A model generated the notes under the pieces. It ran no database searches and was not told the DNA's origin. It was given only the letters and a program-made list of their open reading frames with translations. From Verrucomicrobiia bacterium DG1235 (GTDB taxonomy: Bacteria > Verrucomicrobiota > Verrucomicrobiia > Opitutales > Opitutaceae), in assembly GCA_000155695.1 (NCBI GenBank), contig DS990593.1:102131-166130 (forward strand): a stretch of 64,000 nt of DNA. The letters run 5' to 3'. Shown piece after piece: positions 1-64,000 of this stretch (the first letter of the stretch is position 1; each line of letters opens with the position of its first letter). Position numbers and translations under genes: made by a program.

Positions 1-1
1 C

Positions 2-520
2 TATCGCTACCTTTTAATTCTGATTGGTTCTTTCAGCTTTTTTTGTATTCCCTATCTAAGCAGAGATGAGAAATTTACTTGGGGATACTTGATTACGACG
101 ATTGCCTCGGCTGTAGTGTTGATAGGCACTTACCAAATGAAAATAACGGATGTTCCGGCAATGTTTAGAAGGTCAGCGGGCAAGATCGTTTCATTGCTTT
201 GCTGGGTCGGTACATATTCCTACGCAACGTATATCTGGCATGTGACGTTCTATCGCATTATGGAACGGCAAGTGGAAAATGTGCTCGGATACGAGAAGTC
301 AGGTCCTTATGCCATGCTGCTGTGGATCGCTTACAGTGTAGGGATTGCCACTCTGTCCGTATTGATAAGCGCATTAATTAGTCGCTTAGTGGAAATTCCA
401 ATTTTGAAGTTTAGAGATCGATTCTTCCCTTCCCGATCTACGTCAATTCCCCAAATAACTGAAGGACAGGGTGCCCAAAAAAAATCTGTTGAGGACGTCA
501 CCGAACTTAATAGTAATTGA
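2..520 (+). CDS. Acyltransferase family 3 (OafA-like), C-terminal part
   Basis: Partial gene: the frame is already open at the left edge and runs to a stop at 518-520, so only the last 172 codons are present. The visible part has three to four hydrophobic stretches and the tail typical of OafA/YrhL membrane O-acyltransferases, with WVGTYSYATYIWHVTF followed by a last helix and RLVEIPILKFRDRFF. The catalytic histidine normally lies near the N-terminus and is outside the window. The family transfers acetyl or other acyl groups to sugars of surface glycans. Position beside a fucosyltransferase fits polysaccharide decoration; the acceptor is unknown. Confidence 0.8.
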   Translation, partial: YRYLLILIGSFSFFCIPYLSRDEKFTWGYLITTIASAVVLIGTYQMKITDVPAMFRRSAGKIVSLLCWVGTYSYATYIWHVTFYRIMERQVENVLGYEKSGPYAMLLWIAYSVGIATLSVLISALISRLVEIPILKFRDRFFPSRSTSIPQITEGQGAQKKSVEDVTELNSN

Positions 521-575
521 CTGTGCGATGAGCTAACAAGAGTCTATTTGCATACGAAACCTAAAGAAGATTGAA

Positions 576-1421
576 ATGTTTAAAAAGTCTCTAGTAATTC
601 TTTCGCCTAGCGGTCGGCTTGGTAATCGTCTTCAGACGAGTGCGAATGCATTAGCTTTTTGTGAAGAGTACGGCCTTAAGGCGAAGCTTTATTGTCTTTT
701 CGGTTATGAAGGCAAAATTGCCTGTACTCCTTCTGGAGCGATAGGGCGTTTCCAAGAAAAGATTGGGCGCAATTTTTATTATCTCATAATGCGTTATCCC
801 TCACTCATGGCCATGTTGGGGATCATTGTTATCAATAGTACAAAGAGGGACCCTGTTTTTTTGACGAATGAGGAAGTGAGGAAGAAAATTCTCGATGCGC
901 GGGTTACTGTAGTCGTGGGATATTACATTTATACTGACTTCAGTTACTTGGAGAAGCATGGGGACGCTATTCGCAAGAAATTAGCTCCTGTCTTGAAGGA
1001 TTCGGATGTCAAACATATGGAATCTGTCCACGATGGGCAGTTTGGCAAAACTGTTGGGATCCACATAAGGCGAACCGACTATATTGATTACGTGGGTGGT
1101 GAATTTTATTTCGAGATTTCTCACTATGAATCAGTTGCTAGATCTGTAGCCTTAAACGCGGACGAATTGAAAGTCAGATTTGTAATCTGTTCGGACGAGG
1201 AAATATCAGAGACTGCATTTGCTGGGCTTGATTGGGTGCGGGGTCCCGGGTCGATGATGGGTGACCTATATGCGCTTTCTACCTGTGACTACGTAATGGG
1301 CCCTCACTCGACCTTTAATCGTTGGAGTGCCTATCTTGGAAACAAACCTCGCTATCAGATTAGTAAGAAGAGCGAGAACGTGGGTTTTTCTGACTTTGAG
1401 AAAGTGAAAAAACTAGGGTAA
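576..1421 (+). CDS. GT11-like alpha-1,2-fucosyltransferase family protein
   Basis: The 281-residue protein has the GT11/GT65-type layout. A glycine-rich N-terminal motif GRLGNRLQ lies at residues 13-20, the GDP-fucose-binding signature HIRRTDY at 163-169, and a C-terminal block with GDLYALSTCDYVMGPHSTFN near 229-248. Family members transfer fucose from GDP-fucose to a terminal sugar of a surface glycan and act at the inner face of the membrane. It follows the acyltransferase on the same strand after 55 bp and converges on the leftward cluster. Residues specifying the acceptor cannot be read from sequence, so the fucose donor is a family-level inference. Confidence 0.78.
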   Translation: MFKKSLVILSPSGRLGNRLQTSANALAFCEEYGLKAKLYCLFGYEGKIACTPSGAIGRFQEKIGRNFYYLIMRYPSLMAMLGIIVINSTKRDPVFLTNEEVRKKILDARVTVVVGYYIYTDFSYLEKHGDAIRKKLAPVLKDSDVKHMESVHDGQFGKTVGIHIRRTDYIDYVGGEFYFEISHYESVARSVALNADELKVRFVICSDEEISETAFAGLDWVRGPGSMMGDLYALSTCDYVMGPHSTFNRWSAYLGNKPRYQISKKSENVGFSDFEKVKKLG

Positions 1422-1576
1422 CCTTTTTTCAGGGCGCGAGCATGGCCGAAACGGCGATCATTTCATTTTTCATGTATATGATGCATCGCAGCTGTTGATC
1501 TAGCTTATGCGTATGAAGAGTTGATAGGTATGAGAAAAGATTCTAAATTTTATCGAGACGTGAACGCTCGTGATGT

Positions 1577-2740
1577 TTAATTTTTTAAATTTAGTATGTC
1601 GAACAGTTGTTGTTTTTCCATTTCTAGGGAGAAGTGGTTTTTGATTCTTTCAGATGCTGCTATAGAGAATTTTCGGTACTGCTCTTTGTTTTGAGAAAGA
1701 TTTAGGATGTTCTTAGCCTGTTGAGCTATATCCAAGGGTTCGCATAAGAAACCAGTTTCTCTATCTATTACGCTTTCGGAAATAGCACCTGAAAGAGTAG
1801 ACAACACGGGTAGTCCGTATGACATAGCTTCTATGAAGGTCACGCCGAATGCTTCGTCGCGCAAGGTAAGAGGACCCGTTTGATTGTGAGTGATAAAAGC
1901 GTCGTGGCTCTGGTAAAGCTCTTTTGCTTGAGAAGCGTTTACTTCGCCAGCAAACGATATTCTGTCTTTGTATTTACTCCTGCGAGCTATTAGTTCGCAG
2001 GCTTGGCGGAGGCTTCCGTCGCCAGCGATTGTCAAGCAGCCTTCAAACCCGAGCTCACAGGCCAGATCGAAGGCCTGGATTGTCATGTCAGGTCCTTTAA
2101 AGTCAATCAGCCTGCCGAGGTAAAGCAACTTGAAGTCGGTCTTGAGAGGAAGGGTGCGCGGCTCTGGTCTATGCTCTGGCATAGGGCAACCAAAGTATTT
2201 GGTGACGATTTGAGAGTCTTTTACGCCTTCTTTTATCAAGTATTTTCGAGTCGCCTCTGAGTTGGCTATTAAGGTTGCTCGCGTGGATAGATCTAGAAAT
2301 GCCTCCTTGTACGCGGGAGTTCTGATTGTTTTGTAAGGGAAACTGTCGCTCCGCGCCTCTAGTTGAAAATCAATTCCGTGAACATGTATAAAAACATCAC
2401 CTGGAAAAGGGTCCCATGACGATCTTGTCTTAATGGCGAAATCGGCATAGTTGATCAGTAGCTTTGTGGGGACTTTGCTCTTGCGGGCGTGGTCGACTAT
2501 ACTGGGGAAGGGTGTTTTTTTAGATAAGTTGAATCTTTGCAGCAGGAACTCGAAGGGGCGTCGTTTGTCGTAGCAGGGAAGCACTGGGATGCCTAGATAG
2601 TGTCTTTCCTTCGAATGCCTTGTCACGATTGCGGCAAGGTGAGGATGGAGCACCTCTATCATGCGAAGAATCCAAGTTTCCGAAGATCGCTTCCAGTGAG
2701 GAGTTACGAAGAATGTGCTTCGGTTTGGGTCGATATTCAT
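1577..2740 (-). CDS. Glycosyltransferase family 4
   Basis: The 387-residue protein has a GT-B architecture. An N-terminal acceptor domain covers about 1-195 and a Glycos_transf_1 domain about 200-375. The C-terminal domain starts with LLYLGRLIDFKGPD (205-218), followed by LTIAGDGSL and the retaining-enzyme EX7E motif (E296 to E304 in EAFGVTFIEAMSYGLPV). It is the last gene of the leftward polysaccharide block. It probably adds one sugar to the lipid-linked repeat unit in the cytoplasm, but the substrate is unknown. A gap of 83 bp separates it from the upstream GT2 gene. Confidence 0.85.
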   Translation of the reverse strand: MNIDPNRSTFFVTPHWKRSSETWILRMIEVLHPHLAAIVTRHSKERHYLGIPVLPCYDKRRPFEFLLQRFNLSKKTPFPSIVDHARKSKVPTKLLINYADFAIKTRSSWDPFPGDVFIHVHGIDFQLEARSDSFPYKTIRTPAYKEAFLDLSTRATLIANSEATRKYLIKEGVKDSQIVTKYFGCPMPEHRPEPRTLPLKTDFKLLYLGRLIDFKGPDMTIQAFDLACELGFEGCLTIAGDGSLRQACELIARRSKYKDRISFAGEVNASQAKELYQSHDAFITHNQTGPLTLRDEAFGVTFIEAMSYGLPVLSTLSGAISESVIDRETGFLCEPLDIAQQAKNILNLSQNKEQYRKFSIAASERIKNHFSLEMEKQQLFDILNLKN

Positions 2741-2823
2741 GCGGAATTCTGTACGTGTTTAGCGAAGTTTGCTATTGGTTGCATAGTTTTGACCGCGTCG
2801 GGTGCTCGTCAGTAAACTGTTGG

Positions 2824-3843
2824 CTAGCGAGTTTCATCACTTTCATTTCCGAGTAAAAGGCAACGTGTTGCGTGCCACCATCTTCGAAGTCTTGAGCGAA
2901 TTGAGTTGTTTATTGGGAAAGCTGGGCGGTGTTTGTTTGTCAAAATCGCTAAGCCAAAAGGATGGATTCGAGCGATCAGTTCAATTGCTTCACAAAGAGG
3001 CTTTTCGTATTTGAGTAGGTTTTCTTTGTTCGAGACTTGGTATGGTTGAAATCGAAGTTGAATGCTGTAGAGGTGAGTAATCTTATCGAGTACTTGGCGA
3101 CCATGCCTCTGTGAGTTCTCTAGCGCGATGGCGTAAGCACGCAAAATTTGGCAATAGGATTTCGCCGAGTCAGTTGATTGGGTGGCGCTTGTTTCGTGTA
3201 TAACATAGCTGTGCAGCGTTTGCTGGATTAAGCGAACGCGCTTTGCCTGAAGAAAGCATTCCAAGTTTACGAGATTGTCTTCGTTGGTATCCTGTCGCCA
3301 GCGAAAGCTCTTTGTCGCTGCAGGAATAATCACTTCTCGCCGATAGAGTTTGTTCCATAAAGCGCCGGTGCCAAGCTCGAAGCTGCAGTAGCGTTCGAAG
3401 CACGAGTCTGTGATGAGTTCATCCTTTTCGAAAAGAACCTTTGGTCTGAGAAACTGGCGGTTTGAGGTGACAAGATTGGTTCCACATATCGCGATGTCTA
3501 GATCGTCGTTTTTGCAGGCTTCATGAAGCGTGGCGAACATGGTCTTCTCTGCAAAATCGTCGGCGTCGAGAAATCCGATCCAAGGCGCAGATGCAGCGCG
3601 CAGTCCGGTGGCTCTTGCTTCGTGGACACCTCGGTTTTTTGGCATATGGATGACTTTTAGCTTAGTCTGCTTTTCAGCTATATCATCAAGTATTTCGGCT
3701 GTGTTGTCGTTTGAGGCGTCGTTTATGACTATGATTTCAATCGATTCGAGTGTCTGGCCAAATAGAGTGTCCAGCGATGCTTCGATTGTCCTCGCGGAAT
3801 TGAAGACAGGCACGATTACAGAGACTTCAGGGATGATTACCAT
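2824..3843 (-). CDS. Glycosyltransferase family 2
   Basis: This 339-residue GT-A type protein has an N-terminal Glycos_transf_2 domain. It opens with VSVIVPVFN, continues with VINDASND (39-46), and has the metal and nucleotide-sugar binding DXD-type motif in GFLDADDF (DADD at 93-96). The C-terminal third is helical and basic and has no recognised domain. It acts in the cytoplasm on nucleotide-sugar donors for the surface glycan. The donor cannot be predicted. It lies between two other glycosyltransferase genes in the same orientation. Confidence 0.85.
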   Translation of the reverse strand: MVIIPEVSVIVPVFNSARTIEASLDTLFGQTLESIEIIVINDASNDNTAEILDDIAEKQTKLKVIHMPKNRGVHEARATGLRAASAPWIGFLDADDFAEKTMFATLHEACKNDDLDIAICGTNLVTSNRQFLRPKVLFEKDELITDSCFERYCSFELGTGALWNKLYRREVIIPAATKSFRWRQDTNEDNLVNLECFLQAKRVRLIQQTLHSYVIHETSATQSTDSAKSYCQILRAYAIALENSQRHGRQVLDKITHLYSIQLRFQPYQVSNKENLLKYEKPLCEAIELIARIHPFGLAILTNKHRPAFPINNSIRSRLRRWWHATRCLLLGNESDETR

Positions 3844-3926
3844 TGTTCTGAAGAAGGTTTGAGACGAGCTCCCGGTCGTGTAAGCACGGTAGTATTCAAA
3901 AGTTCAGTATTCTTCCACGGCAGATG

Positions 3927-4946
3927 CTATTTTGTGGAATGTAGTTTAGGGGCATCATCGAAATTGTAAGCTGATCGTTCGAAAGGGGTTGCTTTGGCGC
4001 AAGCGGGATTCCTAAGGAAACGAACTAAAAAGACTAGCGTGGTTTTGAGGCGACCCATCGTTAAGGGTGTCGTTTTTAGGCCTTCGATTGCTTGGTAATA
4101 GGCGCTCGCGTAAAGTCCTTGCGCATAAGATGTTCGCGCACGGTACCAAATGTGGTCCCTTCGTTCTTCGTCGGAATGGGACCAGAAGGTATGCGGTGGA
4201 CACTCCCGTTTGTTTTTCCGTTGCCATTCAGTCGCGAAATATCGGGCGTTAGCGGCTTGCTCGGTGGCGTGTACGGCGCTCACGGATTTGCTCTGGGTCC
4301 GATAGTATACGAGATGGGCTGGGATATTCGTTACTGATCCCTTTTCGGCCAAGCGAAGCCAGAGATCGAGGTCCTCGCAGTGTTTCGCTTCAGGGCGGTA
4401 GGCTCCCACTTCTATTGCTTCTGTGCGTTTGAACATGGAGACGGGGTGGGGGATGATGCCACCGAATCCGGCGGATAGAGATTCGAGAATAGTCTCCTTC
4501 TCTATAGGTTGGTTTTCCTTAAAGAGGATTCGGTCATGTTCATCGATTTTGATAGACCGCGCCCCGAGGAGCACGAGGGTGGGATCTTCCTGGAAGCGAC
4601 GGTACTGGTGTTCGAGTCTGTCGGTGAAATAAATGTCGTCAGCGTCTGCTCTTGCGATGAGCTCGCACTGGGCGAGTTCTAGTCCCTTGTTGAGGGTAGC
4701 CACCAAGCCCATGTTTGGGTGCGAGACGATTTTGATGCGGTTATCTTGTTTTGCGTATTTCTCTAGAATAGCGAGAGAACCGTCTTTGGAACCATCGTTC
4801 AGAGCGATCAGTTCAAACTTGGCATATGATTGGGCAAGCAAGGATTGTAGCGTTTTTTCAAGGTATCGCTCGGCGTTGTAGACAGGTAGCAAAATGCTGA
4901 TCATGGGCGCTATAGCACTTGTTGTTTTTGCTTTCTGTGGGTCCAT
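3927..4946 (-). CDS. Glycosyltransferase family 2
   Basis: The 339-residue protein has a GT2 domain from about residue 15 to 240. Key motifs are ISILLPVYNAERYL, ALNDGSKDGS (48-57) and the DXD-type RADADD (DADD at 101-104). Farther on, a CEDLDLWLRL motif matches the ED acceptor-side motif common in this family. The protein is similar in size to its neighbour at 2824-3843 but not a near-identical copy. It probably adds one sugar of the polysaccharide repeat; donor and acceptor are unknown. Confidence 0.85.
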   Translation of the reverse strand: MDPQKAKTTSAIAPMISILLPVYNAERYLEKTLQSLLAQSYAKFELIALNDGSKDGSLAILEKYAKQDNRIKIVSHPNMGLVATLNKGLELAQCELIARADADDIYFTDRLEHQYRRFQEDPTLVLLGARSIKIDEHDRILFKENQPIEKETILESLSAGFGGIIPHPVSMFKRTEAIEVGAYRPEAKHCEDLDLWLRLAEKGSVTNIPAHLVYYRTQSKSVSAVHATEQAANARYFATEWQRKNKRECPPHTFWSHSDEERRDHIWYRARTSYAQGLYASAYYQAIEGLKTTPLTMGRLKTTLVFLVRFLRNPACAKATPFERSAYNFDDAPKLHSTK

Positions 4947-5065
4947 TTTTTTGGTTGTCGTCTTCAGATTTTGGATACCTTTTGAATGCTGAGAGGAGCT
5001 GGGGGCAGGAAGGCGAGTCGAGGCGCCCAGGTTGAGTGGGACCTGATTGGTGGGTTGTCAGTCGC

Positions 5066-5986
5066 CTAGGTCAATCGTTCCCGCAGGGGACAGAGGGAGT
5101 CTGTTATCAGAAGACTGTCGTCGTTGTAGCAGCTAGGTTCGATCCCTAGCTCTCGCATTTTGTCAAAGACCATGGGGAGTATGGCTTGAACGGGAGGCAC
5201 TGAATTCACCTCTGCAGCGGTGGGGTGTATGTTGTTTTTTTTCTTAAACGATTCCCACATGTCGTGCAGGTGGGTATCTTGCTGGTAGCGTTGGTCGTAG
5301 AAAGAGCTAGCGCTGTTCAAGTCTACGCCAATCATGGTCACCTTGGGGGCGATCCGATGAACGGTAAGGAAATTGAGAATACAAGTGAGGCTTCCTCGGT
5401 GATAGAACATGGGCTCGTCCGGCGCTTGCGCCCAAGGGTGATCGCCTTCTCCGTGTGGCCGCTTGAAATACATGGGCTCGATGCCCTCTAGGCCCCAAGT
5501 TTGGTATTCTTCAGTTAGGACGAAACGTGGTATGGGCTTGTCGAGATTTTGAGAGACGACCTTCAATTTCTCGGCCATGACGCGACTCGTCGGGAAGTGG
5601 ATATCGGATAAGGCCGTGTAGGTTGGCCAGATGCCTATTTCATCCCAGTAGATGAGGTATTTGTTCAGAGCGATCGACGCGCTCTCTCGGATGACCTTTC
5701 TCTCGGCGGGAGTGAGCTTTGCGAGCGAGGCTCCTGAGCCGAGTAGAAAGATCTCCTCATGCATCCATCCATCTGGCCGGCGCGGCATGGCCGCGGGCTT
5801 GACGTTTGAATGGACGATTTTGTTCATCCAGCCGAGGCACTCCAGTCTGGCTTCGTTTTGGAAGGCTTTGGTTTGCGCTCTTTCGATGTGCTTGAAGTTC
5901 CAGAGATCAACATGCAGGTCTCGATCGGTTAAGAGCCGGTAGAGGATCTTGGCCGTCTTGTATCGAAATCGGTAGCCGAAAGACAT
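5066..5986 (-). CDS. GT42/DUF115-like putative nonulosonate transferase
   Basis: The 306-residue protein is not a standard GT2 or GT4. It has a Rossmann-type start EIFLLGSGASLAKL (78-91), resembling the GNGPSL motif of GT42 sialyltransferases and of MptE-like DUF115 proteins. A strand with VTMIGVDLNSASSFYDQ (216-232) matches the GIDFY region of Cst-type enzymes. A histidine in NIHPTAAEVN (H254), followed by a helix and a final PSCYNDDSLL, resembles the end of the Cst-II catalytic domain. It lies directly downstream of the NeuB-like and CMP-sugar synthetase genes, as expected for the transferase using the CMP-activated sugar. The assignment rests on motif resemblance and context; a non-catalytic DUF115 protein is the alternative. 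Confidence 0.55.
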   Translation of the reverse strand: MSFGYRFRYKTAKILYRLLTDRDLHVDLWNFKHIERAQTKAFQNEARLECLGWMNKIVHSNVKPAAMPRRPDGWMHEEIFLLGSGASLAKLTPAERKVIRESASIALNKYLIYWDEIGIWPTYTALSDIHFPTSRVMAEKLKVVSQNLDKPIPRFVLTEEYQTWGLEGIEPMYFKRPHGEGDHPWAQAPDEPMFYHRGSLTCILNFLTVHRIAPKVTMIGVDLNSASSFYDQRYQQDTHLHDMWESFKKKNNIHPTAAEVNSVPPVQAILPMVFDKMRELGIEPSCYNDDSLLITDSLCPLRERLT

Positions 5987-6040
5987 CTTGTATGGGTTGA
6001 ATCTACTTGTCTGGGAGGTACGAGAAGAGGTGTTTTCTTC

Positions 6041-6916
6041 CTATACGCGCTTGAGCTTGTCTCTCTGGACAGCTTCGACATCGAGTATTTCGTTTGTCTT
6101 GTAGGCGAGGGCCTTGTGGACGTTTTTGATGTCGCGGCAGAGGCGTCGCAATCCGTCCGGCTCTAGCGAGGCAGCGTGGTCGGTGCCTTTCCAGGTACGG
6201 TCGAGGGTGTAGTGGCGCTCTATCCATTCCGCGCCGAGGGCCATGGCTGCCACGTCTGCGGCGATACCAAGGTGGTGTCCGGAGAAGCCGATGTGTTTTA
6301 CGCGTTTGCTGAACTGTTCGATGAGGCGAGTTATTTCGAAGAGGCAAATATCTTGGAACTCGACTGGGTAGCCTGATGTGCAGCTGTACACGACGGTGCG
6401 CTTGGCTGCGCCTTCGTCTTCGAGGAATGAAATGATTTTCTCTTCCTCTTCTTGAGTGGTCATACCAAACGATAGGTGGATTTCGCCTTCGTATTCACGA
6501 GTCAGAACTTTAAGCATCTCAAAGTTCAGGTTGCAGGCGGAGGGGACTTTGATGAGCTCGGGCTTGATTGTGACGATTTCCTTGGCGGATGTGACTTCCC
6601 AGACCGAAGTGCTGTAGACGACGCCATTTTCCTCGCACCAAAGCTTGAGTTGTTTGTGCTGATCGAGGTCGAGTTCCAGGTATTCGCGGTGCGCTCCGTA
6701 GGTGGGTCCGTAGGCGTTTGCTGGGTTGGGGTGCGGCGCGTTGTACTCCTCTTCGGAGAGGAGTTCCTTCGGCGTGCGTTTTTGGAATTTTACTACGTCT
6801 GCTTTGCAGAAGTAGGCGGCGATGTGGATCATCTCTTTGGCGATGTCCATGTCTCCCTTGTGGTTGCAGCCGATTTCGGCGATTACTTTGGGTTTAATGG
6901 GAGCTGTTGTTGTCAT
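6041..6916 (-). CDS. NeuB-family nonulosonate (9-phosphate) synthase, SAF domain absent
   Basis: This 291-residue protein corresponds to the TIM-barrel catalytic domain of sialic acid synthases, which condense PEP with a six-carbon sugar. Visible family motifs are AEIGCNHKGD (13-22), VKFQKR (42-47), the GFSGHHLG segment (210-217) and IERHYTLDR followed by GTDHAASLEP (232-253). The usual C-terminal antifreeze-like SAF domain, which closes the active site in NeuB dimers, is missing: the protein stops about 35 residues after the barrel. No separate SAF gene is seen nearby. The downstream GT42-like and upstream CMP-synthetase/phosphatase genes make a nonulosonic acid pathway likely. The phosphatase fusion suggests a 9-phosphate product such as KDN-9-P. 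Confidence 0.82.
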   Translation of the reverse strand: MTTTAPIKPKVIAEIGCNHKGDMDIAKEMIHIAAYFCKADVVKFQKRTPKELLSEEEYNAPHPNPANAYGPTYGAHREYLELDLDQHKQLKLWCEENGVVYSTSVWEVTSAKEIVTIKPELIKVPSACNLNFEMLKVLTREYEGEIHLSFGMTTQEEEEKIISFLEDEGAAKRTVVYSCTSGYPVEFQDICLFEITRLIEQFSKRVKHIGFSGHHLGIAADVAAMALGAEWIERHYTLDRTWKGTDHAASLEPDGLRRLCRDIKNVHKALAYKTNEILDVEAVQRDKLKRV

Positions 6917-7059
6917 AGTATGTATAATTGGAATTAGACGGTTTCTGTTGGGATGCTAATGTCATTAAAAGCCACGTAGGCTAGGACGAAAATTTGCAGG
7001 AGATGATTTTTGCGTTATGGAGTGGTTTAAAGGAATCTCTATATATTGAGATTTTATAG

Positions 7060-8229
7060 TTACTTAGAGAGGATGAGGTCTACGAGTTCGCGTACGGCTC
7101 CGTGGCCGCCTGGCTTTTCGAGCACGAGCTGAGCGCATTCAGTCACTTCTGGATACGCATCGGCAACGGCGACACCGCATCCGGCGTGTTGGATGCAATC
7201 GATGTCGTTTAGGTCGTTGCCGGTGTAAACTATCTCGCTCCACTCTATATTGCGGTCTGCCATCCAGGTCTCGATGGCGGCGACCTTGTCGTCGATGCCT
7301 TGCAGGGCAGGGACCTTCATTTTCTTGGCTCGAGTGGAGACGACTGGGTTTGGCTCCTTGGAGACGATGAGAAGCTCCAGTTCTGGGAAGCGTTTGCGAA
7401 GTTCGTTGAAGCGCAGTCCGTCTGAGCGTGAGCAGGCTACGGACTCGATTCCGTTTTGGTCGACCCAGACGCGGTTGTCGGTGAAGACTCCATCGAAATC
7501 GAAGATCAGAGCTTTTAGCGGGGTCGGAAGGATTGAGTGTCGTTGGCGCTGGATGCGGCTCTTTAGCAAGGACTCGCAGATCGTCCAGTCATGAGGATCG
7601 TCAATTTCCCAGGCTCTTTCGGCGGGTACGCAATTGAGCAGTGTCTTTCCGAAAAAGCGATGTTGCGACTTGCGAAAGCCAGCGGTCTTCATGACGTAAA
7701 CGGCGCCGTTCTCTCGGTACTCGGGCTCTAGATCTTGGCGGCGTGGGCGAAAGCTTTTGTCGTGATTGACGCCTACAGCCCCATCTTCACCTGTTTTCCA
7801 TATGAAGCTGTGGTTGTTGACGGCGGTGAAGGCGGAGTCTGCGCCCTGCTCGGTGACAAGCCGAATGGTATTGTCGATGTCCTCAGCGGTAGTGAGGGGG
7901 GATGTGCACTGGAGAAATACAATCAAGTCTGGACGGTAGTCCTCGTTGGATTCGAGCCAGTCGAGGGCCTGTATGAGGGCTGACTCGCTCGATGCGGTAT
8001 CTCCTGCAATGGCGGCTGGACGGAGGAAGGGAACCTCGGCGCCGGCAGCCCGCGCGATCTCGGCGTAGCCTTCGCTGTCGGTGCTCACCAGGGTGCGGTC
8101 GACTAGGGTTGATTCTACAGACGCGGAAACGACATGGGCGAGCAGCGGCTTACCGGCAATAGGGCGGATGTTTTTGTCACGAATTCCCTTTGATCCGGAA
8201 CGGGCTGGAATGATGGCAAGGGCTTTCAT
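7060..8229 (-). CDS. CMP-nonulosonate cytidylyltransferase fused to KdsC-like HAD phosphatase
   Basis: This is a two-domain protein of 389 residues. Residues 1-225 form a CMP-sialate/CMP-KDN synthetase (NeuA-like), with IIPARSGSKGIRDKN (6-20), FLQCTSPLTT (105-114) and RPRRQDLEPEYRENGAVYV (161-179). Residues 236-389 form a HAD hydrolase of the KdsC/KDN-9-P phosphatase type, with nucleophile motif DFDGVFTDN (244-252), lysine-containing loop SKEPNP and acidic motif GNDLNDID (337-344). The arrangement parallels animal CMAS, which also carries a KdsC-like C-terminal domain. Here the HAD motifs look intact, so the protein may both dephosphorylate the 9-phosphate and activate the sugar with CTP. It overlaps the upstream gene by 4 bp. 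Confidence 0.85.
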   Translation of the reverse strand: MKALAIIPARSGSKGIRDKNIRPIAGKPLLAHVVSASVESTLVDRTLVSTDSEGYAEIARAAGAEVPFLRPAAIAGDTASSESALIQALDWLESNEDYRPDLIVFLQCTSPLTTAEDIDNTIRLVTEQGADSAFTAVNNHSFIWKTGEDGAVGVNHDKSFRPRRQDLEPEYRENGAVYVMKTAGFRKSQHRFFGKTLLNCVPAERAWEIDDPHDWTICESLLKSRIQRQRHSILPTPLKALIFDFDGVFTDNRVWVDQNGIESVACSRSDGLRFNELRKRFPELELLIVSKEPNPVVSTRAKKMKVPALQGIDDKVAAIETWMADRNIEWSEIVYTGNDLNDIDCIQHAGCGVAVADAYPEVTECAQLVLEKPGGHGAVRELVDLILSK

Positions 8230-9449
8230 TTAATCGCATTCAGAAAGTCGCGTCTGTTTTGTAGGCTCGTCGCCCATAGGCTTTCCTGGCTTGTTCGGAT
8301 TTGCGCTACAATGGTCTCGCTCTTTTTCAATAAGTGCTCTGCTCGGTCGATCATTGCGGAGGTAATGTCGGATTCGGAGTGTATATCTATTCCCCATTCT
8401 GTATGGCCGATGTCTTGCAGGAACCATGCTAATTTGTCGTGGCTTATCAAAGATATGGTGGGGATCTGGCATCCAAACGGAATCATTTGCCCATGCCCCC
8501 TCATCGCGAACATCATATCAATGGATTTATAGGTATTGATGATTTGTCCCGGAGTTTGGCGGTGCATGTTGACTAGCGTATAGGGAACGTTTTCATTTCG
8601 CATGAAAGCGAGGCATTGTTGGTCCGTCTCATCATGAAGAATAATATGTATATCATTCTTTTCGCTTAAGGCTTTAGCCGCTTTTGCGAATTGAGTAAGG
8701 ATCTTTATTTCATTGCCTTTATATCGAAGGTCGGGTCGATCGAACGCGATGTTGATTCCTATGCGTGGTCTTTTGTTTTCGGGCTTCTCTTTAAAGTGTT
8801 CTGGGTAAAGTTGCGCTAAGACTGTGGTGAGGCAAGGTTGATACCGGACCTTAGATTTTAGCTCTTCTTTCAAGTAGCTTTTTACTGACTGAACGCTACC
8901 ATTGTTCCTGAGTCCGAAATAAACGGATTTTTCGGCGAGCGCGTTTACGTTTTCGGTAAAATAGGGGCCAAAGTCATCTTGCCCTCGAAAGCGATTGTAA
9001 CCCACTGCGAAGAGGCATATGGGTATTTCTATTTCTCTAATTGTCTCGGTTGGACAAGCCCATTGCCAGCCGCTAATTTGATTTGGATTTGTATCTCGCA
9101 GGAAAAGTCCTCCTCCGCCGATTATTATCCCGGACTTGTTCTTGAGCTGTTTTTTAAGCTCTAAGTTTTTGACTCGTTTGTGAGCGTGCCTGTTCTCGAA
9201 GGTCAGTTTTTCTTCATTTCTGAAGAAATCTTGAATGGTGATGGGCAGTAAGGTGTCGCCTGCGTTTCCTTTGTCCTGAAAGTATGCGATGTGCAGAAGC
9301 TGAGAAGTAGATCCGGAGTGCGTTTTCGACGAAGGTGAGAGGGTAAAGCTATTTTCCAAGTCTGCTTGTTTCGCAATAGTTTTGAGGGACTCCTTTGGTT
9401 TCGTAGCTATCTGCTTTAAAGATTTCTTGAGTGTGTGTATTGAGTTCAT
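8226..9449 (-). CDS. Polysaccharide pyruvyl transferase family protein
   Basis: The 407-residue protein has the family start HIAYFQDKGNAGDTLLP (GNAGD at 61-65), then GIIIGGGGLFL. Near residue 318 a C-terminal AMRGHGQMIPF segment matches the conserved R/H-containing motif of PS_pyruv_trans proteins. Family members move pyruvate from PEP to a hydroxyl pair of a sugar as a ketal; others are uncharacterised glycan-modifying enzymes. Its stop overlaps the start of the CMP-synthetase gene (ATGA, 8226-8229), which suggests translational coupling. The first 45 residues are basic and not part of the fold. The region is AT-richer than the genes after 30 kb, as is usual in glycan loci. Confidence 0.8.
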   Translation of the reverse strand: MNSIHTLKKSLKQIATKPKESLKTIAKQADLENSFTLSPSSKTHSGSTSQLLHIAYFQDKGNAGDTLLPITIQDFFRNEEKLTFENRHAHKRVKNLELKKQLKNKSGIIIGGGGLFLRDTNPNQISGWQWACPTETIREIEIPICLFAVGYNRFRGQDDFGPYFTENVNALAEKSVYFGLRNNGSVQSVKSYLKEELKSKVRYQPCLTTVLAQLYPEHFKEKPENKRPRIGINIAFDRPDLRYKGNEIKILTQFAKAAKALSEKNDIHIILHDETDQQCLAFMRNENVPYTLVNMHRQTPGQIINTYKSIDMMFAMRGHGQMIPFGCQIPTISLISHDKLAWFLQDIGHTEWGIDIHSESDITSAMIDRAEHLLKKSETIVAQIRTSQESLWATSLQNRRDFLNAIK

Positions 9450-9462
9450 AGTAGACTAGATT

Positions 9463-10701
9463 CTAGCTCAGCAGGTAGCTGGCTATACTCCCTTTGGATC
9501 CTTTTACTCTGATTTTTGTAGCACTGTTTACCCAAAGGTATTGCTTGGGGCTATTTACATCACATAGGTGAAGTCTGGCTGGGTAGTTTCCTTGCTTAAG
9601 CTGAAAGCTCTCTATTGGTAGTGATATTGTGTTTTTTCCTTTTTTAATATCGATCCTGATTTGCTTGTTGTGCGAGTTGTATTCTGCCACGGCTGTGGCA
9701 TTGGCATCTAGGAATATTAGACGGATAAAGCAATTGGGTATGTCTTCTGTGGAGTCGACTAGTAGTTGTATTTCTACTGGATCATTGGTCTCGATTACAT
9801 CGGGTTTTGCCGAAAGAGAGAACTCTGTAATGCATTCGTCTTTAGCTACTACTGAGTGGCTTGTCTGCCCATTGTTTAAATCTTGATCTTCAAAATATTG
9901 GTCAAGGATTTTGCTGGTGTCACCGGAGTTCAGTTGAGACCCTTTCTGTAGGTATAAGCAGCTAGTGCAGATTCGTCGAATCTGCTCTTGATTGTGGCTT
10001 ACGAAAATAACAGCTGAATTTGACATTAGGCTCGTGATGCGACTCAAGCATTTGTATCTGAACGCGGCATCGCCGACAGCTAAGACTTCATCTAATAATA
10101 GTATATCTGGGTTGAGCGAGCTTGCTACTGCAAACCCCAGTCTTACGCGCATTCCTGAGGAATAGCTTTGTACGGGAGCGTTAATTGAATCTGGTATTTC
10201 AGAAAAATCTACGATCTCGTCATATTTTTCAGCGATTTCGGATTTTGTTAGTCCCAGCAGTGATCCATATGAATAGATGTTCTCGCGACCTGTTAGCACA
10301 GGATTAAACCCGACTCCCAAGGCTATGAGAGCCCCAACGCGACCTCTTGTTTCGATGCGCCCAGTGTCCGGTTTTATCAGTCCGTTTAGCATCTTAAGCA
10401 GGGTAGTCTTTCCGGCTCCATTGTGTCCAATAAGTCCGAGGCATTCCCCGCGTCTGAGTTCGAATGAAATTCCTTTGTTGGCCCAAAACTCATGCTTTCG
10501 CAAAATCGGTTCGCCGTTTGAGTCGAGCTTACGCTGGTTTTTTATCGCGAACATGTCGGAAAAGCAGTCGCCAGCACCATAAATCAGTGAACGCTTAAGG
10601 TCGCGGCAAAATATTTTCCCGACGTTTTCTGCCCGAATTAAGACATCGTCTGATTGTGGGGCTATTGCTTTCTGGGCTTCAGTGCTTTGTGTTTCTAGCA
10701 T
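9463..10701 (-). CDS. wzt: Polysaccharide ABC transporter ATP-binding protein with carbohydrate-binding tail (Wzt-like)
   Basis: The 412-residue protein has an ABC ATPase domain of the TagH/KpsT/Wzt class. Walker A is GHNGAGKTT (92-100), the signature is YSSGMRVRL (180-188) and Walker B is LLLDEV (201-206), followed by an SHN switch. Residues about 285-412 form a beta-sandwich of the Wzt C-terminal type, which binds the non-reducing end of the finished O-polysaccharide before export. The partner permease lies 29 bp upstream. This indicates export of a fully built chain across the inner membrane rather than only flippase-type export. In KpsT-like capsule ATPases this tail is missing, so an O-antigen-type substrate is favoured. 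Confidence 0.9.
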   Translation of the reverse strand: MLETQSTEAQKAIAPQSDDVLIRAENVGKIFCRDLKRSLIYGAGDCFSDMFAIKNQRKLDSNGEPILRKHEFWANKGISFELRRGECLGLIGHNGAGKTTLLKMLNGLIKPDTGRIETRGRVGALIALGVGFNPVLTGRENIYSYGSLLGLTKSEIAEKYDEIVDFSEIPDSINAPVQSYSSGMRVRLGFAVASSLNPDILLLDEVLAVGDAAFRYKCLSRITSLMSNSAVIFVSHNQEQIRRICTSCLYLQKGSQLNSGDTSKILDQYFEDQDLNNGQTSHSVVAKDECITEFSLSAKPDVIETNDPVEIQLLVDSTEDIPNCFIRLIFLDANATAVAEYNSHNKQIRIDIKKGKNTISLPIESFQLKQGNYPARLHLCDVNSPKQYLWVNSATKIRVKGSKGSIASYLLS

Positions 10702-10730
10702 TGTGCAGTGTCGTTGTTGAGAATTATAGA

Positions 10731-11591
10731 CTAGCTAGGCATCCGCTCGATGAGGCGCGGTAGGACTAACTTGAATGCAAGCCAGCTGAAGAGGAAAAGT
10801 GCGAATGATATAGGTATGAAAATACTTATTTCAAAAAGTTGAGTTTGTTGTTGTCCGAGTAAGCCGTGTCGAGCGGAAGTGAGTAGCGGACTAATTGGAT
10901 TCCATGAAGATAAAAAGCCGATAATCCCACTGTCTCTCGGAGGGTATATGATAGGAGAGAGAAACATGAGGAACTGTGTGATAATTGGTAGACCACGAAC
11001 GATATCAGTATAGAGGCTTCCTACTATGCTTAGGAGTATGCCGATTGATAGGCTTAGCGTGAGTAAGCTTGTGAAAGCTACTGGAAACCAAAGCGCGGCC
11101 AATTGTAGCTCGACTTTGTAGAAAATCAGTAGCGAAGCTAGTATTAGCATGCGAATCATGACATTGAAGAGGAGCAGCCAAATACTAGCTAATAGGATAG
11201 ACTCTCGGGGGAAATTGATTTTTGAGAGTATGCCTTTAGCCTTACTCATGCCTAATCCTGGATTCATCAAAGCCTCTACCACGGATTGCCACATCAAGGT
11301 GCCGATCATGACAAAAAGTGGGTAAGGGACACCTGTGTCTTCTATCTGTACCGCTCCACTGCTTTGAAGAAAGATGAAAACACCGGCATTGAGCAGAGGT
11401 GGAGCGAACGCCCAGAAATAGCCTAGAAAACTTTGACGGTATTGAGCTTTCAGGTCCCTGACGAAAAGTTGCCAAGAAAGCTCCCAGCAGGTAGAAAGAT
11501 CTTCGCTGAGGAGTCTAAAGAATTGCCCTGGATGGCGTAGGTCGCTGCCAGGTTCGTAGATTCGTACTTTTGGTTGTTCGTTTAGGCTCAT
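10731..11591 (-). CDS. wzm: Polysaccharide ABC transporter permease (Wzm-like)
   Basis: The 286-residue ABC-2 type permease has about six transmembrane segments after a cytoplasmic N-terminus of roughly 40 residues. The segment WELSWQLFVRDLKAQYRQS (36-54) is the amphipathic helix typical of Wzm/TagG/KpsM proteins. FLSPIIYPP is the conserved re-entrant motif near the C-terminal half. It pairs with the adjacent Wzt-like ATPase to form the channel that moves lipid-linked polysaccharide to the periplasm. A gap of 224 bp without a gene separates it from the upstream GT2. Confidence 0.88.
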   Translation of the reverse strand: MSLNEQPKVRIYEPGSDLRHPGQFFRLLSEDLSTCWELSWQLFVRDLKAQYRQSFLGYFWAFAPPLLNAGVFIFLQSSGAVQIEDTGVPYPLFVMIGTLMWQSVVEALMNPGLGMSKAKGILSKINFPRESILLASIWLLLFNVMIRMLILASLLIFYKVELQLAALWFPVAFTSLLTLSLSIGILLSIVGSLYTDIVRGLPIITQFLMFLSPIIYPPRDSGIIGFLSSWNPISPLLTSARHGLLGQQQTQLFEISIFIPISFALFLFSWLAFKLVLPRLIERMPS

Positions 11592-11815
11592 GTGGTGTTT
11601 TCAGAATTGTCAGATGCAGCTAGATTGGCACCAGCTAGTTTTGGACCAGTTTAGTGGGGATGCCTGACTCGCCCCTAGGGGGTTCTTGCAGAGTTCATCG
11701 GTCAAGGTTTGGTAAAGCTTAGAGGAATTTGTTAAAGCAATTTTTAGTCACCCCTTCTTATTGTCGGCTGATTGCGAGGGGCTTTGATCAAAAAGAGAAC
11801 TCTTTAGCTGGATGA

Positions 11816-12799
11816 TTACGCAAGTATCCAGCGAGCGAGTGTTACGAGGCGGCGTCGATTCAAATAGGACTTCTTAAAGTAGTTTCTTGCTTCGGTTCTT
11901 TCTCCGCGTTGGGCAAAGTGCCCGGCGATGATCTTTTGAACGATTGAAAGGTTTGTTTTTAGCTGCTTGTTGATCTCTTTGGTCTTGGGGGACTCTATTT
12001 GCATCCATCGGCTGATTATTGCCTCCTTTGTCTGAAGGCGATATAGGCTTTTCATGTCGTGCTGCTTGGTGAGCCCGATGTTTCGTTCTGGTGTGCGGTC
12101 GATTTCGACTAGTGGTTCGTGCGACAGGCAGAAGTCTGTCGTCAGAGAGAGCCTGAATATTAGGTCTATGTCTTGGGCGACTCGGAGTTCAGGGTTTAGG
12201 GGAAATACTTGATTCGCGCAGTCTCGGTGCGCGATCAGGCTTTGCATGAAGATGCCGTTTGGGTTCTTGGCCAAGCTGAGGTAGGGAGCTTCTATCACTT
12301 CCGATTGGTGGAGCTCTTTGTCGAAGCCGCGAATCTGGAAGTTGGTCCGAGTGAGGCTTGGGTCGTTGATGAAACGTGAATCGGAAAAGCAGACCTTTGC
12401 GTTGGCATATTGGCTCAGCAGATTCATCTGGACTTCGAGTTTGTTTGGGAGCCAGAAGTCGTCTGAGTCGTTGAAGGCGATCCAGTCGCCCTCGGTGGCA
12501 GCGAAGCCGGTATTGAGGGCGGCGCTCTTGCCCTGGTTGTCCTGGTGGATTAAGCGGTACTTCGTAGCGCTTTCATTTTTCTCTATCCAATCTCCAATGA
12601 CTGAAGCGGAGGCATCGTCTGAGCCGTCATCGACGATAAGAACCTCGAAAGGCGGAAGGCTTTGGCAAGCGATGCTGTCGAGGCACGCTTCAATGGTATC
12701 TTCTCGGTTGTAGACGGGAATGATAACTGAAATCGTGGAATCCGAACATGCTGCGGGCAGGTCCAGTTTCGGATGGGAAGGTTTGATGTGGGAATTCAA
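11816..12799 (-). CDS. Glycosyltransferase family 2
   Basis: The 327-residue protein has a GT2 domain at about 23-250. It has ISVIIPVYNREDTI, IVDDGSDD (55-62) and a DXD-type motif in AFNDSDDF (DSDD at 111-114). A VAQDIDLIFRL motif follows. The C-terminal 70 residues are helical and end in an arginine-rich stretch. It lies 17 bp downstream of the DNRLRE-domain gene and is probably co-transcribed with it. It is a cytoplasmic sugar transferase of the cluster with unknown donor and acceptor. Confidence 0.84.
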   Translation of the reverse strand: MNSHIKPSHPKLDLPAACSDSTISVIIPVYNREDTIEACLDSIACQSLPPFEVLIVDDGSDDASASVIGDWIEKNESATKYRLIHQDNQGKSAALNTGFAATEGDWIAFNDSDDFWLPNKLEVQMNLLSQYANAKVCFSDSRFINDPSLTRTNFQIRGFDKELHQSEVIEAPYLSLAKNPNGIFMQSLIAHRDCANQVFPLNPELRVAQDIDLIFRLSLTTDFCLSHEPLVEIDRTPERNIGLTKQHDMKSLYRLQTKEAIISRWMQIESPKTKEINKQLKTNLSIVQKIIAGHFAQRGERTEARNYFKKSYLNRRRLVTLARWILA

Positions 12800-12816
12800 G
12801 AGTCTTTGCGTTCGGA

Positions 12817-14847
12817 TCAGGCGAATGTCCGTGGAGGAGGGGGCCGTTTGTGTGTTAAGCTTCCGGTCATTCCTCGTTTGTCTCTACGTTTTGATTGTCC
12901 TATGGCAGCCTTCGTAGACAATGGGCCGGGCGCGTCGATGCGGAGCACGTGCCGATAGGCTGTCCACATGTCTCTTGTGAATAGTCTGATGCGATTCGAG
13001 CTGTTTTGGGCGGCGTCTTTCTCATTTTCCCAAAATCGGTCGGCGTAGTCGAAAAGGGCTGGATGGTTCCATGCTTCCTCCAGGTTCATGAGCCTCATGG
13101 CGAGAACGGTCCCTAGTTGCGAAGCTCCGACGTTTTGTCGGTAGTTGGCTTTCCATGCGGCGTTGTCGCGATTGCCGTTGCTGCTATGGTTGATGCCCCA
13201 CTCGGCCATGCCCAGATGGCTTTCGTTGTAGGGTTCGGGTGGGCCTGCTCGATCGTCTGGATCCCATTTCGAGCTGTTCGTAGTAGCGATCTCGTTTTGG
13301 GAGACGTAGAACGTTTGTTGGTCTTCTTGAAATCCGAAAAAGTTGTCGGCGTCCGCGTACCAAAGCATTTCGTCGTCGTTCAGAGCCTTGGCTGCGAGGA
13401 GAAGGACTCCTTTTCGTCCGTGGTTGTGACCGCCGTTGTTTACCCAGTCTGCTCCAGACTTCGCGGCGCCAAATATATCGATCCCGTGTTGCACTAGGCG
13501 CAGGTAGAGGGCCTTTTTTTGTTTTTCGGTGTAGTTTAGCTGGAGAGCGAGTAGTCCTCTCGAGTAGGCGTAGGCGATCTCTCGTCCATAGTCCGGCTGG
13601 TTGTTGGAGGGATGAATATCTCTACCAACCCACTGAGTGTTCACCTCTACCCAGGCACGGTTGAACTCGGCTGCGATTGATAGAATGTGCGGTACGTTTG
13701 CTCCTTTGTTAGGCAAGTAGAGATTGTTCAGAATGGAGTAGTCTAAATCTTCGACAGTGCCTCGCGGTGACTTATCTGTGCCAGCGTAGGGAGGGCGGAA
13801 TGAATTTGCAGGCGGGGCCTCCGCTACAATCGTGAGTATCGCTAAGTCTGAAATTTGCGGTCTATTGCTCTGGGTCGAGAGCGACCGAGCGGATAGGATG
13901 GAGGTTCCTGCTGCAAAGCTCGCGGGGAGAGTTGGTTCAATATTGAGATTGGCGCTCCAATGATGAGCGGAGCTATCGAAGCCCTGTCGTTCTGCTGGCC
14001 CAGAGGCAGGGTTGGCCATGCTTCCGTGTTGATCCCATCCGTTGGCGTCAGTCCAGGACGGGTCAATTTTGTTGATAATTACCCCTGCTCCAGGAGTGTT
14101 TTCTACGACGTAGAAGTCTCCGTTTGCGTATTGTCCGATCTGGTGGGGGGATTCGAAATGCCAAGTGATTCCATATTGGGAAACCGAGTCGGCCGGTTCG
14201 ATTGGTTCTGGCTCTGGCGGAGTGTAATCTTTGGACAGAACATGATCGACGAACGTGACGGTAGGCCGTCTGTTGGTTTTGCTGCTGTCTCGACTCGTTA
14301 TTTGGGCGGTGGGAACGCTGCTAGATTGATCGGCGATGAGATAGAAGTTCAATCGACCATCAAAATCGATGGATTCGAGAGACTCTTCTGTAACGTCAAA
14401 GCTGACCCAATCTCCAGCCATGGAAGGATCAATCGTTTGGGAGGTGACGAAATCGCTCTTATGGGGCGCGGTGTTCCATGTTACGCCGAATTCTGACCAG
14501 ATACCGTACGCGAGGAAAAGGTCGATTTTTGCGGGGGCTGAAACTGACTCTACAAAGAAATTTACCGTGACCTTGTCAGCAGTGCCGATTTCCGTCAGGT
14601 CGACCGAGACGATCGCTTGGGGCGTGAATTTTTCGTTGGTGGCAGTCTTGATGATGAGACTCGATGCGCTTCCGAAATTAGTGGCGGCCTTGTCACTCCC
14701 CTCCACGAAGGTGTCGGCTATTATGTAGTCGGAGCTGGTTATGGTTTCGGCGAAACTCTGGACACAAAGCAAGGCTCCGCAGAAAAATAGGGTGATGGCG
14801 ACACGCCACGGTCGATTCGCTTTTCTCGGTTCATTTGAATTTCTCAT
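12817..14847 (-). CDS. Secreted DNRLRE-domain protein with uncharacterised C-terminal helical domain
   Basis: The start at 14847 (ATG) is chosen because it gives a normal signal peptide: basic n-region, hydrophobic VAITLFFCGALLCV and a likely cut after QSFA. In-frame starts at 14868 (ATG) and 14922 (GTG) would extend it. After the signal comes a DNRLRE (CBM96-like) beta-domain of about 160 residues, with ADTFVEGSDKAATNFGS and SEFGVTWNTAP. A proline-rich linker, a second beta region and a C-terminal alpha-helical domain of about 330 residues follow. The last contains WVNNGGHNHGRKG, YNESHLGMAEWG and several conserved-looking H/N/W clusters. DNRLRE domains often occur with polysaccharide lyases and hydrolases. 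Inside a glycan cluster this may be a periplasmic lyase or hydrolase editing the polymer. The catalytic family is not recognised. Confidence 0.62.
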   Translation of the reverse strand: MRNSNEPRKANRPWRVAITLFFCGALLCVQSFAETITSSDYIIADTFVEGSDKAATNFGSASSLIIKTATNEKFTPQAIVSVDLTEIGTADKVTVNFFVESVSAPAKIDLFLAYGIWSEFGVTWNTAPHKSDFVTSQTIDPSMAGDWVSFDVTEESLESIDFDGRLNFYLIADQSSSVPTAQITSRDSSKTNRRPTVTFVDHVLSKDYTPPEPEPIEPADSVSQYGITWHFESPHQIGQYANGDFYVVENTPGAGVIINKIDPSWTDANGWDQHGSMANPASGPAERQGFDSSAHHWSANLNIEPTLPASFAAGTSILSARSLSTQSNRPQISDLAILTIVAEAPPANSFRPPYAGTDKSPRGTVEDLDYSILNNLYLPNKGANVPHILSIAAEFNRAWVEVNTQWVGRDIHPSNNQPDYGREIAYAYSRGLLALQLNYTEKQKKALYLRLVQHGIDIFGAAKSGADWVNNGGHNHGRKGVLLLAAKALNDDEMLWYADADNFFGFQEDQQTFYVSQNEIATTNSSKWDPDDRAGPPEPYNESHLGMAEWGINHSSNGNRDNAAWKANYRQNVGASQLGTVLAMRLMNLEEAWNHPALFDYADRFWENEKDAAQNSSNRIRLFTRDMWTAYRHVLRIDAPGPLSTKAAIGQSKRRDKRGMTGSLTHKRPPPPRTFA

Positions 14848-14970
14848 CTCTAGTAGTTTCGATCTCATTCGTGGCAAAATTAGTTCTATGGTGTAAAAAA
14901 GCTGCCCTGATTTTAATTTCACGAGCCTTTCATTCTTGTGGCCGCCGCGGTAGGGGCGATGGGGGCTGGC

Positions 14971-15861
14971 TTAGGTAGCTTTTCTCCAATCCTTGTGTAG
15001 GCCCAACATTCCCCTTAGGCGGTTCAGGTAGTCTCTTCTCCGGCGTCGCCAGCCTACGTGTTGTTTCGGATTCGGATGGGCTTGTTGGGCGAGCATGGCC
15101 ATGTGTTTCACGCGGGCTGCCCATTGCGCAAGCGTAGTTACGTTGTCGTTGATGGCGCTGAGCGGACGGTTGGCCATGAAGTCTTCGTCGTTCTTAATTT
15201 CGCAAAAGGTTGATCTGGGGTCATCCATGTGCTCCTCGTGAATGAATGGGAAGTACCATCCGTTCTGCCAGCCTGAAAGAGCGGCGCGAATGCAGTAGGC
15301 TGGAAAGGATTCCGATTCGCCAAGCAGACCGTTCTGTTTTTGGCATTCGCGCCGGAGGAGGTAGCCGCTCCCCTGTACCCAGGCGTTTTTCATGATCTTG
15401 TGCCCTCCGGCAAATGCCTCTGTTTTCTTTTCTGCGAGTTCCGGTACGTAATCCTCGTCGTAGAAGCGCCAGGCGCCGATGACTCCGAAGCTAGGGTTGG
15501 CTTCGTGCGCAGCGCGCAAGGTTTGAGCCCATCCGATTGGTAGCATACAGTCGTCGTCGATCTTGCAAACGTAGGCTCCATCCGAGTTTTCCCAGAACCA
15601 ATTGGTAGGCTCGCGCAGGCGCTTGTTTTCCGGACAGAGTTCAAGGCGGTGAAAGTTGGGATGATCTTGAAAGGAGCGAACGACTTCGAGGGTGGGCTCA
15701 TGGGTGCCGTTGTGCCAAACCCAGACACGCATGGTGGCATCGCATGAATCGAGCAACGCTCCAAGGGCGCGCTTCGTGTACCCGGGGCGGTTGTAAGTGA
15801 TCATCAGAATGTCGATGCGCTCGTTCATATCGTGATTGTTTTCGGCGTGTTTGTTCTCCAA
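14971..15861 (-). CDS. Glycosyltransferase family 2-like protein
   Basis: The 296-residue protein starts its GT-A fold at DILMITYNRPGYT (17-29) and has the metal-binding triad in CKIDDDCML (DDD at 102-104). A later GSGYLLRREC segment and an HEEHMDDPR segment fit the acceptor half of the fold. It is more divergent than the other GT2 proteins here. An internal ATG at residue 12 (15828) is an alternative start. The gene is 13 bp from the FrhB-like gene upstream. Probable role: one transfer step of the surface glycan; substrate unknown. Confidence 0.75.
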   Translation of the reverse strand: MENKHAENNHDMNERIDILMITYNRPGYTKRALGALLDSCDATMRVWVWHNGTHEPTLEVVRSFQDHPNFHRLELCPENKRLREPTNWFWENSDGAYVCKIDDDCMLPIGWAQTLRAAHEANPSFGVIGAWRFYDEDYVPELAEKKTEAFAGGHKIMKNAWVQGSGYLLRRECQKQNGLLGESESFPAYCIRAALSGWQNGWYFPFIHEEHMDDPRSTFCEIKNDEDFMANRPLSAINDNVTTLAQWAARVKHMAMLAQQAHPNPKQHVGWRRRRRDYLNRLRGMLGLHKDWRKAT

Positions 15862-15874
15862 AGGCTTTGTAATC

Positions 15875-17128
15875 CTAGCGCTCGCATTTCGTGGATTCGA
15901 ATTCGATAGTTTCGGCTTTGTATAGTTTTCGCTTTATAATCCGCTTTAGGGTACCGAAGACGGATTGAAGCTTTTCCTTCAGGCTGAGCCCTCGCCACAT
16001 TTCGAAAAGATGATAGCCGGAGAAGTCTGGGGTCGGCATTCCGAACAGACGCATTGCGAGGAGACGCCCCCAGATGGCGCCTTTCTTTCGAACCAGATTC
16101 ATCTGGGCTTCGACCATACGCTCCGGGGGAACTTCGGAGATTTCAAGGTAACCGGCTGCTGCTGCTGCCTTTACGAACTCGAGCCCTTTCTTGTTTCGGG
16201 CTACGATGAGAGAGGATCCTTTGGCATCTTTTTCGACATCCTTGTACCACGGGTCGCCGCAGGAAATGTCTGCGGACTCGCCGCTGCCATCTGGCCAGAG
16301 GTGGATAGCCCAAGCCCTGAAGGCTTGGACGAAAGCCCAACTCTCTGCGTAAGTTGTCTGGTAAACAGGATCATCTGAGTTTCTGGTCCAGACCGAAAAG
16401 AGCCCAGGCCAGCCATTACCGCGATATTTGAGTTTGGTGACGTCCTGTGGCGAGATGCCTTGTTTGCGAATGAGTGATTCGGTGCCCTCGTAGGAGGGCG
16501 AGCCGGCGCAGAAGAAGGAGAGGGCGATGCCGACTTTCTCACTCAAGTCCGGTCGGACATTTTCGATTTTTCGGAGGGCGACGATTTCTGAGGGTTGACC
16601 GATGATAACAGATTGTCCGTTAGCTTTCTCGACAACTTCTAGCTGGTCCAAGAGCGAGGCGGGCGCGTAGCGCGATCCGGTACGCTCCAAAAGCTCCTCC
16701 TTGGATTTGCTGTAGGTGGTTCGGTTTCGAAGAGGACGAGTCGGGTCTTGTTCGATGTGAAGGACGCCTTGCATCTTCTCGAATTCGAGAGCGTATGCGG
16801 CCAAGGCTGTCAAGGCGCCTCCGGACGAGCCTTTGAGTCGGGTTTCGGGGTCGACAGCGTGACCCTCCCATACTGCAATGTAGGGCCCCATGGCCTTGCT
16901 GTTGAAGTCGTGATTCGAGAACGCAGGAGGGGCAGACTCGACTCCTGGGCAGACGGCGAGACAGGCTTGGTTCTCCTCGGCGCTCAAGTTGGTCTTTATG
17001 AGTGGGCGATGTCCCGATTTGGGGGCGTTTATCATTTCGACCTTTGCTGCACCCGCTATGAAGGAGCAGGCTCCGCATCCGACGCACAGGCGTCTTGAAA
17101 GAACGTCTTCAAGCTTCTGGATATTCAT
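15875..17128 (-). CDS. FrhB-like (coenzyme F420 hydrogenase/dehydrogenase beta) family protein
   Basis: The 417-residue protein has an N-terminal cysteine cluster RLCVGCGACSF (C15, C18, C21) and a further CLAVCPG, suggesting iron-sulfur binding. It continues into the FrhB N and C domains, with LKGSSGGALTALAAYALE, SRYAPASLLDQL and KYRGNGWPG. Homologues occur often in exopolysaccharide clusters of bacteria that lack F420, commonly next to pyruvyl-transferase-family genes, as here. There they are proposed to be flavin/Fe-S redox enzymes acting on a sugar or on the pyruvyl donor. The exact reaction is not established. Confidence 0.78.
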   Translation of the reverse strand: MNIQKLEDVLSRRLCVGCGACSFIAGAAKVEMINAPKSGHRPLIKTNLSAEENQACLAVCPGVESAPPAFSNHDFNSKAMGPYIAVWEGHAVDPETRLKGSSGGALTALAAYALEFEKMQGVLHIEQDPTRPLRNRTTYSKSKEELLERTGSRYAPASLLDQLEVVEKANGQSVIIGQPSEIVALRKIENVRPDLSEKVGIALSFFCAGSPSYEGTESLIRKQGISPQDVTKLKYRGNGWPGLFSVWTRNSDDPVYQTTYAESWAFVQAFRAWAIHLWPDGSGESADISCGDPWYKDVEKDAKGSSLIVARNKKGLEFVKAAAAAGYLEISEVPPERMVEAQMNLVRKKGAIWGRLLAMRLFGMPTPDFSGYHLFEMWRGLSLKEKLQSVFGTLKRIIKRKLYKAETIEFESTKCER

Positions 17129-17416
17129 AGCCTTTTATATATTATCTAAAGTTTTTAGAACCGCTCGTAAGAGTAGCTATATAGGTTTCTGTCGGATTTT
17201 CTGAGATACGATAAGGTGTCTAAAGATTTGCTCTCGTGTAAGTGAACGATTGAAAGAGCATCGTTTGAAAGTATCGTAAGCTGGTTCATGCGAAGTGAGC
17301 TGAATTTGAATTGATAAATTATTAATTTAAGGGCGTGCGCAAGAAACGGAGTTTCCTTTATAAACTTAAATGTCTGCAGGTCCTAGGGGGTGATTCAAGA
17401 TTAGCGAGTCGATTAT

Positions 17417-18727
17417 TTAGTTTTGTCTCGTTCCTATTTCATGAATGGGCATGCTCGGCTCTCCATTGTTAAGCTCGTTGGTGAGTTTCTCTTTGGCGTT
17501 GCTGAATATGGCGAAAAGAGAATACATTAACACGTAATTTTGGTCGAAGTAATCGATAGAGAACATGGAAATCACGTGAGCGCTTAATGATATTAGGAGG
17601 CACCAGATTAGATAACTTTCATCGCTGTTAGGAGCCCAGGTTCTCAGAGCGAGAAGCGCTGTTCTTACGGACTTTGTGATCAGGGTAGCAAAGAGGATTA
17701 CAGTAGGAAGCCCTGATACGACTCCGAGCGCGATGTAGTGATTCGTGAAATCCACGTGGTTGGGACTCCAGCTTACGCCTGTTGCCATCCAATGGCGGGT
17801 ATAATCGGTGCCGAATAGCCACCAGTCTCCCAAATATTCAACAGCTCTGTCGATCAAACGAGCTCTATGCCATCCTGTGCTTCCTCCTACGAGATCCATC
17901 ATAGACATCAAATGCCACACGTCGCGTGTCATGACTAATTGCAGAAACACCAAAGACGCCAGTCCGGCTTTGATCATGAAGCTGGCATGCCGCTGCCACC
18001 TCCAAGCGTAAATGCCAAGCATGGTTGTCGCCAGTGCAGCGAGAGGTCCACTTGAAGCGGAAGCTATGACTATCGCCACACAGGCAGCGATGGCGAGTAG
18101 TCCAATTTTTTTTCGACCTCTTCTGAATATAAAGAATGCCAGCGGCAGAGTGGTCGCTCCTACGGTACCAGCCAGTATTGGATGCCCGAAGGTGCCTTGT
18201 GCTCTGACCTTGCCTTCTCGTGAACCTGCAGTTGCTGATCGAGCGCCAAGCATCGAGTAGCTGTTTTTTTGCGTTTTCTTTTCTGCCAGTAGCGCAGCGG
18301 AGAAAGGAATCGCAAATACAGAAAGTAATAAGCAGTAGCGTAAAAGGCTTTCTCGGTTAAAAGCTGGCAGGTATGCTTTAGCGTATAGGTAGCTCCCTAA
18401 GTAGTTCCAAACGAGTCCTAAGCGGTATACATATGGATTGGTAAGTGAATCGGGGTGCCCTATAGAACTAATAACAAGCCAAGCGGCGAGGATTGCCATA
18501 ATGCGATCGAAGGGGTTGCTAAGGCTAAAACGAAGCGAACCGCTAACAATCGCCCGTCCCACTCCTACTAGAATTAGGAGACGAATTACTGTAAAGTCTC
18601 CAATGACCTCTAAATTTCCACCAACGTGAAATATTGCGAATGCCATGGGCAGCATCGCATACTTTTTGGGTAGTACCAATTGTAGGACTAGCAGGACGGC
18701 GCAAATAAAATATAGAATAGACTGCAC
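17417..18727 (-). CDS. O-antigen polymerase/ligase-like membrane protein (Wzy/WaaL superfamily)
   Basis: The 436-residue protein has about ten to twelve hydrophobic segments and a large periplasmic loop before the last helices. The central AQGTFGHPILAGTVGATTLP region followed by ASASSGPLAAL matches the Wzy_C/O-antigen ligase pattern of small and glycine residues with an invariant histidine. Members either polymerise repeat units or ligate finished chains to a lipid anchor at the periplasmic face. With both a chain-length regulator and a Wzm/Wzt exporter in this locus, either role is possible. The 288 bp downstream of it hold no gene that I can support. Confidence 0.8.
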   Translation of the reverse strand: MQSILYFICAVLLVLQLVLPKKYAMLPMAFAIFHVGGNLEVIGDFTVIRLLILVGVGRAIVSGSLRFSLSNPFDRIMAILAAWLVISSIGHPDSLTNPYVYRLGLVWNYLGSYLYAKAYLPAFNRESLLRYCLLLSVFAIPFSAALLAEKKTQKNSYSMLGARSATAGSREGKVRAQGTFGHPILAGTVGATTLPLAFFIFRRGRKKIGLLAIAACVAIVIASASSGPLAALATTMLGIYAWRWQRHASFMIKAGLASLVFLQLVMTRDVWHLMSMMDLVGGSTGWHRARLIDRAVEYLGDWWLFGTDYTRHWMATGVSWSPNHVDFTNHYIALGVVSGLPTVILFATLITKSVRTALLALRTWAPNSDESYLIWCLLISLSAHVISMFSIDYFDQNYVLMYSLFAIFSNAKEKLTNELNNGEPSMPIHEIGTRQN

Positions 18728-18756
18728 GTTATTGTATGTATTACTCGAAAACTGAG

Positions 18757-20061
18757 TTATCCGATTTCCGTTATAGCGCGGGTGTAAAGAGCGAGAGCAT
18801 TTTCTTTAGCCTTCGATACGCTAGGGGTTAGTTTTTTTTGCAGTTCTATTCTTCGTCTGAAAAGGGATTCAATTGCGGTGAGGATTTTGTCATTCGGCAT
18901 GGAGCGTAGATCGAGCACGAGATCTTTAGCTCCTATCGAATTGAAGACTCCATCAAATTTACGGCTGTATGCCAGGCCTACGGCTGGGACACTCTGGCTT
19001 AGAGCTGCAATTGTAGCGTGCATGCGCGATCCGAGGAAAAAATCAGATTGCCCGATAACGTATTTAATTTCTCGGTGGCTGAGGGCGGGATTGGTTGCGT
19101 GTAGGTGAGCATGGGCATTATCGGGCAAGTCCTTTTGTAATTGCATAACCGCATCGTAGTCGTTTTCACCATCGCCAACCACATGACTTGCTAGGAAAAC
19201 GTCGCACTCGAGTTTTTCGATGAAAAGCTTTACGATCTTCTGCGCGAGCTCGGCGTAGCTTCCTCCGAGTTCGAATTCATTTTTGCCTGTATAGCCCCCT
19301 CGGTATAGGAGTCCGCTCACATTTAGTCCAATGAGGGGCCGCTTGGTGTTTGTTCGATCAAGCCAATCAGGAAGAAGGTCACTGGCCGGCTTTTTTGGGG
19401 TGAGAGCAAAGGCCATGTCGTGGGAAAAGGTAATTGTCCTTGGTTGGGGGAGTATCTCATTTGCTGCTTCTATGCTGTCCTTGTCGCGAGAGTACACTGC
19501 TTTTGCTTTAGATATTATTTTGGCACACATTGATTTTGCCCAAGAGGCTTTGAATGGGCCGAGTGTTTGCGGAACAACTATTAGAACTCTGTCAAGGAGA
19601 AGGCAGATGTAGATAGGTAGGCAAATGTAGAGAAGTCGTTTGAAGCCGTAGATATCGCTAAAACTATCTCCACCAGCAATTGAAAGCACGGTATCTGCTT
19701 CACATATCTGTCTGAGAACTGCGTTTTTGGTCGCTATAGATCGACGGGCAGATTTTGGAAGAAGGCGTAGGGCTAAGCAAAGACCAAAAAGTAGGAAAAC
19801 ATTGTTCGCTTGAATTGGTTTCCAGGAAAAGCGAAGGTTGATTTGTGGGATGGTAGTTGAATTTCCGTACTGAGTTGAAAATGGATAGGATATTGTTTTT
19901 TTACCATAGTCGAGGAGACGTACATCTGTATCTCTGTCATATTCAAAAACGGAGGTCATAGTACCTGTAAGTAAGGCGTCAACTCCAAGGTTACCGGTCG
20001 AGTAGGTTGCTCCAAGAATGAGAACTTTGTGTGCGTTGTTCTGTTCTTTTTTTATATTCAT
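18757..20061 (-). CDS. Polysaccharide pyruvyl transferase family protein (WcaK/AmsJ-like)
   Basis: The 434-residue protein begins with KVLILGATYSTGNLGVDALL, the GN(L/R)GD-type start of the family. It continues with TVLSIAGGDSFSDIYG and ends with DFFLGSRMHATIAALSQSVP, the conserved R-H motif of PS_pyruv_trans domains. It is the second pyruvyl-transferase-family member in this locus and clearly differs from the one at 8226-9449. Predicted function: transfer of a pyruvate ketal from PEP to a sugar of the repeat unit. It lies 29 bp upstream of the polymerase/ligase gene. Confidence 0.82.
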   Translation of the reverse strand: MNIKKEQNNAHKVLILGATYSTGNLGVDALLTGTMTSVFEYDRDTDVRLLDYGKKTISYPFSTQYGNSTTIPQINLRFSWKPIQANNVFLLFGLCLALRLLPKSARRSIATKNAVLRQICEADTVLSIAGGDSFSDIYGFKRLLYICLPIYICLLLDRVLIVVPQTLGPFKASWAKSMCAKIISKAKAVYSRDKDSIEAANEILPQPRTITFSHDMAFALTPKKPASDLLPDWLDRTNTKRPLIGLNVSGLLYRGGYTGKNEFELGGSYAELAQKIVKLFIEKLECDVFLASHVVGDGENDYDAVMQLQKDLPDNAHAHLHATNPALSHREIKYVIGQSDFFLGSRMHATIAALSQSVPAVGLAYSRKFDGVFNSIGAKDLVLDLRSMPNDKILTAIESLFRRRIELQKKLTPSVSKAKENALALYTRAITEIG

Positions 20062-20121
20062 AATCTTGCTGTAGCGCTAAAGTATTTCCTCTATCCGGTA
20101 ATTCACTCTTTTCGAGGACTG

Positions 20122-21009
20122 CTACAAACTGCATCCTTTAGAGAACGATTTAATCCGATGGAAAGTCTCGTTACGCAAGGGCTTGCGATCAGTAAAGCGA
20201 ATGGAGCCGAGTTTTCTAGCTGAGGACAATGCACGGAAATAGGAGCCTAGGTGTCTGTTTCGAATTGCCGTTAAAAATTGGAAAACTGTTCTTGGTAAAA
20301 TGTACCCAATACCCCGAAAGAATGGATAGCAGGCGATGGTGATCAGCCATTGGTTGCGGTGTTTGTAAAATTCTTTGATCTCGCTGCGTCGCGAGACTTG
20401 TCCCTCGTGGTGAATGACGGTGATGTTGGGGCAGTAGATGATGTCGCCACCTAGATCTAGTATTCGGAATGCCAGTTCTACTTCCTCGTAATGCATGTAG
20501 AGAATTTCTGGATACATGCCAGCTTCGCGTAGAGTTGCGGTTCTAAATGCGTAGCCTGTCCCACTGAAGTAGTCGGTTTTGAATCTTTGGTTTGCCCACT
20601 TTTCAATTGGAACGGGATGCCACCATCGGGCATAGTCCTCAGAGGTTTCGTCGGGTTGCAACAGTCGAAAGGCAAGGCCTGAGGCTTGAGGCAGCTCTGC
20701 AAAAGTAGCGGCGACCTTTTTGAGGCAGAAGCGATCTGGAACTGTTACGTCGCTATCGAATCCAACGATGATATCTCCTTTGGCTTCCTTGATACCCTTG
20801 TTTCGAGTAACGGCCGGCCCTCCGTTCTTCTCATTTACGAAGAGACGAACCTTGGGAAAGGCGTTGCGAATGGCTTCCACGGAATCGTCGGGTGATTGGT
20901 CGTCGACAACGATGATCTCGAATTCGACTTCTTCTTGAGCTGACACGTTGGCAAGGAGTTCGAGCATGCTGTCGCGTCGATTGTAACTGGGTATAACGAC
21001 GCTGATCAT
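20122..21009 (-). CDS. Glycosyltransferase family 2
   Basis: The start at 21009 is chosen because its ATG overlaps the stop of the upstream gene in an ATGA quartet (21006-21009) and the fold begins at once with MISVVIPSYNRRDSM. A longer form starting at 21039 would only add ten basic residues. The 295-residue protein has VVDDQSPDDS and the DXD-type GFDSDV motif. It also has a YMHYEEVELAFRIL segment typical of rhamnosyl-type GT2 enzymes, and a C-terminal membrane-associated helix. It is translationally coupled to the next GT2 gene. Sugar specificity is unknown. Confidence 0.86.
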   Translation of the reverse strand: MISVVIPSYNRRDSMLELLANVSAQEEVEFEIIVVDDQSPDDSVEAIRNAFPKVRLFVNEKNGGPAVTRNKGIKEAKGDIIVGFDSDVTVPDRFCLKKVAATFAELPQASGLAFRLLQPDETSEDYARWWHPVPIEKWANQRFKTDYFSGTGYAFRTATLREAGMYPEILYMHYEEVELAFRILDLGGDIIYCPNITVIHHEGQVSRRSEIKEFYKHRNQWLITIACYPFFRGIGYILPRTVFQFLTAIRNRHLGSYFRALSSARKLGSIRFTDRKPLRNETFHRIKSFSKGCSL

Positions 21010-22007
21010 GTGCTTTCTTCGGGATGACCGTTTTGCCATTCAGCTCTTCGCTTCCAGCCTTGAACCCATTGGTTGTCTGTTGCTCCTTTCAGGCTGTACG
21101 CTAGGGCCCTGAGGCAGACGCCCGTTTTGATAAAGAGCAGGGCGGCGAATCTGGACAGACCTTGCCAGTGTTTTTTGACAAGGCTGACCTTTCCGCGATG
21201 CAGCCAAATCATCTTTCCAATTGCGGTGGAGGATTGACCCACCTCATGAATGGTTACGGCATCAGGCGTTATGACGGGTTTATAGCCTGCTTTGCGGGCT
21301 CGCATGGCGAGGTCGACGTCTTCTCCATATAGCCAGAAGTGCTCGTCGAAACCATCGATGGCTTCCCAAGCCTTTTTTTCAGCTAGCAGGAAGCAGCCAG
21401 TGATAACGCCCACTTCGCGTATGGAGTCGCGTTTCCATGAGCCGAGGGATTCGGGATCGAGGACTGAGTTGTGACGAAAAACTGTGCTTATTCCGGTGGC
21501 GAATAGGAAGAGGCTCCAAAGGGTCGGCTGACCCCAGCAGGAAGAGCGTTCGAGAGTGGTGCCGTCCTCCTTGAGCGTGCGGCCGCCGTAGAAGCCGTAT
21601 TCAGGATTCGCAATCGCGAAGGAGTGAACCTTGTCCACCGCATGCTCGAGCACTTCGGTGTCTGGGTTTAGTAGGAGAATGTAGTTTGCCTCAGTCTGTT
21701 TGACGGCGAAGTTCACTGCCTTGGCGAAACCAAGATTTTCCGAGGGAGTGAAGAGTCTTACCTGAGGAAATTTCTCTCGTATTATTTCTGCGGATCTGTC
21801 CTGGGACTGGTTGTCCACCACGATGATTTCCTGGCGGATGGATAGTCGCTGGGCGATGAGAGTATTGAGGCAAGCCTCGATCTGTCCCTCTGAGTTATAG
21901 GAGACGATGACCACCGCGACGTCGGGGTTTTCTGAGGTCACGTTTTCTTGCGAGCTAAGTCCCTGCGTTGTCGGATCAGAGTCTGGATTGGATGCTGGAG
22001 GTGGCAT
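21006..22007 (-). CDS. Glycosyltransferase family 2 (rhamnosyltransferase-like)
   Basis: The 333-residue protein has a GT2 domain with VAVVIVSYNSEGQI, VVDNQSQDRS and the DXD-type LLLNPDTEVLE. A FWLYGEDVDLAMRARKAGY motif follows, which is typical of WbbL/RfbF rhamnosyltransferase-like proteins. The first 27 residues are low-complexity Pro/Ser/Asn and lie outside the fold. Its stop overlaps the start of the next gene by 4 bp. It probably adds a deoxyhexose or similar sugar to the repeat unit; the donor is inferred only from family resemblance. Confidence 0.85.
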   Translation of the reverse strand: MPPPASNPDSDPTTQGLSSQENVTSENPDVAVVIVSYNSEGQIEACLNTLIAQRLSIRQEIIVVDNQSQDRSAEIIREKFPQVRLFTPSENLGFAKAVNFAVKQTEANYILLLNPDTEVLEHAVDKVHSFAIANPEYGFYGGRTLKEDGTTLERSSCWGQPTLWSLFLFATGISTVFRHNSVLDPESLGSWKRDSIREVGVITGCFLLAEKKAWEAIDGFDEHFWLYGEDVDLAMRARKAGYKPVITPDAVTIHEVGQSSTAIGKMIWLHRGKVSLVKKHWQGLSRFAALLFIKTGVCLRALAYSLKGATDNQWVQGWKRRAEWQNGHPEEST

Positions 22008-22073
22008 TTTACGATTGGGAAGTTTCTTTGGCGTTGAGATAGGCTGAATAATGGTCGAATGCGGCGCCTTTGT

Positions 22074-22622
22074 TTAGACGCGTTCTTTGATTTTCTTCGC
22101 CGGGACACCTCCCGCGATCGAGTTGGGACTGAGGTCTTTGGTCACAACCGCCCCGGCAGCGATGATGCAGCCGTCTCCAATCGTGACGCCGGCTGTAATG
22201 GTGACATTCGTGCCGATCCAGACGTCGTTTCCTATGGTTACATCGCGATCCCTTTTAGCCTGCTGGCGGAAGTTTAGGCCTTTTTTAAATTGATAATCTG
22301 AGGCGGTAATAAAGACGTTGGGCGCGAGCGATACAAAATCCCCAATGCTTATCTTACCGTTGCTTTCGCCTGCCCAGAGGCTGCATCGCTCTCCGATATG
22401 GCAGTTGTCGCCTATACTGATTCTTTCGCCGTTTCGCAGCGAGGTATTCGGGGCCATGGCGCTGCCTTTTCCTATTGTCATTTTAGACTTTGGCGCGACG
22501 TGGCTATAGCGATAAAAGTGGATAATTCGAAAAGCGTGCAGGTAGGCTTTCGGATTGAGCAGAGAGGCTATGGACCTCAAGGCCTTGTCGAACGAAGTGC
22601 TGCTTTTGGGAAGATTGCTCAT
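22074..22622 (-). CDS. Left-handed beta-helix acyltransferase (WcaF/maltose O-acetyltransferase-like)
   Basis: The 182-residue protein consists of hexapeptide repeats from about residue 50 onward, e.g. ISIGDNCHIGERCSL, ISIGDFVSLAPNVFITASD and VTIGNDVWIGTNVTITAGV. The last contains the catalytic-loop features of the CysE/LacA/NodL O-acetyltransferase group, and the protein ends with GGVPAKKI. Enzymes of this group use acetyl-CoA to acetylate a sugar hydroxyl as a trimer in the cytoplasm. Its place among glycosyltransferases suggests acetylation of a repeat-unit sugar. Confidence 0.85.
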   Translation of the reverse strand: MSNLPKSSTSFDKALRSIASLLNPKAYLHAFRIIHFYRYSHVAPKSKMTIGKGSAMAPNTSLRNGERISIGDNCHIGERCSLWAGESNGKISIGDFVSLAPNVFITASDYQFKKGLNFRQQAKRDRDVTIGNDVWIGTNVTITAGVTIGDGCIIAAGAVVTKDLSPNSIAGGVPAKKIKERV

Positions 22623-22653
22623 CGGTGGGGAAGATAGCGGCGACTTTTGCGTC

Positions 22654-23178
22654 CTACTGGGCGATAAACTGCCTGAGCGTATCGGTGAGGTTAGGATGGG
22701 CGTATGGGCCTATGGGCTCTCTGGTTTCGAAGGAATCGAGGTTGGAGAGCATTTCGAGGAGCTCGTTTTCGTCTGAGGCGACGTTGATTTTGTTCAGCTT
22801 TTGCAGGTGCTTGGCGGTAGCCAGCTGATGCTCGTTTCGGTGTTCGCCGAGCGAGGCTTTTCTTGGCATGACGATAAGTGGCTTTTGGTATTGGAGGGAT
22901 GAGAGAATGGTGCCCATGCCGGCGTGGGATACGATGATGTCGGCATTTAAGAACTCGTTCTTAAAAACAGGCGGTTCGAGGAAGTTCTGATAGCTGATAT
23001 AGCTAGGCTTCCAGTTTGTCTCTCCAATCTGGGCGAATATGCCACCGAGCTTATTTTCGCGGGCCCAATCGTCGATGGCCTTAGCGAGTCGATCGAATGG
23101 AAGATCGGTTCCGACGGTGACGAAAATCCTCTTCTTTGGCGTTTGGACACCGTCTTTTTCTGTGGCGTGCTGGATCAT
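22654..23178 (-). CDS. Alg13-like glycosyltransferase subunit (PssE/EpsF type)
   Basis: The 174-residue protein is the C-terminal, donor-binding half of a GT28-type enzyme encoded separately. It starts IFVTVGTDLPFDRL (18-31) and has ADIIVSHAGMGTILSSLQ, the UDP-sugar-binding glycine-rich segment, then KPLIVMPR and HRNEHQL. In eukaryotes Alg13 works with the membrane protein Alg14 to transfer GlcNAc to a lipid-linked sugar; bacterial PssD/PssE pairs act similarly on undecaprenyl-linked glycans. The Alg14-like partner lies 13 bp upstream. Confidence 0.88.
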   Translation of the reverse strand: MIQHATEKDGVQTPKKRIFVTVGTDLPFDRLAKAIDDWARENKLGGIFAQIGETNWKPSYISYQNFLEPPVFKNEFLNADIIVSHAGMGTILSSLQYQKPLIVMPRKASLGEHRNEHQLATAKHLQKLNKINVASDENELLEMLSNLDSFETREPIGPYAHPNLTDTLRQFIAQ

Positions 23179-23191
23179 GAAAACTGTTTGT

Positions 23192-23713
23192 TTAGCCCAA
23201 TACGTTTCCGGCGAATTTCGGACCGGCCGGCTTTTCTAAATGAGCCCACTGGGTGAGCCACAGATCAGCGTGCTTGCCAGCTTTTGTTCCTGACATGGAA
23301 AGTTCCTCGGCGTTGGCGATGCTATCCACCCATATGGTTCGCTTGTTCAGAAGCTTGCCAATTCGGATAGCGAAGTATCCGGGAGCCGCTCCGGTTGTGA
23401 CAATCGTATCCGGTCGTTCTCTCAGAATAAGAGCTGTAATCATCAAGGCGCTTCTGAGTAGTTTGATCTTTTCCCACCTGTTGCAGTCGGGAACGCGAAC
23501 GAATCGGTGTGGGCTCACATCCCCTCGGTAGCTTTCTCGAGTGGTTGCAAAGATTACATCGCATTCGGAGAAAGCAGGGCGAAGTCGCAAGAGCTGAACC
23601 CAGTGTCCGCCTCCGGACGCGATCGCGAGGACCTTTTTCCTAGAGGTTGCGGAAGATTGCTTTTGCTGAGCTGTAGCTTCTTCGAGGGTTGAACTGGAGG
23701 GTGGCTTTGTCAC
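23192..23713 (-). CDS. Alg14-like glycosyltransferase membrane subunit (PssD/EpsE type)
   Basis: The 173-residue protein has the Alg14 signature start KVLAIASGGGHWVQLLRL. It also has VVTTGAAPGYFAIRIGK, with the GAAPG acceptor-site motif, and ends WVDSIANAEELSMSG plus a short tail. It lacks a clear N-terminal anchor helix; a hydrophobic segment near SALMITALIL may associate with the membrane. It provides the acceptor-binding half of a two-chain glycosyltransferase whose donor half is the next gene. The adjacent order matches bacterial PssD-PssE pairs. Confidence 0.87.
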   Translation of the reverse strand: MTKPPSSSTLEEATAQQKQSSATSRKKVLAIASGGGHWVQLLRLRPAFSECDVIFATTRESYRGDVSPHRFVRVPDCNRWEKIKLLRSALMITALILRERPDTIVTTGAAPGYFAIRIGKLLNKRTIWVDSIANAEELSMSGTKAGKHADLWLTQWAHLEKPAGPKFAGNVLG

Positions 23714-23755
23714 TTGGGTGGGAAAGACTTTTGAGGAATATCTTTTTTTTATGCT

Positions 23756-26110
23756 CTAGGATTGGCTGAGCAGGTCTTTTTCCAGTTTTCTCGGTACGCG
23801 CGATTTTGTCTTATTTAAAATGCCTCCGAGATGCGCCTTCGAGTCGGTTAGTATCTCAAGGGCTTGATTCGCGACGTCACGGTTTGTTTCTTCCGATTCC
23901 ATTACCATGAGTACAATGTCCATGAACGAAGCGAGTCGAGGTGTTGAGCTGATAGGGCTCACCGGTGGCATGTCGAATACGATATAGTCGAAGTCGCTCG
24001 CTCGTAGCTTCGGCATGATCTTGTTGAAGCGCTGAGGCATGATGCGCGGAAGCTTCGTACCGTTGGTGCCTTCGGCGACAACGTAGAGATTGTTCTCCAT
24101 TTTTGCGTCATCACTTGATTCGAGAACTTCGTCGAGGTTTAGAATATTTTTTCCTTTATAGAATTGTTGGGCAGTTTCATGTCCGAGCGTCATATCCACC
24201 AATAGTACATTGCCTTCTCCAATATTTGAAAGGCTGCTTGCTAAGCCTGAAGCAATCGTTGTGACGCCGGAGCCTTGGCCGAGACCGGTCATGCCAATCA
24301 GCTTGGGCTTGTGCGTTAGATTTTTGCTTTCGAAGTAGGTGATGACTTTGTCGCGAAGGCCTTCAAAGTGTTCGCTTAAGGCATGGTTGCTATCCCAAGG
24401 CGCAGTAGCGCCTTTTGCAGGGCTCTGGGTTATGCCATATTCTGTTGGCTTGCTAAGGGCGGCGGCTTGTAGAGTAGGAGAGGTGGGCTTGAAGTCACCC
24501 TTTGGATCTTTGGACTCTTCTTGTTTTATACGCCCTGCTTGTTGCAGCATATGTCGCGACGCCTTCCCCTTTATTTTTTTGAAACGTTTGCTGTTGAGGT
24601 CGGGAAGGCTCATGAAGAGTGGTATCCCGAGGTTGCGTTGTATTTCGGTGGGGCGTTTGATTGATCGGTCGAAAACGATATCTACGAGGAAGGCCCAGAG
24701 CAGTCCAATAGCGCAAATGCCTCCGGCGAACCCACCTGCGAATTTCGCTTTTACGCTTTGAGCGACACTAGGGGAAGTGGGCGATTGTAAAATTGTGATA
24801 TTGCTCACGCGCCCGGCTGATTGGGCATCGCTGAGTCGGTTTTTCTCTAAATTTGCCAGCAAGGTTCGGTAGTTTGATTCTTCCAGGTTTTTTCTTCGGG
24901 TAAGGTCTTTGATGGTTAACTCAACCTGATCTATTCTCGAGGCCTCCGCTTGTAATTCGCCCATTTGAACATCAAGCTGATTCAGTCGGGATTTAATGGA
25001 ATTGATACGCGTCAGCTGTAGCCTTGCTTGTTGAGCCGCCTCCTCGGGATTTGTGGTTGCGATCGAATCCTCGATTGTGTTTCGGGTGAAGAGGCTCGGG
25101 TACTGGGTGGTCAATGCGTTGATCTCATTTTCCGTTTGAGCAATCTGTGCAATAACGGCTTTATAGCGTGAGCTCTCTGGAGTAAAACGAGTGAGGAGGC
25201 TCTTTTCTCTTGATTTAAGAATCTCGAGTTGAGTCCGCTTGCGCTCGTAATCTCGCACGGCCAATATCATCTCTTCCTCGGGCAGGCTCGGACCTGCTTC
25301 CTCTTGAGACTCGGCGTTCTCATTCGCTTTTGTTAGTTCTTCAAAGCGTCCAGTGAATTGCTTGTAGATAGATTCGGCTTCGGCTAGATCGGCCTTGTTG
25401 ATATTGACTGATTGGCGGATACGCGAAATTTCGGCAACGAGGTTGGACCGAGCTTGCTCGATTGATATGAGCCCCGCTTTTCTACGTTCGTTGATCAGCT
25501 CCTCTTCTGTTTGCATGAGTCGGGCTTTGGCTTGATCCGTCTGCTGAGTGAGGAAATCGTCGAAGGTGCCGCGGTCTTGGTGAATGTGGAAATGACGATC
25601 GAGATAGGTTTGTATTATCTGATCTAGAAGAGGTTTGGAGAGCGCTCGATCTTTATGGCTGAAAGTAAGGCTGATAATGTTTGAACCACGTCCGGAGGCG
25701 GCTGTAAGTCCTCCTCTTACAGTTCCAGGAGTTATAACGGCTAGCTTGTTTTCGGGGTCGAGGGTCTCTTTTAGAGCCGTGGCATTTTGGTCGACCTCGA
25801 TGGCCAAGTCCATGCTTCTTAATATAGCGAGCTCTGTTTGCATCACGAGCGAGCTTCGACCTCCAGGCGAGAGTGTTCTTGTACTGCCATCTTCGCTTAC
25901 GACTTCTCTGTTTTCTGTGACGTATTTTACGAGAAGCTGTGCCTGAGATACATAGGTGTCTGGCCAAAGTACATATACGGCTGCTCCGACGCCTAGTCCG
26001 ATGACGATGAAGAAGACGATTTTCTTCAGGTGTCTAAATATTGTATAGATAATATCTCCAGGAGTTATTTTCATGCCTCCCGTTGTCGGTTGTCCGTTTG
26101 CGTTGTTCAT
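23756..26110 (-). CDS. Wzz/Wzc-like polysaccharide co-polymerase with degenerate BY-kinase domain
   Basis: The 784-residue protein has a Wzz domain with TM1 at about 30-48, a long periplasmic coiled-coil region (about 180-430) and TM2 at about 456-479. It ends in a cytoplasmic P-loop domain (about 580-784). The P-loop is odd: Walker A reads GLGQGSGVTT (609-618), with valine where the catalytic lysine is expected. Walker A-prime is VLLVDMTLG (635-643), lacking the usual second aspartate, and Walker B reads IVFDMPPV. No tyrosine cluster is found at the C-terminus, which ends KLEKDLLSQS. It probably controls chain length and couples to export; active tyrosine kinase activity is doubtful. It is the second gene of the leftward block. 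Confidence 0.88.
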   Translation of the reverse strand: MNNANGQPTTGGMKITPGDIIYTIFRHLKKIVFFIVIGLGVGAAVYVLWPDTYVSQAQLLVKYVTENREVVSEDGSTRTLSPGGRSSLVMQTELAILRSMDLAIEVDQNATALKETLDPENKLAVITPGTVRGGLTAASGRGSNIISLTFSHKDRALSKPLLDQIIQTYLDRHFHIHQDRGTFDDFLTQQTDQAKARLMQTEEELINERRKAGLISIEQARSNLVAEISRIRQSVNINKADLAEAESIYKQFTGRFEELTKANENAESQEEAGPSLPEEEMILAVRDYERKRTQLEILKSREKSLLTRFTPESSRYKAVIAQIAQTENEINALTTQYPSLFTRNTIEDSIATTNPEEAAQQARLQLTRINSIKSRLNQLDVQMGELQAEASRIDQVELTIKDLTRRKNLEESNYRTLLANLEKNRLSDAQSAGRVSNITILQSPTSPSVAQSVKAKFAGGFAGGICAIGLLWAFLVDIVFDRSIKRPTEIQRNLGIPLFMSLPDLNSKRFKKIKGKASRHMLQQAGRIKQEESKDPKGDFKPTSPTLQAAALSKPTEYGITQSPAKGATAPWDSNHALSEHFEGLRDKVITYFESKNLTHKPKLIGMTGLGQGSGVTTIASGLASSLSNIGEGNVLLVDMTLGHETAQQFYKGKNILNLDEVLESSDDAKMENNLYVVAEGTNGTKLPRIMPQRFNKIMPKLRASDFDYIVFDMPPVSPISSTPRLASFMDIVLMVMESEETNRDVANQALEILTDSKAHLGGILNKTKSRVPRKLEKDLLSQS

Positions 26111-26140
26111 GTTGAGATTAGATTTTGAAAATGTGTCTGT

Positions 26141-27244
26141 TTAAGCGATATGCTTATATATAAGCGATCCAGTTAATTGGGCTAGGGGTTTGGGTAGCTT
26201 GCCAAATATTGCATTGTGCCAACCATATACATCGTCGGACATGGTCATGATACTGTCATTCTTCAGATCGTATCGATGGTAGTGGGTGATTCGCTCTTCA
26301 GATCCCCAAGAGAGTTTGTATTTTCTGAGACCTTCGTTCTCTAGAGAATTTCTGCCTAGGTCTATGTAATCAAATCCTCGTTCTGAATAGAGTTTCAGGG
26401 CGTTCCACATCACAAGGTTGTTGCAGCGGGCATCCTGATAGCGGGTGTCTGACGCACCGTATTTGTAATGAACGAAATTGCCTTGCTCGAGGTAAATGCC
26501 ACTGGCTGCCAAGTTGTCGTTTCGGAAAGCGGACAGAACCGTTCCTTTGCCGTTCTGGATCAATGCCTGGTGGAGATTCTTGAAGAAGCGAAAGGGTTGA
26601 GGCGGGAGGCCATGTCGCTTTCTTGTGATGCATTGTAGGGAGTAGAAGCCTTTTATCGCCTCAAGCGTGTCTGAGAATTCGATGCGAAGTCCGAGCTTTT
26701 CCGCTTTTCGCACAGCTCGGCGATTTGAAGAGGCCATATTCGCGAAAACCTTATCGGGTCCTTGGCTCAGGTCTACGACGTGATTGTAAAAACTGAGGGA
26801 CGGCTCGGAAATGCGAAGTTTCTCGATATCGCCACGGAGTTCGAGATAGTCCCAATTCTGTCGTTTTCCCTCGGCGATGAACGCTTCGTAGAGTCGGCCA
26901 ATTTGTTGGGGAGATTTCGAGTAAGAGCGGCAAATGTCGAAGAATGGGAGTGAGATCCCGCGTGTGCCTGTAAGAACGGAGCGCACGATGACGAAGGGCA
27001 TTACTCCGCTGATCTCATCGTTCTCCTTTAGAACAATGAGTTTGGGTTCGTATCCGTAGGTATCTTGAAGGAGCTGGGTCCAATCGGAGCACAAGAAACG
27101 CGATGCTTCGTCGATTGCTTGAATTGCTTCATCCCAAGCTAAAGCGTCGTCTTTTCCGATCACTCGACAATCGGTTTCCTTGTTTTCGAGGGATCGGGAG
27201 GTTGGCTCGTCGATCTTCATTAAAACTGTCGTTTGGGAAGGCAT
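26141..27244 (-). CDS. FemAB/GNAT-like acyltransferase (exopolysaccharide-associated)
   Basis: The 367-residue protein has the double-GNAT architecture of FemAB/BioF2-like proteins. Visible segments are SSNRRAVRKAEKLGLRIEF (the conserved RR-KA helix) and YLEQGNFVHYKYGASDTRY, then LVMWNALKLYSERG and FDYIDLGRNSLENEGLRKYK in the C-terminal half. Such proteins are common in exopolysaccharide and PEP-CTERM-type loci and are proposed to transfer an aminoacyl or acyl group to a glycan or lipid-linked precursor. Here it is the first gene of the leftward polysaccharide block. Its substrate cannot be inferred. The upstream 1.2 kb is repeat-rich and must contain the block promoter if transcription starts here. 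Confidence 0.78.
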   Translation of the reverse strand: MPSQTTVLMKIDEPTSRSLENKETDCRVIGKDDALAWDEAIQAIDEASRFLCSDWTQLLQDTYGYEPKLIVLKENDEISGVMPFVIVRSVLTGTRGISLPFFDICRSYSKSPQQIGRLYEAFIAEGKRQNWDYLELRGDIEKLRISEPSLSFYNHVVDLSQGPDKVFANMASSNRRAVRKAEKLGLRIEFSDTLEAIKGFYSLQCITRKRHGLPPQPFRFFKNLHQALIQNGKGTVLSAFRNDNLAASGIYLEQGNFVHYKYGASDTRYQDARCNNLVMWNALKLYSERGFDYIDLGRNSLENEGLRKYKLSWGSEERITHYHRYDLKNDSIMTMSDDVYGWHNAIFGKLPKPLAQLTGSLIYKHIA

Positions 27245-28420
27245 TCTTTAGCCAGCGGAGCTGGACAGAAAATTGATGATGGAAAATTGAAGAGTGTGAG
27301 CACCGACGACTGATGAGTTGGATAGGAAATTGAAGATCGAAGATTGAAGAGGGTGGGCACGGGAAATTGTGATGTGTTTAGCCACTAAGGGCGCGAAGCT
27401 CGCTAGCTTGTTGTGGTGATGAACAATGATAGATTTACGATCTGTGATCGGTGGAGTTGAGCGCTACGTTCGAATTTCTTGACCACTAGATTAGCGAAAC
27501 GCCGCTGCTTGATGGAATGGCTTCGGTTGAAGTTGGATGAGTTGGAACTTGTTTCATGCGCATGGTGTTCTGCCCCTGCATAGGCGTAGCAAGAGTTATA
27601 GGCTTTTTTACGGTTGGTCTTGGTGAAACTTGAGACTTCTTAATGAGTTGAAAGCTCGATAGCTCAGATTATGCCATCAGTGCACAATGTGGAGCCCCTC
27701 AGGGAATCATTGCAACCCGTAACGTGTATCCCTGCAGGTGATGAGTGAATTCCTTATTTTTGGATAGGGGACGGGGGGAGAAGTAGTGAGTTGTGAGTGG
27801 TGAGGAGTAAATTGGGAATGGTGTGATCCTGCAGAGGGGGAAACCGCAAAGTACGCGGAGATCGCGAAGTTATTCTGCGCTTGGGGTAACCGCAGAGGGC
27901 GGGTAGGGATCCTGCTTTGGGGAATTTGACCGCGAAAGACGCTAAAGGGGAGAAGTAGTGAGTAGTGAGTGGTGAGTGGTGAATGGGGAATAGGGGTGGT
28001 GAATGGTGAAGAGTGAATTTAACGCTAAGGCCGCTAAGGGCTGGAAGGGATCGGATTGGTTTATCGCGACCAAGGTCGCTTCCCACAGAGATTGTGGTGA
28101 TGTCGCCTACGGCTCGGCACACGCGGGGTCTGGATTTTGTGCTCTGGTGTGCGAATTTGCTATTTGAGGTTATGATTTGGGATTTGTGTAGCGCGTGGGC
28201 GTAGAGTGTTTTTGCACGGTGTTGAGGGTGAGCGGGCGGGGTGAAAGGGCGGATTTTAACAAATTGTCTGATTCTGGAGTATATTGAATCAATTCCGCAA
28301 AGATCTGTGCGAGTAATGCCTAGTGCGATTGCGTAGGTTCAGCTCAGGCATGCGTGTGGTCGTTCATTTTAACGAGCTCATCTTCAGGGGGGCGTTTCGC
28401 GGGCGAAGTTTGGTCCCAAC
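27245..28420. repeat. Gene-free region with degenerate intergenic repeats
   Basis: No convincing gene is present in these 1176 bp. The right half contains short degenerate repeats that recur after the next gene. Examples are runs of GTGAGTGGTGA type near 27785-27802 and 27955-27982, a GTGATCCTGCA segment near 27823, and GACCGCGAAAGACGCTAAA near 27928. A CGCTAAGGCCGCTAAGGG segment lies near 28023. A 14-bp palindrome lies at 28066-28079. The left half has two copies of an AAATTGAAGA-like segment (about 27280 and 27327). The region must carry the promoter for the leftward block, but no convincing -35/-10 pair was recognised. Confidence 0.7.
28066..28079. repeat. REP-like palindrome GCGACCAAGGTCGC
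   Basis: A perfect 6-bp inverted repeat (GCGACC/GGTCGC) with a 2-bp spacer lies in the gene-free repeat region. Its shape is like the core of repetitive extragenic palindromes. Only one copy was recognised in this window, so its status as a dispersed repeat is inferred. Confidence 0.4.
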
Positions 28421-29905
28421 ATGGGACACCGCCGGAAGACAGCACGCACAGTATTCAAGCCAGGGAGGCGACTCCTCGGAGCAGCTGGTAGGTTGGTTGT
28501 TGTTGGGTTGGTCTCGATCCAGTTTTGGAATGCTGCGGAGGCTGGAGAGCTCGCCCTGAGCTGGCTTGACAACTCGGGAAACGAGGATGGTTTCGAAATC
28601 GAACGCGCCTTGCTGGGAGAGGATTTTGCGCTGCTGGATTCGGTGGAGGCGGATGTGGTGGCTTACACTGACGAGTCGATTATCCCGGGACTGGATTACG
28701 AGTACCGCGTGCGGGCGTTCAATGCGTTTGGCTACTCCGGCTACACGAACGTTTCAATCGGGCATATGCCGAATACGGCTCCGGCCCTTGGGGACGTCGA
28801 AAACATCTCGGTTTTGAAGGGGATAGAGATTCCGGTAGCATCGATGTCTTTTTCGGATGCGGAGTCGGATACAAGCGAGCTGGTTTTCGAGGCGCTTTCT
28901 TCAAATTTGGAACTTTTGCCACTCGAGAATATTTCGGTCGATGTGAATGAGGGAATGGCGAGTGTGACCGTGCTTCCCGCTGGTTCTGCGACTGGCTCGT
29001 CGGTAGTGACGCTGCTGGTAAGTGACGGTGTTGAGATCGCTCAAGAGGACTTTACTCTTGAGGTGCTGCGGAATTTTGCTCCGACAATCAGTTCTTTCGC
29101 TAGCGTGCAGGCGTTTGATGGACAACAGATTGGACCTGTAGAGTTTACTATTTCCGATACTGAGTACGAGGCTTCTGAATTGTCGGTGACGGCGGTATCG
29201 ATGGATGAGGATATTATCGATTCGAGCAGTATTTCGCTTTCTGGAGCGGGCGCTTCCCGGACTCTGAGTTTTTGGACGAAAGATGGAGCTTCGGGCTCGA
29301 CCACGGTTCGCCTGACAGTGAGCGACGGCGTGAACCAGACAAACGGCGCTTTGCCAGTGACCGTGACTGCCAATGAGGCTCCGACGTTAACCGGGCTTCA
29401 GGATTCCTATACGATCGAAAGTGGCGGCAAGCTTAGCGGCTTGGCTTTCTCGGTCGGTGACAAGGAAACGTCTGTCGGAAATCTGCAGGTTTCTGTTTCA
29501 TCCTCGAATTCTATGATCGTATCGCAGTTTGGGCTGCGTCTGAAGGGTACGGGCGCTCAGCGTACTTTGGATGTGACTCCGAATCTTGGCTATCCCGGTT
29601 CGGTAGAGATAACGGTCGTGGTGTCGGATGGCGCCAAGTCCGTGGTCCATACCTTTGAACTACGCGTTTTGGAGCCTGAGTCGGTGGTCGAAATATTGAA
29701 TTTCTCGATTGAGGAGCGGCTTGCCGTAATTGAAGTCCAAGATCGTCCGGGAGCGGATTTCACGCTGTGGAAGATTCATTCGCTGAACGGAGCTTGGGCG
29801 AAGGTCGATGATGTCGAGGTATCGGTCGATGCGGGTAGCAGGGTTCTGATCGATCCGACTCCAATTGTCTCTGCGGTGTGCTATCGAGTGGTGGCGTCGG
29901 AGTAG
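28421..29905 (+). CDS. Secreted fibronectin type III / Ig-like repeat protein
   Basis: The 494-residue protein has a long signal peptide: a basic n-region to about residue 24, hydrophobic LVVVGLVSIQFW, and a likely cut after AAEA (residue 41). An FN3 domain follows (about 42-115; LSWLDNSGNEDGFEIER, DYEYRVRAFNAFG). Three beta-sandwich repeats of 90-100 residues come next, each opening with a NxAPTL-type segment and ending LLVSDG, LTVSDG or VVVSDG. These resemble bacterial Ig/cadherin-like domains. A short C-terminal beta domain closes the protein. No catalytic domain or C-terminal sorting signal is seen. It is alone on its strand between repeat-rich spacers. Probably an extracellular binding or structural protein; partner unknown. 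Confidence 0.72.
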   Translation: MGHRRKTARTVFKPGRRLLGAAGRLVVVGLVSIQFWNAAEAGELALSWLDNSGNEDGFEIERALLGEDFALLDSVEADVVAYTDESIIPGLDYEYRVRAFNAFGYSGYTNVSIGHMPNTAPALGDVENISVLKGIEIPVASMSFSDAESDTSELVFEALSSNLELLPLENISVDVNEGMASVTVLPAGSATGSSVVTLLVSDGVEIAQEDFTLEVLRNFAPTISSFASVQAFDGQQIGPVEFTISDTEYEASELSVTAVSMDEDIIDSSSISLSGAGASRTLSFWTKDGASGSTTVRLTVSDGVNQTNGALPVTVTANEAPTLTGLQDSYTIESGGKLSGLAFSVGDKETSVGNLQVSVSSSNSMIVSQFGLRLKGTGAQRTLDVTPNLGYPGSVEITVVVSDGAKSVVHTFELRVLEPESVVEILNFSIEERLAVIEVQDRPGADFTLWKIHSLNGAWAKVDDVEVSVDAGSRVLIDPTPIVSAVCYRVVASE

Positions 29906-30133
29906 ATCCGGTAAGAGTAGTGAGTGGTAAGTGGTGAGTGGAGTGATCCTGCAACGGGGGGCTTTTTTGACCGCGAAAGGCGCTAAAGGGCGCGAGACTG
30001 AGCTTGTGTGATCCTGCAATGAGGTTCAGCCACTTCCGAGCCGAAGGGGACATGACCGCAAGAGCCCAAGAGGCACCATAAGGCACGAAAAGATCTTGCA
30101 GCGTGTTTTTTGATTTGGGATTTGGGATCTGGC
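29906..30133. repeat. Intergenic repeats matching those upstream of the FN3 gene
   Basis: This 228-bp spacer repeats motifs found at 27780-28180. There is a GTAGTGAGTGGT run at about 29917, GTGATCCTGCA segments near 29942 and 30008, GACCGCGAAAGGCGCTAAAG near 29969, and a TGATTTGGGATTTGGG end near 30110. The two repeat blocks therefore bracket the single gene at 28421-29905. No gene or clear terminator is seen. Confidence 0.65.
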
Positions 30134-33100
30134 TTAGTCGGTCCAGGTGCAGAGGGTGTTGATGTAATCTGCGGAGCCGTCTTGGACCCAGCTGTCGAGT
30201 TGGGCTTGGTCTTTGAGCTGTTGGCCGCGTTGTCTGGGCACGATCGAGAAATTGGATTCGAAATCGGGGAGAGTGGTCATGTCTCCCCAGAGCTTTTCGA
30301 ACTGGCTGACGGGGTAGATGTCTTCCTGCCCTTCGCCCCAGCGTTTTTTGACGTCTTTGAGGGTGAGGTAGGTGGGAAGTCGCAGAGCGATTTTGCGGAC
30401 GGCTGCTTCCACGGCTTTGACGTTTTTGATGCTTTCCCGATCGAGGCCAAAGAATTGGAGCAGCTTGTCTACGTTAATCCAGCTGGTGTTGGTATTGTAG
30501 TAGGTGAGCTTGAACTCGTCGCTCTCGTGGGGGAGCGCGAGGCCCTCGATGAGGCGGATGCGTCCGTCGATTTTGGCGAGTCCTCCGCCGCGGTCTTCGA
30601 GACGTTTGGACATGACTTCGAAGGATAGGGTGGCGTTTGACTGGATGTGCCATCCGAGCAGCTCGGCGTCGATGGAGGCTCCGAGGGTGTCGATGTTGTG
30701 GGCGAGAAGGTATTTGATCTGTGGCTGCTGCTCGAGGATGCGGGCGAGGGTGCCGTTTTTGATCAAGTTGGGGATTTCGTACCAGTGGCCGACGGGATGA
30801 AGGCACTGGGAGGGAAGGTTGTCCGTGTAGTCGGCGGCCTCGCCGAAGTTTTTTGCCCAATCAACGAGGGCGGCTCGGACGCTCTCTTGCATCTTTTGTT
30901 TCTGCTCGTCGAGTTTTTGCTGGGCAATTTCCTCCCAAGCGAAGCGCAGGTCTCGCTCGGTGGGGATGAGGCGCAGTCCGATGGATTTGCCGGAGGAGAG
31001 GTAGGCGGAATCCCGAAGTCGATCTGAGTGGCTGCGTTCGAGGTGCTCGAGAATGGGTTGGTGGGTGAGGTAGCTGGTTGTGAATACGTGGGGTATGCGA
31101 CTTTCGAACGAGCGCTCGGCGCAGTGGGTTTTGGCGAGGTGAATATCGATGAAGTTTCGGTGCCTGCCTTGATAGGAGAAGAAGGGGTGCAGGGATTTGA
31201 CGACGCCCGCCCCTTGGGTCCAGCGGCTGCCAACGCCGGCGGCGAATGTGACGACTGCGACCTCGCCCTGTCTGATCGCATTTTGGCCGATCTGCTCGAA
31301 ATCCGCGTTTTTGTCTCTTGTGGCGTCGTAGAGCTCGTTTCGGCCGACATCGCTGATGGTCGCCGAGGAAGCGACTCGGTTCATGGCGAGACCGATGCGG
31401 CCGGCGAGGAGCTCGGAGCGAATCTGCTCGTGCTGTTCACGGTCGAAGCCGTTCTCGTGGAGCAGGGCTTCCAGGTTGTTATTGTCGTCCGTCTCTTGTT
31501 GGATTTCCGGAAGGAGGCGGCCGATAAGGTCTGCCGCGGAGTAGCGTTTTGGCTGGTTTGGCTGGATGGCGTTCGCGTATTGGCGAAGGTCGCCGCGCTG
31601 GGCGTCGGTCATGTCCTGAGGGTTGGAGCGCAGGGCCGAGGGAATGGTGAGCTGGTAGAATGCTTCCGGGAAGATGGCGGAGTCTCCGGCGAGAATCGTT
31701 CCGGTTGATCCCGATTCGTTGATTCTAAAGTCGTAGACGACGGGATCCATGGCGAAGGGCAGGGCGTTTTCGTACTGATGCTTTCGTTCGAGCATCTTTT
31801 CGGAGAGGAAGGCTTGGCCTTTCGTTTTGAATGATGGATCGAAGATGAATCCCATGCCACCGCCGGACATGCCTCCTAGCATCCAGAATCCCCAGAAGTC
31901 TTTGCCGAACTCCGTTTTGACATCGGCGATCAAGGTTTCCGTATAGATATTGCTCACCCAAGGAATGATGTCGTGCAGAGGGCCAAAGAAATTTTCGGTA
32001 AGCCGCTTGCCCAGTTCTTTGATCTCGCCGTTTTTTAGGTTTTCGACGATAGCGTCGATGGTATCCAAAGCTTGATTACGAGCTTTCCATTCCTTGGATC
32101 CGCGGGTGAGGTATTTCTCGGTGACCATCTCGAGGATGGGGCCGACGTTTTGCGCCATGCCGCCGTGCACGAGAACTAAGCTGTCCTGAAGCTTTTTTCG
32201 AGCGTCTTCGTTGACAATTTCTTTGCCGAGCAAGGTGTGTCTTGGGAGAAGGCGTCCGCGACTGGAGGCGTATTCAGAATCTCCTACATTTGCCTTTTCG
32301 CCTTCGATAAGCTTGATGCCTGGCCAGACTCCGCCCGAATCCTGCCAGCCGCCCCCTGAGCCGCCGAGCCATTCGCCGAGGATGGCGCGGGCGGCCACGA
32401 TGCGTCGCTCAGTCTCGTTGAGAGGACCGTCGATGGAAGCGGTTTGACCGGTCGCTCGCATGCAGACGGATATCAATGCGCCCAATAGGTTGGTGGATAC
32501 GGCCAGCCGCGAACCCTTTGGGATGCGGTTTACGTTGCTGACGATCTCCAGTCCTTTTCCTTCTCCAATAATGCTTTCGAATACGCTTGAGAGCTTTTGC
32601 CGAGAGCCTTCAAGCCCAGGAGGTACCAGGCCGGATGCGATGACTGCAGCCTTAAGCAGTCCGAGGTAGTCGCGGGCAAAGTCGAATACTTCGTCGACCA
32701 TTGTCAGTTCGGTCGTCGTGCCCAGATCGACGCTGCAGAGACGGAGTATTGGTTCTTCAATGACACGCAGATAGGCTTCGATGGGCGGGCGGATTTCATT
32801 GTCGCGTCCGTGTACTCCGAGATCGACGGATACGTTCAGAACGCGGGCTCCCTCAGGGTAGTCCATTCCGAGGAAAAAGATGTCGCTCCAGGCGCAGTGG
32901 GTAAGGTCCATGCGAACGGCGGTCTGCTCCTTTAGGATGGGGTAGACTTTGTTTGATCCCGATTTCTCAAGCAGCGATTTGCGAAGCTTCAAGGGATGAT
33001 CGAGGTGGTGTCCCATGCGAAAGATCCAGGTATTGCCGGCAGTTGAGCGCACGGTTTGGCGGACTTGATCTGCCAAGGTTTGAAACGCCAGACTGTGGTA

Positions 33101-33466
33101 GGCATGGGCGAGGGAGCTGGAAAGCGTGTCGCTTGCTCCTGAGGTTTTCATCTCGCTCAGCAGGGCTTGAATCGCTTCCTCGAATCGGCGATTCAGAATG
33201 AGTTCGTGAGCTTGGTGGGAGAGTCGGGCTTGATCTGGATAGCCGTTTCTTGCGGGTAGTTGGAACCTGTGGATTCCGTGCAAAAAAAAGAGGGCGCGGA
33301 CGCGATTGTAGAGGCTGGGCTCTTGCTGTCTGTAAGCTTCCAGTTGGGCGGCTTCGGAAAGAAGGTTTTCGATGCTGAGGGCTTCGCAAAGCGAATCCAG
33401 CGAGCGATTGCGAAGAGCTGCGTCCTCGGAAGTGATCGTGGCGAGGAAAGGACTGGAGGCGTTCAT
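30134..33466 (-). CDS. Fusion of fucokinase-like GHMP sugar kinase and UDPGP-type sugar-1-phosphate uridylyltransferase
   Basis: This is a 1110-residue fusion. A helical leader covers residues 1-180. The GHMP kinase part (about 185-560) has AVRMDLTHCAWSD (183-195), GSRLAVSTNLLGAL (318-331), a fucokinase-type loop GGSGGGWQDSGGVWPG (368-383) and a third motif GGMSGGGMGFIF (531-542). After a linker (about 600-730), a UDPGP domain (735-1110) shows VTFAAGVGSRWTQGAGVVKS (739-758), LHPVGHWYEIPNL (889-901), AHNIDTLGASID (922-933), RLEDRGGGLAKIDG (955-968) and TYYNTNTSWIN (988-998). Together these predict phosphorylation of a free sugar at C1 and conversion to a UDP-sugar in one chain. Domain order is the reverse of FKP, and the second domain is of the UDPGP rather than the GDP-fucose family. 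The substrate is unknown. Confidence 0.82.
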   Translation of the reverse strand: MNASSPFLATITSEDAALRNRSLDSLCEALSIENLLSEAAQLEAYRQQEPSLYNRVRALFFLHGIHRFQLPARNGYPDQARLSHQAHELILNRRFEEAIQALLSEMKTSGASDTLSSSLAHAYHSLAFQTLADQVRQTVRSTAGNTWIFRMGHHLDHPLKLRKSLLEKSGSNKVYPILKEQTAVRMDLTHCAWSDIFFLGMDYPEGARVLNVSVDLGVHGRDNEIRPPIEAYLRVIEEPILRLCSVDLGTTTELTMVDEVFDFARDYLGLLKAAVIASGLVPPGLEGSRQKLSSVFESIIGEGKGLEIVSNVNRIPKGSRLAVSTNLLGALISVCMRATGQTASIDGPLNETERRIVAARAILGEWLGGSGGGWQDSGGVWPGIKLIEGEKANVGDSEYASSRGRLLPRHTLLGKEIVNEDARKKLQDSLVLVHGGMAQNVGPILEMVTEKYLTRGSKEWKARNQALDTIDAIVENLKNGEIKELGKRLTENFFGPLHDIIPWVSNIYTETLIADVKTEFGKDFWGFWMLGGMSGGGMGFIFDPSFKTKGQAFLSEKMLERKHQYENALPFAMDPVVYDFRINESGSTGTILAGDSAIFPEAFYQLTIPSALRSNPQDMTDAQRGDLRQYANAIQPNQPKRYSAADLIGRLLPEIQQETDDNNNLEALLHENGFDREQHEQIRSELLAGRIGLAMNRVASSATISDVGRNELYDATRDKNADFEQIGQNAIRQGEVAVVTFAAGVGSRWTQGAGVVKSLHPFFSYQGRHRNFIDIHLAKTHCAERSFESRIPHVFTTSYLTHQPILEHLERSHSDRLRDSAYLSSGKSIGLRLIPTERDLRFAWEEIAQQKLDEQKQKMQESVRAALVDWAKNFGEAADYTDNLPSQCLHPVGHWYEIPNLIKNGTLARILEQQPQIKYLLAHNIDTLGASIDAELLGWHIQSNATLSFEVMSKRLEDRGGGLAKIDGRIRLIEGLALPHESDEFKLTYYNTNTSWINVDKLLQFFGLDRESIKNVKAVEAAVRKIALRLPTYLTLKDVKKRWGEGQEDIYPVSQFEKLWGDMTTLPDFESNFSIVPRQRGQQLKDQAQLDSWVQDGSADYINTLCTWTD

Positions 33467-33481
33467 CTTGAGCTTGGAGGG

Positions 33482-34327
33482 CTAAGCGTGAGGCTTGCTA
33501 GCTAGCAATTCGAGGATTCCGGTGACGACTCGGTCGCGGTCCTTGCCCGAAAATGAGAGAGCGAGTTGGGAAAACAGCAGCCCGTAGTCGGATCCGATAT
33601 CGTAGCGGCTTCCCGAAACCTCCAATGCGAGGAGCTTTTCGCGTTGGGACAGTAGATTGAGCGCGGTGGAGAGGCTCCTTCCCTCGGGAGTGGGAAGGGC
33701 GGTCGTTTTTTCCAGGATATCGTAAATGGAAGGTTTTAAGACGTGTATGCCGAAGAAGCAGAGATAGAAACCCGCTCGTAGGCCCGGAACGGTGAGCTCC
33801 AGCTCGGCCTGGGTGGGGCTCGGTTTTTCGATGACTCGCTCGATTTGGTAGACGCTTTCTTGGCGGTCAACGAGGCGACCTCCAACGGCTCCGAAAGAAG
33901 AGATTTGGCTCTCCCTGGTCGCCTGCACGCCAGAGACGGAGGCGTTTGCCCGCTCGGCCGTTTCGACCACTTGTTTGGCGCAACTAAGGCCGCTATCGGA
34001 AACGCATAGATGATCGCCCACGAGGTGCAGAAACGCGTGATCACCGGTGAAGCCTTTGCCTAGTTTTATGGCCTGCGCGTAACCCGATGGTTCGGCCTGC
34101 TCGATGAATTGTATTCGATTTGCGAATTCACCAGCAGCGTTCAGGTAGCTTTCCTGCGAGTTCGGACAAATGATAAGGCAAACTTCTTCGATCCCGGTGG
34201 AAAAGGTCTCTTCCAATACGACTTCCAAGGCTGAACGTTTCCTGCCGTTTTGGTCGATGAGGGTTTGGAGTGGCAGGCTTCGTTGGTTGGGATCTGCAAG
34301 CGTGATGAGGGCTTTGGTGACTTTCAT
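33482..34327 (-). CDS. GalU-like nucleotidyltransferase with degenerate nucleotide-binding loop
   Basis: The 281-residue protein follows the GalU/UGP fold for most of its length. It has [17 protein letters not shown] (74-90), [11 protein letters not shown] (101-111), a [13 protein letters not shown] segment, a GRSLSTALN segment and [13 protein letters not shown]. The N-terminal signature that normally reads AGxGTRxxPxTK is replaced by [16 protein letters not shown] (10-25). This lacks the glycine-rich loop, the GTR threonine and the PK lysine. Catalysis as a UDP-glucose pyrophosphorylase is therefore doubtful. It lies 15 bp upstream of the kinase-pyrophosphorylase fusion, so it may be a regulatory or scaffold subunit of that enzyme, or an altered transferase. 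Confidence 0.72.
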
Positions 34328-34593
34328 TTATCTGGGACGGGAAGAGTTGGTGGGAAAGGTAGTGGATGCGTGGTGACAGACGCGAAGGTACGATTAGATA
34401 GCTATGGCTAATTTGAGATCTGTTGAAGCTCTTTCTACTAAGGGAAGGTGCAATGCCACTTTTTAATGGAAAGAGGAAGGTGTGGTGGGTGTTTAGCAGG
34501 CTTGATCTACGAATGTTTCGATTTGTCCCTTTCCTCCAAATCGGAGTGTTGACATGGAGTGAACGGAATCTATGCGTTTCACCTTCGACTTTT

Positions 34594-34682
<89 letters not shown>

Positions 34683-34753
34683 TTTTGCTTGTTGCGAAAG
34701 CGTCTCTATTCGAGGGATTGCACTCCTCGTTTCTTCGCGTCGCTCGGTACAAC

Positions 34754-34780
34754 AAAAAAGCGTCCCTTTTGTTGGGACGC
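34754..34780 (-). terminator. Rho-independent terminator after the IorB-like gene
   Basis: Inverted repeat GCGTCCC (34760-34766) / GGGACGC (34774-34780) with a 7-nt loop. The A6 run at 34754-34759 becomes a U-run on the leftward transcript. It lies 67 bp beyond the stop of the molybdenum hydroxylase large subunit. Confidence 0.8.
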
Positions 34781-34846
34781 CTTAAGGCCTCGGGAAAGAC
34801 GAATTTGGGTTGAATTTGCCTCTCGGTTGCTGGCTAAAGCACCGCG

Positions 34847-37057
34847 CTAGCTTGTCCAGCTTAGGTCGGTTTTGGTGAAGGGGAGGGTGCGGATGCGTTT
34901 GCCGGTGGCGGCGTAAATTGCATTGCTTATGGCTGGAGTCGTGGGCGGGAAGGCGGGCTCGCCGAGTCCGGTGGGCGGGTTGTCGGTTTGGTCGAAATGG
35001 ACCTCGAGCTTGGGTGATTGAGCGATGCGGAGCAGCGGAGAGTCGTCGAAGTTACCTTGGCGGACTCGGCCGTTCTCGATGGTGATTTCTTGATTCCAGG
35101 CGGAGCTAAGGGCGTCGAGCATGGAGCCTTGGACTTGGTTTTCGGCGCCGGAGAGGTTGACGATGGGACCGACGTCCACGCCTGCGATGAGGCTGTTGAC
35201 GGTGAGGGAACCGTTTTGCGTTACGGTGACCTCGGCGACGACGGCGACGTAGCCCATGTGGCTGAAGTGGAAGGCGATGCCTTGGCCTTGGCCTTTTGGC
35301 AGCTTTTTGCCCCAATCGGCCTTTTCGGCGGCGAGGCGGAGCACGCCTTTCATGCGGCCGGCGTTGTAGGGAACGCCTCGTCCGGCGGGCTCGAGGGAGC
35401 GGTCGGGGCCGAGGATTTCGAGTCGGAATTCGAGGGGATCGCGTCCGGCCTTCTCGGCGAGCTCGTCGACGAAGCTTTGGACCGCCCAGGCGATGGCGCA
35501 GCTGCCGGGAGCTCTCCACCAGCCCATGGGGACGTTGCTGGGCAGGATGGTTTGGGTGAGGCGGGCGTTGTCGATAAAGCGGACCGGGAACTCGTCGGAG
35601 CTGATGCCTGCCCCGTGTCCGGTTTGCTCGGTGGAGTTGAGTCCGAGGGTGATGAAGTGGTCGGACCAGGCGGCGAGTTTTCCGTCGTCGCCGACGGCTC
35701 CTTTAAAGTGGTGCCAGCCGGCGGCGCGGTAGTAGTCGTGCCGCATGTCTTGCTCGCGGGTCCAGGTGACTTTTACGGGGCGCCCTTCGAGTCGGTGGGC
35801 GATGGCGGCAGCTTCGCAGATGAAGTCGGCCATGAGTCGACGGCCGAAGCCTCCGCCGATCCGTGTCATGTGAACGATGACTTTGTCGTCAGCGAGCTTG
35901 AAGAGGTTTTTGACCTGTCCGTGTCCGGAGCCCGGGTTTTGGGAGGGGCTCCAGATTTCCATGACACCGTCTTTGAAGAGGGCGGTGGTGTTTTGCGGCT
36001 CGAGGTTGGTATGCGAAAGGTAGGGGTAGTCGTAGCTGGCTTCGACCACGTGTGGCGCGTTTTTGAATACGTTTTCTACGTCTCCATCCGAGCGGAGTTG
36101 CTTGCCTTGCTCGGAGGCTAGGCTTTGGGCTTTTTCCTGGTAGAGGAAGGAGTTTTGCTCGGCGGTGTCGCTTTGTTCCCAGAGGACTTGCAGGCTTTGT
36201 TGAGCCTTGAAGGCGGTCCAGGTGTCGTGGGCGACGATGGCGACGCCAGGCTGGAGTCCGAAGCGGTCGTCGGTGCCTTCGATGATGAAGGCGTCGACGA
36301 CGCCGGTCATGCGTTTGATGGTATCCAGATTCGCGGTACGGACTTTATCGCCAAAGGTTGGGGAGCGAACGAAGGAGGCGTAGAGAAGGCCTTCGTGCTG
36401 TTGGTCGATTCCGAAGAGGGGACCTCCGGTGACGATGGCGTGGTTGTCTACTCCGCCGATGCGGCGTCCGAGGAGCTTAAAGTTTTTGGGATCCTTAAGG
36501 GTGACCGAGTCGGGATCGGGGGCTTCCAGTTTGGCGGCGATGTCGACGAGGTCTTTGTAGGCTAGCTTCTTCTTGGATTTCGTGTGTTTGACGAAGCCTT
36601 GATCGGCTTGGCATTCTTCGACGGGCACGCTCCATTTTTGGGCGGCCGCTTGTTCTAGCATAGTGCGGCCGACGGCTCCGACCTTGCGGAAGTTGTGGTA
36701 GTGGCCAGGAGTGGCTCCGCTGCCGCCGGCGCCTTGCCAGCCCTGGAGGCCTTGTACGTAGCCGACTTGTTCGACGGTGACGTTTTCCCATGGCACTTCG
36801 AGCTCCTCGGCGATGATCATAGGAAGGGAGGTCTTGATGCCTTGGCCGATCTCGGGATTTTTCGAGATGAGGGTTACGAGTCCGTCGCTGGCGATCTTGA
36901 TATAGAAATTTGGAGCGAAGACGGAGGAGCCTTTGGCGGCGGCGATAGCTCTAGAGCTCGGGAAAAGGGCGCTAAGGAGGAGTCCGCCGCCGGCGAGGGC
37001 GCTGGCTTTGACGAAGTCGCGGCGTGCGATGCGGGAGAGTGTGCTTGATTGTGTCAT
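34847..37057 (-). CDS. iorB: Molybdopterin-binding large subunit, isoquinoline 1-oxidoreductase beta-like (IorB)
   Basis: The start at 37057 gives a 736-residue protein with a Tat signal: SRIARRDFVKASALAGG, then hydrophobic LLLSALF and a cut near SRAIAA. A longer open frame upstream overlaps the small-subunit gene and is not used. The body matches xanthine-dehydrogenase-family molybdopterin-cytosine-dinucleotide subunits of the IorB/aldehyde-oxidase type, e.g. LGRRIGGVDNHAIVTGG, VHMTRIGGGFGRRLMADF, MGWWRAPGSCAIAWAVQSF and the late PPTGLGEPAFPPTTPAI with the catalytic-glutamate GLGEP motif. Exported through Tat and paired with the [2Fe-2S] subunit, it would hydroxylate an aromatic or aldehyde substrate in the periplasm. 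The substrate is unknown. Confidence 0.88.
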   Translation of the reverse strand: MTQSSTLSRIARRDFVKASALAGGGLLLSALFPSSRAIAAAKGSSVFAPNFYIKIASDGLVTLISKNPEIGQGIKTSLPMIIAEELEVPWENVTVEQVGYVQGLQGWQGAGGSGATPGHYHNFRKVGAVGRTMLEQAAAQKWSVPVEECQADQGFVKHTKSKKKLAYKDLVDIAAKLEAPDPDSVTLKDPKNFKLLGRRIGGVDNHAIVTGGPLFGIDQQHEGLLYASFVRSPTFGDKVRTANLDTIKRMTGVVDAFIIEGTDDRFGLQPGVAIVAHDTWTAFKAQQSLQVLWEQSDTAEQNSFLYQEKAQSLASEQGKQLRSDGDVENVFKNAPHVVEASYDYPYLSHTNLEPQNTTALFKDGVMEIWSPSQNPGSGHGQVKNLFKLADDKVIVHMTRIGGGFGRRLMADFICEAAAIAHRLEGRPVKVTWTREQDMRHDYYRAAGWHHFKGAVGDDGKLAAWSDHFITLGLNSTEQTGHGAGISSDEFPVRFIDNARLTQTILPSNVPMGWWRAPGSCAIAWAVQSFVDELAEKAGRDPLEFRLEILGPDRSLEPAGRGVPYNAGRMKGVLRLAAEKADWGKKLPKGQGQGIAFHFSHMGYVAVVAEVTVTQNGSLTVNSLIAGVDVGPIVNLSGAENQVQGSMLDALSSAWNQEITIENGRVRQGNFDDSPLLRIAQSPKLEVHFDQTDNPPTGLGEPAFPPTTPAISNAIYAATGKRIRTLPFTKTDLSWTS

Positions 37058-37074
37058 GGCGCGTGGTCTTCGGG

Positions 37075-37533
37075 TTATTTGCTGGCTGCGGTGTGGATCG
37101 CTTCGCGGATGCGGGTGTAGGTGGCACAGCGGCAGAGATTGCCGGACATGGCGGCGTCGATGTCCGCGTCGCTGGGCTTGGAGTTGCTGGCGAGAAGAGC
37201 GGTGGCGCTCATAATTTGGCCGGCTTGGCAGTATCCACATTGTGGAACGTCGTGCTCCACCCAGGCTTCCTGGACTGCGGTGAGCTTTCCTTTTTTGGCG
37301 ATGCCTTCTATGGTGGTGATTTTTCCGGTGGCGGCGGCTCCGACCGGTAGTTGGCAGGAACGCATGGCGACGCCGTTGAGGTGTATGGTGCAAGCGCCGC
37401 AGAGGCCTTTACCGCAGCCGTATTTCGTGCCTACGAGGCCAAGGTGGTCGCGGAGGACCCAGAGAAGGGGCGTATCATCCGATACGTCTACGACCTGCTT
37501 CTGGCCGTTGATGTCGAGGGTGTATAGACTCAT
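37075..37533 (-). CDS. iorA: [2Fe-2S] small subunit, isoquinoline 1-oxidoreductase alpha-like (IorA)
   Basis: The ATG at 37533 gives 152 residues, the usual length; a longer frame to 37656 adds an unrelated leader. Both iron-sulfur sites are present: plant-ferredoxin-type [16 protein letters not shown] with a later cysteine in RSCQLPVG, and the C-terminal [10 protein letters not shown] and [11 protein letters not shown]. It passes electrons from the molybdenum centre of the partner protein, whose gene starts 17 bp downstream. It has no signal peptide, so export presumably occurs bound to the Tat-bearing large subunit. Confidence 0.92.
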
Positions 37534-37664
37534 GTGTCGGGTAATTGGGGGGTGTTGCGGTTTTTGCCAGAGAATGCTGAGCTTGCGTCGGGTCGCAATG
37601 AGGAAGGCATGCTTTCGTACGAGAAACGCATCTGGCGGCGCTTTGCTTTCGGACAAAGTGAAGA

Positions 37665-37686
37665 CCGTCTCGAATTACCGAGACGG
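37665..37686 (-). terminator. Possible weak terminator after the first TonB-like gene
   Basis: Perfect 8-bp inverted repeat CCGTCTCG/CGAGACGG with a 6-nt loop, 27 bp beyond the stop of the gene at 37714-38355. The following leftward sequence is only moderately U-rich, so termination is uncertain. It may instead reduce read-through into iorAB. Confidence 0.45.
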
Positions 37687-37713
37687 CCGTTATTCAACTG
37701 GACTGAGAGTTGT

Positions 37714-38355
37714 CTATTTTCTGAAGTTGATGGGGAGTCGGACAAGGGTGCGGACGTTTTCTCCGTTTTTCTGACCGGGCTGCCATTTGGATTTGAGAAC
37801 GGCGTTAATGGCCGCTTGTTCGAACTGGTGGTGGGAGGATTTGATGACGCGGGGGCGTTTGACGCGGCCGGTGGCTTCGATGATGAATTCGACCGTTACC
37901 TCGCCGTCGATGCCTTTCATGGAGTAGGGATAGAGGGGATTGGCGGCCACGAGGACGCGGGGCTGCTGGTCGAGTTGGGAGGGGAGGAAGATTTCCATAT
38001 CGGTGTCTTTGGCGGTGACGGCGGCAGTCCAACCGGTGTTGACTTTTACGTTACCGTCGCCGGGCGTGATCATCATTTCCAGTTGATGAATGGTGATAAG
38101 GGGCGGTGGAGTTTCGATTTCGGGTTTATCGATCTTTTTGTCCTCGATGATGACCGGTGGATCATCGGGAATGATGAAGTCGGGGATGTCGGTCGTGGTG
38201 GTGACCTCGGGTGGCGGATCTCTCGTAATGAGTCCTTGGAACTGCGAGAGGGCTGGCAGCAGGGCGAAGGCGGCGACGATACAGAGTCCAGCGAGGCTGA
38301 GGGCGGAGAGGTCGTTTTTTGTATCAGTTGAACTTTGGGTGTAGATTTCGCTCAT
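37714..38355 (-). CDS. TonB-family energy transducer (short)
   Basis: The 213-residue protein has a cytoplasmic N-terminus, one TM helix (about 20-38) and an acidic, proline-containing periplasmic linker with DPPPEVTTTTDIPDFI and DDPPVI. A TonB C-terminal domain follows at about 125-213, with YPYSMKGIDGEVTVEFII and a terminal VRTLVRLPINF strand. It would span the periplasm and energise TonB-dependent outer-membrane transporters using an ExbB complex. The ExbB-like gene lies upstream beyond a second TonB gene. The linker is short for a classical TonB. Confidence 0.85.
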   Translation of the reverse strand: MSEIYTQSSTDTKNDLSALSLAGLCIVAAFALLPALSQFQGLITRDPPPEVTTTTDIPDFIIPDDPPVIIEDKKIDKPEIETPPPLITIHQLEMMITPGDGNVKVNTGWTAAVTAKDTDMEIFLPSQLDQQPRVLVAANPLYPYSMKGIDGEVTVEFIIEATGRVKRPRVIKSSHHQFEQAAINAVLKSKWQPGQKNGENVRTLVRLPINFRK

Positions 38356-38533
38356 GTTTTTTGGGGTTACGACGTTTGTTGCCTTGAATTTCCTACAAGA
38401 GTAGGAATTTGAGACGAAATAGCAAGACTACATCTGTAGTAATTTGATTTTAGAGCCAAAAAAAGCAACTGTGTCTCAGGCAAGAGTGACGCCATCCGGG
38501 GTGGATCTTGTTTCCACTGTGTTTGGTGATGAG

Positions 38534-38567
38534 CCAAAAAAAGCGATCTCTGGCGGAGATCGCTTTT
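38534..38567 (-). terminator. Rho-independent terminator after the second TonB-like gene
   Basis: Strong hairpin AAAGCGATCTC / GAGATCGCTTT with a 5-nt loop, lying 24 bp beyond the stop at 38591. An A-run precedes the stem on the + strand, giving a U-run on the leftward transcript. It separates exbB-tonB from the tonB-iorAB genes. Confidence 0.82.
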
Positions 38568-38590
38568 GTGAAATGCTTTTCGACTGAATC

Positions 38591-39244
38591 CTATGGCGAG
38601 AAGTCGATGGGGATTCGAACTTTACAGGCAACGGGCTTGCCGTCTTTGGCGGCGGGATTCCAAGTCGAGCGCTGCACGCATTGGATAGCGGGTTCTTCGA
38701 ATTCGCGGTGAGTGGACTTCGTGGCGCGGACGCGGTGAACCTTGCCTTGCGGATCGAGTACGAACTCTACGACGACGCGACCCTTGGTTTTGGATTGTTG
38801 CATCGAGTAAGGGTAGAGGGGAGTCGACATGACGAGAGCGCTGGGCTTTTTGTCTACGTCTGCGAGAGAGAAGATCTGCATGCCTTCGAGGGCGTCGATG
38901 CCGGTGTTGAAATCGCCGAAACCGAAGTCGCCAACAGCGTCGCCCGAGCCCGGGTTCAGCGCCATTTCGAGCTGAGCGAGAGTCATAGGTGGAGGTGGTT
39001 CCTCCATTTCCGGCTCATCCTGCTTGGTCTCCTCTTCTGGCGGGGGTGGCTGGTCTTCCGGCGGAGGCGGAGGCGGCTGGACAGATGCGTCCTCAGTTGA
39101 CACTTGTACGCCGGGATTGGCGAATTTGCCGAGGTATTGCATGAACGGCAGCACTGCGAATACGGCCACAGTGAAGGCGATCGCTAGCAATCCGTTCGCG
39201 ATGGAGTTGCCTTGCTGATTCGATGGAGTGTAATTTGAGCTCAT
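38591..39244 (-). CDS. TonB-family energy transducer (proline-rich linker)
   Basis: The 217-residue protein has a short cytoplasmic N-terminus, a TM helix at about 17-38 and a strongly Pro/Glu-rich linker (PPPPPPEDQPPPPEEE, about 57-72). Its TonB C-terminal domain has YPYSMQQSKTKGRVVVEFVL, then HREFEEPAIQCVQ and a final CKVRIPIDF strand. It shares the domain layout of the protein at 37714-38355, including the YPYSM motif, so the two are probably paralogues. It is encoded 38 bp downstream of the ExbB-like gene. Confidence 0.87.
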   Translation of the reverse strand: MSSNYTPSNQQGNSIANGLLAIAFTVAVFAVLPFMQYLGKFANPGVQVSTEDASVQPPPPPPEDQPPPPEEETKQDEPEMEEPPPPMTLAQLEMALNPGSGDAVGDFGFGDFNTGIDALEGMQIFSLADVDKKPSALVMSTPLYPYSMQQSKTKGRVVVEFVLDPQGKVHRVRATKSTHREFEEPAIQCVQRSTWNPAAKDGKPVACKVRIPIDFSP

Positions 39245-39282
39245 AGCGGCTGATTGTGTTTTGGCTGTTTAGCTATTGGCGC

Positions 39283-39900
39283 TTAGGCTTGGGAGCGTTT
39301 GCCGCTGAAGTGCTGGAGGGAGATACTCTCCAGGCGAACAAGGAAGCTTTCGTAGTCCAATACTTTCTGCTTGAGGAAGTAGACGAAGATGTAGCCTGGA
39401 ATGGCGAGGCAGAGGCCCATCTGGGTGGTGATGAGGGCGACCTGAATACCACCGGCCACGATAGAGGTGGTGCTTTCGGATCCGCCGAGCGCGATGCCGT
39501 AGAACGTGGTCAACATGCCGAGCACGGTGCCGAGGAGGCCGAGCAAGGGGGCGGTGTTGATCATGATTCCGAGAAAAGTGATGTTTTGCTGCAGGCGAGG
39601 GATTTCTGCGGTGCGAATTTCGGAGAAGCGATTCTGGATGTCTTCCAGCGACCTTACGCCGTCTTGCGAATAGCGAATAATTTCTCCGACGGTACCCTGT
39701 GCCTTGTTGGTGTCGCGTACCCATTCCTCACAGGTTTCGACGGAGGTCTTCTTGTGGTTTCCTCGAAAGAAGAAGAGAAGCAGTCGCGCTCCGACATAGA
39801 AAGCGACGAGCCCCAGCAAGAAGAGCGGAATCATAATCCAGCCGCCGGAAAGAATAATTTCCCAAGCGTCTACTAAGGTATCAGTGAATGAATTTTCCAT
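39283..39900 (-). CDS. exbB: ExbB/TolQ/MotA-family proton channel protein
   Basis: The 205-residue protein has three TM segments in the ExbB layout: TM1 in SGGWIMIPLFLLGLVAF near the N-terminus, then ITFLGIMINTAPLLGLLGTV (about 128-147) and a third in TTQMGLCLAIPGYIFVYF. The MotA/TolQ signature AP-LGLLGTVLGM and the small-residue stretch GGIQVALITT are intact. It forms the proton-driven motor with ExbD, which energises TonB. No ExbD gene is present beside it; two TonB genes follow instead. Confidence 0.88.
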   Translation of the reverse strand: MENSFTDTLVDAWEIILSGGWIMIPLFLLGLVAFYVGARLLLFFFRGNHKKTSVETCEEWVRDTNKAQGTVGEIIRYSQDGVRSLEDIQNRFSEIRTAEIPRLQQNITFLGIMINTAPLLGLLGTVLGMLTTFYGIALGGSESTTSIVAGGIQVALITTQMGLCLAIPGYIFVYFLKQKVLDYESFLVRLESISLQHFSGKRSQA

Positions 39901-40293
39901 TGAGGTTTCAGAAATTTGCGAGCTGAGATGTCGTCTCCGGCCGTTCTGGGCTTGAGGGGCTCAAGCTCGGGGTGGGGGGAGGGGTAACAAAATTCAGTTC
40001 GGATGATGGTTGAAATATCGTTGTGAACGTGAGTCAAGCGTATCCCTGAAGTTTGATCCGGCGAGAATTGGCGCTGGATTCAGCGATGTTGGCATAGCGT
40101 CCGCAATTTGTGACAGTGGGACTATAAACCGGTTTCCTACATTTGTACGTCAAACTCATTTTCGGAAAATTTTCACTCTACTGAAATACAAGCAAGGGTT
40201 CCTTGTTGATTTGGCGGAGCCGGGCTTTCTTTTACCATTCCTTGAAAGCGAAGGCTTTTCTGACGCTCTTTGCCGGAAACTGCCGACTATACG
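39901..40293. other. 393-bp region without a supported gene
   Basis: It lies between the start of the ExbB gene and the stop of the SYLF gene, so it should carry the exbB promoter. A G-rich run is visible at about 39969-39986. A short rightward open frame from 40010 runs into the antisense of the SYLF gene; it has no start context or recognisable domain and is not called. No clear promoter or terminator was recognised. Confidence 0.5.
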
Positions 40294-41004
40294 CTACTCC
40301 GCGCTGTGGGAGGTTTCGATTTGAGCGAGCAATTCGAGCACATCTGCCAAGAAAGCAGGCGTCGGCAGCTCCGAGCTGTTTATTATCTCGGCGACTTCTA
40401 AGCGCTCGCCGTAGGTGAGATCGTTCGATCTTCGGTCGGGGAGGAGGAAGCTGCCTTCGAAAGTCGCCCCGGCGTAGTATCCTTGGTAGTCGGTGTAAGC
40501 GAGTATGTCCGCGTTTTCTCCGATTCGGGCTTCGTAGTTGGAGCCGGTCGGGCCACGGGTGACGGATGCGTCCACGCCGATTTGAAATTTCGCCTTTTCG
40601 AGCATGCGGAGGCTTTTGTCGTTAACGATGATGAGGACGACGTTGAGCTTTTGGGCGCCCAGTTGCAGACCGCCGCTGATTTCTCCCGTTTTGATCCATG
40701 CGGGCGGACCCCAGTCGCCGCTTTCGGCCCTTTTCATTGCAAGCCCGAAGCCGCCTTTCGCGCCGAAGATGACGCCTGCCTCGTATTGCTTGAGGATGAT
40801 GATCCCTTTCGCCTGGCTCATGACCGAGGCGGGGATTTTCGAGCTTTCGTCAGCTTGGATATTTCGAATGGAGGTAGCGATTTTTCCGCTGCGGCGCAGG
40901 AGGCGTTCCTCGTCCTTGTTAGCCGCCTGCGTCGGGCTGAGGAGGAAAGCAAACGCGATAGCTACCAGAATCTTGGCGAAAAAGCGTCGAATTCTTAGGG
41001 GCAT
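40294..41004 (-). CDS. SYLF (Ysc84-like) lipid-binding domain protein, exported
   Basis: The start at 41004 is chosen because it directly begins a signal peptide: MPLRIRRFFAKILVAIAF with a cut near SPTQA. A start at 41043 would add 13 residues. The mature part of about 210 residues is a SYLF domain: IPASVMSQAKGIIILKQYEAG, FGAKGGFGLAMKR, GEISGGLQLGAQ, GVDASVTRGPTG and ADILAYTDYQGYYAGATFEGS. SYLF domains bind phosphoinositides in eukaryotes; bacterial members are exported proteins of unclear function, probably membrane-associated. It is a single leftward gene. Confidence 0.87.
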   Translation of the reverse strand: MPLRIRRFFAKILVAIAFAFLLSPTQAANKDEERLLRRSGKIATSIRNIQADESSKIPASVMSQAKGIIILKQYEAGVIFGAKGGFGLAMKRAESGDWGPPAWIKTGEISGGLQLGAQKLNVVLIIVNDKSLRMLEKAKFQIGVDASVTRGPTGSNYEARIGENADILAYTDYQGYYAGATFEGSFLLPDRRSNDLTYGERLEVAEIINSSELPTPAFLADVLELLAQIETSHSAE

Positions 41005-41100
41005 CTTTTGGGGGTGATCGACAGTTTGAGAAATGGCATCCAATGAAGTCGCCTAGTTAGTGTCCTCGAGCAAGCTTCGAATGGCATGGTTTTCCCGTAC

Positions 41101-41135
41101 AAAAAGAAACCCGCCTGGCTATGAACCATGGCGGG
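41101..41135 (-). terminator. Rho-independent terminator after the LuxR-type regulator gene
   Basis: Inverted repeat CCCGCC (41110-41115) / GGCGGG (41130-41135), extended by TGG/CCA with one bulged base. It is followed on the leftward strand by a U-rich run complementary to 41101-41109. It starts 29 bp after the stop at 41164. Confidence 0.8.
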
Positions 41136-41163
41136 CTGTCTGCTAAAAGGGCTCGACGAGATG

Positions 41164-41862
41164 TCAGGTCGGCATTGTGTAAGCGGCCGGTTTGGACTGG
41201 CCGGGAAGTTCGATGATGCCGAGCTCAAAGGCGCATCGTGTCAGTTCGACGGCGCTACGCGCGTCGAGCTTCTTCATGAGATTTGCCCGGTGTGCCTCTA
41301 TGGTCTTGACGCTGACTTCCAGCATCTCGGCGATTTGCTTCGTGCTGAAGCCCTCGGCGACGGCTTGAAGCACTTCTCTCTCGCGATTGGAAAGTCGGTT
41401 TTTCTTTTTCGCCACGGCGCTGCCTACGAGATGTGACTCGCGCAGGAGACTGGCGCAGATAGGGCAGAGGTAGCCGCTGCCGCTTTTCACTTCGCGGAGG
41501 CCTTCTTTCAGCTTGGCTGCGGAAGAGGACTTCGAGACGATGCCGTGGCATCCTAGCTCCAGCAGTTCTCTGATGGAATCCGGGGTGAAGTTCGCCGAGA
41601 TGGCGATGAAGCGGGTGCCCGGATTCTTGGGGCTGTACTGTCGTAGGATTTCGATTCCGTTCAGCCCGGGAAGGTACATTTCGAACATTACGATATCGGG
41701 CTTTTCTTCTTCGCAAAGCTTTAGGGCCTCTCGCCCCTCCAAAGCTTCGCCTACGACCATTATTCCGGGGATGGTGACAGCAAGCGATGAGAGGAGGTCT
41801 CTCAACAGTAGCTGATCCTCCAGAACGACCATACGACTAGTTTGGTTGGTTGGTTGAGTCAT
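41164..41862 (-). CDS. NarL/LuxR-type response regulator with Glu at the phosphorylation site
   Basis: The 232-residue protein has a receiver domain (about 11-130) and a LuxR-type helix-turn-helix (about 156-220; LSNREREVLQAVAEG, TKQIAEMLEVSVKTIEAH). In the receiver the acidic pair is VLED (14-16), the switch serine is in FIAISANF and the conserved lysine is in GIVSKSSS. The phospho-acceptor aspartate is replaced: DIVMFEMYLPGLNG has E61 (GAA codon) where D is expected. Glutamate often mimics the phosphorylated state, so the protein may be constitutively active or controlled otherwise. The linker carries LCPIC, a possible metal site. A divergent unusual receiver protein starts about 300 bp away. 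Confidence 0.88.
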   Translation of the reverse strand: MTQPTNQTSRMVVLEDQLLLRDLLSSLAVTIPGIMVVGEALEGREALKLCEEEKPDIVMFEMYLPGLNGIEILRQYSPKNPGTRFIAISANFTPDSIRELLELGCHGIVSKSSSAAKLKEGLREVKSGSGYLCPICASLLRESHLVGSAVAKKKNRLSNREREVLQAVAEGFSTKQIAEMLEVSVKTIEAHRANLMKKLDARSAVELTRCAFELGIIELPGQSKPAAYTMPT

Positions 41863-42159
41863 GGTGGTGTGGGTTGGTTGGTTGACAGGGGCCTCGTTCG
41901 GAAACTGCTTAATCGCGCCAAAGCTGGCGCGGGATGGCTAATTCTGGAACTGATTCCGAGGCTCCCCCGAAGGGTATCCGCCTAGAGCTCAGAGGGCAAA
42001 AGAGGCTTAACTCTAAGTTAAACTGCTTGTATCTGGTGAGTTGTCAAAGCGGTTTAACATATTTTTTAAAACCGTGGATTTGCGAGACTTTTGCTAAAAG
42101 CTCTTGGGGCATTCGAAAAATGCGGAGTCATGGATTGTTTTGTGATTCTACAGGCTGAG

Positions 42160-43323
42160 ATGAGTGAACCAACAAGCGAAGACATGGCTGGCCGAGGGCC
42201 GGAATTGCCGAAGGATTGGCGTCTTTTTCTGGTAAACGCGAAAATGAAGGTCGTCGCGGTATCGGGAATCGACGGCTTCGAGCTGGGAAATTCGCAGAGC
42301 CGCGACGATTTGGCGGACTATTTGACGGAGGAGAGCATGGATTTGGCTGGGGTTGGCGAGCTTTTGGTTTGTCTAGAGGAGATGCCGTCGGAGTGCGAAC
42401 TGCGTATGAGGATTGGAGATCCGGGTCTCAATGTGGTCGCTCGGGGCGTGACGGGAGCCAAGGGGGTGTCTTGCGTGGTGTTGCGGCCTCGCATCGATCC
42501 GGAGGCGGAGAAGGCCTTGTCGAAGGCGTGGGATTGGGCGTCCTGGATGGCACGCTCGCTCGGACTTCTCGACGTGAGACCCGAAGCGGCGCCGATCCGG
42601 GCGCTTTTTGTCGACCAGAACTCGGAAGTGGTAGACTACGGCAAGACGCTTGCTCGCAAGCTCGGCTGTCGCTCGTTTGGGGCGACATCGGCTGGCGAAG
42701 CCCTCGCTCAGGCGAAAGCGAGACTTTATGACCTAGTGGTCATCGACGCGCTTGTGCCTGGTCTGGGAGCGTCGGCTCTTGGCCAACTTCTTCGGGAGCG
42801 AAGCGGGCGCGACTGGGGGCGCTGTCCGACGATCGTCATAATGAGCAAGGACATCCGCAGTCAGGAGAGCGTGGGTCAACTCGCGATTGAGAAGCCAATC
42901 GGAATGAGCGAACTCAAGGAGATGGTGGCGATCGCTCGCCGCGACCGCCATGACTTTTTGCTCAGTCGGGGAGAGGACGGAAAGTTGGAAGTTTTGAGGC
43001 TCGATGTTTGGCAAAACGACAAGCCTTTGCTCAGGCGCCTGTCTCAGGCCTTTATGGCGCAGGCGACGGAGTTCACTTCGAAGCTGAGCGAAAACCCAAG
43101 TTATTCGCTGGGGCATGATTTCGGGAAGGACCTGAAGTCGCTCAAGAACGGCTGCGATCTCCTGCATGCCTACCGTTTGTCGGAGGTTTGCAGGGAGCTT
43201 CTGGCGGAGTGCCAGGATCCTGATTCGCGCGTGCTGAGGCAGAAACTAGATGGCCTGCTCGTTGAAATTGAGAGTTTTCGCTTATTCGCGGCAAGTCACG
43301 GATTGCTGCGCGATTCGAATTGA
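42160..43323 (+). CDS. Receiver-domain protein with PAS-like N-terminus and Hpt-like C-terminus
   Basis: With ATG 42160 the protein is 387 residues; 42130 (ATG) and 42091 (TTG) are other in-frame starts and none has a strong ribosome site. Residues about 1-140 form an unassigned alpha/beta domain, possibly PAS-like. Residues about 146-255 form a receiver domain with IRALFVDQNSEV, the phospho-acceptor in LVVIDALVPG (D196) and conserved lysine in AIEKPIG. Residues about 285-380 look like an Hpt four-helix bundle, but the position of the catalytic HxLKG histidine appears to be lysine in KDLKSLKNG. No DNA-binding output is seen. It may be a phosphate sink or adaptor in a relay; partners are unknown. 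Confidence 0.7.
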   Translation: MSEPTSEDMAGRGPELPKDWRLFLVNAKMKVVAVSGIDGFELGNSQSRDDLADYLTEESMDLAGVGELLVCLEEMPSECELRMRIGDPGLNVVARGVTGAKGVSCVVLRPRIDPEAEKALSKAWDWASWMARSLGLLDVRPEAAPIRALFVDQNSEVVDYGKTLARKLGCRSFGATSAGEALAQAKARLYDLVVIDALVPGLGASALGQLLRERSGRDWGRCPTIVIMSKDIRSQESVGQLAIEKPIGMSELKEMVAIARRDRHDFLLSRGEDGKLEVLRLDVWQNDKPLLRRLSQAFMAQATEFTSKLSENPSYSLGHDFGKDLKSLKNGCDLLHAYRLSEVCRELLAECQDPDSRVLRQKLDGLLVEIESFRLFAASHGLLRDSN

Positions 43324-43416
43324 AGGGAGAAGCGCAGCGAATTTGTGGGTAAATAGCGGCCTGTGCCGCTTATTTAGGTTGATTCAGCCCGTCGCAGTCG
43401 TATCCAAAGATGCCTT

Positions 43417-43692
43417 ATGGCTAAATCTTCTTCTACTAAACCTGCCAACGCAGCTTTCATGAAACCTGTAACACCTGATGCAGTACTTTCTGCTGTGGTT
43501 GGCGCTGACCCACTCCCACGCACCGAACTCACCAAGAAGCTCTGGGACTACATCAAGTCCAACGATCTTCAGAATCCTGAAAACAAGCGCGAGATCCTCG
43601 CTGACGCTAAGCTCAAAGCTGTTTTCGATGGTAAGGACAAGGTTTCGATGTTCGAAATGACCAAGTTGGTCTCCAATCACGTCGTCAAGTAA
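43417..43692 (+). CDS. SWIB/MDM2-domain protein
   Basis: The 91-residue protein is almost entirely a SWIB domain: FMKPVTPDAVLSAVVG, then LPRTELTKKLWDYIKSNDLQ, NPENKREILADAKLKAVF and KVSMFEMTKLVSNHV. SWIB is a chromatin-associated fold of eukaryotic SWI/SNF complexes. Stand-alone bacterial copies are best known from Chlamydiae and related phyla, where one is fused to topoisomerase I or expressed as a small protein. A basic, lysine-rich leader of about 10 residues could contact DNA. It is monocistronic, with its own terminator. Role: probable nucleoid-associated protein, by inference. Confidence 0.93.
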   Translation: MAKSSSTKPANAAFMKPVTPDAVLSAVVGADPLPRTELTKKLWDYIKSNDLQNPENKREILADAKLKAVFDGKDKVSMFEMTKLVSNHVVK

Positions 43693-43717
43693 GGCGAGAA
43701 TCGAATTTTTAAATGAG

Positions 43718-43747
43718 AAGCCCGGGGCGTTTGCTCCGGGCTTTTCT
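43718..43747 (+). terminator. Rho-independent terminator after the SWIB gene
   Basis: Inverted repeat AAGCCCGG (43718-43725) / CCGGGCTT (43736-43743), followed by TTTTC. It begins 26 bp after the stop codon at 43692. Confidence 0.9.
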
Positions 43748-43911
43748 GTTGAAAACCTGATGCAACCTGTTCGTTGCGCATTTCAGGTAGGGCTTAGGAT
43801 TCTCTCTTTTTTCGACGCTAGGTGCGAAAAGGCGTTTCGTCGTTTGGAAACTGATCGAAGGGCGCGTCGGTTTTTTGGGGAAGGCGAAAAAAAGCGAAAT
43901 AGCGAAAAAGG

Positions 43912-44757
43912 TCAATTTCCGAGGGAGGATTTAGCGAGCTTCCCGGGGAAGCTTGGGTCGCTTGCAGGCCATTTTTCTGGGGCGGAGATAGTCGACAGGA
44001 CGGGCAGGTGGTCGGAGGCGAAGCTTTTGATGACTTCGGTGTTTTCGGCCTCGAAGGGGGCTGCGAGAAGAATGAAGTCCAGACCGCGCGAAGGAAAGTG
44101 GGCGGGGAAGGTTCGTTCTCTTTTCGGAAAGTAGTGGTAGTCTTCTTCTCCGGCTGAGCGCTCGATCAGTTGGTGCAGGGCGTCCGAGGAGGAGCGGGAA
44201 CTTGTGTTGAAATCGCCGCAGATGATGGGCGGCAGATGGTAGGGATCCGCGAGGCTGCGTTGGTGGATGGAAGCGATGAGCTGATCGACCTGCCGCAGTC
44301 GCGTCCGGCGTGATCGGAAGTCGAGGTGAAGATTGATGACGTCGATTTCCGTTCCGTCGGCGAGGAAGCAGGCTTCGAGAAAGCCTTTTTCGCCGAGTTT
44401 CTTTTCGCCAAAGGAGACGACTTTCCAGTCTTTTACGGGGAACTTCGAGAGGAAGGCGTTTCCGTAGGCGAGCGGTTTGCGCCCGTCTCTTCGATTATGG
44501 ATTCCGTGGATGGAAACGGGGTAGTCGGTCGCGGATTGGAGGTAGTCGAGCAGATTGATGTGTCCGTTCCAGTGAGAGGAGGCGTCGATCTCCTGGAGGG
44601 CGACGATATCGGGCTGCTGCTCGCGGATGATGTGGGCGATGCGATCGAGGTTTTTGGAGATCGTCCGAGCGCTGCTGAAGCCTTGATAGAGCGAGAGACC
44701 CCGCCCGTGGGCGATATTGAAGGTCATCAGTTTGATTTCTCGTTTTGGAGACTCCAT
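43912..44757 (-). CDS. Endonuclease/exonuclease/phosphatase family protein
   Basis: The 281-residue protein has the EEP fold with all usual metal and catalytic positions. It starts IKLMTFNIAHGRGL, has the Mg-binding glutamate in PDIVALQEIDASS and the YGNAFLSKFPV strand. DVINLHLDFRSRRTRL, ICGDFNTSSRSS and the C-terminal ASDHLPVLSTI with the catalytic Asp-His pair complete the set. Such proteins cleave phosphodiesters in DNA, RNA, lipids or inositol phosphates; no signal peptide is seen, so it is cytoplasmic. It is divergent from the adjacent helicase with only 32 bp between the annotated starts. Confidence 0.87.
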   Translation of the reverse strand: MESPKREIKLMTFNIAHGRGLSLYQGFSSARTISKNLDRIAHIIREQQPDIVALQEIDASSHWNGHINLLDYLQSATDYPVSIHGIHNRRDGRKPLAYGNAFLSKFPVKDWKVVSFGEKKLGEKGFLEACFLADGTEIDVINLHLDFRSRRTRLRQVDQLIASIHQRSLADPYHLPPIICGDFNTSSRSSSDALHQLIERSAGEEDYHYFPKRERTFPAHFPSRGLDFILLAAPFEAENTEVIKSFASDHLPVLSTISAPEKWPASDPSFPGKLAKSSLGN

Positions 44758-44789
44758 TGCTTAGATAGGTAAACGCTTCACCCACGCTA

Positions 44790-47315
44790 GTGAATTTGTT
44801 GCCTAACGAAAGGCTTTGCTCGTTCTTTCATCATAAGTTTATCACTAAGCCCTTTAACGGAACTGTCGTGAATTCATTTGGCGAGCTAGACATTCATCTA
44901 AAGATCCCTGATCTGTGGCAGCAGGACGCGCTTTACAGGATCAAGGCGGGTGAAGATGTGGTGGTGAACGCTCCGACAGGGGCGGGAAAAACGTACTTGG
45001 TCGAGCTCATTGCTGAGACCTACAAGAGCGGGCAGATCGTGCTGGCGGTGCCGACGCGAGCTCTGGCGAACGACAAGCTTCGTGAGTTTCGGGCGAAAGG
45101 CTGGCGCGTGGGAATCGTCACGGGGGACGTAGCGATCGACCCGGAGGCGCCGGTCGTGGTGGCCACCCTTGAAACTCAAAAGCCCCGTTTCTTGCTTGGG
45201 AAAGGTCCGCGGCTTTTTGTGGTAGACGAGTATCAGATGATTGGAGACGAGACGCGTGGGGTGAATTACGAGCTGTGCATCGCTTTGGCTCCGCCCTCGA
45301 CGCAGCTTCTTCTTCTCAGCGGTAGCGTATCCAATCCGCAAGACATTGTGGATTGGCTGCAACGGTTGGGACGTCAGTCTTATCTCATATCTGTGAAGAA
45401 GCGGCCGGTACCGCTGGAGGAAATCCATCTCGATGCTCTCTCGCAGAATCCGCCACGAGGCGTCACTGGGTTTTGGCCGCGCTTGATCGCAAAGGCGCTC
45501 ATGGCGGACCTGGGGCCGATACTCGTCTTCGCTCCGCAGCGAAAGGGCGCCGAGTCTTTGGCGCGTCAGCTGGCGGCGGCCTTGCCTGTAGAGAACTCGC
45601 TTGCTCTCAGTCCGGACCAGAAGCGACTTGCTGGGGGGACGCTGGAGAAGCTGCTCAACAAGCGGGTGGCGTATCATCATAGCGGATTGAGCTATCAGCA
45701 GCGGGCGGGACTTGTGGAACCACTCGCCAAAGCGGGACAGCTGCGTATCGTGGTCTCAACTACAGGACTGGCTGCAGGCGTGAATTTTTCGATGCGTTCC
45801 GTGCTTGTGACGGAGTCGCAGTTTACGCTTAGTGACAGGCAGCAACTTATCCGTCCGGACGAGCTTTTGCAGATGTTTGGCCGAGCGGGTCGACGTGGCT
45901 TTGATACGATTGGCTATGCGCTTGTCGCTCCGGATCGTCCCCGTTTGCGCGAGGGGAGACAGCTCCCGGTGCGGCGTCCTAAGTTGCTTGATTGGCCGAG
46001 CTTGATCGGGATCTTGGATGTAGCGGATCGGTTTGATCGAGAGCCCTTTGAGGATGCCGTTTCCGCTTGTGGTCGCTTGTTTGGAGAAACACCTGCCCGT
46101 TTGGGGGCGGAACATTGTATCCAAAACAGGGATATGCCGTGCGGCCTGATGGTGGATGCGGAACGAGCTCGGTACGCAACGGCGAACAGCGAGGAGATTC
46201 TCAATTCTCAAGGGGTTTGGGAACCTCGACGAAAGCCAGCGCCGGTAGCCTGGGGAAGGGCTATGACAAGGCGTGATGGCAAGCTCGCGCCTGTTTTGGA
46301 AGTGGGGCGGATCGTAAAGGCGTTCGGTGGCGGCAAGCTCGCGCGAATAGAAAAACGATTCGGAAAGAAGCGTTTGATTGGTTTTTTAAATAAGAAGAAA
46401 AAAACGCGGGTGCAGTTGGCGACTTGGCTGTTGGCGGAGTTTGCAGAGAAGGGCGTGAAGCTAGAGAAGCGGTGTGAGGCGGATGCTCTTTCAACGCTGG
46501 ATTGGAATCGTTTGCCCCAGTGTGGTGACTTGGTGGATACGCGAAAAGAGGGGTTTCGGCTGCTTGGGATTTTTGATTTCGAGAAGGTGGAAACGTCGCT
46601 CGATGTTGATGTTCTTGGAGTGCCGCTTTACGAGCCTGAAATGAGACGGGCTTACCCGATCGAATGTCAAAGCTGCTCCCAACGGGCGGTCTGCGAAGGC
46701 GAGTTGAGTCCAGCTCGCAGTCCGGCTCTGGCTTGGCGTCAACTCAAGCTCATCGACGAGCGGGGACGGCCGACTTTGCGCGGACGAATTTTCAGTCTGT
46801 TTCAGGGAGGAGAAGGTTTGGCAATTGCGGCGGCTCTGGAAGACGAGAGCTACGCGGTGGACGCAATCGCTCGGGATATTGCGAACTTGCGGGCGGGGTA
46901 TCGGTTTGACGACTACTCGCAGTACAGTCACCGCATCTCGCGGGCGTGTCGGGTGGCGTATCAGGATCGTAGTTACGATGGTTACTTAAAGCATGGCTTG
47001 CCATTGCAGTACGGAGATGGGGCGGCGGAAGTGATTGCGGGTTGGGCCGCGTCCGGCGGCAAGGGAAGACGCTTGCTGGGCGAAAATTTGAAGTTTGGCG
47101 ATGTGCAGCGGGCGCGTCAGGAGTGGTTGAGTCTGTTGCGCCATATCGTTAATGCGCCGAGCCTTGATTTCGAGCGTTGGGGAGAGCTGCAGAATTGTGG
47201 GAAGGCGATTTTGGCGGAGGACGACCAGAGGCTTTTGGTTGATGACTTGCCGGCCCTTGAACCAGCGCAAATCGGGCGGGTGAGCCATTTGCTGCGTTTT
47301 CCGCGAAAGTGGTAG
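44790..47315 (+). CDS. Ski2-like superfamily 2 helicase
   Basis: This is an 841-residue DExH-type helicase. A glutamine-motif-like DLWQQDALYRI precedes motif I APTGAGKTY; motif Ia is VPTRALANDKL and motif II is DEYQ (VVDEYQMIGDETRG) instead of the usual DEVH/DEIH. Motif III is LLSGSVSNP, then VAYHHSGLSYQQR, STTGLAAGVNF and motif VI MFGRAGRRGFDT. The remaining 450 residues contain a possible ratchet region and a small cysteine cluster IECQSCSQRAVCEGE. The GTG start at 44790 is uncertain; GTG 44868 would begin just before the helicase core and leave more room for the divergent promoters. It probably unwinds RNA or DNA; the pathway is unknown. Confidence 0.85.
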   Translation: MNLLPNERLCSFFHHKFITKPFNGTVVNSFGELDIHLKIPDLWQQDALYRIKAGEDVVVNAPTGAGKTYLVELIAETYKSGQIVLAVPTRALANDKLREFRAKGWRVGIVTGDVAIDPEAPVVVATLETQKPRFLLGKGPRLFVVDEYQMIGDETRGVNYELCIALAPPSTQLLLLSGSVSNPQDIVDWLQRLGRQSYLISVKKRPVPLEEIHLDALSQNPPRGVTGFWPRLIAKALMADLGPILVFAPQRKGAESLARQLAAALPVENSLALSPDQKRLAGGTLEKLLNKRVAYHHSGLSYQQRAGLVEPLAKAGQLRIVVSTTGLAAGVNFSMRSVLVTESQFTLSDRQQLIRPDELLQMFGRAGRRGFDTIGYALVAPDRPRLREGRQLPVRRPKLLDWPSLIGILDVADRFDREPFEDAVSACGRLFGETPARLGAEHCIQNRDMPCGLMVDAERARYATANSEEILNSQGVWEPRRKPAPVAWGRAMTRRDGKLAPVLEVGRIVKAFGGGKLARIEKRFGKKRLIGFLNKKKKTRVQLATWLLAEFAEKGVKLEKRCEADALSTLDWNRLPQCGDLVDTRKEGFRLLGIFDFEKVETSLDVDVLGVPLYEPEMRRAYPIECQSCSQRAVCEGELSPARSPALAWRQLKLIDERGRPTLRGRIFSLFQGGEGLAIAAALEDESYAVDAIARDIANLRAGYRFDDYSQYSHRISRACRVAYQDRSYDGYLKHGLPLQYGDGAAEVIAGWAASGGKGRRLLGENLKFGDVQRARQEWLSLLRHIVNAPSLDFERWGELQNCGKAILAEDDQRLLVDDLPALEPAQIGRVSHLLRFPRKW

Positions 47316-47370
47316 CCTCGGGCGTCGAGGCCGCAAGAAACTGCGTGTGAGGCGCGCTTCTATTGGTCGG

Positions 47371-47817
47371 CTAAATGGCTTCGACTTCCCAGCTCCATTG
47401 ATTCGGCTTGGGGAAGCGTAGCCAGGCGAAGCTGCTGGAGCTACCGTTTCTTGGACCGGTGACGGCTCCGGGATTGAGGGCTCGCGTGCCTTGGCAATCG
47501 TCGTCGAGTGGTTGATGCAGATGACCGTAGAGGATAGCTGTGACGCCTGGCAGAAAGCCGTGTGGCGGCAGGTGCTGCAGATGGAAAGTGAAGCCGTTTC
47601 TCTCGAGGGTTCGAGTTTTGGGCCATGCTCCGTAGGGATCGCAGTTTCCCTGCACTACGAAGAGGGGGCGTCCTAGGTTTTGAATGGGTATCAGGATGTC
47701 TGGTCGAGTAACGTCGCCAAGGTGCCAGATTTCCTCGGCGGATGCGATATGGTCGAGCAGGCGGTTCGGCACTTTGCCGTGCGTGTCGGAAATGACTGCG
47801 ATGCCGTGCTCGCTCAT
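47371..47817 (-). CDS. YfcE/MJ0936-type metallophosphoesterase
   Basis: The 148-residue protein has the calcineurin-like phosphoesterase motifs in order: VISDTHGKV (D-x-H), EEIWHLGDVTRPD (GD), FVVQGNCDPYG (GN-D), a histidine in LQHLPPHG and YGHLHQPL (GHxH), then LNPGAV. These bind two metal ions for phosphodiester hydrolysis. Its length is slightly below the usual 155-185 residues. Its start overlaps the stop of the CPBP protease gene by 4 bp, so the two are translationally coupled; a functional link is not evident. Confidence 0.9.
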   Translation of the reverse strand: MSEHGIAVISDTHGKVPNRLLDHIASAEEIWHLGDVTRPDILIPIQNLGRPLFVVQGNCDPYGAWPKTRTLERNGFTFHLQHLPPHGFLPGVTAILYGHLHQPLDDDCQGTRALNPGAVTGPRNGSSSSFAWLRFPKPNQWSWEVEAI

Positions 47818-48749
47818 ACCCTTTTCTTTCCTAACATGAAGGCGAAGATGGCGACGAACAAGAGAAGGACCACGCTTACCCAGTAGCCGTCTGCCACGTT
47901 GGTGGTGCCGCTGAAGGCGTTGGCCTTATCTGTGGTCTCGAAGGCCCTTCCGAAGAACTTTATGGTGAAAACCCATCCAGCGTGGATGGCGATGCTTGCC
48001 CAGAGATTGTTAGCGAGCAGGAAGACTTGGTGGAGGACGACGCCTACGAGAAAGATGGCGAGAATGTACTTTAGGTCGAATTCAGTGAATACGGCGAACG
48101 CGGTGCCAATTGCGATCTGCGAAGCCTCTGCTACACCGACATCTAAAGGATTGATAAGGCCGAGCGTGAACTCAGGCGTTTTGAAATGGAGGACTGCGAA
48201 GAAGAAAGAGGAAGCGGCGATTGCGAGAGCGGGGCGAAAGGCTGTGTAGAACATTCTGAATACGAGCCCGCGAAACACGGTTTCCTCTAGGATGCCGATC
48301 AGGAGCGCCGCCACGATGGCTTCTCCTATTCTGCTTGGCAGTGACTCTGAGCTCCACTCGAAGGAGAAGGCTCCGGTAGCGGAATTGAAACCGTAGATCA
48401 GTAATATCATCACGATACCGCTGACAAACCAGTATCCGAATACTGACAGGGCTGGGCGAGCGAAGCCGACGGCCTTAAAACTTGTTATACGGCATTGAAT
48501 GAAGAGGTAGGGAATGAGCAGCAGAACGCTTAGCCAGCGAGCTCTGTCGAAAAAGTTTGGATACGGTTTATGGGCGAGGTAGCCGCTGGCGTCCGGGTCG
48601 AAGTAGTGGGTCAGCCTGAAGGCGATCAAGCTGAGAACCGCGCCCGATATGAGTGAGCCAAAGTAGAGCAGCGCGAGGAGTTTGAGGCCTCGGTAGGAGG
48701 ATTGCTCGGGCGAGAGATCGTAAAGCAGGTGCCGAGGATCGCGAGTCAT
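47814..48749 (-). CDS. CPBP-family intramembrane metalloprotease
   Basis: The 311-residue protein has about eight hydrophobic segments. The CPBP/Abi catalytic motifs are present: GILEETVFRGLVFRMFY (EExxxR) in the middle, then SSFFFAVLHFKTP (FxxxH), and a third motif region in LLANNLWASIAIHAGW with the last histidine. Family members are Rce1-like membrane proteases that process prenylated or other peptides. It overlaps both neighbours by 4 bp (zinc-ribbon gene upstream, phosphoesterase gene downstream), so the three form one operon. Confidence 0.88.
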   Translation of the reverse strand: MTRDPRHLLYDLSPEQSSYRGLKLLALLYFGSLISGAVLSLIAFRLTHYFDPDASGYLAHKPYPNFFDRARWLSVLLLIPYLFIQCRITSFKAVGFARPALSVFGYWFVSGIVMILLIYGFNSATGAFSFEWSSESLPSRIGEAIVAALLIGILEETVFRGLVFRMFYTAFRPALAIAASSFFFAVLHFKTPEFTLGLINPLDVGVAEASQIAIGTAFAVFTEFDLKYILAIFLVGVVLHQVFLLANNLWASIAIHAGWVFTIKFFGRAFETTDKANAFSGTTNVADGYWVSVVLLLFVAIFAFMLGKKRV

Positions 48750-48997
48750 TGGGTTTCGTATTCACCGCCGTCGAGGCGTTTGAGGACCTTGAAGCCTGCG
48801 GCCTTCGCATTGCTGACGGAAGGCTTCCGGTTGATTTTCATTTGCGGAGCGGCGAGCGTGGGGCAGGGTTCGATGTCCTGCCCGCACTTGGGACACTCCA
48901 CGGGGGGAGAATCATGGGAGGCGAGGTGAAGCTCGACTTCGCCTCGACAGAGCTTACAGCGGCCGGATGTCGGTCTGAATCGCTGCAGTGGCATCAA
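48746..48997 (-). CDS. Small zinc-ribbon protein
   Basis: The 83-residue protein has two CxxC knuckles, CKLC and CPKC, about 19 residues apart, and another cysteine just after in EPCP. This predicts a single zinc ribbon in the N-terminal half. The C-terminal half, ending NAKAAGFKVLKRLDGGEYETQ-like, is short and charged and matches no domain I recognise. It is the first gene of a three-gene overlapping operon with the CPBP protease and the phosphoesterase. Function unknown. Confidence 0.72.
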   Translation of the reverse strand: MMPLQRFRPTSGRCKLCRGEVELHLASHDSPPVECPKCGQDIEPCPTLAAPQMKINRKPSVSNAKAAGFKVLKRLDGGEYETQ

Positions 48998-49008
48998 GGC
49001 GCGCTCGA

Positions 49009-50649
49009 CTAGTTGCTCTGCTGGACCAGACCGAGTCGGGCCTGCTCCTCGAGCATCAGAGTCTTGATGTACTGTTCTGCGGAAAATTGTCCGTAGAGGG
49101 ATTTTAGCGACTGCTCGACTTGGGCGTACTGCGGGTCATCCTTGCTGACTTCTGGAACGTCCTTGGAAACTACATACAAGTAGGCGCCTTGGTTTTCTCC
49201 GTTGAGCCGGATAAAATCGGATACTTCTTTGGAGTCTAGTTCGAGCATTGAGGAGAGGGCGCGGCGGTCTAGGCCTTCGGCCGGTTCGACGAGTGTGAAT
49301 TCGTTGAAGGGGGTAACGGATAGACCCGCCTCTTCGGCTGCAGCTCCGAATGAAATTTCGCTGTCCGCATTTGCCTCGAGCTTGGCTTTCAGTTCGACGG
49401 CGTATTCGGCGCGCACTTTGCGGTATTCCTCGGCTCGGACGTCGCTTATGATCTTGTCGCGAAGGGTGTCAAAGGAGGGGACGATGGGCGCGATCACGTT
49501 GTTGTAGAACAACACGATCGAACGGTTTTCGACTTGGAGCGGTTCGGAGTAGAAGCGTTCTGTGGAAAGCTCGAAGGCTTGTTCGACGACATCGCGGCCC
49601 CAGACAGTGCCAATTGGCGTTTGGTTGGCGGCGAAGGGGGAGGAGGTTTTGAGTTCGAGCTCTGCGAGGATGGTCGCAAGGCCTTCGGAGTCGTGCTGGA
49701 AGTCGTTTTCGATGATGCTGACGACGAGATCGTGGGCGCGTTCGGATGCGATTTCCCGGGCGGCGGTGATACGATAGTCGTTGCGGACGGCGAGCCGCGC
49801 TTCCTCGAATGTGATCGGTTCTTCTGGTTCGGCTTCTTCGCCTTCGGCTGGTTCCGCAGGCTCTGGCTGATAGCGGTCGAGGTTGGATTCGAAGTAGGTG
49901 ATGAGCTGATCTTCGGTGGGCTTTACTTGTTCAATGAAGTCGCTGGCGTTGATTTCGATGTAGTCGACGACGCGACGTTCTGGTGTTTGGTAGGTGAAGC
50001 TGAAGTCCTCGTAGTGCTTCTGGAGCATTTCCTCGGTGATTTCGATTTCTGGGGCGTAGGCGCCTAAATCTACTTCGGCGAGCAGGATGGACCAGGTAGC
50101 GAGGCGTTGGCCAAGGCTTTCGAGGATTTCGGATTCGTTTACGAAACCGGCGCCACGGAGCACGGAATAGACTTTGGCGATGCGGTAGTCGTCGACGAGG
50201 ACGCGGTGCAGGTCGCTTTCGGTGACGCCTCCGCCGAGGCGAAGGCTGTCGAGCGCCATGTTGTAGGCTTGGGCGTCAAATTGTCCGAGCTGGTTCTGGA
50301 AGGCCGGCAGGGTTTCGATGTACTGGCGAAGTTCGTCCTTGGTCGGCTCTGGAATGGAGTGCTGGTTGGCGATGTGGAGAACGGTGGCGCGCTCGAAGTG
50401 GAGAGAGCCGCTGGCGCGGTTGTTTCGGTTGAGGGAGGCGCTGAGTTGGGCGTCTGTCTGGAATCGGGCTCGAGCCGCCTCGGTGTTGAGGGGCGTGTCG
50501 AAGAATTTGAGATCCGCGGTTCTTTCTCTTCCCCCGCCGAGTGGTCCCATGTTGCCGATCTGCATGACAAAGGCGACGATGAGGACGCCAAAGATGATGA
50601 TTACGAGTAGCAGATGCTTTTGAAGTTTGTTTTGTATCCAGGATATCAT
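49009..50649 (-). CDS. PpiD/SurA-like periplasmic folding factor
   Basis: The 546-residue protein is anchored by one N-terminal TM helix (LLLVIIIFGVLIVAFVM, about 14-30) and followed by a long periplasmic region. Residues about 60-200 are a SurA_N-type helical chaperone domain (ERATVLHIANQHSIPEPTKDELRQ-like, then QFDAQAYNMALDSLRLGG). An acidic insert PAEPAEGEEAEPEEP is near 270. The C-terminal part contains two PpiC-like stretches without a clear parvulin active-site signature. The layout is that of PpiD, an inner-membrane-anchored chaperone for outer-membrane proteins. It starts 116 bp from the BrkB gene and reads leftward. Confidence 0.8.
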   Translation of the reverse strand: MISWIQNKLQKHLLLVIIIFGVLIVAFVMQIGNMGPLGGGRERTADLKFFDTPLNTEAARARFQTDAQLSASLNRNNRASGSLHFERATVLHIANQHSIPEPTKDELRQYIETLPAFQNQLGQFDAQAYNMALDSLRLGGGVTESDLHRVLVDDYRIAKVYSVLRGAGFVNESEILESLGQRLATWSILLAEVDLGAYAPEIEITEEMLQKHYEDFSFTYQTPERRVVDYIEINASDFIEQVKPTEDQLITYFESNLDRYQPEPAEPAEGEEAEPEEPITFEEARLAVRNDYRITAAREIASERAHDLVVSIIENDFQHDSEGLATILAELELKTSSPFAANQTPIGTVWGRDVVEQAFELSTERFYSEPLQVENRSIVLFYNNVIAPIVPSFDTLRDKIISDVRAEEYRKVRAEYAVELKAKLEANADSEISFGAAAEEAGLSVTPFNEFTLVEPAEGLDRRALSSMLELDSKEVSDFIRLNGENQGAYLYVVSKDVPEVSKDDPQYAQVEQSLKSLYGQFSAEQYIKTLMLEEQARLGLVQQSN

Positions 50650-50765
50650 AGGGAAAAGAGCGATTGAAGGCGGCTAAACTAGGCTTGGCGCCTAGCCTGT
50701 CAATGGACAAAACCTGCGGTTTGCAGAGGGGAATTGATGGGGTTTGGGAGTGAGGAGTGACCTAG

Positions 50766-52196
50766 TCAGGCTTTGCTTTCGAGGGAATCGAGGGCCTCGG
50801 CGAGTGTGACCTGCTGGAAGCTGGAGGCTCTGGCTTGGTCGACGAGCTGGTGGTAGTGTCGCACGAAGGGATCGCGGGAGTTGAATAGGTCGTCGTCGGG
50901 ATTTTCGCCAAAGGATTCGAAGCGCTGCTTGAACTCCAGCAGTCCGATTTTCTCGAGGGGGCGGGCCGGCTGGTAGCGGTAGGCGTTTGAAATGTCCTTG
51001 TCCTTGGCGGGGAGGGAGGAGGCGAGGCCGAGCTCGGTCAGTCGGTTTAGGGCGGCTCCGGCGAGCGGGCGCGGGAGGTTGTTGCGTTTGGCGAGGTCTG
51101 TGCTCGAGAGGGCGTCGCCGCATTCGCGGAAGCGTCTGCTGATCTGGGCGAGAAGGAGGAGGCAGAGGCTTTCTTGTGAAGCTTGGCTGAGCTCGTCCCA
51201 GGCGACCTTTCCGCTCTTGAAGCGAGCGTTTTGCACGGCGAAAGAGAGCCGCCCGCCAAGCAGTAGGCAAAGCCAGAAGGTGAAGAGGCCGATCATGAGG
51301 ACCGGCAGGATTCCGAGGGAGCCGTAGAGGGTGCGTTGCATGGCGACTCGCTCGAAGTAGAGGAAGGCGAAGGCGTTGTTGGCGATAAAGCAGCTTACGG
51401 AAAAGAGGGCGCCGACGTAGGCGGCTCGCCACTCGACTTGGGTATTGGGAATGAAGCGGTAGAAGAGAGCGAGAACGCTTGTGATGAGGAGGAAGCTGCC
51501 GAGCTTGCCGCCGTAGGTCGCCAGCCAGCTGTTAACGGTTTCGGAGCCTGGAATGCTTTCGGTGAGGGCGACGAATTGTTCGTTGAGCTTCATCAGCTCG
51601 GAGACGGCGAAAGCCACGCCTGCGAAAACGAGTACCGTGCCCAGAGTGATAATGGTCCAATAGAGGATGACTCGGGTGATGAGCTTGCGGCCTTTTGATA
51701 CGCCCCAGATGTCGTTGAAGGCGTCCTCGATGGTGATGAAGAGCTGGAGAACGATGAGCACGAGCACGAGGGCTCCGCCCACTCCGACGGTTCCCGACTG
51801 GCTGGCTTCGATGAAGTGGGAAATCATTTCGCGAAGTCCGCCGCCTTCTTGCTCGGATTCGTCTGTTTCGGAGAGATTGACCTGAGGCGCGATGTAGGTG
51901 ACGACGCGTTCGATCATGTTTTGGGCGAGATCTGGGTCTGCCTGATCTAGGGCGAAGCCGGATACGAGCACCATGAGCGCGATGAGGGGCCCGAGACCGA
52001 GAAGCGAACTGAAGCTCAGGGCGGCAGCGCGAGCGAAGATGCGATTTTCCTTGAGCCCTGAAAAGGTGATGGCGATCACGCGGGCGATCGCGTAGCCGAC
52101 GCTGCGACGCCGCGAGAGCGGCTCGCCGTGTTGGCGCCAGATCTCCTTTTGCAGTATGCGGCCTCTGGATACGAGGCGCTGTAGGCGTGGGTTCAT
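50766..52196 (-). CDS. YihY/BrkB family membrane protein with C-terminal winged-helix-like tail
   Basis: The 476-residue protein has six TM segments in the first 320 residues with the YihY/virulence-factor BrkB pattern. RAAALSFSSLLGLGPLIALM is in TM1, then DAFNDIWGVSKGR, FYRFIPNTQVEWRAAYVGAL and YGSLGILPVLMIGLFTFW. An acidic loop with SETDESEQEGGG lies after TM1. Residues about 350-460 form a soluble tail with a helix-rich, winged-helix-like pattern (LSSTDLAKRNNLPRPLAGAALN), which many verrucomicrobial and proteobacterial members share. The transported or processed substrate of the family is not established; the old ribonuclease BN name is not supported. Confidence 0.86.
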   Translation of the reverse strand: MNPRLQRLVSRGRILQKEIWRQHGEPLSRRRSVGYAIARVIAITFSGLKENRIFARAAALSFSSLLGLGPLIALMVLVSGFALDQADPDLAQNMIERVVTYIAPQVNLSETDESEQEGGGLREMISHFIEASQSGTVGVGGALVLVLIVLQLFITIEDAFNDIWGVSKGRKLITRVILYWTIITLGTVLVFAGVAFAVSELMKLNEQFVALTESIPGSETVNSWLATYGGKLGSFLLITSVLALFYRFIPNTQVEWRAAYVGALFSVSCFIANNAFAFLYFERVAMQRTLYGSLGILPVLMIGLFTFWLCLLLGGRLSFAVQNARFKSGKVAWDELSQASQESLCLLLLAQISRRFRECGDALSSTDLAKRNNLPRPLAGAALNRLTELGLASSLPAKDKDISNAYRYQPARPLEKIGLLEFKQRFESFGENPDDDLFNSRDPFVRHYHQLVDQARASSFQQVTLAEALDSLESKA

Positions 52197-52234
52197 AGGG
52201 TGGAGCTAGGACAGCGGCCTAGCGAATCGTCCTT

Positions 52235-53152
52235 CTACGACAGGAAGAAAACGTAAGCGTAGCCAAATATGCCGGCCAGTCCGGTGGCCCCGAAGACGAT
52301 GAGGAAGCGGATTTTGATGATGGCGCTGCAGAAGTAGATGGAGAGCATCAGCAAGAGATTGCTCAGTAGCAGGATGGTATCTCCGCTCGAATAGAAAAGC
52401 AGGCTGAGGAGCCCGGCGCCGATCGCGGCTCTGAATCGGAGAAGTGGATACACCTCCGTGACTTGGAGTAGAAGGGTTACGACCACGATAAGATCGAATA
52501 CCGCCACGATGATGAACGGACTTTTCGCCATCTGGATCGCGTTGGCCGCGAGGATAAGGTCCTTCTCGATGAAGGCCATGGCCAAGATGGAGGCGACGAA
52601 GAAGAGGGTGAGAAAGCGTAGTCCGAAAAAGGCGACCGCGGCTTGTTTTTCGCGGGGAGATTTTCCGCTGGGGTCGTCTGCTCTTCCTTCGGCGAGGGCG
52701 AGCATTTTGGTGACTTCCAGTTTTTCGCGCTCTTCAGCTTGGGGTTTCTTTTTCTTTTTGTTGTCTGACTCTTTTGTTTCTTCGCTAGATTTCTCCTTGG
52801 GAGCTGACGCATCGCCTTCCTGCGTATCGGAGCTGTCTACGCTTTCGTCAGGGTCTTCCTTGCCCTTGGCCGCAGCAGCTTCAGTGGCCGCTTTAGCCGC
52901 CTGTTCTTCGGCGAGCTTTTTCTTTTCGGCTTCGGAGGCGTCGGTGCGAAGAGTGAGTTTCCGTTTTTTGGGAAACAGGGTTTCCATTAGCTCTTCGTTG
53001 GAGGAGATGGGAAGCCAGGATTCTGTCTCGATGTCGTAGAAGTAGGCGCTCGGGTCCAACTTATCGGCTTCGATTAAGGAAGATATTTGGTCGATGTCGA
53101 ACGGACCGCTCGCATCTTCATCGCCTTCGCGTCGAATGTAATACTCTCTCAT
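52235..53152 (-). CDS. GYF_2-domain membrane protein
   Basis: The 305-residue protein starts with a GYF_2 domain (about 1-60): YYIRREGDEDASGPFDIDQI, with DPSAYFYDIETESWLPI. A highly charged Lys/Glu/Ala-rich linker of about 100 residues follows, probably disordered or coiled-coil, and about five TM segments from residue 170 to the end. GYF_2 domains are small adaptor domains that in eukaryotes bind proline-rich peptides; in bacteria they often occur at the N-terminus of membrane proteins of unknown function. It lies 75 bp downstream of argS. Confidence 0.78.
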   Translation of the reverse strand: MREYYIRREGDEDASGPFDIDQISSLIEADKLDPSAYFYDIETESWLPISSNEELMETLFPKKRKLTLRTDASEAEKKKLAEEQAAKAATEAAAAKGKEDPDESVDSSDTQEGDASAPKEKSSEETKESDNKKKKKPQAEEREKLEVTKMLALAEGRADDPSGKSPREKQAAVAFFGLRFLTLFFVASILAMAFIEKDLILAANAIQMAKSPFIIVAVFDLIVVVTLLLQVTEVYPLLRFRAAIGAGLLSLLFYSSGDTILLLSNLLLMLSIYFCSAIIKIRFLIVFGATGLAGIFGYAYVFFLS

Positions 53153-53227
53153 GGGCTAGGGAAGTAGGCCAATGAGACACTTGGTAGCGGTACTTTGTCA
53201 AGGCGCAGGAAGGCGCCGAGACGGCTA

Positions 53228-54982
53228 TTACATGCGTTGCAAAGTAGGAATGCCTAAGAGGCCTAGGCCAGACTGCAGCGCGACTAGAGTTCGCTGGCAG
53301 AGCAGTAGGCGTCTCGCTTGCACGTCGCTCTCGGATACTATCACCTTGTTGGCGCTGTAGAAGCTGCTGTAGGCCCCGGCGAGCTCGAAGAGGTAGGTGC
53401 AGAGCAGGTGAGGGCGTAGCTGCTCTATGGTACTTTGCAGCACGCCGACGAACGCGATGATTTTGTTGGCGAGAGCTATTTCTTCGGGAGTTTCGAAGGG
53501 GGTAGCTTTGCTTTCGAGGTCGGCGAGCTGGTCCGTGTCGAGCTTGCGGAAAATGCTTTGGATGCGAGCGGCCGCGTAGAGGAGGTAGGGAGCAGTGTTG
53601 CCTTCGAAAGAGAGGAGCTTTTCCCAAGTGAAAATGTAGTCGCTGGTGCGATTTTGCGAGAGGTCCGCGTACTTGATGGCGTTTACGCCGATGACTTCGG
53701 CGATGTGCTTGATCTCGTCCTCGGGAAGCGTCGCGTTTTTCTCGCGTACGATTTTGGCGGCGCGCTCGACGGCTTCGTCAATGAGCTGTCGCAGGCGAAT
53801 CGGATCGCCGGAGCGGGATTTGATGACCTTGCCGTCTTCGCCGTTGATCTTGCCGAACATGACGTGGCTGAACTTCGGCATTTGGCGTCTTGTTTTCTCA
53901 AACCACTTTTTGGTAGTGAGATCGAGCTGTTCGAAGTGGTCCTTTTGGCGGTCGTCGGTGACGATGACGATAGAGGTCGCCTTGAAGTGCTCATTGCGAT
54001 AGAGCATGGTGGCGAGGTCGGTGGTGGCGTAGTTCGACGCGCCGTCTGACTTGCGAATGATGAAGGGCTGCTCTTTGAAGCGCGGGTGCTCGGGATGGAA
54101 GACGACGACGGCTCCTTTGCTCTCCTCGGAGAGGCCGTTGTCCTTTAGTTCCTGATACACTTGCTCGACCTTGTCGCGGTAGAAGCTTTCGCCAAGGTAA
54201 CAGTCGTAGTGAACGTCGAGCTCCTTGTATATTGTCTCCAGTCCTTGGATACTGAGTTTATTGACTGTTTCCCAGAGAGCCATGCTCTCTGGCTTGCCGG
54301 CTTGCAGATCGACGAGCTCTTGGCGACACTCCTCGAGCACGGCTGCGTCATCAGCGAGTTTGCTGCCGAGCTTGTAGAGGCGTTCGAGCTCCTCGAGCGG
54401 GTCACGCTCTAGGGCTTTCGCGTCGAGATGGCGCTTGTAGGCGTAGAAGAGCTTGCCGTAGGGCGTGCCCCAGTCGCCGATGTGGTTGTCCCGCACGACC
54501 TCGGCTCCGCAGAATTCGAGAAGTCGGCAGATGGCTTCGCCGATCACGATGGAGCGAATGTGTCCGACGTGCATCTGTTTGGCGGTATTGGGGGAGCCGT
54601 AGTCGACGACGACTTTTTCGCCAGCGTGCAGGGCCTTGGCGGCGGACTTGAAGCTCTCGCGATCGCGGAAGGCGGATAGCCAGGCGAGTTGGAAGCTGGG
54701 CTTGAACTTGAAATTGATGAAGCCCGGTCCGGCGATGGATATGTCGGCGTGTTCGGTGAGGTTTGGGTTCGCTTCCAGTTTTTCGACGAGGGACTGAGCG
54801 ATTTGGCGAGGATTGTTCTTGTTGCGTTTAGCGTAAGGCAGGGCGCCATTGGCCTGAAGATCGCCGAATCGAGGATCTGCGGGGCGGATCTCCGATGAGA
54901 AGGAGTTTTCGAGCCCTGCGGAAGCGGCGGCTTCCAGCACGAGCGAGTCGATTTTTTTGGCGACGTCGAACCAGTCTTGCAT
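53228..54982 (-). CDS. argS: Arginyl-tRNA synthetase
   Basis: The start at 54982 (MQDWFDVAKKIDSL) gives 584 residues, the normal length; the frame extends to 55093 but the extra residues are not ArgRS-like. Class I features are present: an N-terminal Add-1 domain (about 1-105), the HIGH motif as HVGHIRS in SPNTAKQMHVGHIRS, and FGKINGEDGKVIKSRSGD in place of a KMSKS lysine loop, as usual for ArgRS. The anticodon-binding helical domain ends in LLGIPTLQRM, which resembles the typical PERM end. It charges tRNA-Arg in the cytoplasm. It starts a leftward group with the GYF_2 gene. Confidence 0.96.
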   Translation of the reverse strand: MQDWFDVAKKIDSLVLEAAASAGLENSFSSEIRPADPRFGDLQANGALPYAKRNKNNPRQIAQSLVEKLEANPNLTEHADISIAGPGFINFKFKPSFQLAWLSAFRDRESFKSAAKALHAGEKVVVDYGSPNTAKQMHVGHIRSIVIGEAICRLLEFCGAEVVRDNHIGDWGTPYGKLFYAYKRHLDAKALERDPLEELERLYKLGSKLADDAAVLEECRQELVDLQAGKPESMALWETVNKLSIQGLETIYKELDVHYDCYLGESFYRDKVEQVYQELKDNGLSEESKGAVVVFHPEHPRFKEQPFIIRKSDGASNYATTDLATMLYRNEHFKATSIVIVTDDRQKDHFEQLDLTTKKWFEKTRRQMPKFSHVMFGKINGEDGKVIKSRSGDPIRLRQLIDEAVERAAKIVREKNATLPEDEIKHIAEVIGVNAIKYADLSQNRTSDYIFTWEKLLSFEGNTAPYLLYAAARIQSIFRKLDTDQLADLESKATPFETPEEIALANKIIAFVGVLQSTIEQLRPHLLCTYLFELAGAYSSFYSANKVIVSESDVQARRLLLCQRTLVALQSGLGLLGIPTLQRM

Positions 54983-55314
54983 AGAGCGGCTACAAAATCT
55001 TCCTCTGCCCAGCGAGCAAGCTTCGAATAATATCTTGCCTGATAATTGAAGCTGAAAACGGTCCGCATTTACCCTAGTTTTCCATGGGCGCAATACTCGG
55101 TGGCGGCTTTTGGATAGGGGCTTGACACGTGTGGCATAATACGCTCTTCAAAATTGCCGCTTGGGCGGTCAAAGGGCTTCGTTTTCGATGGCGAAATCCT
55201 TTGTAAGTCCAAGAGCGACAATGGTGTGGGTGATATCTTCCTAGCGAATTGTTTCGCGGGTATCGTCCTCCCATAGCCGCAATTGGCCTATACTACGTTC
55301 CCGTACAATTCAAT

Positions 55315-56655
55315 ATGGTTAGAAAAACCTTAAGCAGCCGTCGTTTCATCAAGCCGAGCTACGCGTACCTTATAGAAAAGAAGCGCGAGGGCCAAGAGTT
55401 CACCAAGGAAGAGATCAGGTATATAATCGACTCTATCTTGGATGGAGAGATGCCAGACTTTCAAATGGCCGCTATGGCTATGGCAATCTTCTTCCAGGGA
55501 ATGTCTGCCCAGGAGACCGCGATACTCACCGAGGAAATGATGCTTTCCGGAGAAGTTATCGATTTGTCGCACATCGCGAAGCCGAAGATCGACAAGTATT
55601 CAACAGGAGGCGTGGGTGATAAGACTTCACTCGTGCTCGTGCCGCTTGCGGTCGCTTCCGGCATCGTTATTCCGATGATGGGTGGAATCGATCAGGACTT
55701 TGCGATCAGCTCGCTAGATAAGCTGAGCGCGGTGCCCGGTTTTAAAGCGGACATGGGTATCGATCCCTTTATTGCGCAGCTCGAGAAGATCGGTGGCGCG
55801 ATGGTGCGTCAGAGCCCCGAGCTCGCGCCTGCCGATGCGAAGCTTTACGATCTCCGCAAGAAGACTGCGACGATTCCAAGTCTTCCGCTCATCACAGGCA
55901 GTGTTCTGTCCAAGAAGCTCGCTGAAGGCGCGGAAGGCCTCGTGATCGACGTCAAATGGGGCAATGGATCCTTTATCCGCGATCTTGAGCAGGCGAAACA
56001 GCTTGCTCGCAGCATGACGCGCGTCGGCCGCTCCATGAAGCGTCGCTGCGTGGCTCTCGTTACGGATATGAATCAGCCTTTGGGCGATACCGTGGGCACG
56101 GCTCTCGAATTGAAGGAAGCGATCCAGCTTCTCAAGGGAGAGGGGCCTGAGGACCTGCAGGAGCTCGTGCTCAAGCTGGGCATGGAAATCGTTCGTCTAG
56201 CCGGTGTTGCGGGTTCGACACTTTCTGCGAAGCAGACGGTTCAACGTCATATCGAGGACGGTACGGCTCTGGAAAAGCTCAAGGAAATCATCGCGGCTCA
56301 GGGTGGCGACACCTCTTACATCGATGATCCCGAGAAATTCCCGACGGCTCAGCATATTCGCAAGCTGCCTGCCCCGAAGCGTGGCTACGTTCACACGATC
56401 AACGCCGCTCAAATCGCGAAGGGAGTGCATCTCCTCGGCGCGGGCGCAGACGAGGATGGCAAGATCGACTACGCGGTGGGTGTCTCCGAAATCAAGAAGG
56501 TCGGCACCCAGGTCAAGCAGGGCGAGCCCCTCATGATGATCCATTACAACGACGAAGCGAAGCTCGAACAGGCCCTTGAATACTTCAAAGCTGCTTATCG
56601 TCTCGCTCCGAAGCGTCCAACGCCGCCGCCTCTCATCGTAGAGCGCGTCGCGTAA
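55315..56655 (+). CDS. Thymidine/pyrimidine-nucleoside phosphorylase family protein with altered active-site loop
   Basis: The start at 55315 gives 446 residues, the normal length of the family; the frame reaches 55249 but the extra 22 residues are not conserved. The three-part layout is intact: a helical N-terminal domain, then KYSTGGVGDKTS phosphate loop (94-105), base-binding LRKKTATIPSLPLITGSVLSKK (R, S and K of DeoA conserved) and a C-terminal PYNP barrel near 350-435. One segment is unusual: the stretch that normally reads GRGLGHTGGTLDK is GGIDQDFAISSLDK (123-136), with no histidine or glycine pair. The protein may have another substrate or be inactive. A strong terminator follows 28 bp after the stop. 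Confidence 0.85.
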   Translation: MVRKTLSSRRFIKPSYAYLIEKKREGQEFTKEEIRYIIDSILDGEMPDFQMAAMAMAIFFQGMSAQETAILTEEMMLSGEVIDLSHIAKPKIDKYSTGGVGDKTSLVLVPLAVASGIVIPMMGGIDQDFAISSLDKLSAVPGFKADMGIDPFIAQLEKIGGAMVRQSPELAPADAKLYDLRKKTATIPSLPLITGSVLSKKLAEGAEGLVIDVKWGNGSFIRDLEQAKQLARSMTRVGRSMKRRCVALVTDMNQPLGDTVGTALELKEAIQLLKGEGPEDLQELVLKLGMEIVRLAGVAGSTLSAKQTVQRHIEDGTALEKLKEIIAAQGGDTSYIDDPEKFPTAQHIRKLPAPKRGYVHTINAAQIAKGVHLLGAGADEDGKIDYAVGVSEIKKVGTQVKQGEPLMMIHYNDEAKLEQALEYFKAAYRLAPKRPTPPPLIVERVA

Positions 56656-56682
56656 GGCACGTCGGGTATCGTTTCAATTTTC

Positions 56683-56713
56683 AAAGCCAGTCGCAGAAGC
56701 GGCTGGCTTTTTT
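56683..56713 (+). terminator. Rho-independent terminator after the phosphorylase gene
   Basis: A 12-bp stem AAAGCCAGTCGC / GCGGCTGGCTTT with a G-T pair and an AGAA tetraloop, followed by T-rich sequence ending at 56713. It begins 28 bp after the stop at 56655. Confidence 0.93.
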
Positions 56714-56734
56714 GTGAGTGGCCGGGAATGGCGA

Positions 56735-56767
56735 CAAAAAAATAACCCTGCCGAAATGGCAGGGTTA
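56735..56767 (-). terminator. Rho-independent terminator after the VPDSG-CTERM gene
   Basis: A perfect 10-bp stem TAACCCTGCC (56743-56752) / GGCAGGGTTA (56758-56767) with a 5-nt loop. The A7 run at 56736-56742 becomes a U-run on the leftward transcript. It lies 38 bp after the small gene's stop and back to back with the terminator at 56683-56713. Confidence 0.92.
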
Positions 56768-56804
56768 GGAAAGAATTCGGTTAGATCCCGAGAGTTCGGA
56801 GCGC

Positions 56805-56984
56805 TTACTTGCTGAAGCGACGACGAGCTGCGATAAGACCAGCAACTGCGAGACCTAGTAGAGCGATCGTTGCGCCGCTGTCAGGAACCGGCTGGGCAGG
56901 GATGACGGGTTTAGTCAGAGCTGCTGCAGTCGATGCGAGAGCTGAAAACGCGATTACGTAGGCGAGGATTCTAGATGTCTTCAT
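56805..56984 (-). CDS. VPDSG-CTERM sorting-signal mini-protein
   Basis: The 59-residue protein consists of a signal peptide (MKTSRILAYVIAFSALAST, cut near AAA), a linker of about 12 residues (LTKPVIPAQP) and a C-terminal sorting signal VPDSG (33-37), a hydrophobic helix ATIALLGLAVAGLIAA and a basic end RRRFSK. This is the tripartite pattern of VPDSG-CTERM, a Verrucomicrobiota/Lentisphaerota relative of PEP-CTERM that is processed by an exosortase-type transpeptidase. There is almost nothing between the two signals, so the mature product would be a peptide of about 10-15 residues attached at the surface, or a former larger protein reduced to its signals. It is followed by its own terminator. 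Confidence 0.87.
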   Translation of the reverse strand: MKTSRILAYVIAFSALASTAAALTKPVIPAQPVPDSGATIALLGLAVAGLIAARRRFSK

Positions 56985-57150
56985 AGTAGTGTGTTTATAT
57001 TGTTCTGAGGGTGTAAATCGACTTTTTTAGTCCTGGAAAGAGCGTTCATAAGTTTTAAAGCAATATACGTGCCAGGAATGAGCTGCTATATGCTATTTGA
57101 TCTCTGTGAGGGGTTGGGTGCGATGATTATAGCTCTAGGCGCTAGCTCGA

Positions 57151-57181
57151 TAGTGTAAAATTGTAATGTTTTTTTACACTA
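57151..57181. repeat. Inverted repeat TAGTGTAAAA-N11-TTTTACACTA (possible operator)
   Basis: A perfect 10-bp inverted repeat with an 11-nt spacer lies about 167 bp upstream of the VPDSG-CTERM start codon. The T-run inside the right arm makes terminator-like behaviour possible, but no gene ends just before it. The symmetric AT-rich arms also suit a dimeric repressor or activator site. The regulator is unknown. Confidence 0.5.
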
Positions 57182-57289
57182 AAATTCAGAGTAGGCCGAT
57201 GATTTTTGCGGCCTCTGGGTTGTGTTTCTTCAAGTTGTTGATTGTTGGGTTTGTCTATTGGCAATGGGGAAGTAACAAGTAGCTGGGGC

Positions 57290-57323
57290 AAAAAAAAGAT
57301 GAGAACCGGTTAAGGTTCTCATC
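57290..57323 (-). terminator. Rho-independent terminator after the adhesin gene
   Basis: A perfect 10-bp stem GATGAGAACC (57298-57307) / GGTTCTCATC (57314-57323) with a 6-nt loop. The A-run at 57290-57297 gives a U-run on the leftward transcript. It starts 33 bp beyond the stop at 57356. Confidence 0.92.
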
Positions 57324-57355
57324 TCGAGAGTAGTTCGCCTCTTATTTATCGGTTG

Positions 57356-60300
57356 TTAACCGCAAGGGCAATCTTCATCGATAAGGTCGACTACCACGAG
57401 GAAGGGCTGGTCATGATCTGACGAGTCCTCGGGATCAACGTACAGGCCGACAAGATCTCCAGCTTGTGCTTCAAATCCCTCGCCGTTCGCTATTGCAGCG
57501 TTGTAGATTTCCAGAGCGTTGGAAGTCGTGCCAGCGCCATCAGCTACGAACAATCCGTTTGTGTATCCAAACGAGTCGAGAGATGCACCGTCTGTTAGAG
57601 CCCAAATTGCTCCCTGGATTTCTGCGTCCGTATAGTTGGTGCCATTATTGTCGCCGTTGTCAGTCCCTTCGAAGTCTTGGTTCACGATCCAGTTGATTAG
57701 ATCCAAGTTTTCGACTGCTGTTTCGCCGTTTGTACCAACTCCTCCGAAACCACCTACGCCTTGTAGCGCGTTGGTTGGTAATTCGCCATCTGCTGCGATG
57801 TAAAGCTCTGCATTGATCTCAGGAGCGTCATCAATAGGAGTTCCCGCTTGTCCAAAAAGGACTGTGTCAAAAACAGAAAGACAATACGCGTTTTCGTAGA
57901 TGCCGTCGATACTTGCGTCGTTTGCTCCAGTTATTTGGACAGTGAAAGCATCTGAAGATGTTCCAGCTGGCTCATTCTCGTCAATAATCTGAAAGGTAAT
58001 CGGACCTGTTGGGAGCGTTGCCTTAACTTTATCGAGCGTATCGTTGGCTCCGCAGAAGGTGACTTCTACGTTGGCTGTGGCGATATTGCCGAATGCGTCA
58101 GAAACGGTGTATTCCATCGTTTCGACTGCTTGCTCGCCTGCCATGAGATCTGCGAAAGCGGTTTCACCGTCGAAGCAAAGCTGTCCGTTGACGAGGCTTA
58201 CGAGAACTCCGCTAGAGAGTTCAACAGGAGCTCCACCTTCTGTTAGGGCGAGCCCATCGATTGCAAGAACCGTAATGCTGCCGGAAGCTGTGTCGTTCGC
58301 AGCGACGTCGACTTTAACTTCCTCGTTGTAGCAGCCTTTTCCTTCGTCGTCTTCTAGTGACGGTAGAATTTCGACCACGCCTGAGTCGACGTCTTCGGTT
58401 TCCTGTCCGGCGTTGACGGTGACGGACGCGGTCTTGCCGTTTACGGCGTCGACGACGTCTGAGTCTATGGTGTCGTCGTTTCCTGCGTCGGCTGCGACGA
58501 ACTGCTTGTTCTCTGCGGCTGAGTCTTCGAACATGACGGAGTATTCGCCGGCTACGAGGTTGTCGAAGCGGTAGGTGCCGTCGGCGAGGGTGTTCGTGGT
58601 GGCGACGGTGTTGCCCGCGGCGTCGAGTAGAGTGACGAGCTTGCCTTCAACTGCGACGTCGCCTGTGTCGTCGATGTCGTTGCGGTTCTCGTCGCAGAAG
58701 TAGCGTCCTGAGAGGGATCCGAGTTCCTCGACCACGCCTGCGTCGACGTCCTTGGTCTCCTGTCCTGCGTTTACGGTGACGGATGCGGTCTTGCCGTTTG
58801 CGGCGTCTACGACGTCTGAGTCTATGGTGTCGTCGTTTCCTGCGTCGGCTGCGACGAACTGCTTTTTCTCTGCGGCCGAGTCTTCGAACATGACGGAGTA
58901 TTCGCTGGCTACGAGGTCGTCGAAGCGGTAGGTTCCGTCGGCGAGTGTGTTCGTGGTGGCGACGGTGTTGCCCGCGGCGTCGAGTAGAGTGACGAGCTTG
59001 CCTTCAACTGCGACGTCGCCTGCGTCGTCGATGTCGTTGCGGTTCTCGTCGCAGAAGTAGCGTCCTGAGAGGGATCCGAGTTCCTCGACCACGCCTGCGT
59101 CGACGTCCTTGGTCTCCTGTCCTGCGTTTACGGTGACGGATGCGGTCTTGCCGTTTGCGGCGTCTACGACGTCTGAGTCTATGGTGTCGTCGTTTCCTGC
59201 GTCGGCTGCGACGAACTGCTTTTTCTCTGCGGCCGAGTCTTCGAACATGACGGAGTAATCGCCGGCTATGAGGTTGTCGAAGCGGTAGGTGCCGTCGGCG
59301 AGTGTGTTCGTGGTGGCGACGGTGTTGCCCGCGGCGTCGAGTAGAGTGACGAGCTTTCCTTCAACTGCGACGTCCCCTGTGTCGTCGATGTCGTTGCGGT
59401 TCTCGTCGCAGAAGTAGCGTCCTGAGAGGGATCCGAGTTCCTCGACCACGCCTGCGTCGACGTCCTTGGTTTCCTGTCCGGCGTTGACGGTGACGGACGC
59501 GGTCTTGCCGTTTGCGGCGTCGACGACGTCTGAGTCGATGGTGTCGTCGTTACCGGCGTCGGCTGCGACGAACTCCTTTTTCTCTGCGGCTGAGTCCTCG
59601 AACATGACGGAGTATTCGCCGGCTACGAGGTTGTCGAAGCGGTAGGTTCCGTCGGCGAGTGTGTTCGTGGTGGCGACGGTGTTTCCGTCGGAATCGAGAA
59701 GTGTGACCAGCTTTCCGGCGACTGCGACATCTCCTGTGTCGTCGATGTCGTTTCGGTTCTCGTCGCAGAAGTAGCGACCGGAGAGGGAGCCTGGAATTGG
59801 ATCGCCAGGGGTGTAGCAAAGATCGTCGATTGCTCCGGAGCCAGGCAGGTTGACGACCATTTTCGCTACGCCGGAGGCGTCGAGCTCTACGAGAGCTTGG
59901 CCGTTGTTGCCGGTCGCTGGCATGGCGACTGTCTTAATGAGATTTCCGCCGGCGTCGTACAAATCGATGGTGCCGGTGGATTCCTCGATATCGAGTACGC
60001 GGATGGAGTCGAGCTCAGCAAGCTTGTCGAATTCGAAGGTGATAGTGCCTCCTCCTGCGTTGTCGTCAGGATCGCTGGCGTCGCCATCTTCCGAGATGAT
60101 CAGTACTTTGCCGAGACCGTTGTAAGAGAGGTCGCTGTCGCCGCCTGTGGTGTTGTTGGTATCGAAAACCATCGCTGCGTTTTCGCCGGAGGTATCGCCG
60201 GCGCGAGTAGCGGTGATCGTGACGCCTTCGAACTGATCTGAGATGGTGGCCCCGGTCTGGAGTTCATTGAATCTTACGCAAACGTCGTCTCCTTCGCATC

Positions 60301-61183
60301 CTTCGGTTGGCTTGAGTTCGATTTTGTCGATGCGGACGTATTCGCCGTTGTCCTTCCATGCGACGAGCTTGATTTCGGCGCCGGCTGGAATGTCGAGGTT
60401 TTCGATGGTGAATTCGCTGAAGCTGCCGTCGTTTGAGCCTCCGCCGTCGGACTGGCGATCGAGCATGACGGTTTCAACCAAAACGCCGTCAACGAACACT
60501 TTGATCTTGGACACGCCGTCCGTTTCGTCCTGGGCAAAGATTGAGAGGTTGTAGGAACCTGTCTCGCCATTGAAGTTTGTTTTCAGTCCTCCGTCGTGGC
60601 CGCAGTCGAGCCGGACGAGTTCGCCGCCGGAGGCTTGGGAGCCGCTCTCGACTGTGAAACCGCCGAAGCGAACCATGTCTTCAGCTTCGATGACGATGCA
60701 ATCGCTAGATGGCGGTGGTGGAGGAGGAGTCTTTTCGCCAGCGTCGAGGCACTTGTAGTCGACCCAGTCACCTTTGACGTTGCAGCAGCTGCCTACAGTG
60801 AGCTGAGCGCCAGCTGGGGGAGTTCCGTAGCCGTGACCGGTGTAGAAAGTGAAGAAGTCCTGATTGGAGCCTTCCTGCTCGATTTCGATTAGGATGTAAC
60901 AGTTTCCGTATTGGTCGGTTACGCGGAAATAACTCTCGGCGTAGATCTGACCCCCGTTTCCAACTTCGTTTCCGTCGTTGTCGATTTGAGCTCTCTGGCC
61001 GTAGCGGTCGTTGGCGTTCTCGTTTCTGCATGAATCGCCCGAGAGTGATCCGTCATTGTCTTTGACGGTGATGCATGTGGTTGCCGATGCCGGCATTTCA
61101 AAACGATCGCCTCTGCTCAGGTTTCCGTCGTTTGCGAGGTCAGCTTCCGTAAAAGCGGTGAATTCGTATTTTCTGTAGCTCAT
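57356..61183 (-). CDS. Large repeat-containing adhesin, probable type I secretion substrate
   Basis: The ATG at 61183 (MSYRKYEFTAFTEADL) gives 1275 residues; an upstream TTG at 61276 is less likely. No signal peptide is present. In order there are: a Cys-containing N-terminal region (1-160), a Pro-rich spacer with PPPPPPSSD, a CBM6-like beta domain starting IEAEDMVRFGGFTVES, another beta domain with CVRFNELQTGATI and four nearly identical SdrD-B/Cna-B-like repeats of 119 residues (SLSGRYFCDENRNDIDD to VDAGVVEELG). A VCBS/cadherin-like stretch (TVSDAFGNIATANVEVTF) and a C-terminal region ending DEDCPCG follow. The protein is acidic, rich in Asp and Asn, and suited to calcium binding. The lack of an N-terminal signal and the nearby TolC and ABC exporter genes suggest type I secretion from a C-terminal signal. 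Confidence 0.82.
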   Translation of the reverse strand: MSYRKYEFTAFTEADLANDGNLSRGDRFEMPASATTCITVKDNDGSLSGDSCRNENANDRYGQRAQIDNDGNEVGNGGQIYAESYFRVTDQYGNCYILIEIEQEGSNQDFFTFYTGHGYGTPPAGAQLTVGSCCNVKGDWVDYKCLDAGEKTPPPPPPSSDCIVIEAEDMVRFGGFTVESGSQASGGELVRLDCGHDGGLKTNFNGETGSYNLSIFAQDETDGVSKIKVFVDGVLVETVMLDRQSDGGGSNDGSFSEFTIENLDIPAGAEIKLVAWKDNGEYVRIDKIELKPTEGCEGDDVCVRFNELQTGATISDQFEGVTITATRAGDTSGENAAMVFDTNNTTGGDSDLSYNGLGKVLIISEDGDASDPDDNAGGGTITFEFDKLAELDSIRVLDIEESTGTIDLYDAGGNLIKTVAMPATGNNGQALVELDASGVAKMVVNLPGSGAIDDLCYTPGDPIPGSLSGRYFCDENRNDIDDTGDVAVAGKLVTLLDSDGNTVATTNTLADGTYRFDNLVAGEYSVMFEDSAAEKKEFVAADAGNDDTIDSDVVDAANGKTASVTVNAGQETKDVDAGVVEELGSLSGRYFCDENRNDIDDTGDVAVEGKLVTLLDAAGNTVATTNTLADGTYRFDNLIAGDYSVMFEDSAAEKKQFVAADAGNDDTIDSDVVDAANGKTASVTVNAGQETKDVDAGVVEELGSLSGRYFCDENRNDIDDAGDVAVEGKLVTLLDAAGNTVATTNTLADGTYRFDDLVASEYSVMFEDSAAEKKQFVAADAGNDDTIDSDVVDAANGKTASVTVNAGQETKDVDAGVVEELGSLSGRYFCDENRNDIDDTGDVAVEGKLVTLLDAAGNTVATTNTLADGTYRFDNLVAGEYSVMFEDSAAENKQFVAADAGNDDTIDSDVVDAVNGKTASVTVNAGQETEDVDSGVVEILPSLEDDEGKGCYNEEVKVDVAANDTASGSITVLAIDGLALTEGGAPVELSSGVLVSLVNGQLCFDGETAFADLMAGEQAVETMEYTVSDAFGNIATANVEVTFCGANDTLDKVKATLPTGPITFQIIDENEPAGTSSDAFTVQITGANDASIDGIYENAYCLSVFDTVLFGQAGTPIDDAPEINAELYIAADGELPTNALQGVGGFGGVGTNGETAVENLDLINWIVNQDFEGTDNGDNNGTNYTDAEIQGAIWALTDGASLDSFGYTNGLFVADGAGTTSNALEIYNAAIANGEGFEAQAGDLVGLYVDPEDSSDHDQPFLVVVDLIDEDCPCG
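58361..59788 (-). repeat. Four tandem 357-bp repeats in the adhesin gene
   Basis: Four head-to-tail copies lie at 59432-59788, 59075-59431, 58718-59074 and 58361-58717, each exactly 357 bp (119 codons). They encode one SdrD-B-like domain each. Differences are few: for instance the first copy has VAGKL and LLDSDGN where the others have VEGKL and LLDAAGN, and the last ends DVDSGVVEILP. Long identical DNA blocks remain between copies 2, 3 and 4, pointing to recent duplication or gene conversion. Copy number may vary between strains. Confidence 0.93.
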
Positions 61184-61415
61184 GAAGAGAAGGAGTAGAT
61201 GTTGCGCTGAATAGGCTTTGTGTAAAAAAAGCTTAAAGAGGAGTTCTATCGATCCAATTTGAGCCGGTCTTTGCAACCCTTAACATAAGTAGAGATACGA
61301 GATTGGCACACAATCAGGCTTAACCTTACTCTGACAGTGAGTTTCTAGTAGGCTTGAGCGCCTAAGAATGACGTAGGAGCGACTTCCCGACGGGGTTTTG
61401 CCCCCGAGTTTATGG

Positions 61416-62870
61416 CTACCAGCGAGGCGATACTACGGAGACGTAGTTCACGTACGCGGTGAGGGCGTCTCTTTGGGCGGCGATCGCGTTGCTCTCTGCG
61501 TTTGACCGCGTTTGCTCGGCCACGATGACCGAGGTGTAGTCGAGCTCTCCAGCGAGGAAGAGCCGGTGGGAGAGCTCTGCTGCCCGTCTGGCGGAATTGG
61601 ATTCAAGGGTGCGCAGCCTGAGTATTTCATGGCTTTGCGAAAGGGAGAATAGGGCGGAGTCAATTTCCGCCAGCGCGTTTGCGATGCCTCTCTCGTAGTT
61701 GAGGTAGGCGGCCTGGAGCTGAGCGGATTGCAAATCGATAGCTGCAAGGATTCTGCCTCTCCCGAGCAAGGGGGTGACTAGGCTTCCTATCATGTTTGCA
61801 GTGATACGTTCCAGGCTGGGCAGTTGTCCGGTTTCGCTCGCGGAGCTGCCTATTTGGCTGCTGAGGGAGAGGCTCGGGAGGCGGCTGGCTTTGGCGGCAT
61901 TGAGACGGTAAGCGCCGGAGTAGAGGCGGTGTTCGGTTGCTCTGATGTCCGGGCGGTTGTAGATTAGTTGCTCGACGGAGGGTGGCGGAGTTTTTTGCGG
62001 GGGCTGGACGAGCGGCCCTGACGGGATGAGGGAACGGACTTCGACGAGTGAAATCCCGAGAAGAATGGAGAGTTGGTTGGTGAGCTGGACTTCGTTGGCC
62101 TTCAAGCCCGCGAGAGTGGCTCGGGATTGGTAGAGCTGGCTTTCGGTTCGGCTGAAGTCGAGCGCGGTTGCATAGCCTTTCTCCAGAAGGCTGTCGATGC
62201 GGCCGAGGTTGTCGGCCCGGCGCGCTTCACTTTGCTCGGCAAGTGATATTTGGGCTTGGGTGCTGCGAAGTTGGAGATAGGTCGTAGCGACTTGCGAGGT
62301 GACGATTCGCTTCAGGTCGCGAAGCAGCTCCTCGTTGGCGGCGACTTCGTACTTCGTATCCTTGAGGGCAGCCCGGGCTTGTCCGAATACGTCGATTTGC
62401 CAAACGGCGTTTAAGTTGAGATCTGTTGTGAAGCGCAGCGTTTCGCGCTGGAACTCGTTGGAATCGACATCGAATTCGTTGACGGTCTCCTCAAGCGAGA
62501 GATCGACGCTCGGTAGAAGGGCCGCTCGGGAGCTTCGAAGTCCCGACAGCGCTTCTTGCAGGCGGGTCGCTCCGATGCGTATGTCCCATGATTGCTCATG
62601 AGCTATGCGGATGAGGGAATTGAGAGTTTCGTCTTCTAGGGCTTCCCACCAGAAATGAGAGTCTGAAGCCGCGAACTGTTCGGAGGGAAGGTTCGCCTCC
62701 GCGGAGGCTTGGCTCGGGAGCTCTAGGTCTTGGTTTCTTTGGATTTCGGAGGCTAGATCCTGTCCTCTCCGACTCACGCATCCGACGAAGGTGATGCAAA
62801 TCAGAGGCGCGATAGCTTTGATAGCGAGGTGTGGGAATTTGCTAGGGATGAGCTCCATTGGTTGGTTCAT
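61416..62870 (-). CDS. TolC-like outer-membrane efflux lipoprotein (NodT family)
   Basis: The 484-residue protein has a lipoprotein signal with lipobox ITFVGC (about 27-32). Two OEP-type repeats follow, each with long coiled-coil helices (e.g. SWDIRIGATRLQEALSGLRSS and GYATALDFSRTESQLYQS) and SLSLSSQIGSSAS-type beta strands. The NodT-type FWWEALEDETLNSLI segment follows the signal peptide. It forms the trimeric outer-membrane channel of a tripartite exporter. It is divergent from the type I ABC exporter gene, with 205 bp between, and 232 bp from the start of the adhesin, so the three probably form one secretion system. The membrane fusion protein is not in the window. Confidence 0.9.
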   Translation of the reverse strand: MNQPMELIPSKFPHLAIKAIAPLICITFVGCVSRRGQDLASEIQRNQDLELPSQASAEANLPSEQFAASDSHFWWEALEDETLNSLIRIAHEQSWDIRIGATRLQEALSGLRSSRAALLPSVDLSLEETVNEFDVDSNEFQRETLRFTTDLNLNAVWQIDVFGQARAALKDTKYEVAANEELLRDLKRIVTSQVATTYLQLRSTQAQISLAEQSEARRADNLGRIDSLLEKGYATALDFSRTESQLYQSRATLAGLKANEVQLTNQLSILLGISLVEVRSLIPSGPLVQPPQKTPPPSVEQLIYNRPDIRATEHRLYSGAYRLNAAKASRLPSLSLSSQIGSSASETGQLPSLERITANMIGSLVTPLLGRGRILAAIDLQSAQLQAAYLNYERGIANALAEIDSALFSLSQSHEILRLRTLESNSARRAAELSHRLFLAGELDYTSVIVAEQTRSNAESNAIAAQRDALTAYVNYVSVVSPRW

Positions 62871-63075
62871 TTGGAGGAGATATCGTATCTGCTTTGGGTA
62901 AGTTTAGTTTTCTGGCTGGAATGTTGAGGGTTGAGTTCCAGTTCGTTACAGCCAAACCCAAATAGAGTGTCGCCTCCAATGCTGTCTAATGTTCCTTCCT
63001 TCCATACGAACAAAAAATTCAGTACTCGTGGCAATTGCCCGATAAGTTAGTACCAGTCCTTCATCCTCTTACGAA

Positions 63076-64000
63076 ATGAATCCCCCACCAAGTGTCTCGA
63101 AAGCAACCGATGCGAAGGTCAGAGTTTTTGGCCTCCGCCAGGTGTGGTCGATCGTGGTCTTTTCCTTCGTTATAAACCTGCTCTATCTGACGGGGCCTTT
63201 GTTCATGCTTCAGATCTACGATCGCGTGCTTGCGAGCGCAAACATACCAACCCTGCTTGGGCTTTTGTTCATCGTAGTCGTGCTCTATGTCTTTTTCGGG
63301 GTTTTAGAGTTTATTCGCAGTCAGGTGATCGCCTCGAATGGGGAAGCAATCACTGAAACTCTGGCTGACGCCTCTTACCGGGTATCGGTTGCGAGCAGTT
63401 GCGAAGCGAATCCGAGCCTTGAAAAGGCGAGCGCTTTGGAGGATGTGGACAGGCTTCGCAGTTTTCTGAAATCTCCTACTTTTTCAGCCCTGTTCGACCT
63501 TCCATGGGCTCCGATCTTTTTGCTTTTTGTATTCGGACTTCACCCGATGCTGGGGGTGATCGCAACGATCGCGGCGGCGGTTTTGGCGGGATTGGCGATC
63601 GTGAACGAGAGGCTGTCCCGGAAGAATATCGCGAAGGCGACTTCGGTATCGACTGAGGCCAGAAAAAAGGCTCAGTACGCGCGTCGTAATGCGGTTTCTT
63701 TGCGGGGCAATGGAATGGTCGGAGCGGTCGGTCAGCTTTGGCGCGGCTCGGATCGCGAGGCCCGTCAGATCGGGCTTCGGACTGGGGCGATCAATTCTGG
63801 ATTTTCGACTGCAACCAAGACCCTGCGGCTTGCCATCCAATCCGTGATGCTGGCGGCGGGAGCGTATTTTGTCATCCAAGGCGAGCTCAGCGCTGGTGGA
63901 ATCGTGGCTGGATCTATCATTTTCTCTCGGGCCTTAGCCCCTCTCGAGCAAATATTGAGCAACTACACTCAGCTGGCCCGCGCTCGCGACAGCTATGCGA
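63076..64000 (+). CDS. Type I secretion ABC transporter (PrtD/LapB-like), 5' part
   Basis: Partial gene: 308 codons are visible and the frame is open at the right edge. The ATG at 63076 begins a short cytoplasmic leader and an ABC exporter membrane domain. TM1 lies in SIVVFSFVINLLYLTGPLFML, followed by QIYDRVLAS, the conserved motif of type I exporter permeases. Further TM segments lie near 60-80, 145-185 and 260-290, with DLPWAPIFLLFVFGLHP matching the PrtD/LapB/HlyB pattern. No C39 peptidase or C39-like domain precedes it. The ATPase domain lies outside the window. It probably exports the repeat adhesin encoded at 57356-61183. Confidence 0.9.
   Translation, partial: MNPPPSVSKATDAKVRVFGLRQVWSIVVFSFVINLLYLTGPLFMLQIYDRVLASANIPTLLGLLFIVVVLYVFFGVLEFIRSQVIASNGEAITETLADASYRVSVASSCEANPSLEKASALEDVDRLRSFLKSPTFSALFDLPWAPIFLLFVFGLHPMLGVIATIAAAVLAGLAIVNERLSRKNIAKATSVSTEARKKAQYARRNAVSLRGNGMVGAVGQLWRGSDREARQIGLRTGAINSGFSTATKTLRLAIQSVMLAAGAYFVIQGELSAGGIVAGSIIFSRALAPLEQILSNYTQLARARDSYA

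Follow-up and report, generated by a model that had tools for sequence, protein, structure and literature searches.

The window analyzed here, a stretch of 64,000 nucleotides from Verrucomicrobiia bacterium DG1235, contains a long reading frame joining a sugar kinase-like half to a pyrophosphorylase-like half, with a GalU-like gene beside it, and raises the question of what the two genes do together. The original prediction described a 1110-residue frame carrying fucokinase-type GHMP motifs followed by UDPGP motifs, and a "loop-less" GalU homologue nearby. The frame, the quoted motifs (GGSGGGWQDSGG, residues 368-379; GGMSGGGMGF, residues 531-540) and the GalU-like frame, separated by a gap of 15 nt, were all found as described. 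The features of the locus are the following:

30134..33466, minus strand: bifunctional fusion protein, 1110 aa, with a helical N-terminus, an FKP-type GHMP kinase, a helical linker and a UDPGP-type pyrophosphorylase
32969..33466, minus strand: residues 1-166, all-helical N-terminal region, conserved in the family (AlphaFold2 secondary structure and conservation)
31691..32938, minus strand: residues 177-592, GHMP kinase domain (FKP matches and residue mapping)
31271..31690, minus strand: residues 593-732, mostly helical linker (conservation and AlphaFold2)
30137..31267, minus strand: residues 734-1110, UDPGP-type pyrophosphorylase domain (Pfam, PDB UGPases and profile-profile alignment)
33482..34327, minus strand: GalU-like partner, 281 aa, with a GalU fold and without a normal G-loop and the Lys-Glu segment

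Domain organization of the fusion protein

The fusion frame showed 55-73% identity (best segment) across 80 named loci, the best 80 of at least 572, and is therefore not a chance reading frame. Both of its halves were supported by profile comparison, an AlphaFold2 model and Foldseek. The reference for the first half is FKP, the L-fucokinase/GDP-fucose pyrophosphorylase of Bacteroides fragilis (PMC11982464, PMC12732313). The NCBIfam profile PRK13412 (FKP) matched residues 180-488 with an E-value of 2e-16 and 58.7 bits against a cut-off of 721; the match covered profile positions 612-886 of 974, falling short of the curated score and leaving out the N-terminal GDP-fucose pyrophosphorylase domain of FKP. 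A sequence search of the PDB returned the FKP chains 9iip, 5yys and 9iit for this half, profile-profile alignment widened the match to residues 177-586 (E 3e-16), and Foldseek with the full fusion model found the FKP kinase 9iip with a target TM of 0.81. The expected succession of a fucokinase-type GHMP domain and a UDPGP domain was thus borne out by sequence, profile and Foldseek matches to FKP and UGPases, although the Pfam scan of the fusion protein returned no GHMP match in the first half at E<1.

Using the roles of the FKP kinase residues given in PMC11982464, we mapped R185, W193, D195, S324, E365, Q375 and D376 of the fusion to R592, W599, D601, S719, E751, Q761 and D762 of FKP. All seven are identical in 79 of the 79 rows of the fusion alignment, which leaves out L066 (frame problem) and L121 (incomplete). 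The counterpart of FKP S720 is T325, a Thr in 79/79 rows, and FKP Thr602 is replaced by Ile196 (79/79). The ATP loop reads IPKGSRLAVST as against IPAGSGLGTSS in FKP, two glycines being changed to Arg and Ala in 79/79 rows, and the AlphaFold2 model is unreliable at this point (residues 319-321, pLDDT below 50). The linker following the kinase is weakly conserved, and its AlphaFold2 confidence is low in part (residues 653-662).

The C-terminal half matched Pfam UDPGP with an E-value of 5e-16 and 58.8 bits, over the gathering cut-off of 22, its PDB matches by sequence search were UGPases, and residues 734-1092 aligned with bacterial UGPases in profile-profile comparison (E 1.4e-13). Foldseek with the full model returned UGP/UAP structures with a target TM of about 0.5-0.6. 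The G-loop, GH, NxD and late VPRxR...K residues of the UDPGP family, positions which we take to be important in these pyrophosphorylases, are all present, and G744, K757, G893-H894, N924, D926 and K1085 are invariant (79/79 rows). The alignment ends near the end of the fusion and leaves the C-terminal stretch of bacterial UGPases past position 371 of 470, about 100 residues, unmatched. Membership of the UDPGP family is what suggests UTP as the nucleotide. The FKP match being N-terminal and the UDPGP match C-terminal, the domain order is opposite to that of FKP and involves another pyrophosphorylase family, as had been proposed; structure predictions of the single proteins agreed, giving FKP-type kinase and UGP/UAP folds in the fusion and a GalU fold in the partner.

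Distribution and association with the GalU-like gene

The suggested search for the same domain order recovered the fusion, whole or nearly so, in 69 of 286 sampled genomes of the host class (G054 and G242, with fusion fragments only, are left out of the 69) and in 8 of 149 sampled genomes of one planctomycete phylum. Within the host-class sample, the GalU-like gene was present in 67 genomes and both genes in 66, so that the anticipated co-occurrence proved near-constant. In this sample the GalU-like gene was absent from three fusion genomes (G048, G211 and G283), and G242 carries a C-terminal fusion fragment, yet gave no pair-type GalU-like match. Among the named loci (best 80 of at least 572), the GalU-like gene lies upstream on the same strand in 76; upstream sequence amounts to only 2, 259 and 989 bases in three of the other four and to 3311 in one. 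Pair spacing, computed with start codons picked by script, gave a 4-nt overlap in 15 of 73 measured pairs and a gap of 1-49 nt in 50 of 73. The GalU-like gene is therefore a near-obligate partner of the fusion.

Pairwise identities of the fusion and of the partner correlated with a Spearman coefficient of 0.68 over 74 rows, a value that says little because it comes with no control gene. The tree was a fast one, computed with FastTree, and some metagenome bins may carry a wrong phylum label. As to a viral origin, one scan of viral contigs confirmed no relative.

Proposed function of the two genes

We consider it probable that the two genes encode a single UDP-sugar salvage enzyme, made of a kinase and pyrophosphorylase chain and a product-sensing GalU-like subunit. 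While domain identity, conserved catalytic residues, pairing and predicted folds are established by the data above, the two activities, their order, the complex and the sensing role would be as follows. The GHMP domain would first use ATP to phosphorylate a free sugar at the anomeric carbon, Asp376 acting as the base, Arg185 and Ser324/Mg handling the phosphate and Trp193, Asp195 and Gln375 gripping the sugar. The original prediction had suggested L-arabinose, galactose, glucuronate or a rarer sugar; since the Trp, Asp, Gln and Asp of fucokinase are kept in the pocket, our initial guess puts a sugar of the fucose kind (L-fucose, L-galactose or D-arabinose) first. The UDPGP domain of the same chain would then convert the sugar-1-phosphate and UTP into UDP-sugar and pyrophosphate. 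Finally, the GalU-like subunit would hold the UDP-sugar formed and modulate the fusion, by analogy with GMPPA, the non-catalytic, product-binding relative that regulates GMPPB (PMC11228364). A bolder version, an ancient two-subunit enzyme leading from the free sugar to an undescribed L-galacto-type UDP-sugar such as UDP-L-fucose, with a GalU-family pseudoenzyme as product sensor, is speculative and, in this full form, doubtful.

The partner scored 83.6 bits against TIGR01099 (GalU), whose cut-off is 326.8, over positions 95-259 of 261 and thus not at full length; its model (pLDDT 95.7) matched YngB and GalU structures with a TM of about 0.75, in agreement with a GalU fold. Residue roles were drawn from PMC7961091, in which Lys28-Glu29 of YngB are assigned to uridine binding. 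None of the 74 rows of the partner alignment has this Lys-Glu segment; the alignment leaves out L112 and L125 (incomplete), L083 (short start) and the partner proteins of the class sample. The second G-loop glycine occurs in 5/74 rows, and the first is kept in 49/74 but missing from the window's own copy. The term "loop-less" therefore fits the segment and the second glycine, but overstates the loss of the first. Most of the residues by which GalU holds the UDP-sugar are retained, and Q77, G82, D105 (the Mg aspartate), G146, E167 and K168 occur in 74/74 rows. As the uridine, Mg, sugar and diphosphate residues are kept whereas the UTP-holding Lys-Glu segment and most of the G-loop are lost, the partner would bind the product and tune the enzyme, and a catalytically weak protein is the best reading of these residues.

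The alternative that survives best, which we nevertheless regard as rather unlikely, accepts an active kinase and pyrophosphorylase and makes the GalU-like protein a second catalyst, for instance for another sugar-1-phosphate, or a structural stand-in for the lost C-terminal domain of UDPGP. In its favor are the invariance of D105, E167 and K168, the fact that the UDPGP half ends before the last 100 or so residues of UGPases, and the oligomerization of GalU-type enzymes, YngB having crystallized as a dimer (PMC7961091). Catalysis by the partner is possible given the retained D105, the occasional second G-loop glycine and a distant Hymenobacter plasmid copy, outside the partner alignment, in which the missing segment is retained as a longer loop with one Lys. 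The general loss of the Lys-Glu segment and the poor retention of the G-loop glycines argue against a second catalyst, as does the position of a second metal aspartate, which is Asp in 47/74 rows and Asn in 27/74.

Coexisting enzymes and gene neighborhood

The fusion might instead be the UDP-glucose pyrophosphorylase of its host, with a regulatory or dead kinase as GHMP domain and the GalU-like protein as a leftover subunit. This explanation, which we judge unlikely, would agree with the unusual ATP loop, with 29 of 69 fusion genomes that lack a strong GalU, a mid-scoring GalU, a strong UGPase and a mid-scoring second UDPGP protein (we set strong at 240 bits or more for GalU and 270 bits or more for UGPase), and with the 12 genomes examined, the window's included, in which no match reached the GalU cut-off. 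However, that cut-off is strict, since no more than 5 of 14 control genomes pass it, and in the 29 genomes the function may fall to weaker GalU relatives. Of the 69 fusion genomes, 31 also possess a strong UGPase or a GalU in the strong or mid-scoring range, so that simple replacement of GalU or UGPase is weakened as an idea. Moreover, the mapped catalytic and sugar-contact residues, except Thr602, are kept throughout the alignment, which would be needless in a dead domain. The idea that the fusion simply replaces FKP was rejected, since 17 of the 69 fusion genomes carry FKP or fucokinase-part relatives alongside it (FKP above cut-off in 9 and a kinase-part match in 8 more, counted by eye).

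A polysaccharide gene cluster occupies positions 1577-27244 of the window, and was dropped as an explanation of the pair for lack of recurrence in other loci. In ORF clustering of the 80 loci, the pair apart, no neighbor family exceeded 10 loci; the greedy choice of ORFs overlooked the fusion in 6 loci and the GalU-like gene more often still, and weak links may therefore escape. In a Pfam scan of 110 of the 141 picked neighbors, no family had more than 3 members. A phosphoglycerate kinase family appears in 7 loci by ORF clustering; it was undercounted in the Pfam scan because the 31 neighbors outside it include those of L082, L088 and L094, which sit where near relatives have that gene. No conserved neighbor naming the sugar was found in the named loci. 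It is improbable, lastly, that the substrate of the GHMP half is an unusual or phosphorylated sugar, as in heptokinases, within a polysaccharide pathway and not free-sugar salvage, for although the heptokinase WcbL fits as well as FKP by target TM (0.82) and the cluster shares the window, FKP precedes WcbL by Foldseek E-value, the profile match is to FKP and includes the GGGWQD and Trp-x-Asp residues, and neighbor families recur in few other loci at most.

Comparison with known enzymes and significance

The fusion is a new form of the kinase-pyrophosphorylase fusions such as FKP and zebrafish GKUP. Like FKP, it unites a GHMP kinase of the same kind and a nucleotidyltransferase on one chain, the mapped kinase residues being largely identical, but in FKP the pyrophosphorylase precedes the kinase, is of another type with a beta-helix, and uses GTP, whereas here the kinase precedes a UDPGP-type domain. 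FKP is not known to have a GalU-like partner. UDPGP-family UDP-glucose and UDP-sugar pyrophosphorylases match the C-terminal half, but they stand alone and have an extra C-terminal stretch, whereas the version in the fusion is shorter and placed behind a kinase. GKUP, a glucuronokinase/putative pyrophosphorylase of 619 aa, leads from free sugar to UDP-sugar on a single chain, as proposed for the fusion; its nucleotidyltransferase, however, comes first and resembles bacterial GT-A fold ones, its kinase is a glucuronokinase, and its pyrophosphorylase activity was barely detectable (PMC3938481). GMPPB and GMPPA offer the likeness of a pyrophosphorylase with a non-catalytic product-binding relative (PMC11228364), proposed here for fusion and partner, but those two are paralogues, whereas fusion and partner come from two nucleotidyltransferase families. 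In line with the original prediction, the open-licence papers searched yielded no described enzyme with the arrangement of the fusion.

The pair may represent a widespread route of free-sugar activation in planctomycetes, verrucomicrobia and Chloroflexota, undescribed in the open-licence literature searched, and the fusion suggests that these groups may make a UDP-sugar so far unknown in them. Glycan synthesis is in want of one-chain enzymes leading from sugar to nucleotide sugar, and the known bacterial one, FKP, yields GDP-fucose. If the proposed role is true, this near-obligate partner would clearly exemplify a pseudoenzyme acting across the lines between nucleotidyltransferase families.

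Gene Pair and Genomic Surroundings

The two genes are separated by 15 nt in the window, the spacing originally noted, and are arranged as follows:

30134-33466, minus strand, fusion gene (1110 residues)
33482-34327, minus strand, GalU-like partner gene (281 residues), directly upstream of the fusion gene in reading direction
34594-34681, plus strand, tRNA-Ser (TGA), just upstream of the pair

The window also contains a polysaccharide gene cluster (1577-27244) encoding several glycosyltransferases, NeuB, a cytidylyltransferase joined to a HAD-type domain, two pyruvyl transferases, an ABC transporter, a Wzz-like chain-length protein, a FemAB-like protein and two proteins of 306 and 436 aa without Pfam match. 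Intergenic GTGAGTGGTGAGTGG-like repeats (27775-27991 and 29915-29960; 7 matches at up to two mismatches vs 0.21 expected) belong to a longer scattered repeat. A molybdopterin-binding oxidoreductase with a 2Fe-2S subunit (34847-37656) adjoins TonB and ExbB genes, and a protein of 1306 residues carrying SdrD B-like domain repeats (57356-61276) adjoins an outer-membrane efflux protein.

Domain Composition of the Fusion Protein

The assignment of the N-terminal half to fucokinase-type GHMP kinases and of the C-terminal half to the UDPGP family was confirmed by sequence, profile and structure comparisons. Residues 180-488 matched PRK13412 (FKP; E 2e-16, under the model's cut-off) and the first half also matched the FKP chains 9iip, 5yys and 9iit in the PDB; the second half matched UDPGP (E 5e-16) and yeast, plant, fungal and human UGPases in the PDB. 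A family alignment of 79 rows (the window and 78 named loci) was subjected to profile-profile comparison, in which residues 177-586 aligned with six FKP rows (E 3e-16) and residues 734-1092 with ten rows of bacterial UGPases (E 1.4e-13), the match to the UDPGP half stopping where UGPases continue for about a hundred more residues. In the AlphaFold2 model (mean pLDDT 86, pTM 0.86), the N-terminal 166 residues form an unassigned helical region. The best PDB matches of this model in Foldseek were FKP, both at full length and as its kinase part alone (target TM 0.81 for the latter), together with UGP/UAP structures; the heptokinase WcbL also matched (target TM 0.82), with a weaker E-value.

According to PMC11982464, Asp762 is the base in the FKP kinase, Ser719 sits on the metal, Arg592, Ser720 and Glu751 also have kinase roles, and Trp599, Asp601, Thr602 and Gln761 contact fucose. 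These positions were carried onto the fusion by the numbering of its PDB alignment with FKP. Arg185, Ser324, Glu365, Asp376, Trp193, Asp195 and Gln375 were identical to the mapped FKP residues in 79/79 rows, and Ser720 and Thr602 were replaced by Thr325 and Ile196, again in every row. The ATP loop reads GSRLAVST in all 79 rows vs GSGLGTSS in FKP; since it is invariant despite two lost glycines, we read it as probably altered yet in use, rather than decayed. The AlphaFold2 model is uncertain at this loop. Within the UDPGP half, G744, K757, G893-H894, N924, D926 and K1085 were invariant in the same alignment and aligned with UGPase residues in the profile-profile comparison; we take them to be residues with catalytic roles.

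Distribution and Pairing

A scan of named genomes returned at least 572 relatives of the fusion, the best 80 of which were kept (55-73% identity); the nearest among the matches listed was from Pelagicoccus (73%). These best 80 comprised Verrucomicrobiota (Pelagicoccus, Opitutaceae, Akkermansiaceae and others), planctomycetes (e.g., Rhodopirellula, Stieleria and strain K23_9), and Chloroflexota, along with a handful of bins labelled as Armatimonadota, Bacteroidota and other groups. Phyla clustered in a fast tree of the 79 rows (9 label changes vs a shuffle mean of 26.8). The fusion was whole or nearly so in 69 of the 286 sampled genomes of the host class, two further genomes (G054 and G242) holding only a fragment, and occurred in 8/149 sampled genomes of the phylum of planctomycete K23_9. 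No relative was confirmed in the viral contigs scanned. The plasmid collection held one record with the pair in the same gene order:

10996-15247 of L179, a Hymenobacter volaticus plasmid, fusion frame interrupted, GalU-like start more GalU-like, with Lys

FKP-like kinase matches also fell in long open frames of two sampled genomes (G081:C1:2490729-2492501, 2354 residues; G015:C24:723421-724950, 2204 residues), possibly a larger fusion.

The GalU-like gene was found upstream of the fusion on the same strand at 76/80 named loci, one of them (L078) at a distance of about 1.2 kb; the four loci lacking it had 2, 259, 989 and 3311 bases of upstream sequence. Among class-sample loci fetched with the fusion it was present at 25/30, the window's own counted. 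For loci L008, L009, L013 and L028 it lay elsewhere in the genome, and for L022 it was found neither at the locus nor elsewhere. The genes overlapped by 4 nt in 15 of the 73 measurable pairs, the other gaps being 1-49 nt (50 pairs), 61-200 nt (5) and above 200 nt (3). Co-occurrence of the GalU-like gene, originally proposed as a check, was nearly constant: 66 of the 286 class genomes carry both genes and three carry the fusion alone. The only genome with just the GalU-like gene has a fusion fragment adjoining it at a contig end; in G242, a genome with a fusion fragment, no pair-type GalU-like gene was detected.

The GalU-like Partner

The structure model of the partner (pLDDT 95.7) shows a GalU fold (YngB, TM ~0.75). 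The YngB ligand residues named in PMC7961091 were carried onto the partner by alignment and counted over 74 rows. Those for uridine (Gln105, Gly110), Mg (Asp133), sugar (Gly172, Glu191) and diphosphate (Lys192) were kept in 74/74 rows, and Asp134 was His in all. The description of the partner as loop-less stood in part: the second loop glycine was retained in 5/74 rows and the Lys28-Glu29 segment in none, but the Gly14 position was Gly in 49/74 (Asp in the window's partner). Because the Hymenobacter copy, outside this alignment, keeps the segment with one Lys, its loss would be a trait of the main partner family, not necessarily including the root. Among the matches listed, pair-member partners matched TIGR01099 from position 92-96 only, high-scoring GalU proteins from position 1-3. 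These features would fit a UDP-sugar binder with poor catalysis, a reading that leans on GMPPA as precedent (PMC11228364).

Proposed Function

In the open-licence literature searched, the nearest fused enzymes were FKP and the zebrafish glucuronokinase/pyrophosphorylase, in line with the earlier remark that no described enzyme of this arrangement was known, although a description elsewhere is possible; the main text of the 2025 FKP family paper (PMC12732313) mentions neither UDP nor Verrucomicrobi- or Planctomycet-.

The main alternative is that the fusion serves as the UDP-glucose enzyme: by the thresholds adopted here, 29 of the 69 fusion genomes have no obvious other enzyme of this kind, but in 31 a strong UGPase or a GalU of at least mid score is present. 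The genes neighbouring the fusion loci revealed no pathway pointing to the sugar. FKP or fucokinase-part relatives coexist in 17/69 fusion genomes, which suggests a product other than just the GDP-fucose made by FKP. Since the fusion keeps the Trp/Asp/Gln/Asp set of fucokinase, its sequence points to a fucose-like sugar as a candidate substrate. In the favoured reading, the fusion would convert free sugar and ATP to sugar-1-phosphate, and this with UTP to UDP-sugar, and the GalU-like partner might act as a sensor of the product.
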